A DNA stretch of 64,000 nucleotides from Pseudomonas sp. GGS8. Lineage in GTDB: Bacteria; Pseudomonadota; Gammaproteobacteria; Pseudomonadales; Pseudomonadaceae. The stretch's first letter is position 1, and each line of letters opens with the position of its first letter. This document shows, one piece after another, positions 1 through 64,000 of this stretch. The notes under the pieces were generated by a model, which worked only from the letters and a program-made list of their open reading frames with translations, did not search any database and was not told the DNA's origin. The position numbers and the translations under genes were made by a program. The stretch lies in NCBI RefSeq assembly GCF_024168645.1, contig NZ_JALJWF010000001.1:3909501-3973500 (forward strand), in the 5' to 3' direction.

Positions 1-1142
1 CCGATAACCTGGGCGGTATTCTCGCGGTGGCCGACCACCTGTCGCAAAAAAGCTTGGCCAATGGCGACGCACCGCTGACCGTTCGCGCGGTGCTGGAGGC
101 CATGATCATGGCTCACGAAGTTCAAGGTGTGATTGCCCTGGAAAACTCGTTCAACCGCGTCGGTCTTGATCACGTGATTCTGGTGAAAGTCGCTTCAACC
201 GCCGTCACCGCCAAACTCATGGGCGCCAATCGCGAGCAACTGCTGTCGGCGTTGTCCCATGCCTTTGCCGACGGCCAGGCGCTGCGCACGTACCGGCATG
301 CGCCGAACGCCGGGTCGCGTAAATCCTGGGCGGCAGGGGATGCGACCAGTCGGGGCGTGCGTCTGGCCGACATCGCGATGCGCGGTGAAATGGGCATTCC
401 CGGCGTACTGACCGCCAAGCAATGGGGGTTCTACGATGTGCTGTTCAGCCACACCAACAACGATCTGGCGCTCAAGCCTGAAGGTAAACGCGCTTTCAGC
501 TTTTCCCGGCCGTTCGGCAGCTATGTGATGGAAAACGTGCTGTTCAAGATCAGCTTTCCCGCCGAGTTCCATGCGCAAACGGCCTGCGAGGCGGCCGTCA
601 CCTTGCACCCATTGGTCAGGAATCGCCTGCATGAAATCGACAAAATTGTCATCACTACCCACGAATCGGCGATCCGCATCATCTCCAAGGTCGGCCCGTT
701 GGCCAACGCGGCGGACCGCGATCACTGCCTTCAGTACATGACCGCCGTACCCTTGGCGTTTGGCAATCTGGTGGCCGAGCAATACGAAGATGACTTCCAT
801 GCTGTACATCCGATCATCGACGTGCTGCGCGACAAAATGGTCATCGTTGAAGATCAGCGCTTCACTCGCGAATACCTGGAGCCGGACAAGCGCTCCATTG
901 CCAATGCGCTGCAGGTGTTCTTCAAGGACGGCTCCAGCACCGAAAACGTGGTGGTGGAGTACCCGATTGGCCATCGCCGTCGCCGCGCTGATGGCATTCC
1001 GTTGCTGGAGGACAAGTTCAAGGCCAACCTGGTGACGCGCTTCACGGCGCAGCGAAGCAAGGAAATCCTTGCGCTGTGCAAGGACCAGATTGCGCTGGAA
1101 GCAACGCCGGTGAACCGGTTTGTGGATTTGTTTGTGATTTGA
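1..1142 (+). CDS. prpD: 2-methylcitrate dehydratase PrpD, 3' part (5' end outside window)
   Basis: Cytosolic enzyme of the 2-methylcitrate cycle (propionate catabolism) that dehydrates 2-methylcitrate. The reading frame is open from the first base of the window (residues [11 protein letters not shown]), so the gene starts upstream and about 380 of the usual 480-495 residues are visible. The internal GTG at 27 is not the real start. MmgE/PrpD family features include [17 protein letters not shown] and the C-terminal block [10 protein letters not shown]. The end is intact, with TGA at 1140-1142. A REP pair follows directly. The rest of a prp operon would lie upstream and cannot be seen. Confidence 0.93.
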
Positions 1143-1161
1143 GAGACCGCGTTATCGTTCA

Positions 1162-1254
1162 ATCGCGGGCAAGCCCGCTCCCACAGGTTCTCCATTGTTT
1201 GCAAAATTTGCATTCAACACAGAATCTTGTGGGAGCGGGCTTGCCCGCGATGGC
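1162..1254. repeat. REP pair, inverted
   Basis: Two inverted copies of the common Pseudomonas REP palindrome (core GGGAGCGGGCTTGCCCGCGA on one strand) are separated by about 45 bp, between the convergent prpD and ppsR ends. The arrangement is typical of a REPIN. Confidence 0.85.
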
Positions 1255-1275
1255 AGTGGAACAGGCGCCGAAAAT

Positions 1276-2094
1276 TTACTTGAACCGCCGCTCCACACCT
1301 TTTTCTACCAGAATCTTCGCCGAAATCTCTTCCACCGAGAAATGGGTGGAATTGATGTGGGGAATGTTCTCGCGTCGGAACAGGTTCTCCACCTCGCGCA
1401 CTTCGAATTCGCACTGCGCGTAGCTCGAATAACGGCTGTTGGGCTTGCGTTCGTTGCGGATCGCGGTGAGGCGGTCCGGGTCGATGGTCAGGCCGAACAG
1501 CTTGTGCTGATGGGCGCGCAGGGCGGTCGGCAGTTGCAGGCGCTCCATGTCGTCTTCGGTCAGCGGGTAATTGGCCGCGCGGATACCAAATTGCATGGCC
1601 ATGTACAAACACGTCGGGGTTTTACCACAGCGCGACACGCCTACTAGTATCAGATCGGCTTTGTCGTAATAGTGGGTGCGGGCGCCATCGTCATTGTCGA
1701 GTGCGAAGTTCACTGCCTCGATGCGCTCCATGTAATTGGAGTTGTGGCCGATGGAGTGGGATTTGCCGACGGTGTAGGAAGAATGCTCGCTCAGCTCCTG
1801 TTCGAGGGGCGCCAGGAAGGTCGAGAAAATGTCTATCATGAAACCATTCGACGTTGCGAGAATCTCACGAATGTCCTGATTGACGATGGTGTCGAAAATA
1901 ATCGGACGAAATCCATCGTTTTCGGCCGCTTTGTTGATTTGTTGTACCATGGCCCGCGCTTTATCAGCGTTGTCGATGTACGGTCGTATGATTTTGCTGA
2001 AGGTAATGTTTTCGAACTGCGCCAGCAGGCTTTGGCCGAGGGTTTCGGCGGTAATGCCGGTGCCATCGGAGATAAAGAAAGCAGATCGTTTCAT
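1276..2094 (-). CDS. ppsR: PEP synthase regulatory protein (bifunctional kinase/pyrophosphorylase)
   Basis: DUF299-family regulator (272 aa) that inactivates phosphoenolpyruvate synthase by ADP-dependent phosphorylation and reactivates it by Pi-dependent dephosphorylation. The N-terminus [20 protein letters not shown] is characteristic. The P-loop-like [15 protein letters not shown] lies in the middle of the chain, near residue 155. I start at the ATG ending at 2094 because the family begins [11 protein letters not shown]; the frame stays open 22 codons further upstream but carries no family signal. It is divergent from ppsA, its target, 174 bp away, which supports the assignment. Confidence 0.93.
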
Positions 2095-2268
2095 TTGCAC
2101 CTTGGGCCTTAAGCTAGTGACGATTCTTGGATATAGTAGACGCGATTTGTCGGCCGCCAATGGCCCGCATTCTCACTTATTTTCCAGGTCCAGGCCATAC
2201 AGCCGGCAAATGCTCCCCCGAGTCGCCGGCTTCTGAGCTTTTCCAACACAGTTAGTGGAGAGATCACC

Positions 2269-4644
2269 TTGGTAGAGTACGTAGTTTCCCTCGATAAGCT
2301 CGGCGTCCATGATGTAGAGCATGTGGGGGGCAAGAACGCATCCCTGGGCGAGATGATCAGTAACCTTGCAGGTGCCGGTGTATCGGTGCCAGGTGGCTTT
2401 GCCACGACAGCTCAGGCTTATCGTGATTTTCTGGAACTGAGCGGCCTGAACGATCAGATCCACGCCGCCCTCGACGCCCTGGACGTCGATGATGTAAACG
2501 CCTTGGCCAAGACCGGCGCCCAGATCCGTCAATGGATCATGGAAGCCGAGTTCCCCGAGAAGCTCAACGCCGAGATCCGCACCGCGTTCGCCACGCTGTC
2601 GGCCGGCAACCCTGACATGGCCGTGGCCGTGCGCTCTTCCGCTACCGCCGAAGACCTGCCGGACGCTTCCTTCGCCGGTCAGCAGGAGACCTTCCTGAAC
2701 ATCCGTGGTGTCGAAAACGTCATTCGCGCCGCCAAAGAGGTGTTCGCTTCGCTGTTCAACGACCGCGCCATTTCCTACCGCGTTCACCAGGGCTTCGACC
2801 ACAAGCTGGTGGCCCTGTCGGCTGGCGTGCAGCGCATGGTCCGCTCCGAAACCGGCACTGCCGGCGTGATGTTCACCCTCGATACCGAATCGGGCTTCCG
2901 TGACGTGGTGTTCATCACCGGCGCCTACGGCCTGGGTGAAACCGTCGTACAAGGCGCGGTGAACCCGGATGAGTTCTACGTCCACAAAGGCACGCTGGAA
3001 GCTGGTCGCCCGGCCATCCTGCGTCGCAACCTGGGCAGCAAAGCCATCAAGATGATCTACGGCGACGAAGCCCGCGCCGGTAAATCGGTCAAGACCATCG
3101 ACGTGGACAAGGCCGATCGCGCGCGTTTCTGCCTGACCGACGCCGAAGTCAGCGAGCTGGCCAAGCAGGCGATGATCATCGAGAAGCACTACAAGTGCCC
3201 GATGGACATCGAATGGGCCAAAGACGGCGACGACGGCAAGCTGTACATCGTGCAGGCCCGTCCGGAAACCGTGAAGAGCCGCACCCAGGCCAACGTCATG
3301 GAACGTTACCTGTTGAAAGAAACCGGCACCGTGCTGGTGGAAGGTCGTGCCATCGGCCAGCGCATCGGCGCCGGCAAGGTGCGGATCATCAAGGACGTGT
3401 CCGAGATGGACAAAGTCCAGCCGGGCGACGTTCTGGTTTCCGACATGACCGACCCGGACTGGGAACCGGTCATGAAGCGCGCCAGCGCCATCGTCACCAA
3501 CCGTGGCGGTCGTACCTGTCACGCGGCGATCATTGCTCGCGAGCTGGGCATCCCGGCCGTGGTCGGTTGCGGCAACGCCACCCAGCTGTTGAAAGACGGC
3601 CAGGGCGTGACCGTTTCCTGCGCTGAAGGCGACACCGGCTACATCTTCGAAGGCGAACTGGGCTTCGACATCAAGAAAAACTCTGTTGATGCCATGCCGG
3701 ATCTGCCGTTCAAGATCATGATGAACGTCGGCAACCCGGACCGCGCCTTCGACTTCGCGCAACTGCCGAACGCCGGTGTGGGCCTGGCCCGTCTGGAATT
3801 CATCATCAACCGCATGATCGGCGTGCACCCCAAAGCGCTGTTGAACTACGACGGCCTGCCGCAGGAAATCAAAGACAGCGTCGACAAGCGCATTGCCGGT
3901 TACAACGACCCGGTCGGCTTCTATGTCGACAAGCTGGTCGAAGGCATCAGCACCCTGGCGGCAGCGTTCTGGCCGAAAAAGGTCATCGTGCGTCTGTCGG
4001 ACTTCAAGTCCAACGAATACGCGAACCTGATCGGCGGCAAACTCTACGAGCCGGAAGAAGAAAACCCGATGCTGGGCTTCCGTGGCGCTTCGCGTTACAT
4101 CAGCGAATCGTTCCGTGACTGCTTCGAACTCGAATGCCGCGCCCTCAAGCGCGTGCGTAACGAGATGGGCCTGACCAACGTTGAAATCATGGTGCCGTTC
4201 GTCCGTACTCTGGGTGAAGCGAGCCAGGTGGTCGATCTGTTGGCTGAAAACGGTCTGGCCCGTGGCGACAACGGTCTGCGCGTGATCATGATGTGCGAAC
4301 TGCCGTCCAACGCGATCCTGGCTGAAGAGTTCCTCGAGTTCTTCGACGGCTTCTCCATCGGCTCCAACGACCTGACCCAGCTTACCCTGGGCCTGGACCG
4401 TGACTCCGGGATCATCGCTCACCTGTTCGACGAGCGAAATCCTGCGGTCAAGAAACTGCTGGGCAACGCCATTGCCGCGTGCAACAAGGCGGGCAAGTAC
4501 ATCGGTATCTGCGGTCAGGGCCCTTCGGACCACCCGGACCTGGCCAAGTGGCTGATGGAGCAGGGCATCGAAAGCGTTTCGCTGAACCCCGATTCCGTAC
4601 TGGAAACCTGGTTCTTCCTGGCTGAAGGTCAGGCTTCGGCCTGA
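2269..4644 (+). CDS. ppsA: Phosphoenolpyruvate synthase
   Basis: Gluconeogenic enzyme (791 aa) that makes PEP from pyruvate, ATP and water. Domain order: N-terminal ATP-grasp/PPDK domain (about 1-340, with [20 protein letters not shown]), a mobile phosphohistidine domain with [18 protein letters not shown] (His about residue 418), and a C-terminal PEP/pyruvate TIM barrel ending [17 protein letters not shown]. The start is TTG at 2269, preceded by GGAGAG; the protein then reads [12 protein letters not shown], matching the family N-terminus, and no ATG fits. Divergent ppsR encodes its regulator. Two hairpins follow the gene. Confidence 0.97.
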
Positions 4645-4692
4645 TTCGTGAATGAGGCCTCGGTCAAGTGGCCGAGGCTTTAAGATTCAAGT

Positions 4693-4725
4693 AGGGCGGG
4701 CTCCAACGGGATGCCGCCCTTTTTT
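4693..4725 (+). terminator. Intrinsic terminator of ppsA
   Basis: Stem AGGGCGG (4693-4699) pairs with CCGCCCT (4714-4720) and is followed by TTTTT. A weaker hairpin (GCCTCGG/CCGAGGC, 4657-4678) precedes it. Confidence 0.8.
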
Positions 4726-4737
4726 GTGCAAGAGCAT

Positions 4738-5727
4738 ATGCAAAGTAGCAGCAACCTATTTCCTGTCGCCCTGATCAGCGCCGAGCGGCGCGGCGATCTG
4801 AGCGAAGACGTCTATCGTTTGAAACCCGGCAACAGCCCCGACGGTACCGTCGAACTGGCTGTGACACGCTTGGGTCTGGCCGATGAGCCGGCGGTGCGTG
4901 GCGTGCCGGTGATTCTGTTGCACGGCAGCTTTTCCAATCGACGGTTTTGGTTCTCTCCCAAAGGTTTGGGCCTGGGTGCTTACCTGACGCGTCTGGGATT
5001 CGATGTGTGGATTCCGGAAATGCGCGGTCACGGCCTGTCTCAGCGCAACCAGAACTATCGCCAGAACAGCGTCGCCGACTATGCGCGTTACGATTTGCCG
5101 GCCATTGGCGCGTTCGTGCGCGAGCAAAGCGGCCAGATCCCGCACTGGATCGGCCATTCGCTGGGTGGCATTACCCTGGCTGCGGCATTGGGCGGTCAGT
5201 ACCTGGGCGAGCCCGCCGTGGCTTCCGCGGCGTTTTTCGGCACGCAGGTCAGCCGCACCTACTGGCCGTTGAAGTTTCCACCGGTGGAGTGGAGCGGGCG
5301 CTTTATTCTCAAGCGTTTTGCCCAACTGTCGGGTTCACGGCTCAAACGCGGCCCGGAGGACGAGCCGATTGGCCTGGCCCTGGAAAGCATGCGCTGGTAC
5401 GGGCTGTTCGGCCGTTTTGGTGATGCCGACAAAGACTGGTGGGCGGGGTTGGCCGAGGTGCAGTTGCCGGTGCTGGCCGTAAGCGCCGCGGGCGATCATC
5501 AGGACCCGACATGGGCCTGCCATAAGCTGTTCGATCAAGTCGGCTCCGAGCACAAGCAGTTCATCACCCTTGGCCGTGAGCAAGGCTTTGGCGATAATTT
5601 CGGTCACGTGGAAATGCTGGTCAGCAAGGCTGCGCAGACTGAAGTCTGGCCGTTGGTAGCGCGCTGGCTGGTGGATCAACAGACGCCTTTGCTGGGCGAA
5701 AAGCCGGATTTAGCCGCAGCGATTTGA
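4738..5727 (+). CDS. Alpha/beta-fold hydrolase
   Basis: Predicted esterase/lipase-like hydrolase (329 aa). The oxyanion-side motif is HGSFSNRRFW, the nucleophile elbow GHSLGG lies near residue 140, and the probable catalytic His is in DNFGHVEML near the C-terminus. The ATG at 4738 is chosen because the upstream in-frame start at 4711 lies inside the ppsA terminator. No signal peptide is seen, so it is probably cytosolic. The same gene follows ppsA in other pseudomonads. Substrate unknown. Confidence 0.85.
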   Translation: MQSSSNLFPVALISAERRGDLSEDVYRLKPGNSPDGTVELAVTRLGLADEPAVRGVPVILLHGSFSNRRFWFSPKGLGLGAYLTRLGFDVWIPEMRGHGLSQRNQNYRQNSVADYARYDLPAIGAFVREQSGQIPHWIGHSLGGITLAAALGGQYLGEPAVASAAFFGTQVSRTYWPLKFPPVEWSGRFILKRFAQLSGSRLKRGPEDEPIGLALESMRWYGLFGRFGDADKDWWAGLAEVQLPVLAVSAAGDHQDPTWACHKLFDQVGSEHKQFITLGREQGFGDNFGHVEMLVSKAAQTEVWPLVARWLVDQQTPLLGEKPDLAAAI

Positions 5728-5919
5728 GCCTGATGCCCTAAGGAGGGCATTCCGCTCTGATCGGCTAGCGGATAAGATGTGACGCGCTGAGTGGTTCTGG
5801 TCACTTTGAGTGACTGAATCGGTCGTGATGTTCGTGCGAGTGGAGTGATTTGCACCGCCCCAATCCTGGCCCGAGTATGCTGCTTACTCGATTGTCTTCC
5901 TTGTTACAGGAGTTTCTCG

Positions 5920-6411
5920 ATGAACCATTACCTTACGCCTGACTTGTGCGACGCCTACCCGGAGCTGGTGCAGGTGTTGGAACCGATGTTCAGCAATTTC
6001 GGTGGCCGTGATTCTTTCGGCGGCGAAATCGTGACCATCAAATGTTTCGAAGATAACTCGCTGGTCAAGGAACAAGTCGAGCTCAAGGGCAACGGCAAAG
6101 TGCTGGTGGTCGACGGTGGTGGCTCCCTGCGCCGCGCACTGATGGGCGACATGCTGGCCGAGAAAGCCGCGAACAACGGTTGGGAAGGGCTGGTGATCTA
6201 CGGTTGCATCCGCGACGTTGATGTCATCGCGCAAACCGATCTGGGGGTTCAGGCCCTGGCCAGTCATCCGATGAAAACCGACAGGCGCGGTGTGGGTGAA
6301 CTCAACATTGCCGTGACCTTTGCAGGTGTGACGTTCCATCCGGGCCACTACATCTATGCGGACAATAACGGCGTGATCGTTTCGCCAAGTCCGCTTGCAA
6401 TGCCTGAATAA
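5920..6411 (+). CDS. rraA: RraA-family protein (HMG aldolase / RNase E regulator fold)
   Basis: 163 aa. The RraA/menG fold is shown by [21 protein letters not shown] and [10 protein letters not shown]; the Arg-Asp pair is the aldolase signature. In pseudomonads the family is annotated as 4-hydroxy-4-methyl-2-oxoglutarate aldolase, and the Escherichia coli relative binds RNase E; the sequence alone does not decide between these roles. The start ATG at 5920 follows ACAGGAG. It is followed after 26 bp by cmaX on the same strand. Confidence 0.88.
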
Positions 6412-6437
6412 AGCACCGTATCAACAAAGGGGTGAGG

Positions 6438-7433
6438 ATGTTCGAGGAAGAAAACGCGCAGTGGGGGCTGGTGCATGCCCTGGTGCTGGACGGTAAAGGC
6501 GGTGCGCGTTCGATAGCCCGGACTGAACTCGATGACTTGCAGCTGCAGGCCCATGAAAGCCTGTGGTTGCACTGGGATCGCAGTCACCCGCAAACCCAGA
6601 CCTGGCTGCGCAAATTCAGTGGTCTGAGTGAATTTAGTTGCGACTTGTTGCTGGAAGAAAACACCCGACCGCGTCTTTTGCCGCTGCCGGACTCTGAACT
6701 GCTGTTGTTTCTGCGCGGGGTCAACCTCAATCCAGGTGCCGAACCGGAAGACATGGTCTCGGTGCGGATTTTCGGTTCGGCCCAGCGGGTGATTTCCCTG
6801 CGGCTGCGGCCGTTGCGCGCCACCGATGAGTTGCTGGTGCAACTGGCCGAAGGCAAAGGGCCGAGAACCGCTTCCGAACTGATCCTCTACATGGCGCAAT
6901 ACCTGACCAACAAGGTGCAGGATCTGGTCGCTTGCCTCTCCGAGGTGGTCGATGAAGAGGAAGAAAAGCTCGATGCCGACGAACGGTATACTCCCGAGCA
7001 TGGTGCTATTTTGCATATCCGCCGCAGGGCCGCCGGACTGAAACGTTTTCTGGCGCCGCAGCGGGATATTTTCGGTCAGCTGACGCGGATAAAACTGCCG
7101 TGGTTCTGCGAAGACGATGGCGATTACTGGAACGAATTGAACAACAGCCTGACCCGGTATCTCGAGGAGCTGGAATTGACCCGGGAGCGTGTGGGGCTGG
7201 TCCTGGACGCTGAAGACCGGCGTTTGAGCGAGCGCATGAACCGCACGATGTACCGCTTCGGGATCATTACCGGGATCTTTTTACCAATGAGCTTTCTGAC
7301 CGGTCTTTTGGGGATCAACGTCGGTGGTATTCCGTTCTCCGCCAACCCCTACGGCTTTCTGATTGCTTGCCTGTTGATGGTCTCGGTGGCATTGGGGCAG
7401 TGGTGGTTATTCCGACGTTTGCGTTGGGTCTGA
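6438..7433 (+). CDS. cmaX: CmaX, CorA/ZntB-family metal ion transporter
   Basis: Inner-membrane divalent-cation transporter (331 aa) of the CorA superfamily, closest in style to ZntB. It has a long acidic cytoplasmic domain with a helical stalk (DEEEEKLDADERYTPEH), then two C-terminal TM helices. The first ends in GLLGINVGGIPF, carrying the G-I-N signature of the pore loop; the C-terminus is basic. I use ATG 6438 after AAAGGGGTGAGG rather than the GTG two codons earlier. It sits at the head of the conserved cmaX-crfX-cmpX-sigX-oprF block. Confidence 0.88.
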   Translation: MFEEENAQWGLVHALVLDGKGGARSIARTELDDLQLQAHESLWLHWDRSHPQTQTWLRKFSGLSEFSCDLLLEENTRPRLLPLPDSELLLFLRGVNLNPGAEPEDMVSVRIFGSAQRVISLRLRPLRATDELLVQLAEGKGPRTASELILYMAQYLTNKVQDLVACLSEVVDEEEEKLDADERYTPEHGAILHIRRRAAGLKRFLAPQRDIFGQLTRIKLPWFCEDDGDYWNELNNSLTRYLEELELTRERVGLVLDAEDRRLSERMNRTMYRFGIITGIFLPMSFLTGLLGINVGGIPFSANPYGFLIACLLMVSVALGQWWLFRRLRWV

Positions 7434-7496
7434 CGATGAGCCATGTGACCCGACCAAATTTGACCGCGTCTTTGACAGATATCACGAGAGGTGCGT

Positions 7497-7745
7497 ATGC
7501 ACGATCCGTTTGAACAGTCTTTGCGTGACATGCTCAAAGCATCGCCGTCCAGCCGTGACGACGATGCCTGCCTGGGGCGTGTGCTTAAAACCGCCAACCG
7601 CCAGGTCGGTGCCGGCGATCTGTTCAGCCTGCTGGGCCGTTGGCTGCCCGCGCTGATGATTGCCCTGAATAACGGATCGGCCCATGTCGCGCCGGTTTCT
7701 CGTCTACGTAAACCTACCGCTCGCACTGCTGATAAGGCTGATTGA
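7497..7745 (+). CDS. crfX: CrfX, small conserved protein
   Basis: 82 aa beginning MHDPFEQSLRDMLKASPSSRDDD. No known catalytic motif; a hydrophobic patch (LLGRWLPALMIAL) lies mid-protein and a basic Arg/Lys tail follows. Identified by position between cmaX and cmpX, as in other Pseudomonas. The ATG at 7497 has GAGAGG upstream. Function not established; probably co-transcribed with cmpX, whose start lies 3 bp after the crfX stop. Confidence 0.78.
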   Translation: MHDPFEQSLRDMLKASPSSRDDDACLGRVLKTANRQVGAGDLFSLLGRWLPALMIALNNGSAHVAPVSRLRKPTARTADKAD

Positions 7746-7747
7746 AT

Positions 7748-8572
7748 ATGGAACTTGATCTCTGGACTCAGAGCCTCGTCACTGCAATGACTGCGTTGTG
7801 GACCAAAGTTGCAAACTTCATTCCGAACCTGTTTGGCGCACTGGTTGTGCTGCTGTTGGGTTTTGTCGTGGCCAAGCTGCTGGACACGCTGCTCTCTAAG
7901 TTGCTCGCCAAATTGGGCCTCGATCGCCTGATGGGCGGCACCGGGCTAACCAAATTGCTGTCCCGCGCCGGCCTTCAGGTGCCTATTTCGACGCTGATCG
8001 GCAAAATTGTCTACTGGTTCGTCCTGCTGATTTTTCTCGTTTCTGCCGCAGAATCCCTTGGCCTTGAGCGAGTTTCGGCTACGCTGGACATGTTGGCGCT
8101 GTATGTGCCGAAAGTATTCGGCGCGGCGCTGGTGCTGCTGGTAGGTGTCTTGCTGGCGCAACTGGCCAATGGGCTGGTGCGTGGCGCGGCAGAAGGCGTG
8201 GGGCTGGATTACGCCGCGGGCCTGGGGCGGATTGCTCAGGGCCTGGTGATCATCATCAGTATTTCGGTTGCGATCAGCCAGTTGGAGGTCAAGACAGACC
8301 TGCTTAACCACGTGATTGTGATCGTGTTGATTACCGTTGGTCTGGCGGTTGCGCTGGCCATGGGGTTGGGAAGCCGGGAAATTGCCGGTCAGATTCTTGC
8401 GGGAATCTATGTGCGTGAGTTGTATCAGGTTGGGCAACAAGTGCGTGTTGGCGAGGTCGAAGGTCAGATCGAAGAGATCGGCACGGTGAAAACTACGGTG
8501 CTGACCGACGAGGGTGAGCTAGTCTCTCTTTCGAATCGGATTCTCTTGGAGCAGCATGTGAGTAGCCGCTAA
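7748..8572 (+). CDS. cmpX: CmpX, small-conductance mechanosensitive channel-like membrane protein
   Basis: 274 aa integral membrane protein with four to five TM segments: NLFGALVVLLLGFVVAKLL, then a segment in the 80s, then VFGAALVLLVGVLLAQLAN, then repeated conserved TM-helix units (LGRIAQGLVIIISISVAI; VIVIVLITVGLAVALAMGLG). The soluble end (VGEVEGQIEEIGTVKTTVL) resembles the MscS beta domain. Family work in Pseudomonas links loss of cmpX to SigX activation and envelope stress. ATG at 7748 chosen over the TTG two codons upstream. Confidence 0.87.
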   Translation: MELDLWTQSLVTAMTALWTKVANFIPNLFGALVVLLLGFVVAKLLDTLLSKLLAKLGLDRLMGGTGLTKLLSRAGLQVPISTLIGKIVYWFVLLIFLVSAAESLGLERVSATLDMLALYVPKVFGAALVLLVGVLLAQLANGLVRGAAEGVGLDYAAGLGRIAQGLVIIISISVAISQLEVKTDLLNHVIVIVLITVGLAVALAMGLGSREIAGQILAGIYVRELYQVGQQVRVGEVEGQIEEIGTVKTTVLTDEGELVSLSNRILLEQHVSSR

Positions 8573-8596
8573 CCCGGCAAATCCTGCTAATGTATG

Positions 8597-8628
8597 CCGC
8601 CGCAAAATGCCCTGAGGGGCTGCGGCGG
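8597..8628. promoter_or_regulatory. Hairpin in the cmpX-sigX gap
   Basis: Perfect 8-bp stem CCGCCGCA/TGCGGCGG with a 16-nt loop lies 31 bp before the sigX start and has no following T tract. It could be part of the sigX leader. Role unknown. Confidence 0.4.
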
Positions 8629-8658
8629 ACATTGACCTGACTGTCGGCCCGACTTGTT

Positions 8659-9249
8659 TTGAATAAAGCTCAATCGCTCTCCACGCGCTACGACCCCCGC
8701 GAGCTCTCTGATGAGGAGTTGGTCGCGCGCTCGCATACCGAGCTGTTTCACGTAACGCGCGCCTATGAAGAACTGATGCGGCGTTACCAGCGAACATTAT
8801 TTAACGTTTGTGCACGATATCTGGGGAACGATCGTGATGCAGACGATGTCTGTCAGGAAGTGATGTTGAAGGTGCTGTACGGCCTGAAGAACTTCGAGGG
8901 GAAATCGAAGTTCAAGACGTGGCTCTACAGCATCACGTACAACGAGTGCATCACGCAGTATCGGAAGGAACGGCGTAAGCGTCGCTTGATGGACGCTTTG
9001 AGTCTGGACCCCCTCGAGGAAGCGTCTGAAGAAAAGGCGCCGAAACCCGAGGAGAAGGGCGGACTCGATCGCTGGCTAGTGTATGTGAACCCGATTGACC
9101 GTGAAATTCTGGTGCTACGATTTGTCGCAGAGCTGGAGTTTCAGGAGATCGCAGACATCATGCACATGGGTTTGAGTGCGACAAAAATGCGGTACAAACG
9201 CGCTCTTGACAAATTGCGTGAGAAATTTGCAGGCATTGCTGAAACTTAG
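8659..9249 (+). CDS. sigX: ECF RNA polymerase sigma factor SigX
   Basis: 196 aa extracytoplasmic-function sigma factor. Region 2 carries YLGNDRDADDVCQEVMLKVL and FKTWLYSITYNECI; region 4 carries LEFQEIADIMHMGLSATKMR. A charged linker (EEASEEKAPKPEEKGG) joins them. The start is TTG at 8659, giving MNKAQSLSTRYD, the known N-terminus in this genus; no ATG lies nearby. SigX controls oprF and fatty-acid/envelope genes. No anti-sigma gene is adjacent; cmpX upstream is thought to modulate it. Confidence 0.92.
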   Translation: MNKAQSLSTRYDPRELSDEELVARSHTELFHVTRAYEELMRRYQRTLFNVCARYLGNDRDADDVCQEVMLKVLYGLKNFEGKSKFKTWLYSITYNECITQYRKERRKRRLMDALSLDPLEEASEEKAPKPEEKGGLDRWLVYVNPIDREILVLRFVAELEFQEIADIMHMGLSATKMRYKRALDKLREKFAGIAET

Positions 9250-9356
9250 TTCGGCGCAAATATCTCTTACGTGTAGGCAAGTTCTGATAGACTTGCCGCC
9301 GAGTTGTCCCCCGGTTTGCGGGACTGCTTCACAATCACCAGATGGGGATTTAACGG
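9250..9356 (+). promoter_or_regulatory. oprF promoter/leader region with two hairpins
   Basis: Between sigX and oprF lie two inverted repeats: GGCAAGT/ACTTGCC (9276-9297, 8-nt loop) and GTCCC/GGGAC (9306-9324). Known biology places a SigX-dependent oprF promoter here; I could not assign -35/-10 boxes confidently. The hairpins may shape the oprF leader mRNA. Confidence 0.5.
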
Positions 9357-10388
9357 ATGAAACTGAAAAACACCTTGGGCTTTGCCATTGGTTCTCTTAT
9401 TGCCGCTACTTCGTTCGGCGCGCTGGCACAAGGCCAAGGCGCAGTTGAAATCGAAGGCTTCGCCAAGAAAGAACAGTACGACAGCGATCGTGACTTCAAA
9501 AACAACGGCAACCTGTTCGGCGCTTCCGTCGGCTACTTCATCACCGACGATGTTGAACTGCGTCTGGCCTACGACGAAGTGCACAACGTACGTGCAGATG
9601 ATGGTCGCAACGTAAAGGGCGCTGATACCGCTCTGGACGCTCTGTACCACTTCAACAACCCAGGCGACATGATCCGTCCATACGTTTCTGCCGGTTTCTC
9701 GGACCAGAGCATTGGCCAGAACGGTTCGGGTCGTAACCGCTCCACCTTCGCCAACATTGGCGGCGGTGCCAAGCTGTACTTCACCGATAACTTCTACGCC
9801 CGTGCTGGCGTTGAAGCTCAGTACAACATCGACCAGGGCGACACCGAGTGGGCTCCAAGCGTCGGTATCGGTGTGAACTTCGGTGGCGGCTCCAAGCCTG
9901 CTGCTGCTCCAGTTCCAGCACCAGCTGAAGTTTGCTCCGACAGCGACAACGATGGCGTTTGCGACAACGTTGACAAGTGCCCTGACACCCCAGCCAACGT
10001 AACTGTTGACGCTGATGGCTGCCCAGCAGTTGCTGAAGTTGTTCGTGTTGAGCTGGACGTGAAATTCGACTTCAACAAGTCGGTAGTCAAGCCTAACAGC
10101 TACGGCGACATCAAGAACCTGGCTGACTTCATGAAGCAGTACCCATCCACCAATACTGTTGTTGAAGGTCACACTGACTCCGTCGGTCCTGACGCTTACA
10201 ACCAGAAACTGTCCGAGCGTCGTGCAAACGCCGTTAAGCAAGTTCTGACCAACCAGTACGGTGTTTCGCCGTCCCGCGTTCAGTCTGTTGGCTACGGCGA
10301 ATCCCGCCCAGTTGCTGACAACGCCACTGAAGCTGGTCGCGCTGTAAACCGTCGCGTAGAAGCGAAGGTTGAAGCTCCAGCTAAGTAA
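9357..10388 (+). CDS. oprF: Major outer-membrane porin OprF (OmpA family)
   Basis: 343 aa. Signal peptide MKLKNTLGFAIGSLIAATSFGALA is followed by an 8-strand beta-barrel domain (about 25-170). A Pro/Ala hinge and Cys-rich loop follow (CSDSDNDGVCDNVDKCPDTP, four cysteines). The OmpA peptidoglycan-binding domain is at the C-terminus, with VEGHTDSVGPDAYNQKLSE and RAVNRRVEA. It anchors the outer membrane to peptidoglycan and acts as a general porin. The codon choice is typical of a very highly expressed gene. It is followed by a strong terminator. Confidence 0.97.
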   Translation: MKLKNTLGFAIGSLIAATSFGALAQGQGAVEIEGFAKKEQYDSDRDFKNNGNLFGASVGYFITDDVELRLAYDEVHNVRADDGRNVKGADTALDALYHFNNPGDMIRPYVSAGFSDQSIGQNGSGRNRSTFANIGGGAKLYFTDNFYARAGVEAQYNIDQGDTEWAPSVGIGVNFGGGSKPAAAPVPAPAEVCSDSDNDGVCDNVDKCPDTPANVTVDADGCPAVAEVVRVELDVKFDFNKSVVKPNSYGDIKNLADFMKQYPSTNTVVEGHTDSVGPDAYNQKLSERRANAVKQVLTNQYGVSPSRVQSVGYGESRPVADNATEAGRAVNRRVEAKVEAPAK

Positions 10389-10404
10389 TTAGCTCGCAGC
10401 TCAA

Positions 10405-10432
10405 GAAAAGCCCGGCTCAGGCCGGGCTTTTC
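10405..10432 (+). terminator. Intrinsic terminator of oprF
   Basis: Stem GAAAAGCCCGGC/GCCGGGCTTTTC with loop TCAG; the stem's A/T end and the following TTTG form the U-rich tail. Confidence 0.9.
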
Positions 10433-10470
10433 TTTGTCTGCGATTTGGTGATGAGGGGGGGCAAGTAGGT

Positions 10471-11235
10471 TCAGGCTGATTGATCGGCCGTCATCGCGGG
10501 CAAGCCACGCTCCCACAGAGATGACGTTGCACAGGCTGCCACGGTTCCAATCACCAAAATGGCTGGGCTTTTCAATTCAAAGGCGCAGGCATCGTCTTCC
10601 ATCGCGGTCAGGTTGCTCCGACATTCCCGTTGGTGCGGCAGCGAAGCGTTTTCGATCATCGCCACAGGGGTATTGGCTGCCATTCCGCCGGCCAGCAGTT
10701 GCTCACGGATTTCACTGAGTTTCGCCACGCCCATGTAGATCACCAGCGTGGTGCCGCCTTGAGCAAGGGCTTGCCAGTTCAGGCTGCTGTCATCCTGAGT
10801 GTGCGCCGTGACCAGTGTCACGCCCCGCGCGACGCCCCGGAGCGTCAGTGGGATATCGCATTGTGTCGCGCCGGCAAGGCCGGCGGTAATGCCATTGACC
10901 AGCTCAACCTCGACCCCTCGTTCACGCAACCACTGCGCCTCTTCACCGCCGCGCCCGAAAATGCACGGATCGCCACCCTTGAGCCGCACCACGCATTTAC
11001 CGTGGCGGGTATAACGCAGCATCAGGCGATGAATGAAGGCTTGAGGCGTGGAGCGACAGCCGCCGCGCTTGCCCACAGGAATAATTCGCGCATTCGGGCA
11101 ATGCTCCAGCACCGCGGGATTGACCAGATCGTCGATCAACACCACGTCCGCTTCGCGCAACGCTCGAACCGCCTTGAGGGTCAGCAATTCCGGATCGCCG
11201 GGACCCGCACCCACCAGCCAGACTTTAGCGCTCAT
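10471..11235 (-). CDS. cobA: Uroporphyrinogen-III C-methyltransferase
   Basis: 254 aa SAM-dependent enzyme (SUMT) making precorrin-2, used here for siroheme of the nitrite reductase. Family motifs: VWLVGAGPGDPELLTLKA at the N-terminus, VRLKGGDPCIFGRGGEEA, VNGITAGLAGATQCDIPLT and IYMGVAKL. It is a stand-alone SUMT, without the CysG dehydrogenase part. It closes the nirB-nirD-nitrate reductase-cobA operon; only 10 bp separate it from the reductase stop. The last residues (SSLWERGLPAMTADQSA) are encoded by a REP element, an unusual C-terminal extension. Confidence 0.93.
   Translation of the reverse strand: MSAKVWLVGAGPGDPELLTLKAVRALREADVVLIDDLVNPAVLEHCPNARIIPVGKRGGCRSTPQAFIHRLMLRYTRHGKCVVRLKGGDPCIFGRGGEEAQWLRERGVEVELVNGITAGLAGATQCDIPLTLRGVARGVTLVTAHTQDDSSLNWQALAQGGTTLVIYMGVAKLSEIREQLLAGGMAANTPVAMIENASLPHQRECRSNLTAMEDDACAFELKSPAILVIGTVAACATSSLWERGLPAMTADQSA
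10492..10517. repeat. REP element inside the cobA 3' end
   Basis: Single REP palindrome (CATCGCGGGCAAGCCACGCT and flank) overlapping the coding end of cobA. Confidence 0.75.
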
Positions 11236-11245
11236 AGTGTTTTCC

Positions 11246-13963
11246 TCACGAGGTGACGGCGACTGGCTGCGCAGTGGCGGCCAGCAAACGCTTGATTTCC
11301 GGGACGCAGGAGCCGCATTGCGTGCCGCAGCCCAATTCTTGTTTCAAACCCTGCAAATCCAGACCACGGCTGATGCCGGCGCAGACTGCGTTCTGGCTGA
11401 CGTTCATGCAGTTGCACAGGGTTTTGGTGCCGGATGCCGGGGCGCCAGCGTTGCCTGGTGGCGCGCTCAACGGTGCCAGCAGCCAACGCCGCAGTTGTTC
11501 GTCGGCGCGACCTTCGAGCCACAGGCTTTGCAGCCAGTGCTGGGCGAGTGTTTCACCGGCCAGGCGAATCGCGGTGATCCGTCCATTCTCGATACGCACC
11601 CGTTTACCGATCGAACGCCGGGGGTCGTCGTAGGCCAATACCGGGCCGTCGTTGAGACCCAGGCATTGATCGATATCACGCAACAACTGTGGCTCTGGCG
11701 CGGTGGCGCTGGCGGCGCGTATCAGCAGCGCGGGGCGCTCACGGCCGGCCAGACTGAGGCTGGCGTAGGAAAACGCCTCGCAGAGTGGTCGCAGCGTCTC
11801 CAGGTGCTGTTGAACATCGCCTTCGATGAGGGCGAAAAGCTGCCAAGGCAATTGCACGGGCTCGAGTCGCACACCGCTGTGTTTGAGTTCCGGTTGTTTC
11901 GACAACGGATCGAAGGCGGGAAGGGTGAGGGTATTCACACCGCCCTTGAGAAAGCGGTCGCCCCAATGCATCGGCAGGAAAGCCTGGCCCGGACGTACGC
12001 TGTCGTCGCTGCTGACCGGCAGGATCACCGCGCCCCGGCGACTTTTCAGATTGATCAGGTCGCCAGGTTGCAGGCGGTGCCGACGCAGTTCATCCGGGTG
12101 TAGGCTCAACACGGCTTCGCTGACATGGCCGAACAGCTGCGCGGCGGTGCCGGTGCGGCTCATGCCGTGCCATTGATCGCGCAGGCGGCCGGTGATCAGG
12201 GTCAGCGGGAAGCGCGCATCGCGTTGTTCCTTGGCGGCGCGATACGGGTCGGTTACGAACTGTGCACGCCCGCTGGCGGTCGGGAAAACCCCGTCGAGGT
12301 ACAATCGCGCGGTGCCTTCGCGGGCACCGGCGGGGAAGGGCCATTGCTGGGGGCCGAGTTGGTCGATCAACGCATGACTGATCCCGGACAGGTCGAGGTC
12401 GCGACCGCGAGTCAGTTGTTTGTATTCGTCGAAGACCTGTGCCGGGGTTTCAAAGGCAAACAGGCTAGGGGCTCCGGGACGCAGATGTTTCTCCAGGCGC
12501 TGTGCGAAATCCACGGTGATTGCCCAGTCGGGCCGTGCTTCACCGGGTGCGCCGATGGCTCGGCGGACGTGGGAAATGCGTCGTTCCGAGTTGGTAACCG
12601 TGCCGTCCTTTTCTCCCCAACTGGCGGCTGGCAGCAGCAGGTCAGCGAAGGCGGCGGTTTCGGTGGTGTGGAAGGCTTCCTGTAACACCACGAACGGGCA
12701 GGTTTGCAGTGCCTCGCGCACGGCGGTCTGGTCCGGAAGTGACTGGGCAGGGTTGGTGCAGGCGATCCACAGGGCTTTGATCTTGCCGCTGCGCATCTGC
12801 TCGAACAGTTCGATGGCTGTTAGTCCGGTGTTTTCGGGCAGTTGATCGACGCCCCAGTAGGCGGCCACTTGCGCGCGGTGTTCGGCATTGGCCGCTTCAC
12901 GATGGCCTGGCAGCAGGTTCGACAAGCTGCCGGTTTCCCGACCGCCCATGGCATTAGGCTGACCGGTCAGCGAGAAAGGTCCTGCACCGGGCCGGCCGAT
13001 TTGCCCGGTGGCCAGGTGCAGGTTGATCAGCGCGCTGTTCTTCGCGCTGCCGGCGGTGGACTGATTCAGCCCCATGCACCACAGCGACAGGAAGCTCGGT
13101 GACGTGCCGACCCATTCCGCGCATTGCTGCAGTTGCTCGACGCTGATGCCACAGAGTTGCGAAACCATTGTCGGGGTGTAATCGCGCACCAGGGTTTTCA
13201 GCTCGGCCAAACCTTCGGTGTGGGCCTTGATGAAGTCGCGGTCAATCCAGTCTTCCCACAACAGCAGGTGCAATATCCCATGGAACAAAGCGACATCGGT
13301 ACCGGGCAGAATCGCCAGGTGCAGGTCAGCCAGATCACAGGTGTCGGTGCGCCGTGGGTCGATGACGATGACTTTCATCTGCGGACGGCGAGATTTGGCT
13401 TCTTCCAGGCGACGAAACAGAATTGGGTGGGCGTAAGCCATGTTGCTGCCGACGATCATCACGCAGTCGCTCAATTCCAGGTCTTCGTAGTTGCAGGGCG
13501 GAGCGTCGGCGCCGAGGCTGCGCTTGTAGCCGACCACCGCTGAAGACATGCACAGTCGTGAATTGCTGTCGATGTTGTTGGTGCCCACCAGCGCCCGCGC
13601 CAGTTTGTTGAAGGCGTAGTAGTCCTCGGTCAGCAATTGCCCGGAGATGTAGAACGCGACACTGTCCGGGCCGTGCTCGGCGATGGTTTCGGCGAAAACG
13701 CTGGCGGCGTGATCGAGGGCAGTGTCCCAGTCGGTGCGGCTGCGAGCCAGGCCTTTGCCCAGCCGTAGTTCCGGGTACAACGCCCGTGCTGTCAGATCGC
13801 CGGTCAGGTGCAGGGTCGAACCTTTACTGCACAGTTTGCCGAAGTTGGCCGGGTGCGCCGGATCGCCGCTGACGCCGAGAATGCGCTCGCCGTCGTGCTC
13901 GATCAGCACGCCGCAGCCAACCCCGCAGTAGCAGCAGGTGGAGGCGGTGATTTGGCGGTCCAT
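11246..13963 (-). CDS. nasC: Assimilatory nitrate reductase, catalytic subunit (Mo-bisMGD)
   Basis: 905 aa cytosolic enzyme reducing nitrate to nitrite. The N-terminal [4Fe-4S] site is CCYCGVGCGVLI...LCSKGS, followed by molybdopterin oxidoreductase domains and the dinucleotide-binding domain near 580-700 (FPLTLITGRLRDQWHGMSRTG). The C-terminal BFD-like [2Fe-2S] domain is CNCMNVSQNAVC...CGTQCGSCVPEI. The symbol varies between species (nasC, nasA or nasB for this subunit). Its ATG overlaps the nirD stop by one base (TGATG), so translation is coupled. Electrons probably arrive through the BFD-like domain or from an unlinked partner; none is encoded here. Confidence 0.93.
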   Translation of the reverse strand: MDRQITASTCCYCGVGCGVLIEHDGERILGVSGDPAHPANFGKLCSKGSTLHLTGDLTARALYPELRLGKGLARSRTDWDTALDHAASVFAETIAEHGPDSVAFYISGQLLTEDYYAFNKLARALVGTNNIDSNSRLCMSSAVVGYKRSLGADAPPCNYEDLELSDCVMIVGSNMAYAHPILFRRLEEAKSRRPQMKVIVIDPRRTDTCDLADLHLAILPGTDVALFHGILHLLLWEDWIDRDFIKAHTEGLAELKTLVRDYTPTMVSQLCGISVEQLQQCAEWVGTSPSFLSLWCMGLNQSTAGSAKNSALINLHLATGQIGRPGAGPFSLTGQPNAMGGRETGSLSNLLPGHREAANAEHRAQVAAYWGVDQLPENTGLTAIELFEQMRSGKIKALWIACTNPAQSLPDQTAVREALQTCPFVVLQEAFHTTETAAFADLLLPAASWGEKDGTVTNSERRISHVRRAIGAPGEARPDWAITVDFAQRLEKHLRPGAPSLFAFETPAQVFDEYKQLTRGRDLDLSGISHALIDQLGPQQWPFPAGAREGTARLYLDGVFPTASGRAQFVTDPYRAAKEQRDARFPLTLITGRLRDQWHGMSRTGTAAQLFGHVSEAVLSLHPDELRRHRLQPGDLINLKSRRGAVILPVSSDDSVRPGQAFLPMHWGDRFLKGGVNTLTLPAFDPLSKQPELKHSGVRLEPVQLPWQLFALIEGDVQQHLETLRPLCEAFSYASLSLAGRERPALLIRAASATAPEPQLLRDIDQCLGLNDGPVLAYDDPRRSIGKRVRIENGRITAIRLAGETLAQHWLQSLWLEGRADEQLRRWLLAPLSAPPGNAGAPASGTKTLCNCMNVSQNAVCAGISRGLDLQGLKQELGCGTQCGSCVPEIKRLLAATAQPVAVTS

Positions 13964-14280
13964 CAGCTTGCTTCCCGCAGGGCCAGCAACACCCGGCCAT
14001 TCTCGACCCGTGCCGAGTGATGGTGGGCGCAGCCGATATCGGGAGCCTGGGCCTCGCCGGTTTCCAGATCGATCTGCCAGTTGTGTAGCGGGCAGGCGAC
14101 CCGTTTGCCGTAGATCAAGCCTTGGGACAGCGGCCCGCCCTTGTGCGGGCAGCGGTCGTCGAGGGCGAAAACCTCATCATCGCTCGTACGAAAAATCGCG
14201 ATGTCGCCTTTCGGGCCGGCGATGATTCGCGAGCCGAGGGCATTGATCTCTTCCAGTGCGCAGATATCCAGCCAGTTCAT
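13963..14280 (-). CDS. nirD: Nitrite reductase small subunit NirD
   Basis: 105 aa Rieske-like small subunit of NADH-dependent nitrite reductase. The Rieske pattern is intact here: C-x-H in RCPHKGGP and C-x2-H in CPLHNW, so a [2Fe-2S] cluster is plausible. The start ATG (14278-14280) overlaps the nirB stop (ATGA, 4 bp), the usual arrangement. An upstream in-frame extension exists but would lie inside nirB. Confidence 0.92.
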   Translation of the reverse strand: MNWLDICALEEINALGSRIIAGPKGDIAIFRTSDDEVFALDDRCPHKGGPLSQGLIYGKRVACPLHNWQIDLETGEAQAPDIGCAHHHSARVENGRVLLALREAS

Positions 14281-16730
14281 ACCGACACCTCCAGGTTCTT
14301 CACGGGAATGACCTCGAATTCTTTTTTCAGCAGTGGCTGTTCGAGGCGTTCCTTCCACGGGTCCTGTTCGAACGACAGGGAAAATTGCAGGCGTTCGTTG
14401 AGTGCCTTGCGCCGTACCGGGTCTTCCAGCACGGCTTTCTTGATGTGTTCCATGCCGACCCGCTGCAGGTAATGCACGGTGCGCTCGAGGTAGAAGGCTT
14501 CTTCACGGTACAGCTGCAGGAAAGCGCCGTTGTATTCGCGCACTTCTTCAGCGGTTTTCAGCTTGACGAAGAATTCTGCGACTTCGGTCTTGATCCCGCC
14601 GTTGCCACCGATATACATCTCCCAGCCGGAATCCACGCCGATAATTCCGACGTCCTTGATCCCCGCTTCCGAGCAGTTGCGTGGGCAACCGGATACGGCC
14701 AGTTTCACTTTGTGCGGCGACCACATGTTGAACAGGTCATGTTCGAGCTCAATGCCCAGTTGCGTGGAGTTCTGGGTGCCGAAGCGGCAGAACTCGCTGC
14801 CGACACAGGTTTTCACGGTGCGGATGGATTTGCCGTAGGCGTGGCCGGACGGCATGTCCAGGTCTTTCCAGACGCCCGGCAGGTCTTGCTTTTTGATCCC
14901 CAGCAAGTCGATGCGTTGGCCGCCGGTGACCTTGACCATTGGCACGTTGTACTTGTCGGCCACGTCGGCAATGCGTCGCAGCTCTGAAGGATTGGTCACA
15001 CCGCCCCACATCCGCGGGACTACAGAGTAAGTGCCGTCTTTCTGAATGTTGGCGTGGGCACGTTCGTTGATCAGGCGCGATTGCGGGTCGTCCTTGGCCT
15101 CGCCGGGCCAGGTGGAAATCAGGTAGTAGTTGAGCGCCGGGCGGCAGGTGGCACAGCCGTTCGGGGTGCGCCAGTTCAGGTAGCTCATGGTGCCGGCGAT
15201 GGTCAGCAGGTGCTGGTCGCGGATGGCCTGGCGGATTTGTCCGTGGTTGAGGTCGCTGCAACCGCAGATGGCTTTTTCGCTTTTCGGTTTGACGTCTGCC
15301 GCGCCGCCCACGGTGTTGATCAGGATCTGCTCGACGAGGCCGGCGCAGGAGCCGCAGGAGCTGGCGGCCTTGGTGTGTTTCTTCACGTCGTCGACGCTGA
15401 ACAACCCATGTTCCTGAATGGCTTTGACGATGGTGCCTTTGCACACGCCGTTACAGCCGCAAACTTCGGCGGTGTCGGCCATGCTCATGGCTTTGTCCTG
15501 GCCTTGATGTCCTACATCGCCTAAAGCATTTTCGCCAAACATCAAATGATCGCGGATCTCGCCGATGGCATGGTTCTCACGGATCTGCCGGAAATACCAA
15601 CCACCGTCTGCCGTATCGCCGTACAGACAGGCTCCCACCAGCACGTCATCCTTGATCACCAGTTTTTTGTAGACCCCGCCGATCGGGTCGGAGAGGGTGA
15701 TGGTTTCGGTGCCTTCGCCGCCCATGAAGTCGCCGGCGGAGAACAGGTCGATGCCGGTGACTTTCAATTTGGTCGACGTCACCGAGCCCTTGTAGGTGGC
15801 GAAGCCCAGTTGGGCGAGGTGGTTGGCGCACACCTTGGCTTGTTCGAACAGCGGCGCGACCAGGCCGTAGGCGGTGCCGCGGTGGCTGGCGCATTCACCG
15901 ATGGCGTACACCCGAGGGTCGTAGGTTTGCATCGTGTCGTTGACCAGAATCCCGCGGCTGCAAGGGATGCCGGATTTTTCCGCGAGTTCGGTGTTGGGGC
16001 GAATGCCGGCGGCCATCACCACCAGGTCGGCGGGGATGATGTCGCCGTTCTTGAACTGCACCGAACCGACCCGGCCATTGCCGGCGTCGTGCAGGGCCTG
16101 GGTCTGTTCACACAGGCGGAAATGCAGGCCGCGGGCTTCCAGGGCGGTTTGCAGGAGTTGGCCGCTGGTTTTGTCCAGTTGGCGCTCCAGCAGCCATTCG
16201 CCGATGTGCACCACGGTGACGTGCATGCCCCGCAGCATCAGGCCGTTGGCGGCTTCAAGGCCCAGCAGGCCGCCACCGATGACCACGGCGTGCTTGTGGG
16301 TCTTGGCGGTGTCGATCATCACCTGGGTGTCGGCAATGTCGCGGTAGCCGATCACGCCCTGCAAGGTATTGCCGGGGATCGGCAAGATGAACGGGGTCGA
16401 GCCGGTGGCAATCAGCAAGCGGTCGTATTCAGCCTCAGTGCCGTCTTCGGCGATGACCCGGCGTTTGACCCGGTCGATCTCCACCACTTTGCGGTTGAGC
16501 AGCAGCTTGATGTGGTTTTCCAGGTACCAGTCCAGATCGTTGAGCACGATCTCTTCGAACGTCTGTTCGCCGGCCAGTACGGGGGACAGCAGGATACGGT
16601 TGTAGTTGGTATGGGGTTCGGCGCCGAAGACCGTGATGTCGTACAGCTCATTACTCAGCTTGAGCAGTTCTTCCAGGGTACGAACCCCGGCCATGCCGTT
16701 GCCGATCATCACCAGCTTTAGTTTTTTCAT
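14277..16730 (-). CDS. nirB: Nitrite reductase [NAD(P)H] large subunit NirB
   Basis: 817 aa cytosolic siroheme enzyme reducing nitrite to ammonium. Order: FAD site KLVMIGNGMAGVRTLEELL at the N-terminus; NAD site HAVVIGGGLLGLEAANGL near residue 150; BFD-like [2Fe-2S] domain CGCNGVCKGTI...SCGSCAGL near 420-470; siroheme/[4Fe-4S] ligands TCVGSEFCRFGTQ and VSGCPRNCSE near 640-680. The start ATG at 16730 has GGAGAACC upstream and matches the family N-terminus. It is the first gene of the nirB-nirD-nasC-cobA operon and is preceded by a sigma54 promoter and an ANTAR-type leader. Confidence 0.96.
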   Translation of the reverse strand: MKKLKLVMIGNGMAGVRTLEELLKLSNELYDITVFGAEPHTNYNRILLSPVLAGEQTFEEIVLNDLDWYLENHIKLLLNRKVVEIDRVKRRVIAEDGTEAEYDRLLIATGSTPFILPIPGNTLQGVIGYRDIADTQVMIDTAKTHKHAVVIGGGLLGLEAANGLMLRGMHVTVVHIGEWLLERQLDKTSGQLLQTALEARGLHFRLCEQTQALHDAGNGRVGSVQFKNGDIIPADLVVMAAGIRPNTELAEKSGIPCSRGILVNDTMQTYDPRVYAIGECASHRGTAYGLVAPLFEQAKVCANHLAQLGFATYKGSVTSTKLKVTGIDLFSAGDFMGGEGTETITLSDPIGGVYKKLVIKDDVLVGACLYGDTADGGWYFRQIRENHAIGEIRDHLMFGENALGDVGHQGQDKAMSMADTAEVCGCNGVCKGTIVKAIQEHGLFSVDDVKKHTKAASSCGSCAGLVEQILINTVGGAADVKPKSEKAICGCSDLNHGQIRQAIRDQHLLTIAGTMSYLNWRTPNGCATCRPALNYYLISTWPGEAKDDPQSRLINERAHANIQKDGTYSVVPRMWGGVTNPSELRRIADVADKYNVPMVKVTGGQRIDLLGIKKQDLPGVWKDLDMPSGHAYGKSIRTVKTCVGSEFCRFGTQNSTQLGIELEHDLFNMWSPHKVKLAVSGCPRNCSEAGIKDVGIIGVDSGWEMYIGGNGGIKTEVAEFFVKLKTAEEVREYNGAFLQLYREEAFYLERTVHYLQRVGMEHIKKAVLEDPVRRKALNERLQFSLSFEQDPWKERLEQPLLKKEFEVIPVKNLEVSV

Positions 16731-16801
16731 CAGGTTCTCCGGGGAGCTCGGGCTTGCCTCATCAGGGCATTCAGGCCTTGCTCGACAAAATTTGCGCAAA
16801 C

Positions 16802-16841
16802 AAAAAAGGCGTCCCGCTAGCTAACTAGCGAGGACGCCTTT
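16802..16841 (-). terminator. Leader terminator (attenuator) upstream of nirB
   Basis: On the minus strand AAAGGCGTCC (16841-16832) pairs with GGACGCCTTT (16814-16805), with an inner CGCTAG/CTAGCG stem and TTAG loop, followed by six T. It lies 71 bp before the nirB ATG, so it must be read through for nirB expression. It is the target of the proposed NasT antitermination. Confidence 0.88.
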
Positions 16842-16849
16842 GTCCTTGT

Positions 16850-16888
16850 CCCGTTCTCTCGGGCAGCGCAGCCTTCTACGTTGAAGGC
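16850..16888 (-). promoter_or_regulatory. Tandem hexaloop hairpins (ANTAR/NasT target) in the nirB leader
   Basis: Minus-strand hairpin 1: GCCTTC-AACGTA-GAAGGC (16888-16871). Hairpin 2: CCCG-AGAGAA-CGGG (16863-16850). Both six-base loops have A at position 1 and G at position 4, the rule for RNA bound by ANTAR proteins. They precede the leader terminator, and nasT is encoded 4 kb away. Confidence 0.82.
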
Positions 16889-16916
16889 CGGGCTTTATGT
16901 ATGTTGGGAAAGGTAA

Positions 16917-16933
16917 TGCAGTGGTTGTGCCAA
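16917..16933 (-). promoter_or_regulatory. Sigma54 (-24/-12) promoter of the nirB operon
   Basis: Minus strand TTGGCACAACCACTGCA: GG at -24 and GC at -12 separated by exactly 10 bases. The start of transcription would be near 16906, about 18 nt before hairpin 1. Confidence 0.8.
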
Positions 16934-17028
16934 GTCTCGCAAGGGCCGGATTTATGGGCTCTTGTCATGGAAGGAGGGTGTTTTCGTGCACCGGTTCAAG
17001 GCGTGATGCCCGGTTTTGAAGCAGAAAA

Positions 17029-17110
17029 ATCAAAAGATCGCAGCCTTCGGCAGCTCCTGCAGGAGATCGTGGGCACCCGTGGGAGCTGTCGCAGGCTGCG
17101 ATCTTTTGAT
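17029..17110. repeat. Inverted repeat of the ATCAAAAGATCGCAGCC family
   Basis: A 17-bp arm ATCAAAAGATCGCAGCC (17029-17045) pairs with its complement at 17094-17110; inner GGCAGCTCC/GGGAGCTGTC also pairs. This is a second dispersed palindrome family of fluorescent pseudomonads. It lies just after the kinase stop and could end its transcript. Confidence 0.75.
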
Positions 17111-17135
17111 CTTTATGGGGGGGGCAGTAAAAATC

Positions 17136-18806
17136 TCAGCCATGAAACAGCAAAAACAGCAGCGCCAGATTCGCCAGCAACGACACCAGCGCCAACGTTC
17201 GCCAGACTTTCAATGGCTCGCGCTCCAGCAACGGTCTGGGGCGCACGCTCAAACTGCGTCGTTCTCCCTGTTCCAGCAGCAACAACCATTCTTCGGCCGT
17301 TTCAAAGCGCTGATCCGGGGCTACCGCCACTGCGCGCTCCAGACTTTGTGCGATCCATTCCGGCAGGTCGGGCCGGTAGCGACTGGCGCTGACAGGCGCC
17401 CCAAACCGTGGACGCTGGAACGCTTCGATTTCGCCGTAGGGATAATGCCCGGTGAGCAGGTAATACAAGGTCACGCCGACGGCATACAGATCCTGTTGTG
17501 GCGTCGGTGAGTCGCCGCGAAAGGCTTCCGGCGCGATATAGCTGGGCGTTCCAGGCAGGGCAAAGGCTTGATCTTCAGACAGCCCGGGACAGTAGGCGAG
17601 GCCGAAATCCAGCAGGCGCAACTCGCCATCGTCACCCAGCAGCAGGTTCTCCGGTTTGATATCGCGATGCAGAATCTGCCGTCGATGCAGGATGCCGACG
17701 GCTCTCAGCAAGCGTTCGGCCAGGTCCTGCCATTGCGCCAGTGGCAGCGTTGTGACGCGCTCATGCAACTCAGCCAGGGTCGACCCGGAATATTCACGCA
17801 TCACGTAGTACAAATGCTGACGCTGACTGGCGGCATGGACTTCAGGGAAATGCCGACCCGCTACACGCTTGAGAAACCATTCCTCCGACAACAATGCCTG
17901 CCCGGCCTGGTGATCGTCACGCAGTGCGCTGGGCAATGTTTTCAGCAGCCAGGGCTGTTGTTGTGCGTCGCGCACCCGGTAGAGCAGCGATTGCTGGCTC
18001 TGGCCGAGGGTCCCTTCGACCTGCCAGCCTTCGAAGGTCTGGCCCGGTTTCAGCGCAGGCGGGAGTGGCCATTGCTGCAGATGAATCAATGCATCGCCAA
18101 TGCTGGTTTCACCTAGGGCATCGACCCGCACCAGCAGGGCGCTGGCATTGTCCTGACTACCGGCCAGGTGCGCGGCGCTGACCAAAGTCTGCGCGGCACT
18201 GTTGAGGTCAGGTTGGTCGCGCAGAATCGCTGCGATGGCGGTGTCGCCCAGCACGGCCCAGATGCCGTCGCTGAGCAGCACGAAACTCTCGTTCAGGCGC
18301 AGTTCGCCATCCAGAAAATCCAGCACCAGATGTTGATCCAGCCCCAAGGCCCGCTTGAGCACATGCTGCATACCCGGCTGGTCCCAGACGTGATCTTCGC
18401 TCACCCGTTGCAAGGTGTCGGCGTGCCAGCGGTATACCCGGCAATCGCCGACATGCGCCAGGGTGAAACGCCTGCCGCGCATCACCAAGGCACTGACCGT
18501 GGTCAGCAGCGGTTGCCCGCCGCCGTTGGCCTGCAACCAGCGGTTTTGCGCCAGTAGCAGACGATCCAGTGCCTGGGCGACACCCCAGGTTTCCGGGGTG
18601 GCGTAGTAGTCCAGTGCCAGGGCCTGCAAGGTTGAACGGGCCGCGAGACCGCCATCGGCACATTGGCTGACGCCGTCGGCGATGGCGAACAGGTAACCTT
18701 TGCTCGCCGCCAGTGCCGGCGCCGGAGTGACCAGGCGCAGGGCGTCCTGGTTTTCTTCACGAGGCCCGATGGCGCTGGCTTCGGCAAAACTCAGTTGCAG
18801 GCTCAT
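17136..18806 (-). CDS. Bifunctional PP2C-type phosphatase / Ser-Thr protein kinase, membrane-anchored
   Basis: 556 aa. Residues about 1-230 form a PP2C phosphatase: FAIADGVSQCADGGLAARS, LSDGIWAVLGD, SQDNASALLVRVD. Residues about 255-520 form a Hanks-type kinase: ATP-site Lys in PWLLKTL, catalytic loop HRDIKPENLLLGD near 380, DFGLAYCPG, and APE-like IAPEAF. The chain ends in a single TM helix (LALVSLLANLALLFLLFHG), so both enzymes face the cytosol from the inner membrane. It starts 7 bp after the nasA stop and is surely co-transcribed with it. Its role in nitrate assimilation is unknown; homologues occupy the same place in other pseudomonads. Confidence 0.9.
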   Translation of the reverse strand: MSLQLSFAEASAIGPREENQDALRLVTPAPALAASKGYLFAIADGVSQCADGGLAARSTLQALALDYYATPETWGVAQALDRLLLAQNRWLQANGGGQPLLTTVSALVMRGRRFTLAHVGDCRVYRWHADTLQRVSEDHVWDQPGMQHVLKRALGLDQHLVLDFLDGELRLNESFVLLSDGIWAVLGDTAIAAILRDQPDLNSAAQTLVSAAHLAGSQDNASALLVRVDALGETSIGDALIHLQQWPLPPALKPGQTFEGWQVEGTLGQSQQSLLYRVRDAQQQPWLLKTLPSALRDDHQAGQALLSEEWFLKRVAGRHFPEVHAASQRQHLYYVMREYSGSTLAELHERVTTLPLAQWQDLAERLLRAVGILHRRQILHRDIKPENLLLGDDGELRLLDFGLAYCPGLSEDQAFALPGTPSYIAPEAFRGDSPTPQQDLYAVGVTLYYLLTGHYPYGEIEAFQRPRFGAPVSASRYRPDLPEWIAQSLERAVAVAPDQRFETAEEWLLLLEQGERRSLSVRPRPLLEREPLKVWRTLALVSLLANLALLFLLFHG

Positions 18807-18813
18807 TCAACCC

Positions 18814-20025
18814 TCACACGCGAGCCGCGGTAACGGCTGCCGAACCCCAAGTGGTTCTCCAGCGACGTTTCACCCCGTGCAGACCGAACCAGGCGAGTAC
18901 GCCAAGGCTGGCGAACAACCACAAAGCCATTTGATAGCTGCCGGTGCTTTGCTTGATCGCGCCCATGCCTGCCGCCAGTGCGAAGCCACCGATACCGCCG
19001 GCCATGCCGATCAAACCGGTCATCACACCAATCTCCCGACGAAAACGCTGCGGCACTAACTGGAATACCGCACCGTTACCTGCACCTAAACCGAGCATAG
19101 TGCAGACGAAAAGCGCCAGGGCTGCGTAGGAACTCGGCAGATTGAAACCCACTGTCGCGATGCAGATCGCTGCCACGGTGTACATCGCCAACAGGGTGCG
19201 AATCCCGCCGAAGCGATCCGCCAGCGCGCCACCCAGCGGACGCATCAGGCTGCCGCCGAACACACACGCCGCGGTGTAGTAACCGGCGGTCACCGGGCTC
19301 AGGCCGTACTGGTCGTTGAAGTAGCCGGGCAGGGCGCTGGCCAGACCGATGAAGCCACCGAAGGTCACGCTGTAGAAAAACATGAACCACCAGCTGTCGC
19401 GGTCACCCAGGGCCTTGAGGTAGTCGGCCATGGACTTGGCTTTCGGCCGTTCAGGGGCATTTTTGGCCAGCCAGGCGAAGACGATCAGGGTCAGGATCAG
19501 CGGGATCAGGGCGAAGCCGAACACGTTGCTCCAGCCAAACATGGCGGCCAGCACCGGGGCGATCAGGGCGGCGAGCACGGTGCCCGAGTTACCGGCACCG
19601 GCGATGCCCATGGCTTTGCCTTGGTGCTGCGGCGGATACCATTGCGAGGCCAACGGCAGGGCGACGGCGAAGGACGCACCGGCCATGCCGAGGAACAGGC
19701 CCAGCAACAGCGCCTGCTCGTAACTGTGGATGCCGACTTTCCAGGCAACGAGCAGGGCGCTGATGACGATTATCTGGCCGATGATCCCGGCGGTTTTTGG
19801 CGACAGGCGATCAGCCAGCAGGCCCATCGCAAAGCGCAATACAGCGCCGGCCAGAATCGGCGTGGCCACCACCAGCCCGCGCTGTTGAGTGGTCAGGTGC
19901 AGGTCAGCGGCGATTTGCACCGCCAGAGGGCCGAGCAGGTACCAGACCATGAAGCTCAGATCAAAATAGAGGAAGGCTGCGAACAGTGTCGGGGTATGGC
20001 CGGATTTCCAGAAGCTTGAATTCAT
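18814..20025 (-). CDS. nasA: Nitrate/nitrite MFS transporter
   Basis: 403 aa inner-membrane transporter of the NarK/NasA branch of the MFS, with about 12 TM segments. Nitrate signature motifs are present: AGAGNSGTVLAALIAP in TM5 and GLGAGNGAVFQLVPQ in TM11; RFAMGLLADRL is the MFS loop motif. It supplies nitrate to the neighbouring reductase. ATG at 20025 (MNSSFWKSGHTPTL). It is the first gene of the nasA-kinase unit, behind a sigma54 promoter and an attenuator leader. Confidence 0.93.
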   Translation of the reverse strand: MNSSFWKSGHTPTLFAAFLYFDLSFMVWYLLGPLAVQIAADLHLTTQQRGLVVATPILAGAVLRFAMGLLADRLSPKTAGIIGQIIVISALLVAWKVGIHSYEQALLLGLFLGMAGASFAVALPLASQWYPPQHQGKAMGIAGAGNSGTVLAALIAPVLAAMFGWSNVFGFALIPLILTLIVFAWLAKNAPERPKAKSMADYLKALGDRDSWWFMFFYSVTFGGFIGLASALPGYFNDQYGLSPVTAGYYTAACVFGGSLMRPLGGALADRFGGIRTLLAMYTVAAICIATVGFNLPSSYAALALFVCTMLGLGAGNGAVFQLVPQRFRREIGVMTGLIGMAGGIGGFALAAGMGAIKQSTGSYQMALWLFASLGVLAWFGLHGVKRRWRTTWGSAAVTAARV

Positions 20026-20127
20026 CGCGCACCTCAGCTGTCAGGCGTATCAAGAAGGAGTCATGAGCTTGCAGGTGGGGCGCCACTACGGCCGCACCAC
20101 CAGCCCCGGTCTCTGGGGCCAAAACGG

Positions 20128-20177
20128 AAAAACGCCGCTACCTGATTCGCAAAAGGGGGCGAATGAGGTGAGCGACG
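20128..20177 (-). terminator. Leader terminator (attenuator) upstream of nasA
   Basis: Minus strand: CGTCGCT-C-ACCT-C-ATTCGC, loop CCCCTTTT, then GCGAAT-C-AGGT-AGCGGCG followed by TTTTT. Its 5' arm shares bases 20173-20177 with the second hexaloop hairpin, so the two structures exclude each other. Confidence 0.82.
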
Positions 20178-20213
20178 TCTTTGTCGTAGGTGGGGCAACC
20201 GCCGTTGGTTACC
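20173..20213 (-). promoter_or_regulatory. Tandem hexaloop hairpins (ANTAR/NasT target) in the nasA leader
   Basis: Minus strand hairpin 1: GGTAACC-AACGGC-GGTTGCC (20213-20194, one G-T pair). Hairpin 2: CGAC-AAAGAC-GTCG (20186-20173). Both loops are six bases with A1 and G4. Hairpin 2 overlaps the terminator's 5' arm, the classic ANTAR antitermination layout. Confidence 0.82.
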
Positions 20214-20229
20214 TTGCGGTGATTTACTT

Positions 20230-20246
20230 AGCGAGATTTGTGCCAA
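20230..20246 (-). promoter_or_regulatory. Sigma54 promoter of nasA
   Basis: Minus strand TTGGCACAAATCTCGCT: GG and GC spaced by 10 bases, with a perfect TTGGCAC -24 half. Predicted start near 20220, just before hairpin 1. Confidence 0.78.
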
Positions 20247-20256
20247 CAATCTGCTT

Positions 20257-20395
20257 TTGTGGCGAGGGGGCTTGTCGGACCGCCGCATCGCCCCGTTCGG
20301 CGGTGAAGCCGTCACAAGACCTTTGTGCGAGGTCTGTATGAAGGAAATTGAGGGGCCGCTTCGCTGCCCAACGGGGGCAAGCCCCCTCGCCACAA
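20257..20395. repeat. Inverted pair of the TTGTGGCGAGGGGGCTTG repeat family
   Basis: The arm TTGTGGCGAGGGGGCTTG recurs inverted at the other end of this stretch (CAAGCCCCCTCGCCACAA). The same family appears at 23482-23616. Confidence 0.8.
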
Positions 20396-20403
20396 TGATC
20401 GGA

Positions 20404-20979
20404 TCAACCCAATAACTCACTCATGGCAATGATCTGCTCCGCCACCTGGATCAGCTTCTGCTGGCGGCTCATGGCCTGGCGGCGCATCAGGGTGTAGGCC
20501 TCTTCTTCGTTGCAGTCCTTCATCTTCATCAGCAGCCCCTTGGCCAGTTCGATGCGCTTGCGCTCGGCCAGTTGCTGGTCGCGGGCGTGCAGTTGCGCGC
20601 GCAGGGCCTGGTCGCTTTCAAAGCGAGCCATGGCCACGTCGAGAATCGGCTGCAAGCGTTGCGCGTGAATGCCTTCGACGATGTAGGCACTGACGCCGGA
20701 CTTGATTGCCTGGCGCATTACGCCGGGGTCGTGCTCGTCGGTGAACATCACGATTGGCCGTGGTTGGTCGCGGGTCACCAGCACCACTTGCTCCATCACA
20801 TCGCGGCTCGGTGACTCGGTATCGATCAGGATCACGTCCGGACGCACCGTTTCGACGCGCGCGGGCAGGTCAATAGTCAGGCCGGATTCGTCGATGACTT
20901 CGAACCCGGCTTCGGTCAGGGCCGCTTTCAGACGGCCGACTTTTTTCGCGGTGTCGTTGATCAGCAGGATACGCAACAT
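20404..20979 (-). CDS. nasT: NasT, ANTAR-domain antitermination regulator
   Basis: 191 aa two-domain regulator: an N-terminal receiver-like domain (LRILLINDTAKKVGRLKAAL...VILIDTES...PIVMFTDEHD) and a C-terminal ANTAR RNA-binding domain (IELAKGLLMKMKDCNEEEAYTLMRRQAM, about 140-190). Family knowledge: NasT binds leader RNA and prevents termination; NasS sequesters it until nitrate or nitrite is bound. Three candidate RNA targets lie in this window, before nirB, nasA and nasS. It is 15 bp downstream of nasS, in one operon. Confidence 0.93.
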   Translation of the reverse strand: MLRILLINDTAKKVGRLKAALTEAGFEVIDESGLTIDLPARVETVRPDVILIDTESPSRDVMEQVVLVTRDQPRPIVMFTDEHDPGVMRQAIKSGVSAYIVEGIHAQRLQPILDVAMARFESDQALRAQLHARDQQLAERKRIELAKGLLMKMKDCNEEEAYTLMRRQAMSRQQKLIQVAEQIIAMSELLG

Positions 20980-20994
20980 ATTCGCAGGCTCCTG

Positions 20995-22206
20995 TCAGCG
21001 GCTGGCGAGAAGGGGAGCGCTGTCGCTCATGGCGTGCAGCGTAAAGCTGCGGGCATAGCCGGCCGGGTCCGAACCGTTCCAGATCTTGCCGTCGATCAGT
21101 TGGCTGCTGCGCATTTCCTGACTCCGGGCGGGCACACCGACAGCGGTGGCGGCCTCACGGTATAAGTCTAGTTGCTGGACCTGACGGGCCACGCCGAGGT
21201 AATCCGGGTCGTCACGCAGCAAACCCCAGCGACGGAACTGGGTCATGAACCACATGCCGTCGGACAAATACGGCAGATTGACCTCGCCGCCACCGTGGAA
21301 ACGCATCGCGTGCGGGTCTTGCCAGCGATTGCCCAAGCCGTCGGCATAGTCACCCAGCAAGCGCGGTTCGATGCAGTCGAGCGGGGCATCGAGGTATTCG
21401 GGAGCGCATAACAGTTGCGCGGTGCTGCGGCGATTTTCGTGGCTGGCTTCGATGAACCGGCTGGCTTCGAGGATTGCCATCACCAACGCCCGGGCGGTGT
21501 TGGGGTATTGCTCGACGAAGGCGCGGGTGCAGCCGAGGACTTTTTCCGGGTGATCGGGCCAGATCGTCTGGGTGGTGGCCATCGTGAACCCGAGATTTTG
21601 CTGCACCGCACTGGCAGCCCACGGTTCGCCGACGCAGAACCCGTCAATGCGCCCGGCTTGCAGGTGCGCGACCATTTGCGGCGGGGGGACGACCACGCTG
21701 TCGACATCCTGCAACGGGTGAATGCCCTGACTCGCCAGCCAGTAATACAACCACATGGCGTGGGTGCCCGTGGGAAATGTCTGGGCGAAGGTCAGTTTTG
21801 GGCGACTTTGGTGCACGTGGTGGTCCAGTGCTTCAGGACTGGTCACGTCCAGGGCCTGCAAGCCATGGGAGAGGTTGATGCTCTGGCCGTTCTGGTTCAG
21901 GCCCATGAGCACGGCCATGTCGGTGGAGGCTACGCCGCCGATGCCCAGGTGCACGGCGTAAATCAGGCAGTACAGGCTGTGGGCGGCATCGAGTTCGCCG
22001 CTGACCAGTTTGTCCCGCAGGTTGGCCCAGGATGACTGGCGCTTGAGGTTCAGGGTCAGGCCGTAAGGCTGGGCGAAGCCCTGAGTGGCGGCGACCACCA
22101 CTGAGGCACAGTCACTCAGGGCCATGAAGCCGAGGTTGATTTCGGTTTTTTCCGGGGCATCGCTGCCGTTGACCCAGGCCAGTGGGCCGGCTGATGGTTC
22201 ATTCAT
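20995..22206 (-). CDS. nasS: NasS, nitrate/nitrite-sensing NrtA-like protein
   Basis: 403 aa, homologous to periplasmic nitrate-binding NrtA but without a signal peptide, hence a cytosolic sensor. Family stretches: NLGFMALSDCASVVVAATQGF, SGELDAAHSLYCLIYAVHLGIGG, GRIDGFCVGEPWAASAV. In this family NasS holds NasT until nitrate or nitrite releases it. I start at ATG 22206 (MNEPSAGPLAW) after GGAAGG; the open frame upstream would run through a terminator hairpin. It is co-transcribed with nasT. Confidence 0.92.
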   Translation of the reverse strand: MNEPSAGPLAWVNGSDAPEKTEINLGFMALSDCASVVVAATQGFAQPYGLTLNLKRQSSWANLRDKLVSGELDAAHSLYCLIYAVHLGIGGVASTDMAVLMGLNQNGQSINLSHGLQALDVTSPEALDHHVHQSRPKLTFAQTFPTGTHAMWLYYWLASQGIHPLQDVDSVVVPPPQMVAHLQAGRIDGFCVGEPWAASAVQQNLGFTMATTQTIWPDHPEKVLGCTRAFVEQYPNTARALVMAILEASRFIEASHENRRSTAQLLCAPEYLDAPLDCIEPRLLGDYADGLGNRWQDPHAMRFHGGGEVNLPYLSDGMWFMTQFRRWGLLRDDPDYLGVARQVQQLDLYREAATAVGVPARSQEMRSSQLIDGKIWNGSDPAGYARSFTLHAMSDSAPLLASR

Positions 22207-22221
22207 CGATTTGCACCTTCC

Positions 22222-22271
22222 AAAAAAAACGTCGTCCCATGGCCTCTGCGCGAGCAGAGCCGGTGACGACG
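22222..22271 (-). terminator. Leader terminator (attenuator) upstream of nasS
   Basis: Minus strand CGTCGTC (22271-22265) pairs with GACGACG (22236-22230), followed by eight T; an inner CTCTG/CAGAG stem lies between. It is only 15 bp before the nasS ATG, so it acts on nasS itself. Confidence 0.82.
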
Positions 22272-22309
22272 CCATTGTCCTGCCACTCATCCCGTCGTTG
22301 GCATGAGTG
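22268..22309 (-). promoter_or_regulatory. Hexaloop hairpins (candidate ANTAR target) in the nasS leader
   Basis: Minus strand hairpin 1: ten-base arms (one G-G mismatch) closing loop AACGAC, at 22309-22284. Hairpin 2: GAC-AATGGC-GTC at 22279-22268, only 3 bp of stem, overlapping the terminator arm. Both loops have A1 and G4. Hairpin 2 is weak, so this is less certain than the nirB and nasA leaders. Confidence 0.62.
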
Positions 22310-22325
22310 CTGATGACCATGTTGG

Positions 22326-22341
22326 TGCAAGGCATATGCCA
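22326..22341 (-). promoter_or_regulatory. Sigma54 promoter of nasST
   Basis: Minus strand TGGCATATGCCTTGCA, close to the consensus TGGCAC-N5-TTGCA, with GG and GC 10 bases apart. The predicted start near 22315 lies just before hairpin 1. Confidence 0.72.
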
Positions 22342-22390
22342 TCGCTGGATGATTTTGTCGTGCGCCTCGCCTGTGGACTCGATGCGCGGC

Positions 22391-22396
22391 TATAAT
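22391..22396 (+). promoter_or_regulatory. Candidate -10 box of pyrD
   Basis: TATAAT perfect match 36 bp before the pyrD ATG; no convincing -35 box. Confidence 0.45.
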
Positions 22397-22432
22397 CGCC
22401 GCCTCTCATCGCCAACCGAGTCAAGCCTGCCC

Positions 22433-23452
22433 ATGTACACCCTGGCCCGTCAGCTATTGTTCAAACTTTCCCCGGAAACCTCCCACGATTTGTCCCTGGA
22501 CCTGATCGGCGCGGGCGGGCGTTTGGGCCTCAACGGCTTGCTGTGCAAGGCACCGGCAAAGATGCCGGTGACGGTCATGGGCCTGGAATTCCCGAACCCG
22601 GTGGGGCTGGCGGCCGGTCTGGACAAGAACGGTGCGGCGATCGATGGGTTTGCCCAACTGGGTTTTGGTTTCGTCGAAATCGGCACCGTCACTCCGCGTC
22701 CGCAACCGGGTAATCCGAAACCCCGGATTTTCCGCTTGCCGGAGGCCGAGGCGATCATCAACCGCATGGGTTTCAACAACCTTGGCGTCGATCACTTGCT
22801 CGCTCGCGTGGCGGCAGCCAAGTACAAGGGCGTGCTGGGGATCAACATCGGCAAGAATTTCGATACGCCGGTTGAGCGCGCGGTCGACGACTACCTGATC
22901 TGCCTGGACAAGGTTTACGCCCACGCCAGCTACGTGACCGTCAACGTCAGCTCGCCGAATACCCCGGGCCTGCGCAGCCTGCAATTCGGCGACTCGCTCA
23001 AGCAATTGCTCGCCGACCTGGCCACGCGCCGGGCGGAATTGGCCCTGCGCCACGGCAAACATGTGCCGCTGGCGATCAAGATCGCGCCCGACATGACTGA
23101 CGAAGAAACTGTTCAAGTTGCCCAAGCGTTGATCGAAACCGGGATGGATGCGGTGATCGCCACCAACACCACCCTGAGCCGTGTCGGCGTCGAAGGCCTG
23201 GAGCATGGTGACGAGGCGGGCGGGTTGTCCGGCGCACCGGTACGCGACAAGAGCACCCACACCGTGAAGGTACTGGCGGCGGAGCTGGCCGGTCGCTTGC
23301 CGATCATCGCCGTGGGTGGCATCACCGAAGGCAAGCACGCGGCTGAGAAAATCACTGCGGGTGCGAGCCTGGTGCAGATTTATTCGGGCTTTATCTATAA
23401 AGGCCCGGCCCTGATTCGTGAATCGGTAGATGCCATCGCCGCGCTGCGCTGA
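22433..23452 (+). CDS. pyrD: Dihydroorotate dehydrogenase (quinone), class 2
   Basis: 339 aa membrane-associated flavoenzyme oxidising dihydroorotate to orotate with quinone as acceptor (pyrimidine synthesis). Class 2 N-terminal helices [25 protein letters not shown] motifs [13 protein letters not shown] and INRMGFNN; catalytic-loop [17 protein letters not shown]; phosphate-binding [17 protein letters not shown] and [20 protein letters not shown] 22433 matches the family start; the open frame upstream is not coding. Divergent from nasS. Confidence 0.96.
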
Positions 23453-23481
23453 AGCCTGATTTGGGCCTCATGGTGGGGGCT

Positions 23482-23616
23482 TTGTGGCGAGGGGGCTTGC
23501 CCCCGTTGGGCTGCGAAGCGGCCCCAAAACCAGGCAACGCGGTGAATCAAAGAGAACACGGACACAGGGTTTACGACTGCTTCGCAGCCGAACGGGGGCA
23601 AGCCCCCTCGCCACAA
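23482..23616. repeat. Inverted pair of the TTGTGGCGAGGGGGCTTG repeat family
   Basis: Same family as at 20257; arms are TTGTGGCGAGGGGGCTTGCC and complement, with TGCGAAGCGGCC/GCTTCGCAGCC inside. Confidence 0.82.
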
Positions 23617-23646
23617 TTGTTTCTTCGCTGAATTTGGAGCAGGCAT

Positions 23647-23671
23647 AAAAAAGGGCTCCCCGAAGGAGCCC
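23647..23671 (-). terminator. Intrinsic terminator of rmf
   Basis: Stem GGGCTCC/GGAGCCC (23653-23671) with loop CCGAA; read on the minus strand it is followed by six T. It lies 87 bp after the rmf stop. Confidence 0.82.
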
Positions 23672-23757
23672 CTGGGCCGAAGCCCGCCGTCCGGATGGGA
23701 CGTGCGTGGTTAAGTCGTTGCGTATTCAGATTGTCGTGTCGGAGTGTGTGCCCTGTA

Positions 23758-23973
23758 TTAGCCGACGGCGTGAAGTTCGTTGAGTCTGTGGATTCCCGCA
23801 GTGCCGGTCATACCGTCCCAATTGTCGCCGCGTCCTTCTCGCCAGCCATTGATCCAGGCTTGGCGTACCGACGGTAGAGTAAAAGGGCAAAGCTCACGGG
23901 ATTTACCACCAACGCCATATTGATATCCGCGCAAAAATGCTCTTTCCAACGGATCACGCTTAAGTCTTCTCAT
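23758..23973 (-). CDS. rmf: Ribosome modulation factor
   Basis: 71 aa basic protein that dimerises 70S ribosomes into inactive 100S particles in stationary phase. MRRLKRDPLERAFLRGYQYG and the conserved SVRQAWINGWREGR are characteristic. It is flanked by its own terminator and preceded by a long structured leader. Confidence 0.95.
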   Translation of the reverse strand: MRRLKRDPLERAFLRGYQYGVGGKSRELCPFTLPSVRQAWINGWREGRGDNWDGMTGTAGIHRLNELHAVG

Positions 23974-24012
23974 AGGGTGTTTCCCTCACTTGTTGACTGT
24001 ATGTATCGCGTC

Positions 24013-24104
24013 GACCTCAATCGAGGTCAGGCAGAAAAATTCTGCCGTTGGTGGCTCGCTGCCGGCGTCGCGAGCCAAGGTGTTGACGCCGTTGCGACGT
24101 CAAC
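24013..24104 (-). promoter_or_regulatory. Structured leader of rmf: four consecutive hairpins
   Basis: In 92 bp upstream of rmf: GACCTC/GAGGTC (24013-24028), GGCAGAA/TTCTGCC (24030-24046), GGCTCGC/GCGAGCC (24053-24076) and GTTGACG/CGTCAAC (24082-24104). A conserved structured RNA upstream of Pseudomonas rmf (rmf RNA motif) is known from comparative genomics; this is probably that element. Role unknown. Confidence 0.68.
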
Positions 24105-24503
24105 CTGTGTTGAGTTCTAACCAATGCGTCACATCGAGGGAATGATCGTTTTGTCATAAGAACGTAACCATAAAGATGCTAAGGCCATAAGTAACACGAT
24201 ATTTGTCCCGTGTTGGTTGGCCAAAGCCCGGTATGATCGGCCCTGCGCTGGATGGTGGGGGTTGCGCCTTTAACGAGAATGACACCCGTTGCCCTTGGGG
24301 TTATTCGACGAAGGGTCGACTTATGACATTTTGTTGCATCAACTTTTTTATCTGCCCTGGCATCTAAGCTCTTTTAACCCGAGCAGTCAGGGTGGGACGG
24401 CACACCTTCGTGCCACGCGGGCGCTCTGTTAGAAAAGCGCCTGATTGAAAACCGGATCGGCAACGCGTTGCCGGTTCACTTAGCTAAAGGCTCTGGAATT
24501 ACC
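24105..24503. other. Intergenic region between rmf leader and rlmKL
   Basis: About 400 bp with no gene I can support. It must hold the rmf promoter (minus) and rlmKL promoter (plus). Visible structures are GGCAC/GTGCC near 24401-24416 and a perfect 16-bp palindrome CGGCAACGCGTTGCCG at 24458-24473, about 30 bp before the rlmKL start. Confidence 0.5.
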
Positions 24504-26774
24504 ATGTCCGATCGTTTCGAACTCTTCCTCACTTGCCCCAAAGGCCTTGAAGGTCTGCTCATCGAGGAAGCCGTCGGGCTTGGCCTTGAGGAGGCACGCG
24601 AGCACACCTCGGCTGTGCGCGGCATGGCCACCATGGAAACCGCTTATCGCCTGTGCCTGTGGTCGCGTCTGGCAAACCGGGTGCTGCTGGTGCTCAAGCG
24701 TTTCCCGATGAAGGACGCCGAAGACCTGTATCACGGCGTGCTCGACATCGAGTGGCAAGACCACATGCTCAACGACGGCACCCTGGCCGTCGAATTCAGC
24801 GGTCACGGCTCTGGCATCGATAACACGCACTTTGGCGCCTTGAAGGTCAAGGATGCCATCGTCGACAAACTGCGTACCCCGCAAGGCGACCGCCCATCCA
24901 TCGACAAGCTCAACCCGGACCTGCGCATTCACCTGCGTCTGGACCGTGGCGAAGCGATCCTGTCCCTCGACCTGTCCGGGCACAGCCTGCACCAGCGCGG
25001 TTATCGCTTGCAGCAAGGCGCGGCGCCGCTGAAGGAAAACCTCGCGGCAGCGATTCTGATTCGTTCCGGCTGGCCGCGCATTGCCGCCGATGGCGGCGCG
25101 CTGGCTGACCCGATGTGCGGTGTCGGCACGTTCCTGGTGGAAGCCGCCATGATCGCCGCCGACATGGCGCCGAACCTGCGCCGCGAGCAGTGGGGCTTCA
25201 CCGCCTGGCTCGGTCACGTGCCGGCGCTGTGGAAAAAACTCCACGAAGAAGCCACCGAACGCGCCGCAGCCGGCCTGGCCAAGCCGCCGCTGTGGATTCG
25301 CGGTTACGAAGCCGACCCACGCCTGATTCAACCGGGCCGCAACAACGTCGAACGTGCCGGCCTGAGTGATTGGATCAAGATTTATCAGGGCGAAGTGGCA
25401 ACGTTCGAGCCGCGTCCGGACCAGAACCAGAAAGGTCTGGTGATCTGCAACCCTCCGTACGGCGAGCGTCTGGGTGACGAGGCGAGCCTGCTCTACCTCT
25501 ACCAGAACCTCGGTGAACGTCTGCGTCAGGCGTGCTTGAACTGGGAAGCGGCGGTGTTCACCGGCGCTCCGGACCTGGGCAAGCGCATGGGCATCCGTAG
25601 CCACAAACAGTATTCGTTCTGGAACGGCGCGTTGCCGTGCAAATTGCTGCTGATCAAGGTCACGCCAGATCAGTTCGTCACCGGCGAGCGCCGTACCCCG
25701 GAACAGCGTCAGGCCGAGCGTGAACAGGCGGCCTACGATGAAGCACCGAGTGAGCCGCAAGAGCGCAAGTACAACAAGAACGGCAACCCGATCAAACCGG
25801 TTCCGGCACCCGCTCCGGTGATCGAGCAGCCGCGCCTGAGCGAAGGTGGGCAGATGTTTGCCAACCGTCTGCAAAAGAACGTCAAGGCGCTGAGCAAATG
25901 GGTCAAACGTGAAGGCATCGATTGCTACCGCGTCTACGATGCTGACATGCCGGAATATTCCATGGCCATCGACCTGTATCACGACTGGGTCCACGTTCAG
26001 GAATACGCCGCGCCGAAATCCATCGATCCGGAAAAAGCCTCGGCGCGGATGTTCGATGCCCTGGCGGCAATCCCGCAGGCATTGAACATCGACAAGAGCC
26101 GCGTGGTGGTCAAGCGTCGCGAGCGTCAGAGTGGCACCAAACAGTACGAGCGCCAGAGCACTCAGGGCAAGTTCAACGAGGTCAGCGAAGGCGGCGTGAA
26201 GCTGCTGGTGAACCTCACCGATTACCTCGACACCGGGTTGTTCCTCGACCACCGGCCGATGCGCATGCGGATTCAGAAAGAGGCCGCCGGCAAGCGCTTC
26301 CTCAACCTGTATTGCTACACCGCGACCGCCAGCGTGCATGCGGCCAAGGGCGGCGCGCGCAGCACCACCAGCGTCGACCTGTCGAAAACCTACCTGGACT
26401 GGGCGCGTCGCAACCTGTCGCTGAACGGTTTTTCCGACAAGAACCGCCTGGAACAGGGCGATGTGATGGCCTGGCTCGACGCCTGCCGTGACGAATACGA
26501 CCTGATCTTCATCGATCCGCCGACCTTCTCCAACTCCAAGCGTATGGAAGGGATCTTCGACGTGCAGCGTGACCAGGTGCAATTGATCGACCTGGCCATG
26601 GCGCGACTGGCACCGGGCGGGGTGTTGTATTTCTCCAACAACTTCCGCAAGTTCCAGCTCGAGGAAAATCTCACCGAGCGTTATGCCGTTGAAGAAATCA
26701 CGGCCCAGACCATCGATCCGGATTTCGCCCGTAATGGCAAGATCCACCGTGCCTGGAAGATCACTGCTCGCTGA
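24504..26774 (+). CDS. rlmL: 23S rRNA m2G2445/m7G2069 methyltransferase RlmKL
   Basis: 756 aa fused enzyme. The N-terminal half holds THUMP (about 45-155) and an RlmL-type SAM domain (DPMCGVGTFLVEAAMIAADM, catalytic NPPYGERLGDE) making m2G2445. The C-terminal half is RlmK (FLNLYCYTATASVHAAKGGA, VDLSKTYLDWARRN, FIDPPTFSNS) making m7G2069. A basic Pro-rich linker around 415-445 joins them. ATG 24504 matches the family start MSDRFELFLTCPKGLE. Followed by a terminator. Confidence 0.95.
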   Translation: MSDRFELFLTCPKGLEGLLIEEAVGLGLEEAREHTSAVRGMATMETAYRLCLWSRLANRVLLVLKRFPMKDAEDLYHGVLDIEWQDHMLNDGTLAVEFSGHGSGIDNTHFGALKVKDAIVDKLRTPQGDRPSIDKLNPDLRIHLRLDRGEAILSLDLSGHSLHQRGYRLQQGAAPLKENLAAAILIRSGWPRIAADGGALADPMCGVGTFLVEAAMIAADMAPNLRREQWGFTAWLGHVPALWKKLHEEATERAAAGLAKPPLWIRGYEADPRLIQPGRNNVERAGLSDWIKIYQGEVATFEPRPDQNQKGLVICNPPYGERLGDEASLLYLYQNLGERLRQACLNWEAAVFTGAPDLGKRMGIRSHKQYSFWNGALPCKLLLIKVTPDQFVTGERRTPEQRQAEREQAAYDEAPSEPQERKYNKNGNPIKPVPAPAPVIEQPRLSEGGQMFANRLQKNVKALSKWVKREGIDCYRVYDADMPEYSMAIDLYHDWVHVQEYAAPKSIDPEKASARMFDALAAIPQALNIDKSRVVVKRRERQSGTKQYERQSTQGKFNEVSEGGVKLLVNLTDYLDTGLFLDHRPMRMRIQKEAAGKRFLNLYCYTATASVHAAKGGARSTTSVDLSKTYLDWARRNLSLNGFSDKNRLEQGDVMAWLDACRDEYDLIFIDPPTFSNSKRMEGIFDVQRDQVQLIDLAMARLAPGGVLYFSNNFRKFQLEENLTERYAVEEITAQTIDPDFARNGKIHRAWKITAR

Positions 26775-26797
26775 CACTTGAGACTGATTGGATCCAC

Positions 26798-26827
26798 AGA
26801 GCCTTGATTTTTAAAGGCTCTTTGGTT
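26798..26827 (+). terminator. Intrinsic terminator of rlmKL
   Basis: Stem AGAGCCTT/AAGGCTCT (26798-26821), loop GATTTTTA, then TTGGTTCTTT. Confidence 0.75.
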
Positions 26828-26918
26828 CTTTCAGTGCTGGTCAAATTAGTGGCTAATAGCTATAACTCAACCCATGGCCAAAGGGCTTTTCCGGCACCTG
26901 GCGTTTTGAGTTGCATTT

Positions 26919-29309
26919 ATGTCGTTGCACGCCGTGCGCCCCAAGATCCTGGGTTTTATCAGTGAAGATGTCTCGGCCTGGCTGGTCGCGCTGCTGGTAT
27001 TGCTCGTGGGCGGGATTCTCACGGGGTTGCTGGCCTGGGCAACACTCAATCAGTTTCATCAGCAAATGCGGCAACGTTTCCAACTGCTCGCCAGTGAACG
27101 CTATAGCCGTATCGAAGAACGTTTCCAAGATCAAGAGCAGCGCCTTGATGGCCTGCGCCGGTTCTTCTCCAATTCCGAGTCGGTATCGCGCGACGAATTC
27201 GACGGTTACGCCAAACCTCTTTTGCGACGCACCCAAGCCTATTCCTGGGCACCACGGGTTTCCCGCGCCGAACGCCCCGTGCTCGAACGCTTCGTGCATG
27301 ACGAAGGCTTGAGCAATTTCACCTTTCGCGAACTCACCGCCGACGGCCAGTTGCAACCGGCTGCGGAGCGGGACGAGTACGTGCCGGTGCTCTATAGCCA
27401 AACCCAAAGCCGACTGCCCACGCCGCTGGGTTATGACCTGTTGGCCCAGCCCCTGCGCCGTTCGACCTTGGAGCGCGCCGATCAAACGGGCAACATGGCC
27501 GTCTCGCAACCTTTGCATCTGGTAGGCATTGAGCCCGCCTACTCACGGGGTGTGTTGCTGGTGGCACCGGTCAGCCGTCAGCACCTGCCGGGCGCCACGC
27601 CCGCCGGGTATGTGATGGCGGTGATCAGCATGCGCCAGCTGCTGGCGGACGGGTTGCCGGAAGAGAATCTTGATTCTCTTTCGGTACGCATCCTCGACTT
27701 GTCTACCAATGACCAACACGAAGTGCTGTATGAGTCGACCAACCCGGCCGGGGCCAGCGACTTGTCCTCCACGCGCTTGCTGCGTCTGGCCGACCACGAA
27801 TATCAAGTGGATATGCGTCCCAGTGCTGCGTTCCTGCAAGCCAACCACTCCTCGGTGGCCAGCCAGGTGGTGCTTGGCGGTTTACTCAGCTTGCTGCTCA
27901 GTGTGTTTCTCTATGTGTTGGTCAGCCAGCGGCAACGGGCGCTGAAAATGGTCGAGCAACGGACCGAGGAACTGCACGCCCGTGAGCAAGAGCTGCGCGG
28001 CACGCATGGCCAGTTGCGCGGTGTGCTGGATGCCGCGACTCAGGTGGCGATCATCGCCACCGACCTGCGCGGGATCGTCAGCACTTTCAACGCCGGTGCC
28101 GAGCACATGCTCGGTTACTCCAGTGCGCAGGCCGTGGGCCACATGACCCTGGAAAACCTGCACCTGCCCCGGGAACTTGAGGCGCGCTCGGCGGAGTTGA
28201 GCGCACGCTATGGCAAGCCGATTCCGACCTGCCAGGCGATGCTGGTCGAAGGCGGGGAAGAGGGCGGTCACGAAGCCCGGGAATGGACGCTGGTGCGCCG
28301 CGACGGCAGCCATTTGACGGTGAACATGCTGGCGACCCCGGTTCTCGACGAACAAGGGCTGTGGGTTGGGCACCTTGCGATCTGTATCGACGTCACCGAG
28401 CGCAAGCGTGTCCACGAGGCTCTGGCGGCGCGGGACCTGTTGTTGAAGAAGCTCAGCGCCCATGTGCCCGGCGGGATTTACCAGTTCAAGATGGAGTTCG
28501 ATGGGCGTTTCAGTGTGATCTACGCCAGCGACGGGATGCGCGACATCTATGAGCTCGAGCTGGACGTACTATTGCGCGATGCCGAAGCGGTATTCGCGCG
28601 GATTCATCCTCAGGACGCGCGGCGGGTCCGCGCGTCGATCCAGGCGTCGGCGGACACCCTCAGCCCCTGGCGTGAAGAGTATCGCGTGCAATTGCCCGAG
28701 CGCGGCCTGCGCTGGGTCCGCGGCGAAGCGACGCCGGAGGAGCTGCCCGGTGGCGGTGTGCTGTGGCATGGCTACATTTCGGACATTTCCGACCTCAAGC
28801 GGGTGGAAGAGGAATTGCGTGCGCTGTCGGTGACCGACTCATTGACCGGGATCCATAACCGCCGCTACTTCCAGGAGCGCCTGACCACCGAAATGGCCCG
28901 GGTCGAGCGCGGCGGTGGCGAGTTGTCGGTGATCATGCTCGACATCGACCATTTCAAACGCATCAATGACCAGCACGGCCACGCCGTGGGCGATCGGGTG
29001 TTGCAGGCGGTGTGTGAGCGCATTGGCGGTCGTCTGCGGCGCACCGATGTGTTCTGTCGCCTGGGGGGCGAAGAGTTCATGGTGCTCTGCCCGGACATCG
29101 ACGGCGAACAGGCGCATGTGTTGGCGGTGGAGTTGTGGCAAGGACTGCGCAGTTCGCCGATCGACGAGGTCGGGATTGTCACCGCGAGTTTCGGGATTGC
29201 CAGCTGGCGGGCCGGAGAGGGTGCGGATGCGTTGCTGTTGCGGGCGGATTCGGGAGTGTATGCGGCGAAGCAGGCGGGACGGGATCGGGTTGAAGGGCAG
29301 ATGAGCTAG
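26919..29309 (+). CDS. Membrane diguanylate cyclase (CHASE-PAS-PAS-GGDEF)
   Basis: 796 aa. TM1 about 20-42 (LVALLVLLVGGILTGLLAWAT); periplasmic CHASE sensor about 60-265; TM2 about 308-330; coiled coil (ALKMVEQRTEELHAREQEL); PAS1 from about 360 (QVAIIATDLRGIVSTFNAGAEHMLGY); PAS2 about 505-630; GGDEF about 640-790. The active site is GGEEF and is preceded by an RxxD inhibitory site (RRTD-VFCRL-GGEEF), so an active, product-inhibited cyclic-di-GMP synthase is predicted. DIDHFKRINDQHGH is intact. Ligand unknown. Confidence 0.92.
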   Translation: MSLHAVRPKILGFISEDVSAWLVALLVLLVGGILTGLLAWATLNQFHQQMRQRFQLLASERYSRIEERFQDQEQRLDGLRRFFSNSESVSRDEFDGYAKPLLRRTQAYSWAPRVSRAERPVLERFVHDEGLSNFTFRELTADGQLQPAAERDEYVPVLYSQTQSRLPTPLGYDLLAQPLRRSTLERADQTGNMAVSQPLHLVGIEPAYSRGVLLVAPVSRQHLPGATPAGYVMAVISMRQLLADGLPEENLDSLSVRILDLSTNDQHEVLYESTNPAGASDLSSTRLLRLADHEYQVDMRPSAAFLQANHSSVASQVVLGGLLSLLLSVFLYVLVSQRQRALKMVEQRTEELHAREQELRGTHGQLRGVLDAATQVAIIATDLRGIVSTFNAGAEHMLGYSSAQAVGHMTLENLHLPRELEARSAELSARYGKPIPTCQAMLVEGGEEGGHEAREWTLVRRDGSHLTVNMLATPVLDEQGLWVGHLAICIDVTERKRVHEALAARDLLLKKLSAHVPGGIYQFKMEFDGRFSVIYASDGMRDIYELELDVLLRDAEAVFARIHPQDARRVRASIQASADTLSPWREEYRVQLPERGLRWVRGEATPEELPGGGVLWHGYISDISDLKRVEEELRALSVTDSLTGIHNRRYFQERLTTEMARVERGGGELSVIMLDIDHFKRINDQHGHAVGDRVLQAVCERIGGRLRRTDVFCRLGGEEFMVLCPDIDGEQAHVLAVELWQGLRSSPIDEVGIVTASFGIASWRAGEGADALLLRADSGVYAAKQAGRDRVEGQMS

Positions 29310-29325
29310 GTCTGCATACAGACCC

Positions 29326-29376
29326 TGTTGGAGATTCTATGTTGCAGGGTTGCCCTGCAACATAGAATCTCCAACA
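29326..29376. repeat. Perfect 24-bp inverted repeat with 3-nt loop
   Basis: The arm at 29326-29349 (starts TGTTGGAGATTCTATG, ends CAGGG) is perfectly complementary to 29353-29376. It sits between the convergent diguanylate cyclase and dacB genes and has no T tract. It may act as a bidirectional transcript end, or be a remnant of a mobile element. Confidence 0.85.
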
Positions 29377-29404
29377 TTGGATCTGAGGTGTTCTATGGAT
29401 CCGG

Positions 29405-30865
29405 TTACAACACCGAAGCCGTGGTCGGCAGCTTCGGTTGGCGATACAGGTCCAGCAGCACCTGATCCAGCACCGAAGACGCGCCAAACGGAGCCTTGTC
29501 GTTAAGGATCGCCACCACCGCCCAGGTATTGCCATTGACATCGCGGCTGAAGCCGGAGATGGCACGCACGGTGTTCAGGGTGCCAGTCTTGACGTGGGCT
29601 TCACCGGTCATGGCCGTGCGTTTCAGGCGTTTGCGCATGGTGCCGTCGGTGCCGGCAATCGGCATCGAGCTGATGAACTCGGCGGCGTACGGGCTGCGCC
29701 AGGCGGCTTGCAGCATCGCAGCCATTTCACGCGCGCTGACCCGTTCGGCGCGAGACAAGCCGGAGCCGTTCTCCATCACCAGGTGCGGTGCAGTGATGCC
29801 TTTCTGTGCCAGCCACTGACGCACCACGCGCTGGGCCGCTTTGGCGTCATCACTGTCGGCGTCGGTGCGGAACTTCTGGCCCAGGCTCAGGAACAACTGC
29901 TGGGCCATGGTGTTGTTACTGTATTTGTTGATGTCGCGAATGATTTCCGCCAGGTCGGGCGAGTAGGCGCGGGCCAGCACCTTGGCGCTGCTGGGCGTCG
30001 GCGCCAGACGATCCTGGCCCTGGATGCTGCCGCCCAGTTCCTTCCAGATCGCCCGCACGGCGCCGGCGGTGTAGGTCGCGTGGTCGAGTAGCGACAAGTA
30101 GGTCTGGGAGCTGCAACCTTCGCCCAACTGGCCGCCGACGGTCACGGTGACGCTGCCATCAGCCTGGGTCACCGGGTTGTAGCGCACGCCCCCGGTGCAT
30201 TGCTTGGAATTGAGCGCCTTGACCTGATTGTCGATGCGGATGTTGGCAATCGGCGGTTCGACCGACACCAGGACCTTGCCCGAGTCGTTGCGGGCCACGA
30301 AGCGCAGGGCCTTGAGGTTGACCAGCAGCGCGTCGGGCTTGACCAGGAACGGTTTGTTCTCGTCATTGCCGTCGTCGTTGAACTCGGGCAGCTGCGGTTG
30401 CACGAAGAAGCCGCGGTCCAGCACCAGGTCGCCGGTGACTTGGGTCACGCCGTTGGCACGCAAGTCGCGCATCAGCAGCCAGAGTTTTTCCATGTTCAGC
30501 TTCGGATCGCCGCCACCCTTGAGGTAGAGGTTACCGTTGAGGATGCCACCGCTGAGGGTGCCGTCGGTGTAAAACTCGGTTTTCCATTGGTGGTTCGGGC
30601 CGAGCATTTCCAGGGCGGCATAGGTGGTGACCAGTTTCATGGTCGAGGCCGGGTTGACCGAAACGTCAGCGTTATAAATGGTTGGGGTGCCCGGGCCGTT
30701 AAGCGGGATCATCACCAGCGACAAGGCGCTGTCCGGCAATTTGCTGGCCTTGAGGGCCTTTTCGACATTGGGCGAAAGGGCGGTGTTGACCGGCGCGGCG
30801 GAAACGGAGAGGGCCAGAGGCAGAAGAAGGCTGGCCAGCAGCAATGGACGCAAAGATTTGATCAT
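29405..30865 (-). CDS. dacB: D-alanyl-D-alanine carboxypeptidase/endopeptidase (PBP4 family)
   Basis: 486 aa periplasmic S13 peptidase trimming peptidoglycan cross-links. Signal peptide MIKSLRPLLLASLLLPLALSVSA; active-site SxxK in NPASTMKLVTTYAA; SxN in YSNNTMAQQLF; KTG in HVKTGTLNTVRAISG. The large inserted domain between SxxK and SxN is typical of PBP4. ATG 30865 is chosen because it puts the signal peptide at the N-terminus; 31 upstream in-frame codons are excluded. Confidence 0.93.
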   Translation of the reverse strand: MIKSLRPLLLASLLLPLALSVSAAPVNTALSPNVEKALKASKLPDSALSLVMIPLNGPGTPTIYNADVSVNPASTMKLVTTYAALEMLGPNHQWKTEFYTDGTLSGGILNGNLYLKGGGDPKLNMEKLWLLMRDLRANGVTQVTGDLVLDRGFFVQPQLPEFNDDGNDENKPFLVKPDALLVNLKALRFVARNDSGKVLVSVEPPIANIRIDNQVKALNSKQCTGGVRYNPVTQADGSVTVTVGGQLGEGCSSQTYLSLLDHATYTAGAVRAIWKELGGSIQGQDRLAPTPSSAKVLARAYSPDLAEIIRDINKYSNNTMAQQLFLSLGQKFRTDADSDDAKAAQRVVRQWLAQKGITAPHLVMENGSGLSRAERVSAREMAAMLQAAWRSPYAAEFISSMPIAGTDGTMRKRLKRTAMTGEAHVKTGTLNTVRAISGFSRDVNGNTWAVVAILNDKAPFGASSVLDQVLLDLYRQPKLPTTASVL

Positions 30866-31099
30866 CTGAAATAAAACCCTACAGGCGAGGGGGAAAAAGA
30901 CGAGGGCATGGCGATAAATTCCCTCAGCGGTCATGAAAGTGTCGGCATTATGCCCCAAGGTGTGAGGGCTTGTGCCGCACCTTGGTCGTCTAATTCGCTA
31001 TTTTTTTACCGACGGTAGACGTCGCACCGTTCTGAGGCGGGTAATCGGCGCCTTAAACTGCTAAAGTGCCGCCCGTTATTACTTATGAGGATTGTTCCA

Positions 31100-31444
31100 A
31101 TGGCGACTAACCGTTCCCAGCGTCTGCGCAAAAAACTGTGCGTCGATGAATTTCAAGAGCTGGGTTTCGAACTGAACCTGGATTTCAAAGAAGATTTGGC
31201 TGATGAAGCCATTGATGCTTTCCTCGACGCGTTCCTGAAAGAAGCCATGGAAGCCAACGGTCTGGGTTATGTCGGCGGCGACGACTTCGGTCTGGTGTGC
31301 CTGCAGAAGCGTGGCTCGGTTTCCGAAGAGCAGCGTGCCGCTGTTGAAGCCTGGCTCAAAGGCCGCAGCGAACTGACCGAAGCAACCGTCAGCCCGCTGA
31401 TCGATGTCTGGTACCCGGAAAAGCCGATCAATCCGGTAGCTTGA
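31100..31444 (+). CDS. yggL: YggL family 50S-associated protein (DUF469)
   Basis: 114 aa acidic protein, MATNRSQRLRKKLCVDEFQELGFELNLDF. The family has been linked to the 50S ribosomal subunit. The ATG at 31100 is chosen over the one five codons upstream because of the conserved N-terminus. Monocistronic, with its own terminator. Confidence 0.87.
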   Translation: MATNRSQRLRKKLCVDEFQELGFELNLDFKEDLADEAIDAFLDAFLKEAMEANGLGYVGGDDFGLVCLQKRGSVSEEQRAAVEAWLKGRSELTEATVSPLIDVWYPEKPINPVA

Positions 31445-31449
31445 TGTTC

Positions 31450-31483
31450 AAAAAAACGGCGACCCAAGGGTCGCCGTTTTTTT
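31450..31483. terminator. Terminator of yggL, bidirectional
   Basis: AAAAAACGGCGACCC/GGGTCGCCGTTTTTT stem with AA loop and seven T. It may also serve the convergent transporter gene. Confidence 0.9.
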
Positions 31484-31528
31484 ATGCCTGCTTTTTGTAG
31501 GCGCATGGCTTGGCCTGCGAAGGGGGCC

Positions 31529-32719
31529 TCAGGCCTTGCGCCAGTTCAAGATAACCAACGTCAACACCCCCGCGACAATCCCCCAGAATGCCGAACCGAT
31601 GGAGAACAGCGTCAGCCCCGACGCCGTGACCATAAAGGTAATCAGCGCCGCTTCCCGTTCCTGCACTTGCGCCATGGCAATGCTCAGCCCGTTGATGATC
31701 GAGCCGAACAGCGCCAGCGCGGCAATCGACAGCACCAGTTCTTTAGGCAACGCGGCAAACAACGCCGCCAATGTCGCGCCGAACACCCCGGCAATCCCGT
31801 AGAAAATCCCGCACCAGACCGCAGCCGTGTAGCGTTTGTTGCGGTCCTCATGGGCGTGCGGCCCGGTGCAGATCGCTGCGCTGATGGCGGCCAGGTTGAT
31901 GCCGTGGGAGCCGAACGGTGCCAACAGCAATGAGGCAATGCCGGTGGTGGTGATCAGCGGCGAGGCCGGCACGTTGTAGCCGTCGGCGCGCAAAACGGCG
32001 ATGCCTGGCATGTTCTGCGAGGTCATCGCCACCACGAACAGCGGGATGCCGATGCTGATGGTCGCGGCCAGGGAGAAATGCGGTGTGGTCCAGACCGGCG
32101 TCGCGACTTCCAGGTGAAAGCCACTGAAGTCCAGTAACCCCATGAAACCGGCCAGCGCAGTGCCAATCAATAGCGCCGCGAGCACGGCGTAGCGCGGTGA
32201 CAGGCGCTTGACCAGCAGATACGTGACGAACATCCCCAGGACCAGCGCGGTGCGGTGCTGGACGGCGACGAAAATCTCGCTGCCGATCTTGAACAGAATC
32301 CCCGCCAGCAACGCTGCCGCCAATGAGGCCGGAATCTTTTTCACCAGCCGTTCGAAACTGCCGGTCAGGCCGCACACAGTCACCAACACCGCGCAAGTAA
32401 TGTAGGCACCGATGGCCTCGCCGTAGCTGACACCGCCCAGGCTGGTGATCAGCAACGCCGCGCCGGGGGTCGACCAGGCAATAGTAATCGGGGTGCGATA
32501 GCGCAAGGACAGGCCGATCGAGCACACCGCCATGCCGATGGAGATCGCCCAGATCCACGACGAAATCTGCCCGCTGGTCAGGCCCGCCGCTTGCCCGGCC
32601 TGGAACATCAGCACCAGGGAACTGGTGTAACCGGTCATCATGGCGATGAACCCGGCGACGATGGCCGAGGGCGACGTGTCGGTCAGGGGACGAAGCTGCG
32701 TGTGCGTGGCGTCGGTCAT
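31529..32719 (-). CDS. benE: BenE-family benzoate/purine-type membrane transporter
   Basis: 396 aa inner-membrane protein with about 12 TM segments, BenE family (IVAGFIAMMTGYTSSLVLMFQAGQ; SIGIPLFVVAMTSQNMPGIAVLRADGY; APFGSHGINLAAISAAICTGPHAH). The family name implies benzoate/H+ symport, but the neighbours (GntR regulator, guanine deaminase, xanthine dehydrogenase) make a purine or related substrate equally likely. Divergent from the GntR gene. Confidence 0.82.
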   Translation of the reverse strand: MTDATHTQLRPLTDTSPSAIVAGFIAMMTGYTSSLVLMFQAGQAAGLTSGQISSWIWAISIGMAVCSIGLSLRYRTPITIAWSTPGAALLITSLGGVSYGEAIGAYITCAVLVTVCGLTGSFERLVKKIPASLAAALLAGILFKIGSEIFVAVQHRTALVLGMFVTYLLVKRLSPRYAVLAALLIGTALAGFMGLLDFSGFHLEVATPVWTTPHFSLAATISIGIPLFVVAMTSQNMPGIAVLRADGYNVPASPLITTTGIASLLLAPFGSHGINLAAISAAICTGPHAHEDRNKRYTAAVWCGIFYGIAGVFGATLAALFAALPKELVLSIAALALFGSIINGLSIAMAQVQEREAALITFMVTASGLTLFSIGSAFWGIVAGVLTLVILNWRKA

Positions 32720-32881
32720 GACAGCGGTGTTCCTTATACGGGTGAAGATGTCCGTAGCAACGCTCCCACAGGGTTGTTGTTCAGGCTGCGGATTCTGTGT
32801 TCAAGCCTAAACTGAAACGTAACCGGTCGTTGCAATACAGCGAAGGCGACAAACAGCCGTACAGTCGTGTTGCCACCCTCC

Positions 32882-32893
32882 ATTGTGTACAAT
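32882..32893. promoter_or_regulatory. Candidate GntR operator
   Basis: ATTGTGTACAAT: arms ATTGT/ACAAT around GT, resembling the FadR-subfamily pattern TnGTnnnACnA. It lies between the divergent transporter and GntR genes. Confidence 0.45.
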
Positions 32894-32985
32894 TGCAGTG
32901 TTTTTTACGCGATACTTGCCAGCGACCCACTGTGCCGTATTACAGTCACGGTCAATTCGCCGCAGTTCTCCCGACTCGAGTGCCC

Positions 32986-33750
32986 ATGAACGAACAGTTG
33001 CAACCCCTCAAGAAACAACCGCGAGCAGGCAAAGCCGGCCGCAGCGGTACCCAGGACGATATTGTCTACGCGCATATCTTCGAGGCCATCCTCGAACAGC
33101 GTCTGGCGCCCGGCACCAAGTTGAGCGAAGAAGCGCTGGGGGAAATCTTCGGGGTCAGCCGCACCATCATTCGCCGCGCGCTGTCGCGTCTGGCCCATGA
33201 AGGCGTGGTGTTGCTGCGACCGAATCGCGGCGCTGTGGTTGCCAGCCCGAGTGTCGAAGAGGCTCGCCAGGTGTTCATGGCGCGGCGGCTGGTGGAGCGG
33301 GCGATCACTGAGTTGGCGGTGCAGCACGCCACTGCCGAGCAGATTGCCGACTTGCGGCAGATGGTCAACGACGAGCGCGACAGCTTCTCCCGTGGCGATC
33401 GCGGTGCCGGTATTCGTCTGTCGGGCGAGTTTCACTTGAAACTGGCCGAAGCGGCAAAAAACGCGCCATTGATCAGCTTCCAGCGCAGCCTGGTGTCCCA
33501 GACTTCGTTGATCATCGCCCAGTACGAGAGCGGCAACCGTTCGCACTGCTCTTACGATGAGCACACCCAATTGATCGATGCCATCGAAGCGCGGGACGCG
33601 ACGCTGGCGGTGGACTTGATGATGCATCACATGGATCACATCGACAGCAAGCTCAACCTCGACGACGAAAGCGCGTCGGATGATTTGCATGCGGTGTTCT
33701 CGCATCTGTTGCAGACCAAGAAGCCGGGGCGCTCGACTGCCAAGCTATAA
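32986..33750 (+). CDS. GntR-family (FadR/FCD) transcriptional regulator
   Basis: 254 aa. N-terminal winged helix (IVYAHIFEAILEQRLAPGTKLSEEALGEIFGVSRTIIRRALSRLAHEGVVLLRPNRGAVV, about 25-95) and a C-terminal FCD effector domain (about 105-235) with the metal-site style D/H residues (EFHLKLAEAA; DEHTQLIDAI; MMHHMDHID). Located between the BenE-type transporter and guaD, so probably a purine-catabolism regulator. ATG 32986 chosen; the frame is open to 32797 but that stretch contains the promoter. Confidence 0.9.
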   Translation: MNEQLQPLKKQPRAGKAGRSGTQDDIVYAHIFEAILEQRLAPGTKLSEEALGEIFGVSRTIIRRALSRLAHEGVVLLRPNRGAVVASPSVEEARQVFMARRLVERAITELAVQHATAEQIADLRQMVNDERDSFSRGDRGAGIRLSGEFHLKLAEAAKNAPLISFQRSLVSQTSLIIAQYESGNRSHCSYDEHTQLIDAIEARDATLAVDLMMHHMDHIDSKLNLDDESASDDLHAVFSHLLQTKKPGRSTAKL

Positions 33751-33768
33751 GTCAGACTGAGTCGCGGC

Positions 33769-33790
33769 CATCGCGGGCTTGCCCGCGATA
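33769..33790. repeat. REP palindrome
   Basis: CATCGCGGGCTTGCCCGCGA, single element between two convergent genes. Confidence 0.7.
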
Positions 33791-33808
33791 GCAATCTGAC
33801 AGGCGATA

Positions 33809-33847
33809 GAAAAATCCCCCGCAACCAACGATTGCGGGGGATTTTTT
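33809..33847. terminator. Bidirectional terminator between gntR and guaD
   Basis: AAAATCCCCCGCAA pairs with TTGCGGGGGATTTT around CCAACGA; T tract on both strands. Confidence 0.9.
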
Positions 33848-33860
33848 ATGCCCGCAAGCT

Positions 33861-35165
33861 TTAGCGCTGATGCACCAGATTCCCCGCCGCATATGTCTGC
33901 AACACCGTCCGGTCATCCCCCAGCGTCATCAACACAAACAACGTCTCGGCTATGTTATTGGCCTGCTTCAGGCGATAGCTCAGCAGCGGCGTGGCGTTGT
34001 AATCCAGCACTAGGAAGTCCGCGTCGGTGCCCGGTTGCAGGGTGCCGATCTTGTTTTCCAGGCGCAGCGCGCGGGCGCCGCCAAGGGTGGCCAGGTACAG
34101 CGACTTGAACGGGCTCAGCCGCGCGCCTTGCAGTTGCATGACCTTGTACGCTTCGTTCAGGGTTTGCAGCAGCGAGAAACTGGTGCCGCCACCGACGTCG
34201 GTACCGAGACCGACATTGAGTTTGTGCTTCTCGGCCATCGGCAGGTTGAACAAACCGCTGCCGAGGAAGAAGTTCGAGGTCGGGCAAAACGCAATCGCCG
34301 ATCCGGTCTGTGCCAGGCGTGCGCATTCGTCGTCGCACAGGTGCACGCCGTGGGCGAACACCGAGCGCTCGCCGAGCAGTTGGTAGTGGTCGTAGACGTC
34401 CAGGTAGCCCTTGCGCTCCGGGAACAGTTGCTTGACCCACTCGACCTCCTTGAGGTTTTCGCTGATGTGGGTCTGCATGTACAGATCCGGGTATTCGCTG
34501 AGCAGCTGCCCCGCCAGTGCTAGCTGTTCCGGGGTGCTGGTCGGGGCGAAGCGCGGGGTGACGGCGTAATGCAGGCGGCCCTTGCCGTGCCAGCGCTCGA
34601 TCAGCGCCTTGCTTTCGACGTAACTCGATTCGGCGGTGTCGGTCAGGTAATCCGGTGCGTTGCGGTCCATCATCACCTTGCCGGCGATCATCCGCAGGTC
34701 CAGCTGCTCGGCAGCCTCGAAAAACGAGTTCACCGATTGCGGATGCACGCTGCCGAATACCAGGGCAGTGGTGGTGCCGTTGCGCAGCAGTTCCTTGATG
34801 AAAATGTCCGCCACTTCGTCAGCGTGGGCCTTGTTGGCGAACTGGCTTTCGCACGGAAAGGTGTAGGTGTTCAGCCAGTCCAGCAGCTGCTCGCCGTAGG
34901 CGCCGACCATGCCGGTTTGCGGCAGGTGAATGTGGGTGTCGATGAAGCCTGGGGTGATCAGCGCGTCCTGATAATGGGTGATCTCGATGTCGGATGGCAG
35001 CGTTGGCAGCAATTCGCTGGCGTGGCCGATGGCGTTGATCTGGCCGTTCTCGACCAGCAGCAGGCCGTCTTCGAAATACTCATACGAGGCTTCGATACCC
35101 ACTTCGGCGGGATCGGCAATGCTGTGCAAAATGGCGGCGCGGTAGGCTTTGCGAGTCAAGGGCAT
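33861..35165 (-). CDS. guaD: Guanine deaminase
   Basis: 434 aa amidohydrolase converting guanine to xanthine. Metal-binding HxH in PGFIDTHIHLPQ; later ligands in MQTHISEN and FAHGVHL; the catalytic Asp in GLGTDVGGGTSFS. The N-terminal beta domain (ALITPGFID) is typical. ATG 35165 gives MPLTRKAYRAAILH. It feeds xanthine to XdhAB, encoded just upstream in the same direction. Confidence 0.94.
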   Translation of the reverse strand: MPLTRKAYRAAILHSIADPAEVGIEASYEYFEDGLLLVENGQINAIGHASELLPTLPSDIEITHYQDALITPGFIDTHIHLPQTGMVGAYGEQLLDWLNTYTFPCESQFANKAHADEVADIFIKELLRNGTTTALVFGSVHPQSVNSFFEAAEQLDLRMIAGKVMMDRNAPDYLTDTAESSYVESKALIERWHGKGRLHYAVTPRFAPTSTPEQLALAGQLLSEYPDLYMQTHISENLKEVEWVKQLFPERKGYLDVYDHYQLLGERSVFAHGVHLCDDECARLAQTGSAIAFCPTSNFFLGSGLFNLPMAEKHKLNVGLGTDVGGGTSFSLLQTLNEAYKVMQLQGARLSPFKSLYLATLGGARALRLENKIGTLQPGTDADFLVLDYNATPLLSYRLKQANNIAETLFVLMTLGDDRTVLQTYAAGNLVHQR

Positions 35166-35205
35166 GGGGGTTCTCAATTAGTTCGTAGCTTTAGGTTCGA
35201 GGCTT

Positions 35206-35235
35206 TTCAGTTCAAAGCGCTTCAGTTCAAAGCTT
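35206..35235. repeat. 15-bp direct tandem repeat at the xdhC stop
   Basis: TTCAGTTCAAAGCGC is followed directly by TTCAGTTCAAAGCTT; the second copy includes the xdhC stop codon. Confidence 0.6.
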
Positions 35236-36067
35236 GGCTGCGGCGTGAAGCAGGCAGCAGTTTGGCGATCGATGAGCCGGCGCTGGCGGTGTGCTGGCCG
35301 AAATTCGCGTTATAGGTGGCGATGATTTCGCCGGCGATGGAGATGGCGATTTCCACAGGCAACTTGCCTTTGACTTCGCCCAGCCCCATTGGGCAGCGCA
35401 TGCGTTGCAGCACGGCGCTGTCGAAACCACGATCACGCAGGCGGTGTTCGAACTTCACCCGTTTGGTCTTCGAACCGATCAGGCCGAAGTAGGCGAAGTC
35501 GTTGCGCTTGAGGATCGCGGCGGTGAGTTCAAGGTCGAGCTGGTGATTGTGAGTCATGACAATGCAGTAGCTGCCGGCGGGCAGGTCATCGACTTCGTCC
35601 AGCGGTTCTTCGGTGACGATTTTGCGCACGCCGTGGGGGATCTGTTCGGGGAATTCGGCTTCCCGTGAATCGATCCAGCGCACCCGGCAGGGCAGGCTGG
35701 CGAGCAGCGGCACCAGCGCCCGCCCGACGTGGCCGGCGCCGAACACAGCAATCTGCGCCTGGACCTGACCCATCGGTTCGAACAGCAACACGGTCACGCC
35801 GCCGCAGCACTGGCCCAGGCTGGCGCCGAGGCTGAAACGCTCCAGATGGGTGTCCTGCCGGCCACTGGCAAGCATCTCGCGGCCGATCTGCATGGCCTTG
35901 TATTCCAGATGCCCGCCACCGATGGTGTCGAATGTTTGCGTGGCGCTGATGACTATCTTCGAGCCGGCATTGCGCGGCGTCGAGCCGAGCTCTTCGATGA
36001 TGGTCACCAACACACAGGGTTCACCCCGGGTTTGCAGGTCGGCGAGGGCGTCGATCCAGTTGTACAT
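35222..36067 (-). CDS. xdhC: Xanthine dehydrogenase accessory factor XdhC
   Basis: 281 aa chaperone that binds molybdenum cofactor and inserts its sulfurated form into XdhB. N-terminal XdhC domain (EELGSTPRNAGSKIVIS; DTIGGGHLEYKA; SLGQCCGGVTVLLFEP) and C-terminal Rossmann-type domain (IAVFGAGHVGRALVPLL; YFGLIGSKTKRVKF). Last of the xdhA-xdhB-xdhC-guaD set; 116 bp containing a REP pair separate it from xdhB. Confidence 0.93.
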   Translation of the reverse strand: MYNWIDALADLQTRGEPCVLVTIIEELGSTPRNAGSKIVISATQTFDTIGGGHLEYKAMQIGREMLASGRQDTHLERFSLGASLGQCCGGVTVLLFEPMGQVQAQIAVFGAGHVGRALVPLLASLPCRVRWIDSREAEFPEQIPHGVRKIVTEEPLDEVDDLPAGSYCIVMTHNHQLDLELTAAILKRNDFAYFGLIGSKTKRVKFEHRLRDRGFDSAVLQRMRCPMGLGEVKGKLPVEIAISIAGEIIATYNANFGQHTASAGSSIAKLLPASRRSQALN

Positions 36068-36103
36068 GTTTCACCTCAACATCTCTGTTGTCTGTTCGGG
36101 CCT

Positions 36104-36170
36104 CATCGCGAGCAGGCTCGCTCCCACATTTGGAATGCATTCCCCTGTGGGAGCGAGCCTGCTCGCGATG
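36104..36170. repeat. REP pair, inverted
   Basis: CATCGCGAGCAGGCTCGCTC and its inverted copy (GAGCGAGCCTGCTCGCGATG) between xdhC and xdhB. Confidence 0.85.
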
Positions 36171-36183
36171 GGCTCGCCTCGGT

Positions 36184-38583
36184 CTAGAGCGAAGCCAGTT
36201 CGGTTTCAGCTTCCACGGCTTTCACCGCCTTCAACCGCCGCATCTGCTCACACCCCCACAACACCCGCTCAGGCGTCGCCGGTGCGTCAATTTTCGGTTG
36301 ATGCTGGTAGTCGCCCAAACTGGCCACGGCATCCTTGATCGCGCACCAGACGGCGATGCCGAGCATGAACGGCGGCTCACCCACGGCCTTGGAATGGAAC
36401 ACCGTGTCTTCCGGGTTCTTGCGGTTTTCCACCAGCTTCACCCGCAGGTCCAGCGGCATGTCGGCCACCGCCGGGATCTTGTAGCTGGCCGGGCCGTTGG
36501 TCATCAGTTTGCCTTTGTCGTTCCATACCAGTTCTTCCATGGTCAGCCAGCCCATGCCCTGGATGAAACCACCCTCGACCTGGCCGATATCGATGGCCGG
36601 GTTCAGCGAGGCGCCGACGTCGTGGAGGATGTCGGTGCGCAGCATCTTGTACTCGCCGGTCAACGTGTCGACGATCACCTCGGCGCAGGCCGCGCCAAAG
36701 GCGTAGTAGTAGAACGGCCGCCCCCGCGCCTGACTGCGGTCGTAGTAGATTTTCGGGGTCTTGTAGAAGCCGGTGCTCGACAGCGACACCTGCGCGAAAT
36801 AGGCCTGCTGGATCAGCGCTTCGAACGTCAGAATGTGATCGCGAACCCGCACGTGACCGTTGTGGAATTCCACGTCTTCTTCGCTGACCTTGTATTGCCG
36901 CGCGGTAAATTCCACCAGGCGTTTCTTGATGATTTCCGCGGCGTTCTGTGCGGCTTTGCCGTTGAGGTCGGCGCCACTGGAGGCGGCGGTCGGCGAGGTG
37001 TTCGGCACCTTGTCGGTGTTGGTCGCGGTGATCTGCACCCGGTCCATTTCCACCTGGAATACTTGCGCCACGACTTGCGCGACCTTGGTGTTCAGGCCCT
37101 GGCCCATTTCGGTGCCGCCATGGTTCAGGTGGATGCTGCCGTCGGTGTAGATGTGGATCAGCGCGCCGGCCTGGTTGAGGAAGCTGGCGGTAAAGGAAAT
37201 ACCGAATTTGACCGGGGTCAACGCCAGGCCTTTTTTCAGGATCGGGCTGTTGGCGTTGTAGCGACGGATCGCTTCGCGGCGTTCGGCGTACTGGCTGCTG
37301 GCTTCCAGTTCGGCGGTCATTTCCTCGAGCATGTTGTGCTCGACGGTCTGGTAGTAATGGGTGACGTTGCGCTCGGTCTTGCCGTAGTAGTTGGCCTTGC
37401 GCACCGCCAGTGGATCGAGGCTCAGATGGCGGGCGATGGCGTCCATCACTTCTTCGATGGCGACCATGCCTTGCGGGCCGCCGAAACCACGGTAAGCGGT
37501 GTTCGACGCAGTGTTGGTCTTGCAGCGGTGACCGTTGATGGTCGCATCGCCCAGGTAGTACGAGTTGTCGGCATGGAACATCGCGCGGTCGACAATCGAG
37601 GCCGACAAATCCGGTGAGCAACCGCAGTTACCAGCCAGTTCCAGAGCGATGCCGTGCAGGCGACCGGTGCTGTCGAAGCCCACGTCGTATTCAACGTAGA
37701 ACGGGTGTCGTTTGCCGGTCATCAGCATGTCTTCGACACGCGGCAGGCGCATTTTGGTGGGTTGACCGGTCAGGTGCGCGATCACCGCGCACAGGCATGC
37801 CGGGCTTGCCGCCTGGGTTTCCTTGCCGCCGAAACCACCGCCCATGCGGCGCATGTCGACGACGATCTTGTTCATCGACACGTCCAGCACTTCCGCCACC
37901 AGTTTCTGCACTTCGGTGGGGTTCTGGGTCGAGCAGTAAACGATCATCCCGCCGTCTTCAGTCGGCATCACCGAAGAGATCTGGGTTTCCAGATAAAAGT
38001 GTTCCTGGCCGCCGATGTGCAGCGTGCCTTGAATGCGGTGCTCGGCAGTGGCCAAGGCATTGGCCGAATCGCCACGCTGGTGGGTATGGCTGTCGAGCAC
38101 GAAATGGCGTTTGCGCAGGGCTTCGACCACGTCCAGAACCGGTTCGAGGTCTTCGTATTCGATGATCGCCGCCATCGCGGCTTTGCGCGCGGTTTCCAGG
38201 TCTCTCGCGGCGACGGCGAGCACCGGTTGACCGACGAACTGCACGTCATCGATGGCCAGCAACGGATCGCCCGGCAACAACGGGCCGATGTCTTTCAGGC
38301 CCGGCACGTCTTCGTGGGTGATGGCGATGCGCACGCCTTCGAAGGCGTAGCAGGGCTTAGTGTCGATGCTGATGATTTTCGCGTGGGCGCGGTCCGACAG
38401 GCGTGCGTAAACGTGCAGCTGGTTGGGGAATTCCAGCCGATCATCGATGTACTGCGCTTCACCGGACACATGTTTTTCGGCGCTGTCATGCTTGACGCTG
38501 CGGCCGACACCGGTGGTCAGGTCCTTGGCGAACAGTTCAGCCAGTTCGGCTTGGGTCTTCTCTACGGCGTGATGATTAGACAT
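36184..38583 (-). CDS. xdhB: Xanthine dehydrogenase molybdopterin subunit XdhB
   Basis: 799 aa large subunit oxidising hypoxanthine/xanthine to urate. Molybdopterin-binding stretches: MGGGFGGKETQAASPACLCA, AYRGFGGPQGMVAIEEVMDAI (substrate Arg), HGGTEMGQGLNTKVAQVVA; the catalytic Glu lies in GEPPFMLGIAVW near 735. The start overlaps the xdhA stop by 8 bp, so the subunits are translationally coupled. Confidence 0.95.
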   Translation of the reverse strand: MSNHHAVEKTQAELAELFAKDLTTGVGRSVKHDSAEKHVSGEAQYIDDRLEFPNQLHVYARLSDRAHAKIISIDTKPCYAFEGVRIAITHEDVPGLKDIGPLLPGDPLLAIDDVQFVGQPVLAVAARDLETARKAAMAAIIEYEDLEPVLDVVEALRKRHFVLDSHTHQRGDSANALATAEHRIQGTLHIGGQEHFYLETQISSVMPTEDGGMIVYCSTQNPTEVQKLVAEVLDVSMNKIVVDMRRMGGGFGGKETQAASPACLCAVIAHLTGQPTKMRLPRVEDMLMTGKRHPFYVEYDVGFDSTGRLHGIALELAGNCGCSPDLSASIVDRAMFHADNSYYLGDATINGHRCKTNTASNTAYRGFGGPQGMVAIEEVMDAIARHLSLDPLAVRKANYYGKTERNVTHYYQTVEHNMLEEMTAELEASSQYAERREAIRRYNANSPILKKGLALTPVKFGISFTASFLNQAGALIHIYTDGSIHLNHGGTEMGQGLNTKVAQVVAQVFQVEMDRVQITATNTDKVPNTSPTAASSGADLNGKAAQNAAEIIKKRLVEFTARQYKVSEEDVEFHNGHVRVRDHILTFEALIQQAYFAQVSLSSTGFYKTPKIYYDRSQARGRPFYYYAFGAACAEVIVDTLTGEYKMLRTDILHDVGASLNPAIDIGQVEGGFIQGMGWLTMEELVWNDKGKLMTNGPASYKIPAVADMPLDLRVKLVENRKNPEDTVFHSKAVGEPPFMLGIAVWCAIKDAVASLGDYQHQPKIDAPATPERVLWGCEQMRRLKAVKAVEAETELASL

Positions 38584-40030
38584 AAGCGGTCACCCGAGTC
38601 TCGATGTGCGGTGTTTGCAGTTCGATGAAGTATTTGCGCAGCAGGTTCTGCGCACTGAGCAGGCGGTATTCCTTGCTGGCGCGGAAGTCCGAGAGCGGTG
38701 TGAAATCTTCGGCCAGGGCGGCGCAGGCGCGTTCAATGGTGGTGTTGTTGAATGGTGCGCCAACCAGCGCGGTTTCGCAGTTTTTCGCGCGTTTCGGAAT
38801 GGCCGCCATGCCGCCGAAAGCAACGCGGGCGTCGGCGACTACGCCATTGTCGATGCGCAGGTTGAATGCTGCGCAGACCGCGGAAATGTCGTCGTCCAGA
38901 CGCTTCGACACCTTGTAGGCGCGGAACAGTTGTTCAGCGCTGGCGCGGGGCACGATGATCTTTTCGATGAACTCGCTTTCCTGACGCGCGGTGACCCGGT
39001 AATCGATGAAGTAATCTTCCAGGGCCAGGGTGCGGCGAGTCTCGCCTTTGCACAGCACGATCTGCGCGCCCAGGGCGATCAGCAGCGGTGGCGAGTCACC
39101 GATGGGCGAGGCGTTGCCGATGTTGCCGCCGAGGGTGCCCTGGTTGCGAATCTGCAACGAAGCGAAGCGCTGCAGCAATTCGCCGAAGTCCGGGTACTCG
39201 GCCTTCAAAGCGTCGTAACAGTCGGAGAGGACGGTGGCGGCGCCGATTTCCAGGCGATCGTCGAAGCGTTCGATGCGCTTCATTTCGGCGACGTTGCCGA
39301 CGTAGATCATCACCGGCAAGGTGCGGTGCAATTGCGTGACTTCCAGCGCCAGGTCGGTGCCGCCGGCCAGTAGGCGAGCCTGTGGATAAGCGTCGTAGAG
39401 GTCGGCCAGGTCGGCCACGGTCAGCGGCACCAGGCAGCGTTTGTCGCCACTGTTGAGCTCACCGATGTCGGTGGGGGCGATGGCTTTCAGGCGCGCGATG
39501 GTTTCTGCCTCGCGAGCATCGAACTGGTCCGGTTGCTTGCCGCAGCAGGATTGTTCGGCGGCGGCCAGGATCGGCCGATAACCGGTGCAGCGGCAGAGGT
39601 TGCCGGCCAGGGCTTCATGGGCCTTGTGGGAGTCCGGTTGATCGCTGTTCTTTTGCAGGGCGAACAGCGACATGACAAAGCCCGGAGTGCAGAAACCGCA
39701 TTGTGAGCCGTGGCACTCAACCATGGCTTTTTGCACGCTGTGCAGCTGGCCTTTGTGCTTGAGGTCTTCGACACTGATCAGTTGTTTGCCATGCAGCGAC
39801 GAAACAAAGGTCAGACACGAGTTGAGGCTGCGATAGCGAATGTGTTCGCGGCCATCGTCATCCGTTTGCAGCTCGCCGACCACCACAGTGCACGCGCCAC
39901 AGTCACCGCTGGCGCAGCCTTCTTTGGTGCCGGGTTTGCCCACATGTTCGCGCAAGTAATTGAGCACAGTCAGGTTGGGGTCCAGGGCATGCTCGCTACG
40001 GAGTTCCTGGTTGAGTAAAAACTGGATCAC
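38576..40030 (-). CDS. xdhA: Xanthine dehydrogenase FeS/FAD subunit XdhA
   Basis: 484 aa. Two [2Fe-2S] clusters: plant-type EGCASGDCGACTVVVG...CLTF and the C-x2-C/C-x-C cluster CGFCTPGF...GNLCRCTGYRPI. The FAD domain (about 190-350) has ARLLAGGTDLALEV and GTLGGNIGNASPIGDSPP. The start is uncertain: I choose GTG at 40030 (MIQFLLNQELRSEHALD) preceded by GCGAGG, which fits homologues; an ATG at 40069 would add 13 Asn-rich residues without a ribosome-binding site. Confidence 0.92.
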   Translation of the reverse strand: MIQFLLNQELRSEHALDPNLTVLNYLREHVGKPGTKEGCASGDCGACTVVVGELQTDDDGREHIRYRSLNSCLTFVSSLHGKQLISVEDLKHKGQLHSVQKAMVECHGSQCGFCTPGFVMSLFALQKNSDQPDSHKAHEALAGNLCRCTGYRPILAAAEQSCCGKQPDQFDAREAETIARLKAIAPTDIGELNSGDKRCLVPLTVADLADLYDAYPQARLLAGGTDLALEVTQLHRTLPVMIYVGNVAEMKRIERFDDRLEIGAATVLSDCYDALKAEYPDFGELLQRFASLQIRNQGTLGGNIGNASPIGDSPPLLIALGAQIVLCKGETRRTLALEDYFIDYRVTARQESEFIEKIIVPRASAEQLFRAYKVSKRLDDDISAVCAAFNLRIDNGVVADARVAFGGMAAIPKRAKNCETALVGAPFNNTTIERACAALAEDFTPLSDFRASKEYRLLSAQNLLRKYFIELQTPHIETRVTAYV

Positions 40031-40088
40031 GGATGGCCTCGCAAACTCATTATTGTTGTTAACCGACATGAGCCGAATTTATCAGGTC

Positions 40089-40126
40089 TGACTTTTCGGT
40101 CAATGATTTTCTGACTTAAAGGTCAG
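40089..40126. promoter_or_regulatory. Twin TGAC-N6-GTCA operators between xdhA and gntR
   Basis: TGAC-TTTTCG-GTCA (40089-40102) and CTGAC-TTAAAG-GTCAG (40111-40126) have centres 23 bp apart, about two helical turns. They lie in the divergent xdhA/GntR promoter region, so the adjacent GntR protein is the likely ligand. Confidence 0.6.
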
Positions 40127-40296
40127 GAAATGGCATTTTGTCGATCAACGACTCGTTCCTTCATTATTGCCCCTCACGGGATAGCCTGCTTTTTGCTTGA
40201 ATCGTGCCAAAAACCGCTGGGTGGGCACTCCGCCATGACGCCTCAATTGCGCTACACTGCGCCGCTTGTGCAGATCGAAGAGTTTGAAGGACAACC

Positions 40297-40956
40297 ATGA
40301 CGTTCAAGGCGCCGGACAGCCTCGCCGAGCAAATCGCTCACCACCTCGCCGAACGTATCATTCGCGGCGAAATGAAGCCGGGGGAGCGCATCCAGGAACA
40401 GAAGGTCACGCTGGCCCTCAATGTCAGCCGCGGTTCAGTCCGTGAGGCCTTGCTGATCCTCGAACGCCGCCACTTGATCGCGATTTTGCCGCGACGTGGC
40501 GCCCACGTGACCGAACTGACGGCGCATAAGGTGAAGAGCCTGTGCGCGCTGATGAGCGAGTTGTACATCTTGCTCGGCAACGCCGTGGCCAGCGGCTGGC
40601 AAGTCCAGGCCGATATGGCGCCGTTCGTGCAGATTCAGCAGCGCCTGACCGCCAGCTACGAACGCCAGGACATCCGCACGTTCGTCGACGACAGCTTCAG
40701 CGTGATGCGTGCCGCGTATCCGTTCGCCAACAACCCGTATTTGCAGGAAACCGTCGAGAATCTGCAGCCGGCCATGAGCCGTGCGTATTTCCTTGCGCTG
40801 GACCAGCGCAAGGCCTCGATGAGCGAGTTCCTGGAGCTGTTCGAACGCCTGCTGGCCGCCGTGCTGGCCCGTGACTTTGCGCAGATCCGCGAGGTGCTGA
40901 CGGCGTATGCCCAGCGCAGTTGTGATCTAGTGGTTTCTGCGTTGACGGTCGCTTAA
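40297..40956 (+). CDS. GntR-family (FCD) transcriptional regulator of the xdh cluster
   Basis: 219 aa. Winged helix at 8-75 (LAEQIAHHLAERIIRGEMKPGERIQEQKVTLALNVSRGSVREALLILERRHLIAILPRRGAHV) and FCD domain. Divergent from xdhA and likely to control it. The stop TAA is 2 bp from the smc GTG, so smc may be partly co-transcribed. Confidence 0.9.
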   Translation: MTFKAPDSLAEQIAHHLAERIIRGEMKPGERIQEQKVTLALNVSRGSVREALLILERRHLIAILPRRGAHVTELTAHKVKSLCALMSELYILLGNAVASGWQVQADMAPFVQIQQRLTASYERQDIRTFVDDSFSVMRAAYPFANNPYLQETVENLQPAMSRAYFLALDQRKASMSEFLELFERLLAAVLARDFAQIREVLTAYAQRSCDLVVSALTVA

Positions 40957-40958
40957 GC

Positions 40959-43900
40959 GTGCGGCTCAAGTGCATCAAACTGGCGGGGTTCAAATCCTTC
41001 GTCGACCCGACCACGGTGAACTTCCCCAGTAACATGGCGGCGGTGGTCGGGCCCAATGGTTGCGGCAAGTCGAACATCATCGATGCCGTGCGTTGGGTGA
41101 TGGGCGAGAGCTCGGCCAAGAACTTGCGCGGCGAGTCGATGACCGACGTCATCTTCAACGGCTCCACCAGCCGTAAGCCGGTGAGCCAGGCGAGCATCGA
41201 ACTGGTGTTCGATAACTCCGACGGCACTTTGCTCGGCGAATGGGCGGCCTATGCGGAAATTTCCATTCGCCGCAAAGTGACCCGCGACAGCCAGACCACC
41301 TACTACCTCAACGGCACCAAATGCCGTCGCCGCGATATCACCGACATCTTTCTGGGTACCGGTCTCGGTCCGCGCAGCTATTCGATTATCGAGCAGGGGA
41401 TGATCTCCAAGCTGATCGAGTCCAAGCCTGAAGACCTGCGCAATTTCATCGAAGAAGCCGCCGGTATTTCCAAGTACAAGGAGCGTCGGCGCGAGACTGA
41501 AAACCGTATTCGCCGCACCCACGAAAACCTTGCTCGTCTGACCGACCTGCGCGAAGAACTCGAGCGTCAGCTTGAGCGCTTGCACCGCCAGGCCGAGGCC
41601 GCCAAGAAATATCAGGAATATAAAGGCGAAGAGCGTCAGCTCAAGGCTCAGTTGTCGGCCCTGCGCTGGCAGGCGTTGAACGAGCAGGTCGGCCAGCGCG
41701 AGGCGATCATCGGCACTCAGGAAATCACCTTCGAAGCCCTGGTGGCCGAGCAGCGCAATGCCGACGCGGCCATTGAACGCCTGCGTGACGGTCATCATGA
41801 CCTGTCCGAACGCTTCAATCTGGTGCAGGGGCGCTTTTATTCGGTCGGCGGCGACATCGCCCGGGTCGAGCAGAGTATCCAGCACGGTCAGCAGCGCTTG
41901 CGTCAATTGCAGGACGACCTGAAAGAAGCCGAGCGTGCGCGACTGGAAACCGAGTCACACCTGGGCCACGACCGCACCTTGCTGCTGACCCTGGGTGAAG
42001 AGCTGGACATGCTCACGCCGGAACAGGAGGTCACCAGCGCCGCCGCCGAGGAAGCCGCCGCCGCGTTGGAAGAGTCCGAAACCACCATGCACGGCTGGCA
42101 GGAGCAGTGGGACACCTTCAACCTCACCGCCGCCGAGCCGCGTCGTCAGGCTGAAGTTCAGCAGTCGCGGATCCAGCAGCTGGAAACCAGCATGGAGCGT
42201 CTGGCCGATCGCCAGAAGCGTCTGGCCGAAGAACGCGCTCTGCTTTCGGCGGACCCGGAAGACGCGGCGATCATGGAGCTCAGCGAGCAATTGGCCGCGA
42301 GTGAAGCGACGCTGGAAGATTTGCAGGCCAGTGAAGAAGCGCAGGTCGAACGCCTCGAGCAGCTGCGTCAGGAGTTGCAGCAAGCACTCTCGGCGCAGCA
42401 GCAGGCGCAAGGTGATTTGCAGCGGCTCAACGGTCGTCTGGCGTCTTTGGAGGCTTTGCAGCAAGCCGCGCTCGATCCGGGTACCGGCACCGCCGAATGG
42501 CTGCGCGAACAGCATCTGGCGGATCGTCCGCGTCTGGCCGAAGGCCTGAAAGTTGAAGCGGGTTGGGAGCTGGCGGTGGAAACCGTGCTCGGCGCCGACC
42601 TGCAAGCGGTGCTGGTGGACGACTTCGGCGATTTCGATCTGGCCGGGTTTGCCCAAGGCGATTTGCGCCTGCTCAGCCCGGCCAGCGATGGTGTGCGCAT
42701 GCCCGGCAGTTTGCTCGACAAGGTTGAGGCGCAGATCGATCTGTCGCCGTGGCTGGGGCAGGTCAAGCCGGTCGACAACCTTGAACAGGCCTTGGCCTTG
42801 CGCGGGCAATTGGCCGCAGGGCAAAGCCTGATCAGCCGTGATGGTTACTGGGTCGGCCGACACTTTTTGCGCGTGCGTCGGGCCAGCGAAGCGGAAAGCG
42901 GTGTGCTTGCCCGTGGCCAGGAAATCCAGCGTCTGGGCCTTGAGCGCGAAGAGCGCGAAGCCACCGTCGAAACCCTGGAAACCCAACTTCAGAATCTCAG
43001 GGCGCAACAGCGTCAACAGGAAAACGGCCGCGAACATTTGCGCCGTTTGCTGCAAGACGAAGCGCGTCAGCAGGGCGAATTGAAAGCCCAGTTGTCGGCC
43101 GGTAAAGCCAAGGTCGAACAGTTGACTCTGCGCCGCACCCGTCTCGATGAAGAACTCACCGAGCTCAGCGAACAGCGTGCCCTGGAACACGAAAACATCG
43201 GCGAAGCGCGCCTGCAATTGCAGGAAGCCCTCGACAGCATGGCGCTGGACACCGAGCAGCGCGAGTTGCTGCTGGCCCAGCGCGACAGCCTGCGCGAACG
43301 CCTCGACCGGGTGCGTCAGGAAGCCCGGCAGCACAAGGACCATGCGCATCAATTGGCGGTGCGCCTCGGTTCGCTGAAGGCGCAACATGATTCCACTCGT
43401 CAGGCTCTTGAGCGGCTGGAAATGCAGGCAGAGCGCCTGACCGAGAAGCGCGAACAACTGAGTCTCAACCTGGAAGAGGGCGAGGCGCCGCTGGAAGAGC
43501 TGCGGCTGAAGCTCGAAGAGTTACTCGACAAACGCATGACCGTCGACGAAGAACTCAAGACCGCGCAAATCGCCATGGAAGACGCCGACCGCGAACTGCG
43601 CGATGCGGAAAAGCGCCGCACCCAGGCCGAGCAGCAATCCCATTTGATTCGCAGCCAGCTCGAACAGCAGCGTATGGAATGGCAAGCGCTGACGGTGCGG
43701 CGCAAGACCTTGCAGGATCAATTGCTCGAAGACGGTTACGACCTCAATGGCGTACTCGCCACTCTGGTGGCCGGGGTCAGCGAGAAGGACGCCGAAGAAG
43801 AAATCGAGCGCATTGCCGCGCGGATTCAGCGCCTGGGCGCGATCAACCTCGCGGCCATCGACGAATACCAGCAACAATCCGAGCGTAAACGTTATCTGGA

Positions 43901-44447
43901 TGCCCAGAACGACGATCTGGTGGAAGCGCTGGACACCCTCGAGAACGTGATCCGCAAGATCGACAAGGAAACCCGAAACCGCTTCAAAGATACCTTTGAT
44001 CAGATCAATGGCGGTTTACAGGCCCTTTTCCCAAAAGTTTTCGGCGGAGGACGCGCGTATTTGGAACTGACGGGCGAAGATCTACTCGATACAGGGGTAA
44101 CGATCATGGCGCAGCCGCCTGGAAAGAAGAACAGCACCATCCATTTGCTCTCCGGTGGCGAAAAAGCCCTGACTGCTTTGGCGCTGGTATTTGCCATCTT
44201 CAAGCTGAATCCGGCGCCGTTCTGCATGCTCGATGAAGTTGACGCGCCATTGGATGACGCTAACGTTGGACGCTACGCACGGCTGGTCAAAGAGATGTCG
44301 CAGACGGTGCAGTTCATCTATATCACCCACAACAAGATCGCCATGGAAATGGCCGATCAATTGATGGGGGTAACGATGCACGAACCGGGTTGCTCGCGTC
44401 TGGTGGCAGTGGATGTGGAGGAGGCGATGGCCATGGTGGACGCCTGA
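40959..44447 (+). CDS. smc: Chromosome segregation protein SMC
   Basis: 1162 aa condensin-type ATPase. Walker A GPNGCGKSN near 32-40, N-terminal coiled coil (about 170-500), hinge (about 510-660, VLGADLQAVLVDDFGDF), return coiled coil, then LSGGEKALTALALVFAIF (signature) and MLDEVDAPLDDAN (Walker B). It compacts and resolves chromosomes with ScpA/ScpB, which are not encoded here. Start GTG at 40959 follows the gntR stop; MRLKCIKLAGFKSFVDPT is the family N-terminus. Confidence 0.95.
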   Translation: MRLKCIKLAGFKSFVDPTTVNFPSNMAAVVGPNGCGKSNIIDAVRWVMGESSAKNLRGESMTDVIFNGSTSRKPVSQASIELVFDNSDGTLLGEWAAYAEISIRRKVTRDSQTTYYLNGTKCRRRDITDIFLGTGLGPRSYSIIEQGMISKLIESKPEDLRNFIEEAAGISKYKERRRETENRIRRTHENLARLTDLREELERQLERLHRQAEAAKKYQEYKGEERQLKAQLSALRWQALNEQVGQREAIIGTQEITFEALVAEQRNADAAIERLRDGHHDLSERFNLVQGRFYSVGGDIARVEQSIQHGQQRLRQLQDDLKEAERARLETESHLGHDRTLLLTLGEELDMLTPEQEVTSAAAEEAAAALEESETTMHGWQEQWDTFNLTAAEPRRQAEVQQSRIQQLETSMERLADRQKRLAEERALLSADPEDAAIMELSEQLAASEATLEDLQASEEAQVERLEQLRQELQQALSAQQQAQGDLQRLNGRLASLEALQQAALDPGTGTAEWLREQHLADRPRLAEGLKVEAGWELAVETVLGADLQAVLVDDFGDFDLAGFAQGDLRLLSPASDGVRMPGSLLDKVEAQIDLSPWLGQVKPVDNLEQALALRGQLAAGQSLISRDGYWVGRHFLRVRRASEAESGVLARGQEIQRLGLEREEREATVETLETQLQNLRAQQRQQENGREHLRRLLQDEARQQGELKAQLSAGKAKVEQLTLRRTRLDEELTELSEQRALEHENIGEARLQLQEALDSMALDTEQRELLLAQRDSLRERLDRVRQEARQHKDHAHQLAVRLGSLKAQHDSTRQALERLEMQAERLTEKREQLSLNLEEGEAPLEELRLKLEELLDKRMTVDEELKTAQIAMEDADRELRDAEKRRTQAEQQSHLIRSQLEQQRMEWQALTVRRKTLQDQLLEDGYDLNGVLATLVAGVSEKDAEEEIERIAARIQRLGAINLAAIDEYQQQSERKRYLDAQNDDLVEALDTLENVIRKIDKETRNRFKDTFDQINGGLQALFPKVFGGGRAYLELTGEDLLDTGVTIMAQPPGKKNSTIHLLSGGEKALTALALVFAIFKLNPAPFCMLDEVDAPLDDANVGRYARLVKEMSQTVQFIYITHNKIAMEMADQLMGVTMHEPGCSRLVAVDVEEAMAMVDA

Positions 44448-44647
44448 GTCGTTACGTGTAGGGCAAGTAATATTAGGCTGTAGGGCTTTTTTACCTGCCT
44501 TGACTTGCTGGCCAATCGACATATTCGCACAAGCCAATGTGACAGACGGTGTAAAGTTATCTTTGGTCGTGCTAGTTTAATGTCAATTTTTCGTATACGT
44601 GGGCAAAACGCCTGTCAGAACATAGAGTTGGCGCCACGTTTTAAAGC

Positions 44648-44676
44648 GGTTTACACAATGTAAACCCCTTATTTTT
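44648..44676 (+). terminator. Hairpin with T tract between smc and zipA
   Basis: GGTTTAC-ACAAT-GTAAACC followed by CCTTATTTTT, 30 bp before zipA. It may end smc transcripts or attenuate zipA. Confidence 0.55.
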
Positions 44677-44705
44677 CAGCATTTTTTATAGAGGCACGGG
44701 ATTAC

Positions 44706-45557
44706 ATGGAAATCGGTCTGCGCGAGTGGCTGATCGTCATCGGCATTATTGTCATTGCCGGTATTCTTTTCGATGGCTGGCGTCGCATGCGCGGCGGCAA
44801 GGGAAAACTGAAGTTTCGTCTTGACCGAAATCTGTCCAATTTGCCGGACGAGGACACCAGCGCCGAGCTGTTGGGCCCGCCCCGTGTGCTGGACACCCAG
44901 AAAGAACCGCAACTGGACGAGCATGACCTGCCGTCGGTGAGCATGCCTGCCCGTGAGCCTCGCGAATCGGGTTCCAAGCGCGGCAAGCGTAGCCATGGCG
45001 AACCCTCCCAGGGCGACTTGAACCTCAACCTGGACCTGGACGGCAGCCCGAGCTTCAGCAGCCGTGACAACGATTTCCCGGATGACACCAAGTCCGCCAG
45101 CGTGGCCGATAAAGAGCAGCCACAAGCCGAAGAAGTGCTGGTGATCAGTGTAATCTGCCGCGACCCGGCCGGCTTCAAGGGCCCGGCGTTGTTGCAAAAT
45201 ATTCTGGAAAGCGGTCTGCGTTTCGGCGAAATGGACATTTTCCACCGCCACGAAAGCATGGCCGGTAATGGCGAAGTGCTGTTCTCGATGGCCAACGCGG
45301 TCAAGCCGGGTGTTTTCGATCTGGATGACATCGATCATTTCAGCACTCCGGCGGTGAGTTTCTTCCTCGGTCTGCCAGGCCCGCGTCATCCGAAGCAAGC
45401 CTTCGACGTGATGGTGGCGGCGGCGCGCAAGCTGTCCCAGGAGCTGAATGGCGAACTGAAGGACGACCAGCGCAGCGTGCTGACCGCCCAGACGATTGAG
45501 CATTACCGTCAGCGCATCGTCGAATTCGAACGTCGCGCTTTGACCCAGAAGCGCTGA
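44706..45557 (+). CDS. zipA: Cell division protein ZipA
   Basis: 283 aa essential divisome protein that tethers FtsZ to the membrane. N-terminal TM helix ([24 protein letters not shown]) then a charged, flexible linker (about 30-140) and the FtsZ-binding domain (about 145-280; [52 protein letters not shown]). ATG at 44706. The 258-bp gap from smc probably holds its own promoter. Confidence 0.94.
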
Positions 45558-45560
45558 TCT

Positions 45561-45604
45561 GTAGGAGCCCGCGGTGCGGCGACCCGACTTGCCGCTGGCT
45601 CCTA
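45561..45604. repeat. TGTAGGAGC palindrome repeat
   Basis: GTAGGAGCCCGCGGTGCGGC is followed by an inverted GCCGCTGGCTCCTAC half; another dispersed REP family. It may end the zipA transcript. Confidence 0.6.
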
Positions 45605-45632
45605 CAATGATTTGTACAGCATCACAGATTGA

Positions 45633-48029
<2,397 letters not shown>

Positions 48030-48031
48030 CT

Positions 48032-48062
48032 GATCGTTCCCACGCAGAGCGTGGGAACGATC
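48032..48062. repeat. 14-bp perfect palindrome of the GTTCCCACGC family
   Basis: GATCGTTCCCACGC-AGA-GCGTGGGAACGATC directly after the ligA stop. A dispersed repeat family that probably also ends the ligA transcript. Confidence 0.75.
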
Positions 48063-48110
48063 ATGTCTGAGCAATGATCTAGTCTTGGCAGTCCCCAAAG
48101 AGAGATCGCC

Positions 48111-49274
48111 ATGTACCGCTTCTTCGAACAGCTCAGTTCACGCATCGCCGCGCCCTTCATGGGTGAGCGTTCGCGCAACAGCAAGGTCTGGCATTGTCGC
48201 TGCGGGCAGTCGCTGTTCTTTCGCAACAGCCAGTGCCTGGCCTGTTCGGCGGCACTGGGCTATCAGCCGCAGCAAAGTCGCTTGTCATCGCTGCAACCCG
48301 GCCCGCAAGCGGATACCTGGTTGCTCGATGCCGACCCTGACGCCGGTATTTTCCGCCGTTGCGCCAATCTCGATTCCCCGGCTGCGTGCAACTGGTTATT
48401 GCCGGCCAATCATCACGATGGGTTGTGCATCGCCTGTAGCCTGAATCGCACCATCCCCGACCTGTCGATTCCCGAGAATCACGAACGCTGGCGCAAAGTG
48501 GAAACCGCCAAGCGTCGTCTGGTGGCGCAGTTGCTCAGCCTGGGCTTGCAGGTCATTCCCAAAACGGTGGACGAAGGGGCTGGTCTGGCCTTCGATTTCA
48601 TCGGTATCGACCTCGAAGGCAAGCCGCCGACCACCGGGCACGCCAACGGCCTGATCACCCTCGATATCAAAGAAGCCGACGACGCCCACCGCGAGCAGGT
48701 TCGCGTGCAGATGCACGAACCCTATCGCACGCTGCTCGGTCACTTTCGGCACGAGACAGGGCATTACTACTGGGACCGACTGATCGCCAACAGTGCCTGG
48801 CTGGAACCGTTCCGCGGCCTGTTCGGCGACGAGCGTGCCAGCTACGCCGAGGCTCTTGAGCAGCATTATCAACAAGGTGCGCCGCTCGACTGGCAGCAAC
48901 ATTACGTCAGCGCCTACGCCACCATGCACCCTTGGGAAGACTGGGCGGAAACCTGGGCTCACTACCTGCACATGATGGATGCGGTGGACACCGCCCTGGG
49001 TTTTGGCATGAGTGTCCAGGAAATGGAGTTCGATTATCAGCCGTTTCCACCCAGTACGCTGTTCGACCCGCAACATCCCGGCGGGCCGGCGTTCCTGTCG
49101 TTCGTCAACGCGTGGATCGAACTGGCCGGCATGCTCAACGAGCTGTCACGCAGCATGGAGCAGCCGGACTTCTATCCGTTCGTCTTGCCGCCGGCGGTGA
49201 TCGCCAGGCTGCACTTCATTCACCTGGTGATCCAGCAAGAGGGCGGCCGGGCGGATGAAGTGTTGGTGCAATAG
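48111..49274 (+). CDS. Putative zinc-binding metallopeptidase (Peptidase_Mx type)
   Basis: 387 aa, cytosolic, no signal peptide. N-terminal zinc ribbon: CRCGQSLFFRNSQCLACSAALGY (about 24-46), with a further C-x2-C (GLCIACSLNRT, near 105-113). The middle holds HETGHYYWDRL near residue 216, an HExxH-like metal site (H-E-T-G-H). C-terminal helices contain WEDWAETWAHYLHMMDAVDTALGFG. Substrate unknown; the gene is conserved between ligA and ffs in pseudomonads. Confidence 0.83.
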   Translation: MYRFFEQLSSRIAAPFMGERSRNSKVWHCRCGQSLFFRNSQCLACSAALGYQPQQSRLSSLQPGPQADTWLLDADPDAGIFRRCANLDSPAACNWLLPANHHDGLCIACSLNRTIPDLSIPENHERWRKVETAKRRLVAQLLSLGLQVIPKTVDEGAGLAFDFIGIDLEGKPPTTGHANGLITLDIKEADDAHREQVRVQMHEPYRTLLGHFRHETGHYYWDRLIANSAWLEPFRGLFGDERASYAEALEQHYQQGAPLDWQQHYVSAYATMHPWEDWAETWAHYLHMMDAVDTALGFGMSVQEMEFDYQPFPPSTLFDPQHPGGPAFLSFVNAWIELAGMLNELSRSMEQPDFYPFVLPPAVIARLHFIHLVIQQEGGRADEVLVQ

Positions 49275-49276
49275 GA

Positions 49277-49309
49277 TCAAAAGACCGCGGCCTGGTCGCG
49301 ATCTTTTGA
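49277..49309. repeat. Inverted repeat after the metallopeptidase gene
   Basis: TCAAAAGA...TCTTTTGA arms enclosing CGCGGCCTGGTCGCG, same family as at 17029. It probably marks the transcript end. Confidence 0.5.
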
Positions 49310-49361
49310 AGGCCAGCGCATGTCCTTGAAGCAGCTCATGTTTTTTAATCCGCCCGAACGG

Positions 49362-49389
49362 TTGTAACTTCGTCTCAGATAGGTACAAT
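49362..49389 (+). promoter_or_regulatory. Promoter of ffs (upstream copy)
   Basis: TTGTAA, 16-bp spacer, TACAAT. Present only before the upstream copy. Confidence 0.65.
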
Positions 49390-49407
49390 GGCGCGGCTCG
49401 CCGTCAG

Positions 49408-49540
49408 GTGAGCGTCGTTATGGTGACCCCATCGGTCCCCCCGCAACGATTACCCGTGAACCTGGTCAGATCCGGAAGGAAGCAGCCACAGCGGGAACAT
49501 TGTGTGCCGGGGTGTGGCTGGTGGGGTTGCCTCCATAACG
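49408..49540 (+). repeat. Left 133-bp direct repeat (ffs), island boundary
   Basis: Identical base for base to 55732-55864, by my reading. The flanks differ at once on both sides (G/A before, A/C after). Confidence 0.92.
49416..49540 (+). ncRNA. ffs: Signal recognition particle RNA (4.5S), upstream copy
   Basis: The 4.5S RNA core is GTGAACCTGGTCAGATCCGG then AAGGAAGCAGCCAC, the conserved SRP domain IV loop that binds Ffh. The ends pair: CGTTATGG (49416-) with CCATAACG (-49540), and GTGACCCC with GGGGTTGC. This copy has the promoter but lacks a terminator: the island begins right after it. Exact ends are inferred from the pairing. Confidence 0.9.
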
Positions 49541-49845
49541 ATTCATTCTTCAGTCATTACAGATGTTTCGTTACCTACCCTTTGATAACGTGTCTGTGAG
49601 TCGCAATACCCCAGCTTTCGCCTCCGAACTCCCCTTTCTGTATATTCTGATTTTTTCTAACTGGATCGCTTTCCCTGAACTTGTGTCTTGAAGTCAGTTT
49701 TTCCGGTTGCGGCTATGTCCTTCTGTTCGTTATTGTGCCGTATTCAGTGCAAGGTGTGCGGCACATGGGTGTTACTTAAGTGCGTTGTTTAACGTGCGTA
49801 GATGCGCTGTCGTTAACGGAGTGCGTTTGGATAGGGGGATAGGGA
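49541..49845 (+). other. Left non-coding part of the island
   Basis: 305 bp with no gene I can support. No terminator follows the upstream ffs copy, so ffs transcription may run through it. A purine-rich ribosome-binding site (GGGGGATAGGG) ends it. Confidence 0.5.
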
Positions 49846-50574
49846 ATGGTGGTTTGCATCACGGAAATAGAAGGTTTCACGGCCGCATTAAGAAATAAGT
49901 ATGTGTCGGAAGCCGGCTTTGATGTATTCGCGGCCATAAAATCCCAAGGCATAACGTTGACATTGCACGTTGGCGATGATCGGCAGTGCAGAGGTGTAGT
50001 AACATTGGCATCCGGTGGGATTGAGTTTTCAGGCCCTGAGAATATCAGAAATGATGCACTGTATTGGTTGGTTTATTTGTTTGGCGCCTCGCTTCTTTAT
50101 ACATCTGAGTACGTTAAGCATATCGAGATCGTGTCGGATGTTGTCAGTATCATTTTCTGTGATGCAAAAAAAACCGATGAAGTAGATGTTCGTAAAAATT
50201 TACATGAATTTGCAATCGGTCTGTTGATGCCCAAACACCAAATTTTAAGTGCTGTAAGGTATTTGGCAGATCAGCATGAGGTGAAGTGGCGTGGTCATGG
50301 CATAATTTACCTAGATTACGAAAGATATAATTACGATACCTACATTACGCTGGTTTCAGAAATTGCAGTTCTGTTTCAGGTTTCTGGTCAGAGAGTTGCC
50401 GACAGGTTGAAAGAATTGGGTGTCTTAAATGACGTTCGCTTTCCTCAGCCATCGTACTGGTCTCAATTTTTAACTGAATCCGAGATCGAAGGTCCAAGGC
50501 GCGTGAGTCTGGAAATTGAGTGCGATAGCGATTTAGACAATGAGCTAGATGAGTTTGATGACGATGATTATTGA
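49846..50574 (+). CDS. ImmA/IrrE-like protein with degenerate metal site
   Basis: 242 aa, AT-rich. The family signature HEFAIGLLMP (120-129) is the usual FAxxLLMP block after the protease helix, and the C-terminal EIAVLFQVSGQRVADRLKELGVL matches the closing helices of ImmA/IrrE proteins. The place where HExxH should be (about 73-82) reads YWLVYLFGAS, so the zinc site is missing: probably a sensor, structural or inactive relative rather than a protease. The acidic tail (EIECDSDLDNELDEFDDDDY) is unusual. First gene of the island; 54 bp before the helicase gene and likely co-transcribed. Confidence 0.72.
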   Translation: MVVCITEIEGFTAALRNKYVSEAGFDVFAAIKSQGITLTLHVGDDRQCRGVVTLASGGIEFSGPENIRNDALYWLVYLFGASLLYTSEYVKHIEIVSDVVSIIFCDAKKTDEVDVRKNLHEFAIGLLMPKHQILSAVRYLADQHEVKWRGHGIIYLDYERYNYDTYITLVSEIAVLFQVSGQRVADRLKELGVLNDVRFPQPSYWSQFLTESEIEGPRRVSLEIECDSDLDNELDEFDDDDY

Positions 50575-50628
50575 ATCGCCGAGTTCCACAACCTGGTTTG
50601 CAATTTAATAGATATATGGCGGTAGTGC

Positions 50629-52584
50629 ATGCGTTCTGAGCATTATGATTTCTCAAACCCTTTATTCTTGCCGATTAGTGCAGAAGTATTTGAGCGTTTA
50701 CTCGCTAGCGGAGAGTCTGAGGTGCTTGAGCAGCTATCTGACGCTGAGCTTGCTGCCGTCCTAGTGATCCAGAATCTCGAGAGTTGCAATAGCGATCAAT
50801 CCAGAGCATTCGCATCTGAACAGATTTTGGCAAAGCTTATTCATTGGGGGAATGAATCCAAATATAAGTCCAGTGAGGTGAGTTTACTGGCGGAGGCGCT
50901 GCGTTTGTTTGATGTTGGTAAACTTCGCAGCGGCTCTCGTTTGCTGCATGGCGAGAATATAGAGCTTCTGCCCGATGATACAGTCAAGTCTCAAGAGTAC
51001 TTACTTCCCAGTGGGGAGTGGGATACGGGGTTCAGGAAGGCATACTTTCTCCGAAATTATGCGTTTAACAGTAGGGTTGTAACGCAGCGCAATCAAGAGT
51101 TATGGCTGTCCAGTGCTCAGGATAAGGTGTTGAGGACTTTTTATGCTAATAGGGATGAGCATCTGCATATTCAGGGTTACGCAGGTATCGGAAAGAGTCA
51201 TCTTATAGGTTCAATGCTTCAGTTTTTGGAAGTCCGTAAGACGCTGGTTCTCGCTAAAACGACCAGCAAGCTAAATGAGCTCAAGCAAAGATCGAAATTA
51301 AGTTTTTTTAACGGGCTCACATTTGAGGTTTTTTCGCGAAAGCTACTAGGCGAAGCAAGGTTTAATAAAGGGTTGATCGACAACAGGGCTTCGGCAGCGC
51401 ACGTAAGTAATACCCTCATTGCAGAAAGGTTGCTTATTGGTCCGTTGAGAGGTTTTTCCCCAGCAGACGTCGTTTCCCTGTGCATGCGGGTATTGGATGC
51501 TTATTGTGAGTCGGCTGATTACAGAATAAGTGAGAAGCACATACCGTTTTTTATGGTGCCTCTTTCTGCTGTAGAAGCAAATGTATTAATAGAGTATTCC
51601 AACCGCATATGGTATTGCGTTGATCCTTCAAATCCCTCAGATTTCGTATTGCCTCTGAGGGGTATGTTTTTGGTAAAGAAGGCCTCTCTTTTAGGTGTTT
51701 CTGTTCCCGCTAGATACACGCATATCCTGATTGATGAGAGTCATGATTTACCTGCATCATTAATGCGGATACTTAAAAAAAGTTCTCAAGTTTTAATTAC
51801 GTTGGGGGATGAGTATCAGCGGTTGAGTGGCCCTGCTTTGAAGAGATCACTTGATGTTCGTCAGAGTGATGTCACATTTTCGGTAAGGTCAGGGGAGAAT
51901 CTTGAGCGTATATTGAATCCGCTTATCCAAGCGCATCCGAATAAGATAAAGTTAGCGTTTGAGGCGTCTAGCGGCGTAAAAATCAACGTGTTTGAGTATT
52001 GCGACCCAATATTTCCGAAGGCGCCATCGACCATCTTAGTCTCTTCCGTATGGGAGAAATTTCAGTGGTTAAAATACCTTGTTGACTCCCAGCAGGACTT
52101 CATACTATTGGGTGACGCCGACGGCTTAATAGAGCTTGCTAAAGCGTGCGTCAGGCTTTATCGAAACGAATCTGCTCAATTCAATCACTCGAACGAAAGG
52201 CCGCATGAGATGCTGTATCAATACTCAACTTGGGATGAGTTGGCAGCTGTTCATAGCAATGATAATGCATTTCTTTGGCTTCAGTCTCAGCTTGCCGATG
52301 GATACAAGGTTTCGGACGTGCCGACATCTGGGCAGTCGCAGAACGCTTCCCAAGGGAAAGCTCATCGTCTGGGGAGGGTGGAGGATGTCGGCAATATGGA
52401 GTTTGAGAGTGTAATGCTTGCTCCTGAACTTTTGAGTTATAGTCGTTGCAAAGATGCTTACGAACTCGATCAAAGGATATGTGCGGTCTACACGGCTGCA
52501 TCCCGTGCAAGGCATGATCTATATATTCCAGGTGATATTGAAGAGTGGTTAAGGTTTCACAGAAATAATTTTTTGTATAGTTGA
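50629..52584 (+). CDS. SF1 (UvrD/Rep-like) helicase, island-encoded
   Basis: 651 aa. Residues 1-165 show no known domain. Walker A GYAGIGKSHLIGS (Lys 189), motif Ia VLAKTTSKLNEL, Walker B ILIDESHDLPASL (Asp 369), motif III ITLGDEYQRLSG with the Q typical of UvrD-like enzymes, and C-terminal motifs EFESVML and VYTAASRARHDLYI. So an ATP-dependent helicase/translocase is predicted. Island codon usage. It is ordered after the IrrE-like gene as in a two-gene operon. The system it belongs to is not one I recognise; Gabija and similar systems also use UvrD-like helicases but have different partners. Confidence 0.8.
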   Translation: MRSEHYDFSNPLFLPISAEVFERLLASGESEVLEQLSDAELAAVLVIQNLESCNSDQSRAFASEQILAKLIHWGNESKYKSSEVSLLAEALRLFDVGKLRSGSRLLHGENIELLPDDTVKSQEYLLPSGEWDTGFRKAYFLRNYAFNSRVVTQRNQELWLSSAQDKVLRTFYANRDEHLHIQGYAGIGKSHLIGSMLQFLEVRKTLVLAKTTSKLNELKQRSKLSFFNGLTFEVFSRKLLGEARFNKGLIDNRASAAHVSNTLIAERLLIGPLRGFSPADVVSLCMRVLDAYCESADYRISEKHIPFFMVPLSAVEANVLIEYSNRIWYCVDPSNPSDFVLPLRGMFLVKKASLLGVSVPARYTHILIDESHDLPASLMRILKKSSQVLITLGDEYQRLSGPALKRSLDVRQSDVTFSVRSGENLERILNPLIQAHPNKIKLAFEASSGVKINVFEYCDPIFPKAPSTILVSSVWEKFQWLKYLVDSQQDFILLGDADGLIELAKACVRLYRNESAQFNHSNERPHEMLYQYSTWDELAAVHSNDNAFLWLQSQLADGYKVSDVPTSGQSQNASQGKAHRLGRVEDVGNMEFESVMLAPELLSYSRCKDAYELDQRICAVYTAASRARHDLYIPGDIEEWLRFHRNNFLYS

Positions 52585-52912
52585 TGGGCGCTGTTGTATT
52601 ATTTGCTAATAATTTACGCTCAATGGTTGAGAGTGACGGGGAAATATAAGTTGGCGACCAGACCCTGTCCCGAAAATACTCAGTCTGATTGCGCCTCTTG
52701 ATTTAGTCATGTTTGTGGGGATGAATACCAAGGATCTCAATCAATAATAGTGTGAGTGCCCCCCCCCCCCCCCCATAAAGCAGCTACGCCTGTTCAGCAA
52801 TCGCTTCACTTCCTTTGCTGTGGTCAATGAGCCACTGCACAGTTTTTTTTGAGAGGCATATATGTACAGTCGTCTAGCTATTAAACTATGAAGATAGGTT
52901 TCTGTTGGTTAA
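52585..52912. other. Non-coding gap between convergent island genes
   Basis: About 330 bp without a supportable gene. It contains an uninterrupted run of 16 C (52759-52774) and is otherwise AT-rich. Confidence 0.6.
52759..52774 (+). repeat. Poly-C tract of 16
   Basis: Sixteen consecutive C residues flanked by GTGAGTG and ATAAAG. Homopolymers this long slip readily. Confidence 0.95.
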
Positions 52913-52957
52913 ATGGCGCTCTCACTCATCGAATGATTGTGAGGGCGCCATCTTTTT
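52913..52957. terminator. Terminator between the convergent island helicase genes
   Basis: ATGGCGC-T-CTCAC-TCAT pairs with ATGA-TT-GTGAG-G-GCGCCAT, followed by CTTTTT on plus. It overlaps the stop region of the minus-strand gene and probably works in both directions. Confidence 0.78.
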
Positions 52958-54830
52958 ACTTGGATTCTTCCAGCTTTATAGTGTGTTGCGATAAGAATTG
53001 TTCGGGTGAGATTTTGAACTCGTTCATTGTTGTTGCTGCGTTTTCCGGGGTGACAAAAACTGGGCCTTGTTGAGAAAGCTTAATGCAGGCGAGGTGGAGT
53101 CCGTGAGCAAGGGCTTTACAACCAGACTCAAGAAGTACGCGCGTACCTTGTGGGTAGTGTGCATCTCGGTCAGATATGAAAACTTTAGCCGCTGTTATAG
53201 GGATTATCCTATCTGCATATACAGGGAAGCTTTCTCTTGCCCATTGAAGGCTGTCATGGAGTTGCCCGCTGTCTCCTTTGTGTAAGGTTTTTTGATTTTC
53301 ATTTTTCACTTCTATTACAAATAGGTGGTTTCCCCAAAACCATATGACATCCGGGCCAACAGAATAGTCTATTTCTGGGCGCGTGGAATCAGCCCCTAGC
53401 GCTTGTCCAAGCTCCATTATAGCTTGTTCCACAGCGCGGAATTTCTGGTTGAAACCTAGCGAGCCTTCTATTTTTGTGGCTTGTATCACTGCTGCGTTGG
53501 CGGGGGAAAACTCTCTAAACCAAGCACAGAATTTTTCTGCTGCTGTCTTCGCTCCTGGGGAGACCGGTTTTCTAGGTGCTGATGGTGGAAGTGCAGCGGA
53601 TCTGCAATAGGTTCTAGCTGCTTGCTGTATCTGCATGGACTCAGCAGGGTCTATGTAGTATGTAATGCGTGAAACGCGTTGTAGATATATGCCCAGTTCT
53701 TCACCCTCTACTTTTGCAAGGTTCAAAGCGGCTCGAAAATTTGGCACAGCCTCTGATGCTCTATTGGCGGCTGCTAATAAGTGGGCTTCACGCTCGCTGT
53801 GTGCAAGTTGGACTTTTGTACTTGAAGGAGTGTGAGGGTTTTTCGGGGCACTGCGAATGCGAGAATTATAGAATTTTTTCCAGCCTGGGTCTCGTGTTAA
53901 GCACTGGTTGATGACTTGTTCGAAAGACGATTTGTGGTCTGCTGTTGACGCTTTGACTAAATCTGCAAGCTCTACAGATAGTTCAAGTTGTGCGCGTGTC
54001 TCATCGGTGAGGGCGCCGAGTACCTCAGTGCGGCCTATGTAGGTTGCCAAGTCTTGGCCAACAAGTAGTATGAGTGCATAGTCTGCATGTGAGCGTACAG
54101 CTCGTCCCATACCTTGCTCGATACGATAGACCGTTTTATTTCTTATCCCGCCAGGCGTGAAAACCATTTGCGCATCGTTTTTGTCTATCAGGTTTTCGCC
54201 GTACGGAACACTATCAATTACCAAAACTCTACAGGCATCGTCCGCCAAATCCACCCCGTCATAACGTTGTGCAAAAACAGCAAACCGTAATCCAGACGTT
54301 GGGTCTTTTAGTTTTTTTACGGCATCGCTGAAGTCATCTCCTGAAAAGAACTTTGCACCTACTGCCTGCCACTCTCGACCAACAGCTTCACTTGAAGTGA
54401 GAACTACAACGTTGTGTTTTTTTGAAAGATCACGGCATAATCCCATTAGATAGTCTCTGTCTAGGTCGGGACTTATTAGCGCCGGGGCCAAGATCATTCT
54501 CTCTCCGAGGCCTTGGTCTGATGGTGGGCAAATTGGTGATAAAGCTGCAGATGGGGCAACTCCGAGCTCTCTTACTAGTAAAGCATCATCTGCGAGGGTC
54601 GCGGACATAAAAAGTCGGTGGTTTGCGTTGTGGTAAGGTCTCAGCAGATGAACTGGGATTATTTCTGGCGAGAGTTCTGCGTGGGTGCCGGATAGCACGC
54701 ATCTGCATAGTTTTAAGTTGTCCTCGAGGAATGACCAAACAAACAAAAAGCTGCTTTCTTCAGAGTAACAATGGAGATTTGTTCTGATTTGTTCTGATTT
54801 GTTCTGATTTCTTCTGATAAGTCTGACCAT
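52956..54830 (-). CDS. Helicase-nuclease, C-terminal fragment (out of frame with N-terminal part)
   Basis: 624 codons. Continues the N-terminal fragment: motif III FMSATLADDALLVREL near 75, helicase C domain with YRIEQGMGRAVRSHADYA (Q-x2-GR-x2-R, XPD/DinG-like). A middle region with TPR-like helices follows (EREAHLLAAANRASEAVPNF). The C-terminal PD-(D/E)XK-type site is GPDVIWFWGNHLFVIEVKNEN (Asp about 493, Glu 507, Lys 509) with a following GQ. It starts with an ATG at 54830 just upstream of the repeat, but without a clear ribosome-binding site, so it probably represents the tail of one 844-aa protein. Confidence 0.78.
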   Translation of the reverse strand: MVRLIRRNQNKSEQIRTNLHCYSEESSFLFVWSFLEDNLKLCRCVLSGTHAELSPEIIPVHLLRPYHNANHRLFMSATLADDALLVRELGVAPSAALSPICPPSDQGLGERMILAPALISPDLDRDYLMGLCRDLSKKHNVVVLTSSEAVGREWQAVGAKFFSGDDFSDAVKKLKDPTSGLRFAVFAQRYDGVDLADDACRVLVIDSVPYGENLIDKNDAQMVFTPGGIRNKTVYRIEQGMGRAVRSHADYALILLVGQDLATYIGRTEVLGALTDETRAQLELSVELADLVKASTADHKSSFEQVINQCLTRDPGWKKFYNSRIRSAPKNPHTPSSTKVQLAHSEREAHLLAAANRASEAVPNFRAALNLAKVEGEELGIYLQRVSRITYYIDPAESMQIQQAARTYCRSAALPPSAPRKPVSPGAKTAAEKFCAWFREFSPANAAVIQATKIEGSLGFNQKFRAVEQAIMELGQALGADSTRPEIDYSVGPDVIWFWGNHLFVIEVKNENQKTLHKGDSGQLHDSLQWARESFPVYADRIIPITAAKVFISDRDAHYPQGTRVLLESGCKALAHGLHLACIKLSQQGPVFVTPENAATTMNEFKISPEQFLSQHTIKLEESK

Positions 54831-55480
54831 ATCCAGTGGGGTACTTCAAATAGTGCTAGGGGGTCGTTTGTTTCTATGTCGGTCCACTTTGTTGAATGGT
54901 GCGCTCTGCACCGAGATTCTAATAGGCGCTTTAAAGATTCAAACGCATCTCCATATACTTGAAGGGTAAATTTTTTTCTGACAATTTCAGCCCCTGCGTG
55001 CGCATCATCTAAGACGATGGCTGTGGGAAGGAGGTTAACGTCTTGACGCAGGAATGTGCTCCTAGAGTTGAAAAGCTTCTCGTAAGTGCAGACTAAAATT
55101 GCATCCCCTCGGACGCATGCGGCGTGTGGATACTTTTCTCCAGATGGGTAATGATAGGCTTCTATTCCTAGCTTTGACGCCTCCTGTAGAACCTGTTCTA
55201 CAAGCTGAATCGTTGGGCATAAATAGATACCGGGTCTTTTTTCTTTCCGCATATGTCCGAGCAAGTAGAGAAGGCCGACTCCAGTTTTACCCGCTCCAGT
55301 GCTTATTTTTAAAACTATATCCTTGTCGTCATGGCGAGCTGTTAGCTCTTGCATTGCCTCCTTTTGAGAAGTGCGCGGTTCCGTATGGGTGCTTTTAACG
55401 TCCAAGGATGAATACAGCTTTAGGAGGTCGTACTCAGTCGCTTCTTTCGCTTTTCCAACCAAACTGCCAAAGTCGATCAT
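54713..55480 (-). CDS. DEAD/DEAH helicase N-terminal fragment (frameshifted at a 10-bp repeat)
   Basis: 255 codons. Q-like RTSQKEAMQEL near 37, Walker A ISTGAGKTGVGLLYLLG near 60, motif Ia LCPTIQLVEQV, Walker B IVLDDAHAGAE (DDAH) near 155. After SDLSEE the frame enters the 10-bp tandem repeat and then reads 36 foreign residues to a stop at 54713, while the true continuation is in another frame. Ribosome-binding site GAGGTAGGG before the ATG at 55480. The enzyme is off in this reading unless slippage restores the frame. Confidence 0.8.
   Translation of the reverse strand: MIDFGSLVGKAKEATEYDLLKLYSSLDVKSTHTEPRTSQKEAMQELTARHDDKDIVLKISTGAGKTGVGLLYLLGHMRKEKRPGIYLCPTIQLVEQVLQEASKLGIEAYHYPSGEKYPHAACVRGDAILVCTYEKLFNSRSTFLRQDVNLLPTAIVLDDAHAGAEIVRKKFTLQVYGDAFESLKRLLESRCRAHHSTKWTDIETNDPLALFEVPHWIWSDLSEEIRTNQNKSEQISIVTLKKAAFCLFGHSSRTT
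54776..54815. repeat. 10-bp tandem repeat at the frameshift
   Basis: Plus strand GATTTGTTCT occurs three times perfectly (54776-54805), then GATTTCTTCT. With one or four perfect copies the two helicase fragments read as one frame without a stop; the present three do not. Confidence 0.92.
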
Positions 55481-55483
55481 GGT

Positions 55484-55731
55484 GTCCCTACCTCATATCA
55501 GTTAACCCGTCGGTCCATGCCCTTGCGAGAGTGGTAAGGCCCGTAGCGGTGGGAGATTCTGACGCTAGCTGAGTGGGACGCCCTGTGCAATGTTAGGTAG
55601 CCATGACTGACGCAAAAGTAGATATATAAGTGGTGCAAACGGCTTGCCTGAGCTGCCTCCACTCGCGGTAAATTTAGTCAAATTAACATCTGCGTGGTGG
55701 GGAAAATCGCTTGAAGCTCTTCTGGTGCCTA
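55484..55731. other. Right non-coding part of the island
   Basis: 248 bp that must hold the promoter of the minus-strand helicase gene. I see no other gene, no integrase remnant and no ffs promoter. Confidence 0.5.
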
Positions 55732-55864
55732 GTGAGCGTCGTTATGGTGACCCCATCGGTCCCCCCGCAACGATTACCCGTGAACCTGGTCAGATCCGGA
55801 AGGAAGCAGCCACAGCGGGAACATTGTGTGCCGGGGTGTGGCTGGTGGGGTTGCCTCCATAACG
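55732..55864 (+). repeat. Right 133-bp direct repeat (ffs), island boundary
   Basis: Identical to 49408-49540. Confidence 0.92.
55740..55864 (+). ncRNA. ffs: Signal recognition particle RNA (4.5S), downstream promoterless copy
   Basis: Full-length and identical to the upstream copy, including the Ffh-binding loop. No -35/-10 boxes precede it; a terminator hairpin follows directly. It would be transcribed only from island read-through. Confidence 0.85.
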
Positions 55865-55865
55865 C

Positions 55866-55889
55866 AACACGAACCCTCTTTCGTGTTTT
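55866..55889 (+). terminator. Terminator of the original ffs gene
   Basis: AACACGAA-CCCTCT-TTCGTGTT then TTC, 1 bp after the downstream copy. The upstream copy has no equivalent. Confidence 0.8.
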
Positions 55890-55973
55890 CTATCCAAAAA
55901 CTGTTTTGTTTCCCCTGCCATGGCGCTCATCCAGGGCGGTGTTTTGTCGTTTCCGAATTAAATAGCGTGATAT

Positions 55974-56020
55974 AAAAAAGGAGGCCGACCTGTCGATTCG
56001 ACAGGACGGCCTCCTTTTTT
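55974..56020. terminator. Bidirectional terminator between ffs and xre
   Basis: AAAAAAGGAGGCCG...CGGCCTCCTTTTTT with inner CTGTCG/CGACAG stem; T tract on both strands. Confidence 0.9.
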
Positions 56021-56032
56021 AATTTACTGGCA

Positions 56033-56347
56033 TTAAGGCTTGGACAAGGCCTGGTCAACCGCTGCGATCAGCTTTCCCAGATCCTTCGGGGTGGCTTTGT
56101 GTATGACGCTGAACAGGTACGCCCGCTGTTCATCTTCGTCGCCCATATCTGCGAAAAAGGCTTTCAGCTTCACACCCAGCACATCGGCAAGCAGGAACAA
56201 TGCTTCCACGCTGGGGGTATAGGTGCCAGTTTCGAAGCGGCTGATGGTTTTGGGGTCAAAACCGGTTTTTTCGCCGAGTTCAGCCTGAGTAAGCCCTGCG
56301 ACCTTGCGGTAGCGTCGGATGGCTGGACCCAAACTTGAAATTTGCAT
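56033..56347 (-). CDS. Xre-family helix-turn-helix regulator
   Basis: 104 aa. HTH at 10-62 (IRRYRKVAGLTQAELGEKTGFDPKTISRFETGTYTPSVEALFLLADVLGV), then a short C-terminal helix. Normal GC and codon use, outside the ffs repeats, so I count it as resident rather than part of the island. Target unknown. Confidence 0.87.
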   Translation of the reverse strand: MQISSLGPAIRRYRKVAGLTQAELGEKTGFDPKTISRFETGTYTPSVEALFLLADVLGVKLKAFFADMGDEDEQRAYLFSVIHKATPKDLGKLIAAVDQALSKP

Positions 56348-56756
56348 CGCTCAATTCCCATTTAGAATCAAGAACTTAACGATAGATTTTTGCATTAGGC
56401 AACTGCATGATCCATCACCTTGCTTTGCAAAATGTGATGCATTTCGTAGAATCGCCGCTTCGGAGGGGTTTTGGGTGATCTGCAGTTTGAAGTTTAGGCG
56501 ATATGAAACAGCCAGTATTGTCTTCCCTTGCCGGGTATGCAGAGAAGCCGTCAGCGGTCTGAAACCCTCGCGAAATATTACCAGAGTCGGTGTTGCTACC
56601 TTGCCCGAGGCTAGTTGATCTTCGGCTATCCCGGGGGCCATCAAATGCTGTTCATGGAGTGATAACGTGTCTCTGCGCTGTACGTCTCAAAACATCTCTT
56701 CCGGGCATCATGCGCTGGTCGAGCGGTACCTCCGCTAGCGACAGTGAGCCTCACTC
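56348..56756. other. Intergenic region between xre and the GGDEF-EAL gene
   Basis: About 410 bp containing both divergent promoters. No gene and no strong repeat seen. Confidence 0.5.
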
Positions 56757-58457
56757 ATGGATGAGAAATACCGCAGGGCCGTGGATGCCGCCGCTATATT
56801 TTCCGAGACCGATCTGGACGGCCGGATTACTTACGTCAACGATCAATTCTGTGCCGTGTCCGGCTACAGTCGCGAGGAACTGCTCGGGCAAAACCATCGC
56901 CTGCTGAACTCCGGCCTGCATTCCGCTGATTTCTTCGCTGTCATGTGGCGCACCATCGCTCTGGGCAATGTCTGGAAGGGCGAGATTTGTAATCGCGCCA
57001 AGGATGGCAAATTGTATTGGGTCGACAGCACCATGGTGCCGGTGCTCGACGACATTACCGGGCGCGTTGACCGATACCTGTCGATTCGTTTCGACATCAG
57101 CGAAAAACGCCAATTGCTGCAATCCCTGCAATGGCGGGTCGGGCATGACGTGCTGACCGGGCTGCCCAATCGCGCGTTTCTCTCGGATTTGCTGGATCAG
57201 GCGCTGGAATTCTCCCGGCGTGAAAACATTCCGTTGGCCGTGTGCATGCTTGACCTCGACGGGTTCAAAGCGGTCAACGACGGCTACGGTCACGCCAGTG
57301 GCGATATGTTGCTGGTGGAAGTGGCCAAGCGTCTGCGTAACATCGTGCGCGGCGAAGATGTAGTGGCGCGACTGGCCGGTGACGAGTTCGTGCTGGTGTT
57401 GCGTTACGTGCGTGATCTGCCGGAATTGCGCGCGGCGTTGAATCGCGTGCTGGGGGCGATCTCGGCGCCTTACACGCTGCACGGCAAGGACATCAATGTG
57501 TTTGCCAGTATCGGCGTCACCCTGTTTCCCCATGACAACGAAGATGCCGAAACCCTGTTGCGGCACGCCGACCAGGCGATGTACGTGGCCAAGCAGCGCG
57601 GGCGAAACCGCTTTCATCTGTTCGATGTGTCCCGGGATCAGGAGGTCAAGGCCACGCACCAGACCGTCGAGCGGGTACGTCAGGCGCTGGTCGCCGGTGA
57701 ATTGCGCCTGCACTTTCAGCCCAAGGTGAACATGCGTCGTGGCGAGGTCGTCGGCTTCGAGGCCTTGTTGCGTTGGCAGCACCCGCAAAACGGCATGGTG
57801 CCGCCCCGCGAGTTTTTGCCGCTGGTAGAAGATACTGACCTGATCATCGATATCGGTGAATGGGTGATGGACCAGGTGCTGGCGCAGTTGCACCGCTGGC
57901 AGCAAGCGGGGCAGGGCTGGCCGGTCAGTATCAATATCGCGGCGCGACATTTTCAGCGCGCGGATTTTGTCGACCGGCTCAGGCGCGTGCTCGCTCGGCA
58001 TGCCCAGGTAGCTCCGCATATGCTCGACCTGGAAATCGTCGAGTCGGTGGCGATCGAGAATATCCAGCACGTCAGCGCCTGTTTGCAGGCCTGTCAGGCG
58101 CTGGGGGTGCAGTTTTCCCTGGGTGATTTCGGCACCGGTTATTCGTCCCTGAGTTATCTCAAGCGTTTACGTACCCAAACCATCAAGATCGACAAGTCAT
58201 TTGTGCGCGACATTCTGATTGACCGGGATGATCTGGCCCTGACCACGGCGGTGATTGGCCTGGCCCGGGCATTCGGTCGGCAGGTGATTGCCGAGGGGTT
58301 GGAAAGCCTTGAGCACGGTGAGTTGTTGTTGCGGCTGGGGTGCGAAGTCGCTCAAGGCTATTTCATCGCTCGCCCGATGCCGCCCGCCGAGGTGCCGGCC
58401 TGGGTGGCGGGGTTTGTCGCCCCGTCACAATGGCAGGCACTCGACCAGACGGCCTGA
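56757..58457 (+). CDS. PAS-GGDEF-EAL protein (cyclic-di-GMP metabolism)
   Basis: 566 aa, no TM segment, cytosolic. PAS (about 8-120; FSETDLDGRITYVNDQFCAVSGY), GGDEF (about 130-290) and EAL (about 310-555). The cyclase site is AGDEF (RLAGDEFVLVL), a variant that can retain activity. The EAL part keeps FEALLRW, the Glu of LEIVES, IKIDKSFVRD and AEGLES, but the metal-binding DDFGTG reads GDFGTG, so phosphodiesterase activity may be reduced. ATG at 56757 after a GTGAGCC stretch, weak ribosome-binding site. Confidence 0.9.
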   Translation: MDEKYRRAVDAAAIFSETDLDGRITYVNDQFCAVSGYSREELLGQNHRLLNSGLHSADFFAVMWRTIALGNVWKGEICNRAKDGKLYWVDSTMVPVLDDITGRVDRYLSIRFDISEKRQLLQSLQWRVGHDVLTGLPNRAFLSDLLDQALEFSRRENIPLAVCMLDLDGFKAVNDGYGHASGDMLLVEVAKRLRNIVRGEDVVARLAGDEFVLVLRYVRDLPELRAALNRVLGAISAPYTLHGKDINVFASIGVTLFPHDNEDAETLLRHADQAMYVAKQRGRNRFHLFDVSRDQEVKATHQTVERVRQALVAGELRLHFQPKVNMRRGEVVGFEALLRWQHPQNGMVPPREFLPLVEDTDLIIDIGEWVMDQVLAQLHRWQQAGQGWPVSINIAARHFQRADFVDRLRRVLARHAQVAPHMLDLEIVESVAIENIQHVSACLQACQALGVQFSLGDFGTGYSSLSYLKRLRTQTIKIDKSFVRDILIDRDDLALTTAVIGLARAFGRQVIAEGLESLEHGELLLRLGCEVAQGYFIARPMPPAEVPAWVAGFVAPSQWQALDQTA

Positions 58458-58487
58458 CTTGCTCTATGTAGCCGCCTTCGGCAGCTG

Positions 58488-59231
58488 CTACGGGGTCGGG
58501 TTGCCGGTATAGAGTCGGATGATGTCATTGATCTCTCCCGACATTTTCATTTGGTGCAGCGTGCGCAGAATGCGTTGTACAGGCACTTTGGGGTCATTGC
58601 GCACGTAACAACTGACAGGTTGTTCCTGCACCAGTGCGACGCTTTTCAATTGTTGGTCGGGCAGCAGGCGCAGGTTGAACCAGTCCAGGGTCCATTGGTT
58701 ACTCACCGCGTAGCGATAGCGTCCGGCCAGCAGCTTTTCCAGCACCTGTTCCTGATTGCGTGCGTCCTCGCGGTGCAGTCGGTCGGCGTCGAACAGCAGT
58801 TGCAGGGTCGGGTAGCTATAGCCGAGCACGGTGCCGATCGACTGGTGTGGCAAGTCGGCTGGATTGACCGAACCGGGAGAGCCTTGCCGGCCAATCAGCA
58901 CGTCGCGCTGAACCAGCAACGGAACGCTCCAGATAGAGTCGCCGGTCGGGGCCGGCAACCAGTCTTGTGAGACAAAGCAGCGTACATTGGCTTCGCCGTG
59001 TTCCATGGCGCTCTGTACTCGGGGCCGAGGCAAGACATGAAATTGCGCCGGCGCACCGACCTGAGTCGCCAGGCTGAGCATGATGTCGTACAGAATGCCC
59101 TGGGTCGGCCGGCCTTGCTCGATTTGCACCATGGGCATGGCCCAGCTGTCCGGAACGACAAAGCGCAACGGCACTTCGGCGGCCGCGACACTTAGGCTGA
59201 CTAATAGCAGTGCCCCCAAGGCAAAATGCAT
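58488..59231 (-). CDS. Periplasmic solute-binding-like protein
   Basis: 247 aa. Signal peptide MHFALGALLLVSLSVAAAEV, then a family-3 solute-binding fold (PLRFVVPDSWAMPMVQ; GILYDIMLSLATQVGAPAQF; LPRPRVQSAMEHGEANVRCF; IGTVLGYSYPTLQ). No permease or ATPase is adjacent, so it may be an orphan binding or sensor protein. ATG 59231 after GGAG is preferred to the TTG seven codons upstream. Confidence 0.82.
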   Translation of the reverse strand: MHFALGALLLVSLSVAAAEVPLRFVVPDSWAMPMVQIEQGRPTQGILYDIMLSLATQVGAPAQFHVLPRPRVQSAMEHGEANVRCFVSQDWLPAPTGDSIWSVPLLVQRDVLIGRQGSPGSVNPADLPHQSIGTVLGYSYPTLQLLFDADRLHREDARNQEQVLEKLLAGRYRYAVSNQWTLDWFNLRLLPDQQLKSVALVQEQPVSCYVRNDPKVPVQRILRTLHQMKMSGEINDIIRLYTGNPTP

Positions 59232-59376
59232 AAACGCTCCGGTACGGCTCAAGCCTGAGCCTATAAAAGCTCCTCAAAGTGCAGCTTAGCCAGAATAGAC
59301 GAGCGCACCGGATGCAATTTTGGCCTTGCTCCGCTAGCATTAGCCGCTTCTGCTTCCTTCGCTGCGACGGTTTTCG

Positions 59377-61485
59377 ATGAGTTATCAGGTTCTTGCACGT
59401 AAATGGCGCCCGCGCTCGTTCCGCGAAATGGTCGGCCAGACCCATGTGCTCAAGGCTCTGATCAATGCCTTGGACAGCCAGCGGCTGCACCACGCCTACC
59501 TGTTTACCGGTACTCGTGGGGTCGGCAAGACCACCATCGCGCGGATCATCGCCAAATGCCTGAACTGTGAAACAGGTATCACTTCGACCCCTTGCGGCGA
59601 GTGCTCGGTGTGCCGCGAAATCGATGAAGGCCGCTTCGTCGACCTGATCGAGATCGACGCCGCGAGCCGGACCAAGGTCGAAGACACCCGCGAACTGCTC
59701 GACAACGTGCAGTACGCGCCGAGTCGCGGGCGCTTCAAGGTCTACCTGATCGACGAAGTGCACATGCTCTCCAGCCATTCCTTCAATGCGCTGTTGAAAA
59801 CCCTCGAAGAGCCGCCGCCCTACGTCAAGTTCATCCTGGCCACCACTGATCCGCAGAAACTTCCGGCAACGATTCTTTCGCGGTGCCTGCAGTTCTCCCT
59901 GAAGAACATGACCCCGGAGCGGGTGGTCGAGCATTTGAGCCATGTGCTGAGCGTCGAGAACGTGCCGTTCGAAGACGACGCGTTATGGTTGCTGGGTCGC
60001 GCCGCCGACGGCTCGATGCGCGACGCCATGAGCTTGACCGACCAGGCCATCGCCTTCGGTGAAGGCAAGGTTCTGGCCGCCGACGTGCGGGCGATGCTCG
60101 GCACCCTCGATCACGGCCAGGTCTACGACGTCCTGCATGCGTTGATCGAAGGCGACGCCAAGGCGTTGCTCGAAGCCGTGCGCCATCTGGCCGAGCAAGG
60201 CCCGGACTGGAATGGCGTACTCTCGGAAATTCTCAACGTGTTGCACCGTGTCGCCATTGCCCAGGCCCTGCCCGAAGGCGTCGACAACGGCCATGGCGAC
60301 CGTGATCGCGTATTGGCGCTGGCCCAGGCGCTGCCGGCCGAAGATGTGCAGTTCTATTACCAGATGGGCCTGATCGGTCGCCGGGATTTGCCGCTGGCGC
60401 CGGATCCGCGCGGCGGCTTCGAAATGGTCCTGCTGCGAATGCTCGCATTCAGGCCAGCAGACACCGAGGACGCTCCGAGGCAACCGCTAAAGCCAGTGGG
60501 GATCAGCCAGGCCACAGTTGATTCCGCAAACTCAGTGGCTGCCGCGCCGATTGTTGCGCCGGTAGTCTCTGCGGTCGTGGCACCGGTTCCCGTTGCGCCG
60601 GTGGTTGCACCAGCGCCTGTCCCTGCCGTTGCGCCCGAGCCAGTCGCGCCGGTGGTCGTGCCCGAGTCCGAGCCAGTGGTCGAGCCAGTGGTCGAGCCTG
60701 TAGCGGTCGAAGAAGTCGTCGATCTGCCCTGGAACGATCCGGTAGAGCCCGAGGTTGCCCAGCAGCCCGCCGTCGAGCCGGTGCTGGAGACGGCCGGTGA
60801 GCAACCCGAATTGCCTCCGATGCCCATGCCAACGCCGGACAGCGTGGTGCCGGACGCGCCGGACGCTCCTGAATGGACCGTTGCGTCGATCCCGGAACCG
60901 TCCGTGGCCCAAGTCGATGCCGCCACGCCGGGCATGGACCTGGACGACGAGCCGCCGCTGGACGAGGACTACATCGAGCCGGACATGGATTCGGCCTACA
61001 GTTACCTCGATGATCTGGCCAGTGAGCACACCGCTGAACCTGCGGCGGAGCCCGAGCCGGAACCGGCCGCGATGCCGGCCACTGGCCTGGCCCTGCAATG
61101 GCTGGAGTTGTTCCCGAAATTGCCGGTGTCCGGCATGACCGGCAGCATCGCCGCCAACTGCACGCTGATCGCCGTCGATGGCGACAATTGGCTGTTACAT
61201 CTGGACCCGGCCCACAGCGCCCTGTTCAACGCGACGCAACAACGTCGCCTCAACGATGCGCTGAACCAGCACCACGGGCGTACGCTGACCCTGAGCATCG
61301 AGCTGATCAAGCCTGAGCAGGAAACCCCGGCCCAGGCGGCGTCCCGGCGTCGTGCCGACCGTCAGCGCGAGGCCGAGGAGTCGATCCATGGCGATCCGTT
61401 CATCCAGCAAATGATGCAGCAGTTCGGGGCGGTGGTCCGTCACGATACTATTGAACCTGTCGAGGCCCTGGTCAGTCAGGGCTAA
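59377..61485 (+). CDS. dnaX: DNA polymerase III subunits gamma/tau
   Basis: 702 aa clamp-loader ATPase. MSYQVLARKWRPRSFREMVGQ; Walker A GTRGVGKTT near 45; zinc site CLNCETGITSTPCGECSVC; Walker B LIDEVHML near 125; sensor 1 LATTDPQKLP. A long Ala/Pro/Val/Glu linker (about 375-560) is followed by the C-terminal tau domain binding DnaB and the polymerase. No A-rich slippery site is obvious, so gamma may come from proteolysis or not be made. ATG at 59377. Confidence 0.95.
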   Translation: MSYQVLARKWRPRSFREMVGQTHVLKALINALDSQRLHHAYLFTGTRGVGKTTIARIIAKCLNCETGITSTPCGECSVCREIDEGRFVDLIEIDAASRTKVEDTRELLDNVQYAPSRGRFKVYLIDEVHMLSSHSFNALLKTLEEPPPYVKFILATTDPQKLPATILSRCLQFSLKNMTPERVVEHLSHVLSVENVPFEDDALWLLGRAADGSMRDAMSLTDQAIAFGEGKVLAADVRAMLGTLDHGQVYDVLHALIEGDAKALLEAVRHLAEQGPDWNGVLSEILNVLHRVAIAQALPEGVDNGHGDRDRVLALAQALPAEDVQFYYQMGLIGRRDLPLAPDPRGGFEMVLLRMLAFRPADTEDAPRQPLKPVGISQATVDSANSVAAAPIVAPVVSAVVAPVPVAPVVAPAPVPAVAPEPVAPVVVPESEPVVEPVVEPVAVEEVVDLPWNDPVEPEVAQQPAVEPVLETAGEQPELPPMPMPTPDSVVPDAPDAPEWTVASIPEPSVAQVDAATPGMDLDDEPPLDEDYIEPDMDSAYSYLDDLASEHTAEPAAEPEPEPAAMPATGLALQWLELFPKLPVSGMTGSIAANCTLIAVDGDNWLLHLDPAHSALFNATQQRRLNDALNQHHGRTLTLSIELIKPEQETPAQAASRRRADRQREAEESIHGDPFIQQMMQQFGAVVRHDTIEPVEALVSQG

Positions 61486-61552
61486 TAACTGAAGGCGTCT
61501 GGCCACACTCGCCGGGCGCTGTTTTTATCCAAGTACTTTTGAGGTGATTCCC

Positions 61553-61891
61553 ATGATGAAAGGTGGCATGGCCGGCCTGATGAAACAGGCGCAGCAGATG
61601 CAGGAAAAAATGGCCAAGATGCAGGAAGAACTGGCCAACGCCGAAGTCACCGGTAAAGCCGGTGGCGATATGGTCACCGTGGTAATGACCGGTCGTCACG
61701 ACGTCAAGCGCGTGACCATCGACCCAAGCCTGGTCGAAGGCCTGAGCGAAGACGACAAAGAGATGCTGGAGGCTGTATTCGCCGCCGCCGTCAACGATGC
61801 CGTGCGCAAGATCGAAGCCAACAGCCAGGACAAAATGGGCAGCATGACCGCTGGCATGCAACTGCCACCGGGTATGAAGCTGCCATTCTGA
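61553..61891 (+). CDS. ybaB: YbaB/EbfC nucleoid-associated protein
   Basis: 112 aa, [37 protein letters not shown]; dimeric DNA-binding protein. It follows dnaX by 67 bp, with recR next, the usual dnaX-ybaB-recR order. The start could equally be the second ATG at 61556; GAGGTG precedes. Confidence 0.93.
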
Positions 61892-61918
61892 TTCGCCGAC
61901 GCGCGTCGGATGGGTTAA

Positions 61919-61949
61919 AAAAATGCCAGGCATCGCGCCTGGCATTTTT
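61919..61949. terminator. Terminator of ybaB, bidirectional
   Basis: AAAAATGCCAGGC-ATCGC-GCCTGGCATTTTT. Confidence 0.9.
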
Positions 61950-61988
61950 GTTTCTGGCTGTTGGAAATGGGGTATCTGTGAGGCAGCC

Positions 61989-62055
61989 TTCGCGGGCAAG
62001 CCCGCTCCCGTAGGGATCACCTGGATCCTATGGGAGCGTGGCTTGCCCGCGATGA
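61989..62055. repeat. REP pair, inverted
   Basis: TTCGCGGGCAAGCCCGCTCC and an inverted GGGAGCGTGGCTTGCCCGCG copy. Confidence 0.85.
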
Positions 62056-62152
62056 AGTTACCTCGGTACAACTGACGAAACTTCGAACGCGCCACCACCA
62101 CAAAGGTCTGCTCCCTATACAGCCGAAATTCATCGATCAAGGAGAAGTCCAA

Positions 62153-62308
62153 ATGGCGGCCGCGTCCGACGCCGTGGGTGCGTGACGGTAAGGTGAAATT
62201 CCGTGAAGGCAGGGTCGATGGCCGGAGAACGCGCCCGAGGCCTTTATCGGCCTGCTGGAGGGGCGCAACTTCGGCAAACTGGTGGTGCGGCAGGCGCCGA
62301 CTGAGTAA
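62153..62308 (+). pseudogene. Relic of an NADP-dependent oxidoreductase (C-terminal end)
   Basis: The end reads, across one frameshift, DGKVKFREGRVDG/ENAPEAFIGLLEGRNFGKLV and then VRQAPTE-stop, the C-terminus of the YncB/CurA-type zinc-alcohol-dehydrogenase superfamily. A single missing base near 62223 (expected GGCCTGGAG, present GGCCGGAG) breaks the frame. Upstream, GGAGAAGTCCAA-ATG (62153) looks like the original start followed by a large internal deletion. It separates ybaB from recR. Confidence 0.72.
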
Positions 62309-62383
62309 TTGACGCTGCTATTTGACGCTAAACAGAGGCACGGGTATAAACCGCGTCTCGTTGTTATGTCGGACTTTTTCCCC

Positions 62384-62986
62384 ATGAGCTTCAGCCCTTT
62401 GATTCGCCAACTGATCGATGCCCTGCGAATTTTGCCGGGTGTGGGTCAGAAAACTGCCCAGCGCATGGCATTGCAACTGCTTGAGCGTGATCGCAGCGGC
62501 GGCTTGCGACTGGCCCAGGCGCTGAGCCAGGCCATGGAAGGGGTGGGCCACTGCCGCTTGTGCCGCACGCTGACCGAAGACGATCTGTGCCCGCAATGCG
62601 CTGATTCACGCCGCGACGACACCTTGCTGTGTGTGGTGGAGGGTCCAATGGACGTTTACGCCGTGGAGCAGACCGGTTTCCGCGGTCGCTACTTCGTGCT
62701 CAAGGGCCACTTGTCGCCCTTGGACGGGTTGGGGCCGGAAGCCATCGGCATTCCACAACTGATGGCGCGGATCGAAGAGGCGGGCACGTTTACCGAAGTC
62801 ATCCTCGCCACCAACCCGACGGTGGAAGGCGAGGCCACGGCGCATTACATCGCCCAGTTGCTCAGCAACAAAGGCCTGATCGCCTCGCGCATCGCCCATG
62901 GCGTGCCGTTGGGTGGCGAGCTGGAGCTGGTGGACGGCGGGACATTGGCACATTCGTTTGCCGGGCGTAAGCCGATTTCGTTGTAA
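62384..62986 (+). CDS. recR: Recombination protein RecR
   Basis: 200 aa component of RecFOR gap repair. Helix-hairpin-helix [19 protein letters not shown] near 15-35, four-Cys zinc site [18 protein letters not shown] near 57-74, Toprim domain ([18 protein letters not shown]). ATG 62384 ([15 protein letters not shown]) matches the family start. Confidence 0.95.
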
Positions 62987-63007
62987 CGGTGCTGTCTGGG
63001 CTGACGC

Positions 63008-63084
63008 CATCGCGAGCAAGCCCGCTCCCAGATTGAATGTGCGAGTAGCATAACACCCTGTGGGAGCGGGCTTGCCCGCGATGG
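63008..63084. repeat. REP pair, inverted
   Basis: CATCGCGAGCAAGCCCGCTC and inverted GGGAGCGGGCTTGCCCGCGA between the convergent recR and apt ends. Confidence 0.85.
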
Positions 63085-63103
63085 CGGCCTTCCAGACGCT
63101 GCC

Positions 63104-63652
63104 TTACTTATCGCTCAACGCAAACTGCGTCAGACAGAAAGTCGGTATTCCCATGTCTTCCAGCCGTTGCGAACCACCCAGCTCCGGCAAGTCAATGATC
63201 GCCGCCGCTTCATGCACCCGCGCGCCCATGCGCCGAACCAGGTTGGCCGCCGCAATCAGCGTGCCGCCGGTGGCGATCAAGTCATCGAACAGCACCACCG
63301 AATCACCCTCGCACAGGCTGTCGGCGTGGACTTCGAGGAAGGCTTCGCCGTACTCGGTCGCGTAACCTTCGGCCAGCACGTCGGCGGGCAATTTGCCCTG
63401 CTTGCGGAACAGCACCAATGGCTTGTTCAGCTGATACGCCAATATCGAGCCGATCAGGAAACCGCGCGCGTCCATGGCGCCGATGTGGGTGAAGTCGGCC
63501 TCGACGTAACGATGGGCAAAACTGTCCATCACCAGGCGCAGGGCCGTGGGCGACTGGAACAGCGGGGTAATGTCGCGAAAGATCACGCCCGGCTTGGGGA
63601 AATCGATCACGGGGCGGATCAGGGATTTGATGTCGAAGGAGTCGATAACCAT
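63104..63652 (-). CDS. apt: Adenine phosphoribosyltransferase
   Basis: 182 aa purine-salvage enzyme making AMP from adenine and PRPP. PRPP-binding [17 protein letters not shown] near 122-138; [12 protein letters not shown] near the N-terminus; [28 protein letters not shown] start at 63652. It lies next to anr, as in other pseudomonads. Confidence 0.95.
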
Positions 63653-63731
63653 CGTCCAAGTGTCCTGGCGGGCTGCAAACGCCGCAGTATAACGGCGGAT
63701 GAACCGTTTCGCTCAGCCGCCGTTGCCGGGA

Positions 63732-64000
63732 TCAGCCGTCGAGCGAACCGCCGGCCAGGGCGCAGAGTTGGATCGGGTCGAGGATGTGCACTTCCTTGCC
63801 CTCGGCGGCGATCAGTTCGTTTTGCTGGAAGCGGGTGAACACCCGGGACACGGTTTCCACCGCCAGGCCCAGGTAATTGCCGATTTCGTTGCGCGACATG
63901 CTCAACCGGAACTGGTTGGCCGAGAAGCCCCGAGCGCGGAAACGGGCCGAGAGGTTGACCAGAAAGGTAGCGATGCGCTCGTCGGCGGTTTTCTTCGACA
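63732..64000 (-). CDS. anr: Anr (FNR-family oxygen-responsive regulator), 3' part
   Basis: Only the last 89 codons are visible; the gene continues past the window end. The minus frame reads [20 protein letters not shown], then the [23 protein letters not shown] and [20 protein letters not shown], ending [12 protein letters not shown] (TGA at 63734-63732). The recognition helix E-T-V-S-R is that of FNR/Anr. The iron-sulfur N-terminus is not in the window. Confidence 0.9.

Follow-up and report, generated by a model that had tools for sequence, protein, structure and literature searches.

An ImmA/IrrE-derived protein and an SF1 helicase form a candidate defence module on an insertion at the SRP RNA gene ffs of Pseudomonas sp. 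GGS8, next to a frame-split relative of Hna

The window analysed here is a stretch of 64,000 nucleotides from Pseudomonas sp. GGS8, whose genome of 6.7 Mb is available as a single contig. The genus agrees with Rfam matches in the window (sRNA P11, rmf, and narK) and with the named organisms that harbour kin of its genes. It contains an island of about 6.2 kb (positions 49541..55731), which is exactly the DNA flanked by two perfect direct repeats of 133 nt. The first repeat (49408..49540, + strand) and the second repeat (55732..55864, + strand) are 100% identical and each harbours a complete ffs gene (49430-49526 and 55754-55850, respectively; Rfam RF00169, 75.3 bits in both cases). A preliminary description of this DNA had placed the block behind ffs, which is correct for the first copy, but had named one ffs only and overlooked the second. 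The G+C content is 43-48% inside the island and mostly 53-67% in flanking 1-kb windows. Pfam assigns a putative zinc metallopeptidase gene (48111-49274) as the left neighbour and dnaX (59377-61485) to the right side, confirming an AT-rich 6.2-kb block between these housekeeping genes. A gene for a 104-aa protein of the Cro/C1-type HTH family (56033-56347) adjoins the distal ffs, and similar genes belonging to the same cluster (c3) are found at other ffs sites. Within the island, a 242-aa ImmA/IrrE-derived protein without HEXXH (49846..50574, + strand) is followed by a 651-aa SF1 helicase of the UvrD/PcrA/FBH1 type (50629..52584, + strand) and, in convergent orientation, by a helicase-nuclease consisting of an SF2 helicase and a PD-(D/E)XK nuclease (52956..55480, - strand), which is referred to as the hna relative. 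The degenerate ImmA/IrrE-like protein reported earlier is borne out by the missing HEXXH and by profile kinship to PF06114, as is the UvrD-like helicase, which occupies one open frame and has the SF1 motifs. The convergent helicase with its PD-(D/E)XK site is present as well, but it is split in two frames. The statement that the block holds only nucleic-acid enzymes applies to the helicase and the helicase-nuclease but not to the IrrE-like protein, which does not belong to this class of enzymes.

The block is an insertion at ffs, the SRP RNA gene. In the relative G005, the one genome in which occupied and empty sites were compared, the match of the left flank extends to 4652074 and that of the right flank begins at 4652080 on the same strand. 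Since G005 has one ffs with adjoining flanks, the window has gained 6,324 bp and now possesses ffs twice. A search of the island for relics of 25 ffs-island integrases or resolvases found none at E <0.05 (best E 0.06). The island probably descends from an integrase-bearing ffs element and has since lost its own integrase, in which case its exit would require recombination between the repeats or help from elsewhere.

Tn7-like elements occur near ffs. More generally, ffs is an island site in Pseudomonas: 393 of 398 genomes have an ffs match and 36 of the 398, the window genome included, have at least two matches (E 0.001), i.e., a second full or partial ffs, a count taken by hand from the match table. 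For the 35 other genomes, the second copy is over the Rfam cut-off in 15 and weaker in 20. The survey of repeats covered 30 of these 35 genomes together with the loci L036, L014, L060, and the window, giving 34 stretches, 33 of them distinct as L060 is the same locus as L179. Left aside were G169, G178, G270, and G304, whose ffs copies lie on separate contigs or at a distance of 4.3 Mb, and L134 (from G243), a locus that ends before the second ffs copy. Some of the repeat-bounded stretches surveyed measure just 1-2.5 kb and are perhaps no islands. The repeats form three classes. In the first, the distal copy begins near ffs position 31-35 and the repeats comprise 66-90 nt. In the second, it begins at position 10-23 and the repeats comprise 92-135 nt. 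In the third, the distal copy is complete or nearly so, as in the window (133 nt), L169 (131 nt), L036 (149 nt), L170 (112 nt), and L171, where the repeat extends over about 200 nt at 85%. The repeat of L014 measures 47 nt only. A tyrosine-integrase forming one cluster is encoded in 25 of the 34 stretches and a serine-resolvase, again of one cluster, in 24 of the 34, the identity of these clusters being based on Pfam (Phage_integrase and Resolvase) for one checked member each.

Several of these islands have defence-type cargo. Nine large proteins, picked by eye from 54 listed (integrase cluster excluded), were compared with PADLOC along with one integrase, and eight of the nine cargo proteins gave matches (E 1e-5). 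These are Dsr1, HamB of Hachiman, RT-Protease XI, PDC-M36A, PDC-M60A, a partial AriA-like, a partial TmtA-like, and a weak REase match (7e-6). A 791-aa cargo protein of the L178 island had no PADLOC match. The islands L131, L137, L173, L175, L182, and L178 carry Dsr1, RT-Protease XI, PDC-M36A, TmtA-like, PDC-M60A, and HamB cargo. The earlier idea that the position behind ffs would suit defence cargo agrees with these matches, as ffs islands can carry known defence genes. Because such islands recur with defence-type cargo, the neighbourhood of ffs could be a place to look for new systems. The words ffs, SRP, and Hna are absent from the main text of PMC10250203 and PMC12629846.

A Pfam search with the ImmA/IrrE-derived protein of the window alone gave no PF06114 match. 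Its kinship to this family was recognized with a profile of four full-length members, for which 39 of 43 matches bear PF06114; 20 of those 39 proteins also bear PF04471 (Mrr_cat). The member encoded at L080 itself matches PF06114 at 7.9e-4, below the cut-off. In the window protein, the metal site is degenerate (LVYLFGAS, 50068-50091, + strand) and a C-terminal RGHGIIYLD (50290-50316, + strand) is conserved. HEXXH is absent from all 12 SF1-linked members (0/12), that of the window included. Alignment reveals a series of site loss, from HEIGH through HCIGH, CLIGH, LLGAA, and LFGAS to proteins in which the N-terminal part is missing, and the 12 SF1-linked members comprise three of 235-244 aa and nine of 91-168 aa. 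The aligned sequences point to a peptidase that decays stepwise to a C-terminal remnant. As the C-terminal region is kept while the peptidase core decays and vanishes, this region might be what the helicase needs. The predicted structure of the window protein is a low-confidence model (pLDDT 63) with no fold match, and PADLOC returned no match for it.

The SF1 helicase displays motifs I, II, III, and VI, including the Walker A (51175-51198), the DES box (51730-51750), GDEYQ (51805-51819), and SRA (52495-52512), all on the + strand, and these motifs are invariant in an alignment of 33 sequences. Structure prediction, which the preliminary description had proposed, gave a fold closest to FBH1, PcrA, and UvrD, with low TM-scores of 0.3-0.4 and an rmsd of 6-9 over the whole chain. 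Its best PADLOC match covers the Walker region only (PDC-S53, 1.4e-6). When 10 proteins near SF1 loci that lie away from ffs or bear a partner were picked by eye and compared with PADLOC, four had no match. At locus L040 an ImmA-type partner and another small protein are both present. On a P. aeruginosa conjugative plasmid (L221, 536-5662), a UvrD/GajB-like helicase, partners of 93 aa and 121 aa, and SF1 are encoded in a row, with an integrase at a distance of about 2 kb. Pseudomonas plasmids, for example NZ_CP015601.1, also frequently encode a second SF1 subfamily with 28-34% identity, and no ImmA-type partner was found for it in 20 loci read.

The ImmA/IrrE-like gene and the SF1 helicase gene constitute one module. 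A profile of the partner matches in 16 of the 398 Pseudomonas genomes, and all 12 of the strong, non-fused matches (E up to 2e-30) precede SF1 by 36-135 nt on the same strand. Three further matches (E 1e-16 to 1e-19) are proteins of 425-426 aa with PF06114 over the cut-off and, in all three, an intact HELGH; Mrr_cat is over the cut-off in one, just under it in another, and not found in the third, and no SF1 (E 1e-20) was detected in the genomes encoding them. The remaining match is weak (7.9e-4). One stop inside the matched partner stretch is reported for G135, G232, and G339, and the open frames were read for G135 and G232. Full-length pairs are also located 0.8-1.3 kb after tRNA-Leu (L005, L006) and, at L080, directly after a Dus gene and an integrase. 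The set of loci and the set of 398 genomes overlap in species and are not independent samples, L225, for example, being the L080 locus. A clear pairing rule emerges, according to which ImmA without its metal site goes with the helicase and intact ImmA with an Mrr-like part. Proteins with an intact ImmA-type peptidase and an N-terminal Mrr-like part are encoded at L235 (8075-9352), L236 (7184-8461), and L237 (8032-9312), and this Mrr-like-ImmA protein is possibly a one-protein defence gene.

The SF1 helicase and its small partners might instead serve the mobile element in replication, recombination, or stability of an island or plasmid, and not defence. We regard this as unlikely, though deserving serious attention. 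Among plasmid records, 156 contain a match to relatives of SF1; 146 of these are from Pseudomonas, and 43 of the 156 are typed as conjugative. The closest plasmid SF1 (38%) is encoded together with both small partners on a conjugative plasmid of the MOBH type, where a phage-type integrase lies at a distance of about 2 kb. The pair at L080 follows an integrase, and the plasmid abundance of the 28-34% SF1 subfamily would fit a role in upkeep of the element. However, an integrase of the L036 type is matched at only 5 of 80 SF1 loci, and the settings of the pair vary (ffs, the vicinity of tRNA-Leu, a Dus gene with another integrase, a plasmid), as would be expected of cargo more than of an element-specific part.

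Alternatively, SF1 could be a helicase that Pseudomonas uses for repair or replication, resident at a fixed position between ffs and dnaX and accompanied by small regulators. Its loci do concentrate there, 67 of 80 following ffs within 6 kb on the same strand and 53 of 80 preceding dnaX by at most 8 kb, and its predicted fold resembles FBH1, PcrA, and UvrD. As SF1 stands without an ImmA-type partner at 60 of the 80 loci, of which 36 encode just another small protein and 24 neither kind of partner, and is at ffs in 67, it could be a resident DNA-repair gene. Against this, no more than 131 of 398 genomes encode any member of the family (E 1e-20). The copy in the window is AT-rich, is part of an insertion, and has at best 48% identity to its nearest kin among the 80 loci, and full-length pairs are also situated away from ffs. 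We consider a resident helicase quite improbable.

A sister element, L036 from P. nabeulensis E10B, has two full ffs copies in its 149-nt repeat, and between them are genes for an integrase, a partner of 128 aa, SF1, and a resolvase, together with an intact hna of 837 aa. Its Hna-like protein has 90% identity to one half of the window gene and 92% to the other (77% at the DNA level), whereas the SF1 proteins are only 40% identical. The spacing from hna to the distal ffs is 245-251 nt in the two elements, and the distal arm of the window (55481..55731) is homologous to that of L036 (z 8.5 in a global alignment against 500 single-letter shuffles). By these sequence comparisons, the window island has its distal part in common with L036 and a different pair in its proximal part.

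By homology, the helicase-nuclease of the window is related to Hna, an abortive-infection system that consists of one gene and is already described, for which Sather and coworkers are said to have provided the founding paper in 2023. Its two frames (54713-55480 and 52956-54830) are both covered by PADLOC PDC-S28 (E 5.9e-171 and 2.1e-69), and the intact L036 protein matches the Hna of PDB 10UJ/9YKJ over residues 4-760 (E 1.2e-104). Among the papers searched, PDC-S28 is mentioned by name in one. According to passages of PMC13381803, the latter is Hna of Sinorhizobium meliloti, acts as a single gene in defence, and needs K729 for cleavage. This K729 aligns with the lysine of EVK, GPD is aligned too, and both nuclease motifs are present in the window (GPD 53349-53360, EVK 53304-53315, - strand). 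The frames part at a 10-nt tandem repeat (54776..54818; TRF, three-frame reading), which consists of 4.3 copies of GATTTGTTCT, and all three frames are open through the tract. As sequenced, the split between frames would leave no full-length protein. Since the unit length of 10 nt is not divisible by three and three frames are open, the tract would suit a slippage switch, and changes in the number of units could turn hna on and off; if true, the repeat would be an on/off switch for a costly abortive-infection gene. The tract is absent from the intact L036 copy and, among the loci compared, is seen in the window genome only, so that switching is a conjecture and a one-off expansion or an assembly error is possible. 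A C16 tract (52759..52774; homopolymer scan), the only homopolymer of at least 9 in the 64 kb, lies between the convergent SF1 and hna stops and might be a second slippage tract or a sequencing artefact.

That all three genes form one defence system, as proposed in the preliminary description, is highly improbable. In its favour, two ffs copies enclose hna, SF1, and an ImmA-type partner in both the window and L036. However, SF1 is not matched within 1 Mb on the same contig in any of the 12 other Pseudomonas genomes with PDC-S28, and among the 12 strong pairs only that of the window is in a genome that also has a PDC-S28 match, the other 11 genomes having none. Moreover, Hna works as a single gene as stated in part of PMC13381803. 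From that proposal, the linkage of the IrrE-like and SF1 genes survives the co-occurrence search (12 of 12 across the 398 genomes), while the helicase-nuclease has to be separated from them. Likewise, the expectation that no described system would be matched fails for the helicase-nuclease but stands for the pair, which PADLOC does not name and for which no description was found among literature titles. The hna relative has only the carrier in common with the pair, in the window as in L036, and the island thus carries two separate modules, the described defence gene hna now being set apart from the candidate pair.

Our preferred reading, which we hold with moderate confidence, is that of two modules on an ffs insertion, a pair likely directed against phages or incoming DNA and an hna relative split between frames. 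The ImmA-derived protein would be a docking or sensing subunit, acting through its C-terminal RGHGxIYxD...N and not by proteolysis, and the SF1 helicase would load on single-stranded or forked invader DNA and strip or unwind it; a nuclease domain was found in neither protein. Hna, Hachiman, Nhi, and others respond to phage SSB, as reported in a section of PMC13381803, and a helicase that loads on single strands could act on the same intermediates as such SSB-responding systems. In its boldest form, which we find plausible but slightly short of probable, the proposal is an unrecognised two-gene immune system, in which an ImmA/IrrE peptidase, after losing first its metal site and later two thirds of its body, is now dedicated to an FBH1-like SF1 helicase as its partner; the system travels with a switchable hna on islands that use and copy the whole SRP RNA gene.

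Compared with known systems, the window protein shares with ImmA/IrrE metallopeptidases (PF06114) the profile kinship and the C-terminal region around IYLD and N, but has lost HEXXH and the glutamate ligand. Unlike Mrr-ImmA fusions, it has no Mrr-like part and is coupled to an SF1 helicase. An ImmA/IrrE peptidase is present in one E. coli defence system, as mentioned in part of PMC9519451. The SF1 helicase differs from the SF1A helicases UvrD/PcrA/Rep and FBH1 by a distinct N-terminal part, some 150 residues long and hardly covered by the matches listed, and by the small partner genes upstream. With Gabija (GajAB), the pair has in common a UvrD-like helicase encoded beside a partner, but the GajB match of the window SF1 is weak and confined to the Walker region (E 0.0012), and Pfam and PADLOC detect no GajA-like gene among the island proteins. 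Hna and its intact L036 relative have the same domain order and a similar length (845 and 837 aa), whereas the window copy is in two frames at the 10-nt repeat and is situated in an ffs island beside another helicase module. Finally, Pseudomonas tmRNA islands with integrase and defence cargo, namely I23, I44, and I55, are described in passages of PMC12595487. The ffs islands differ from them in their site, ffs, and in repeats of mostly 66-149 nt that can contain the whole gene, and the window island differs in having no integrase; nevertheless, as far as those passages of PMC12595487 describe them, both kinds of islands have in common a tyrosine integrase, direct repeats at an RNA gene, defence cargo, and a gene content free of transfer genes.
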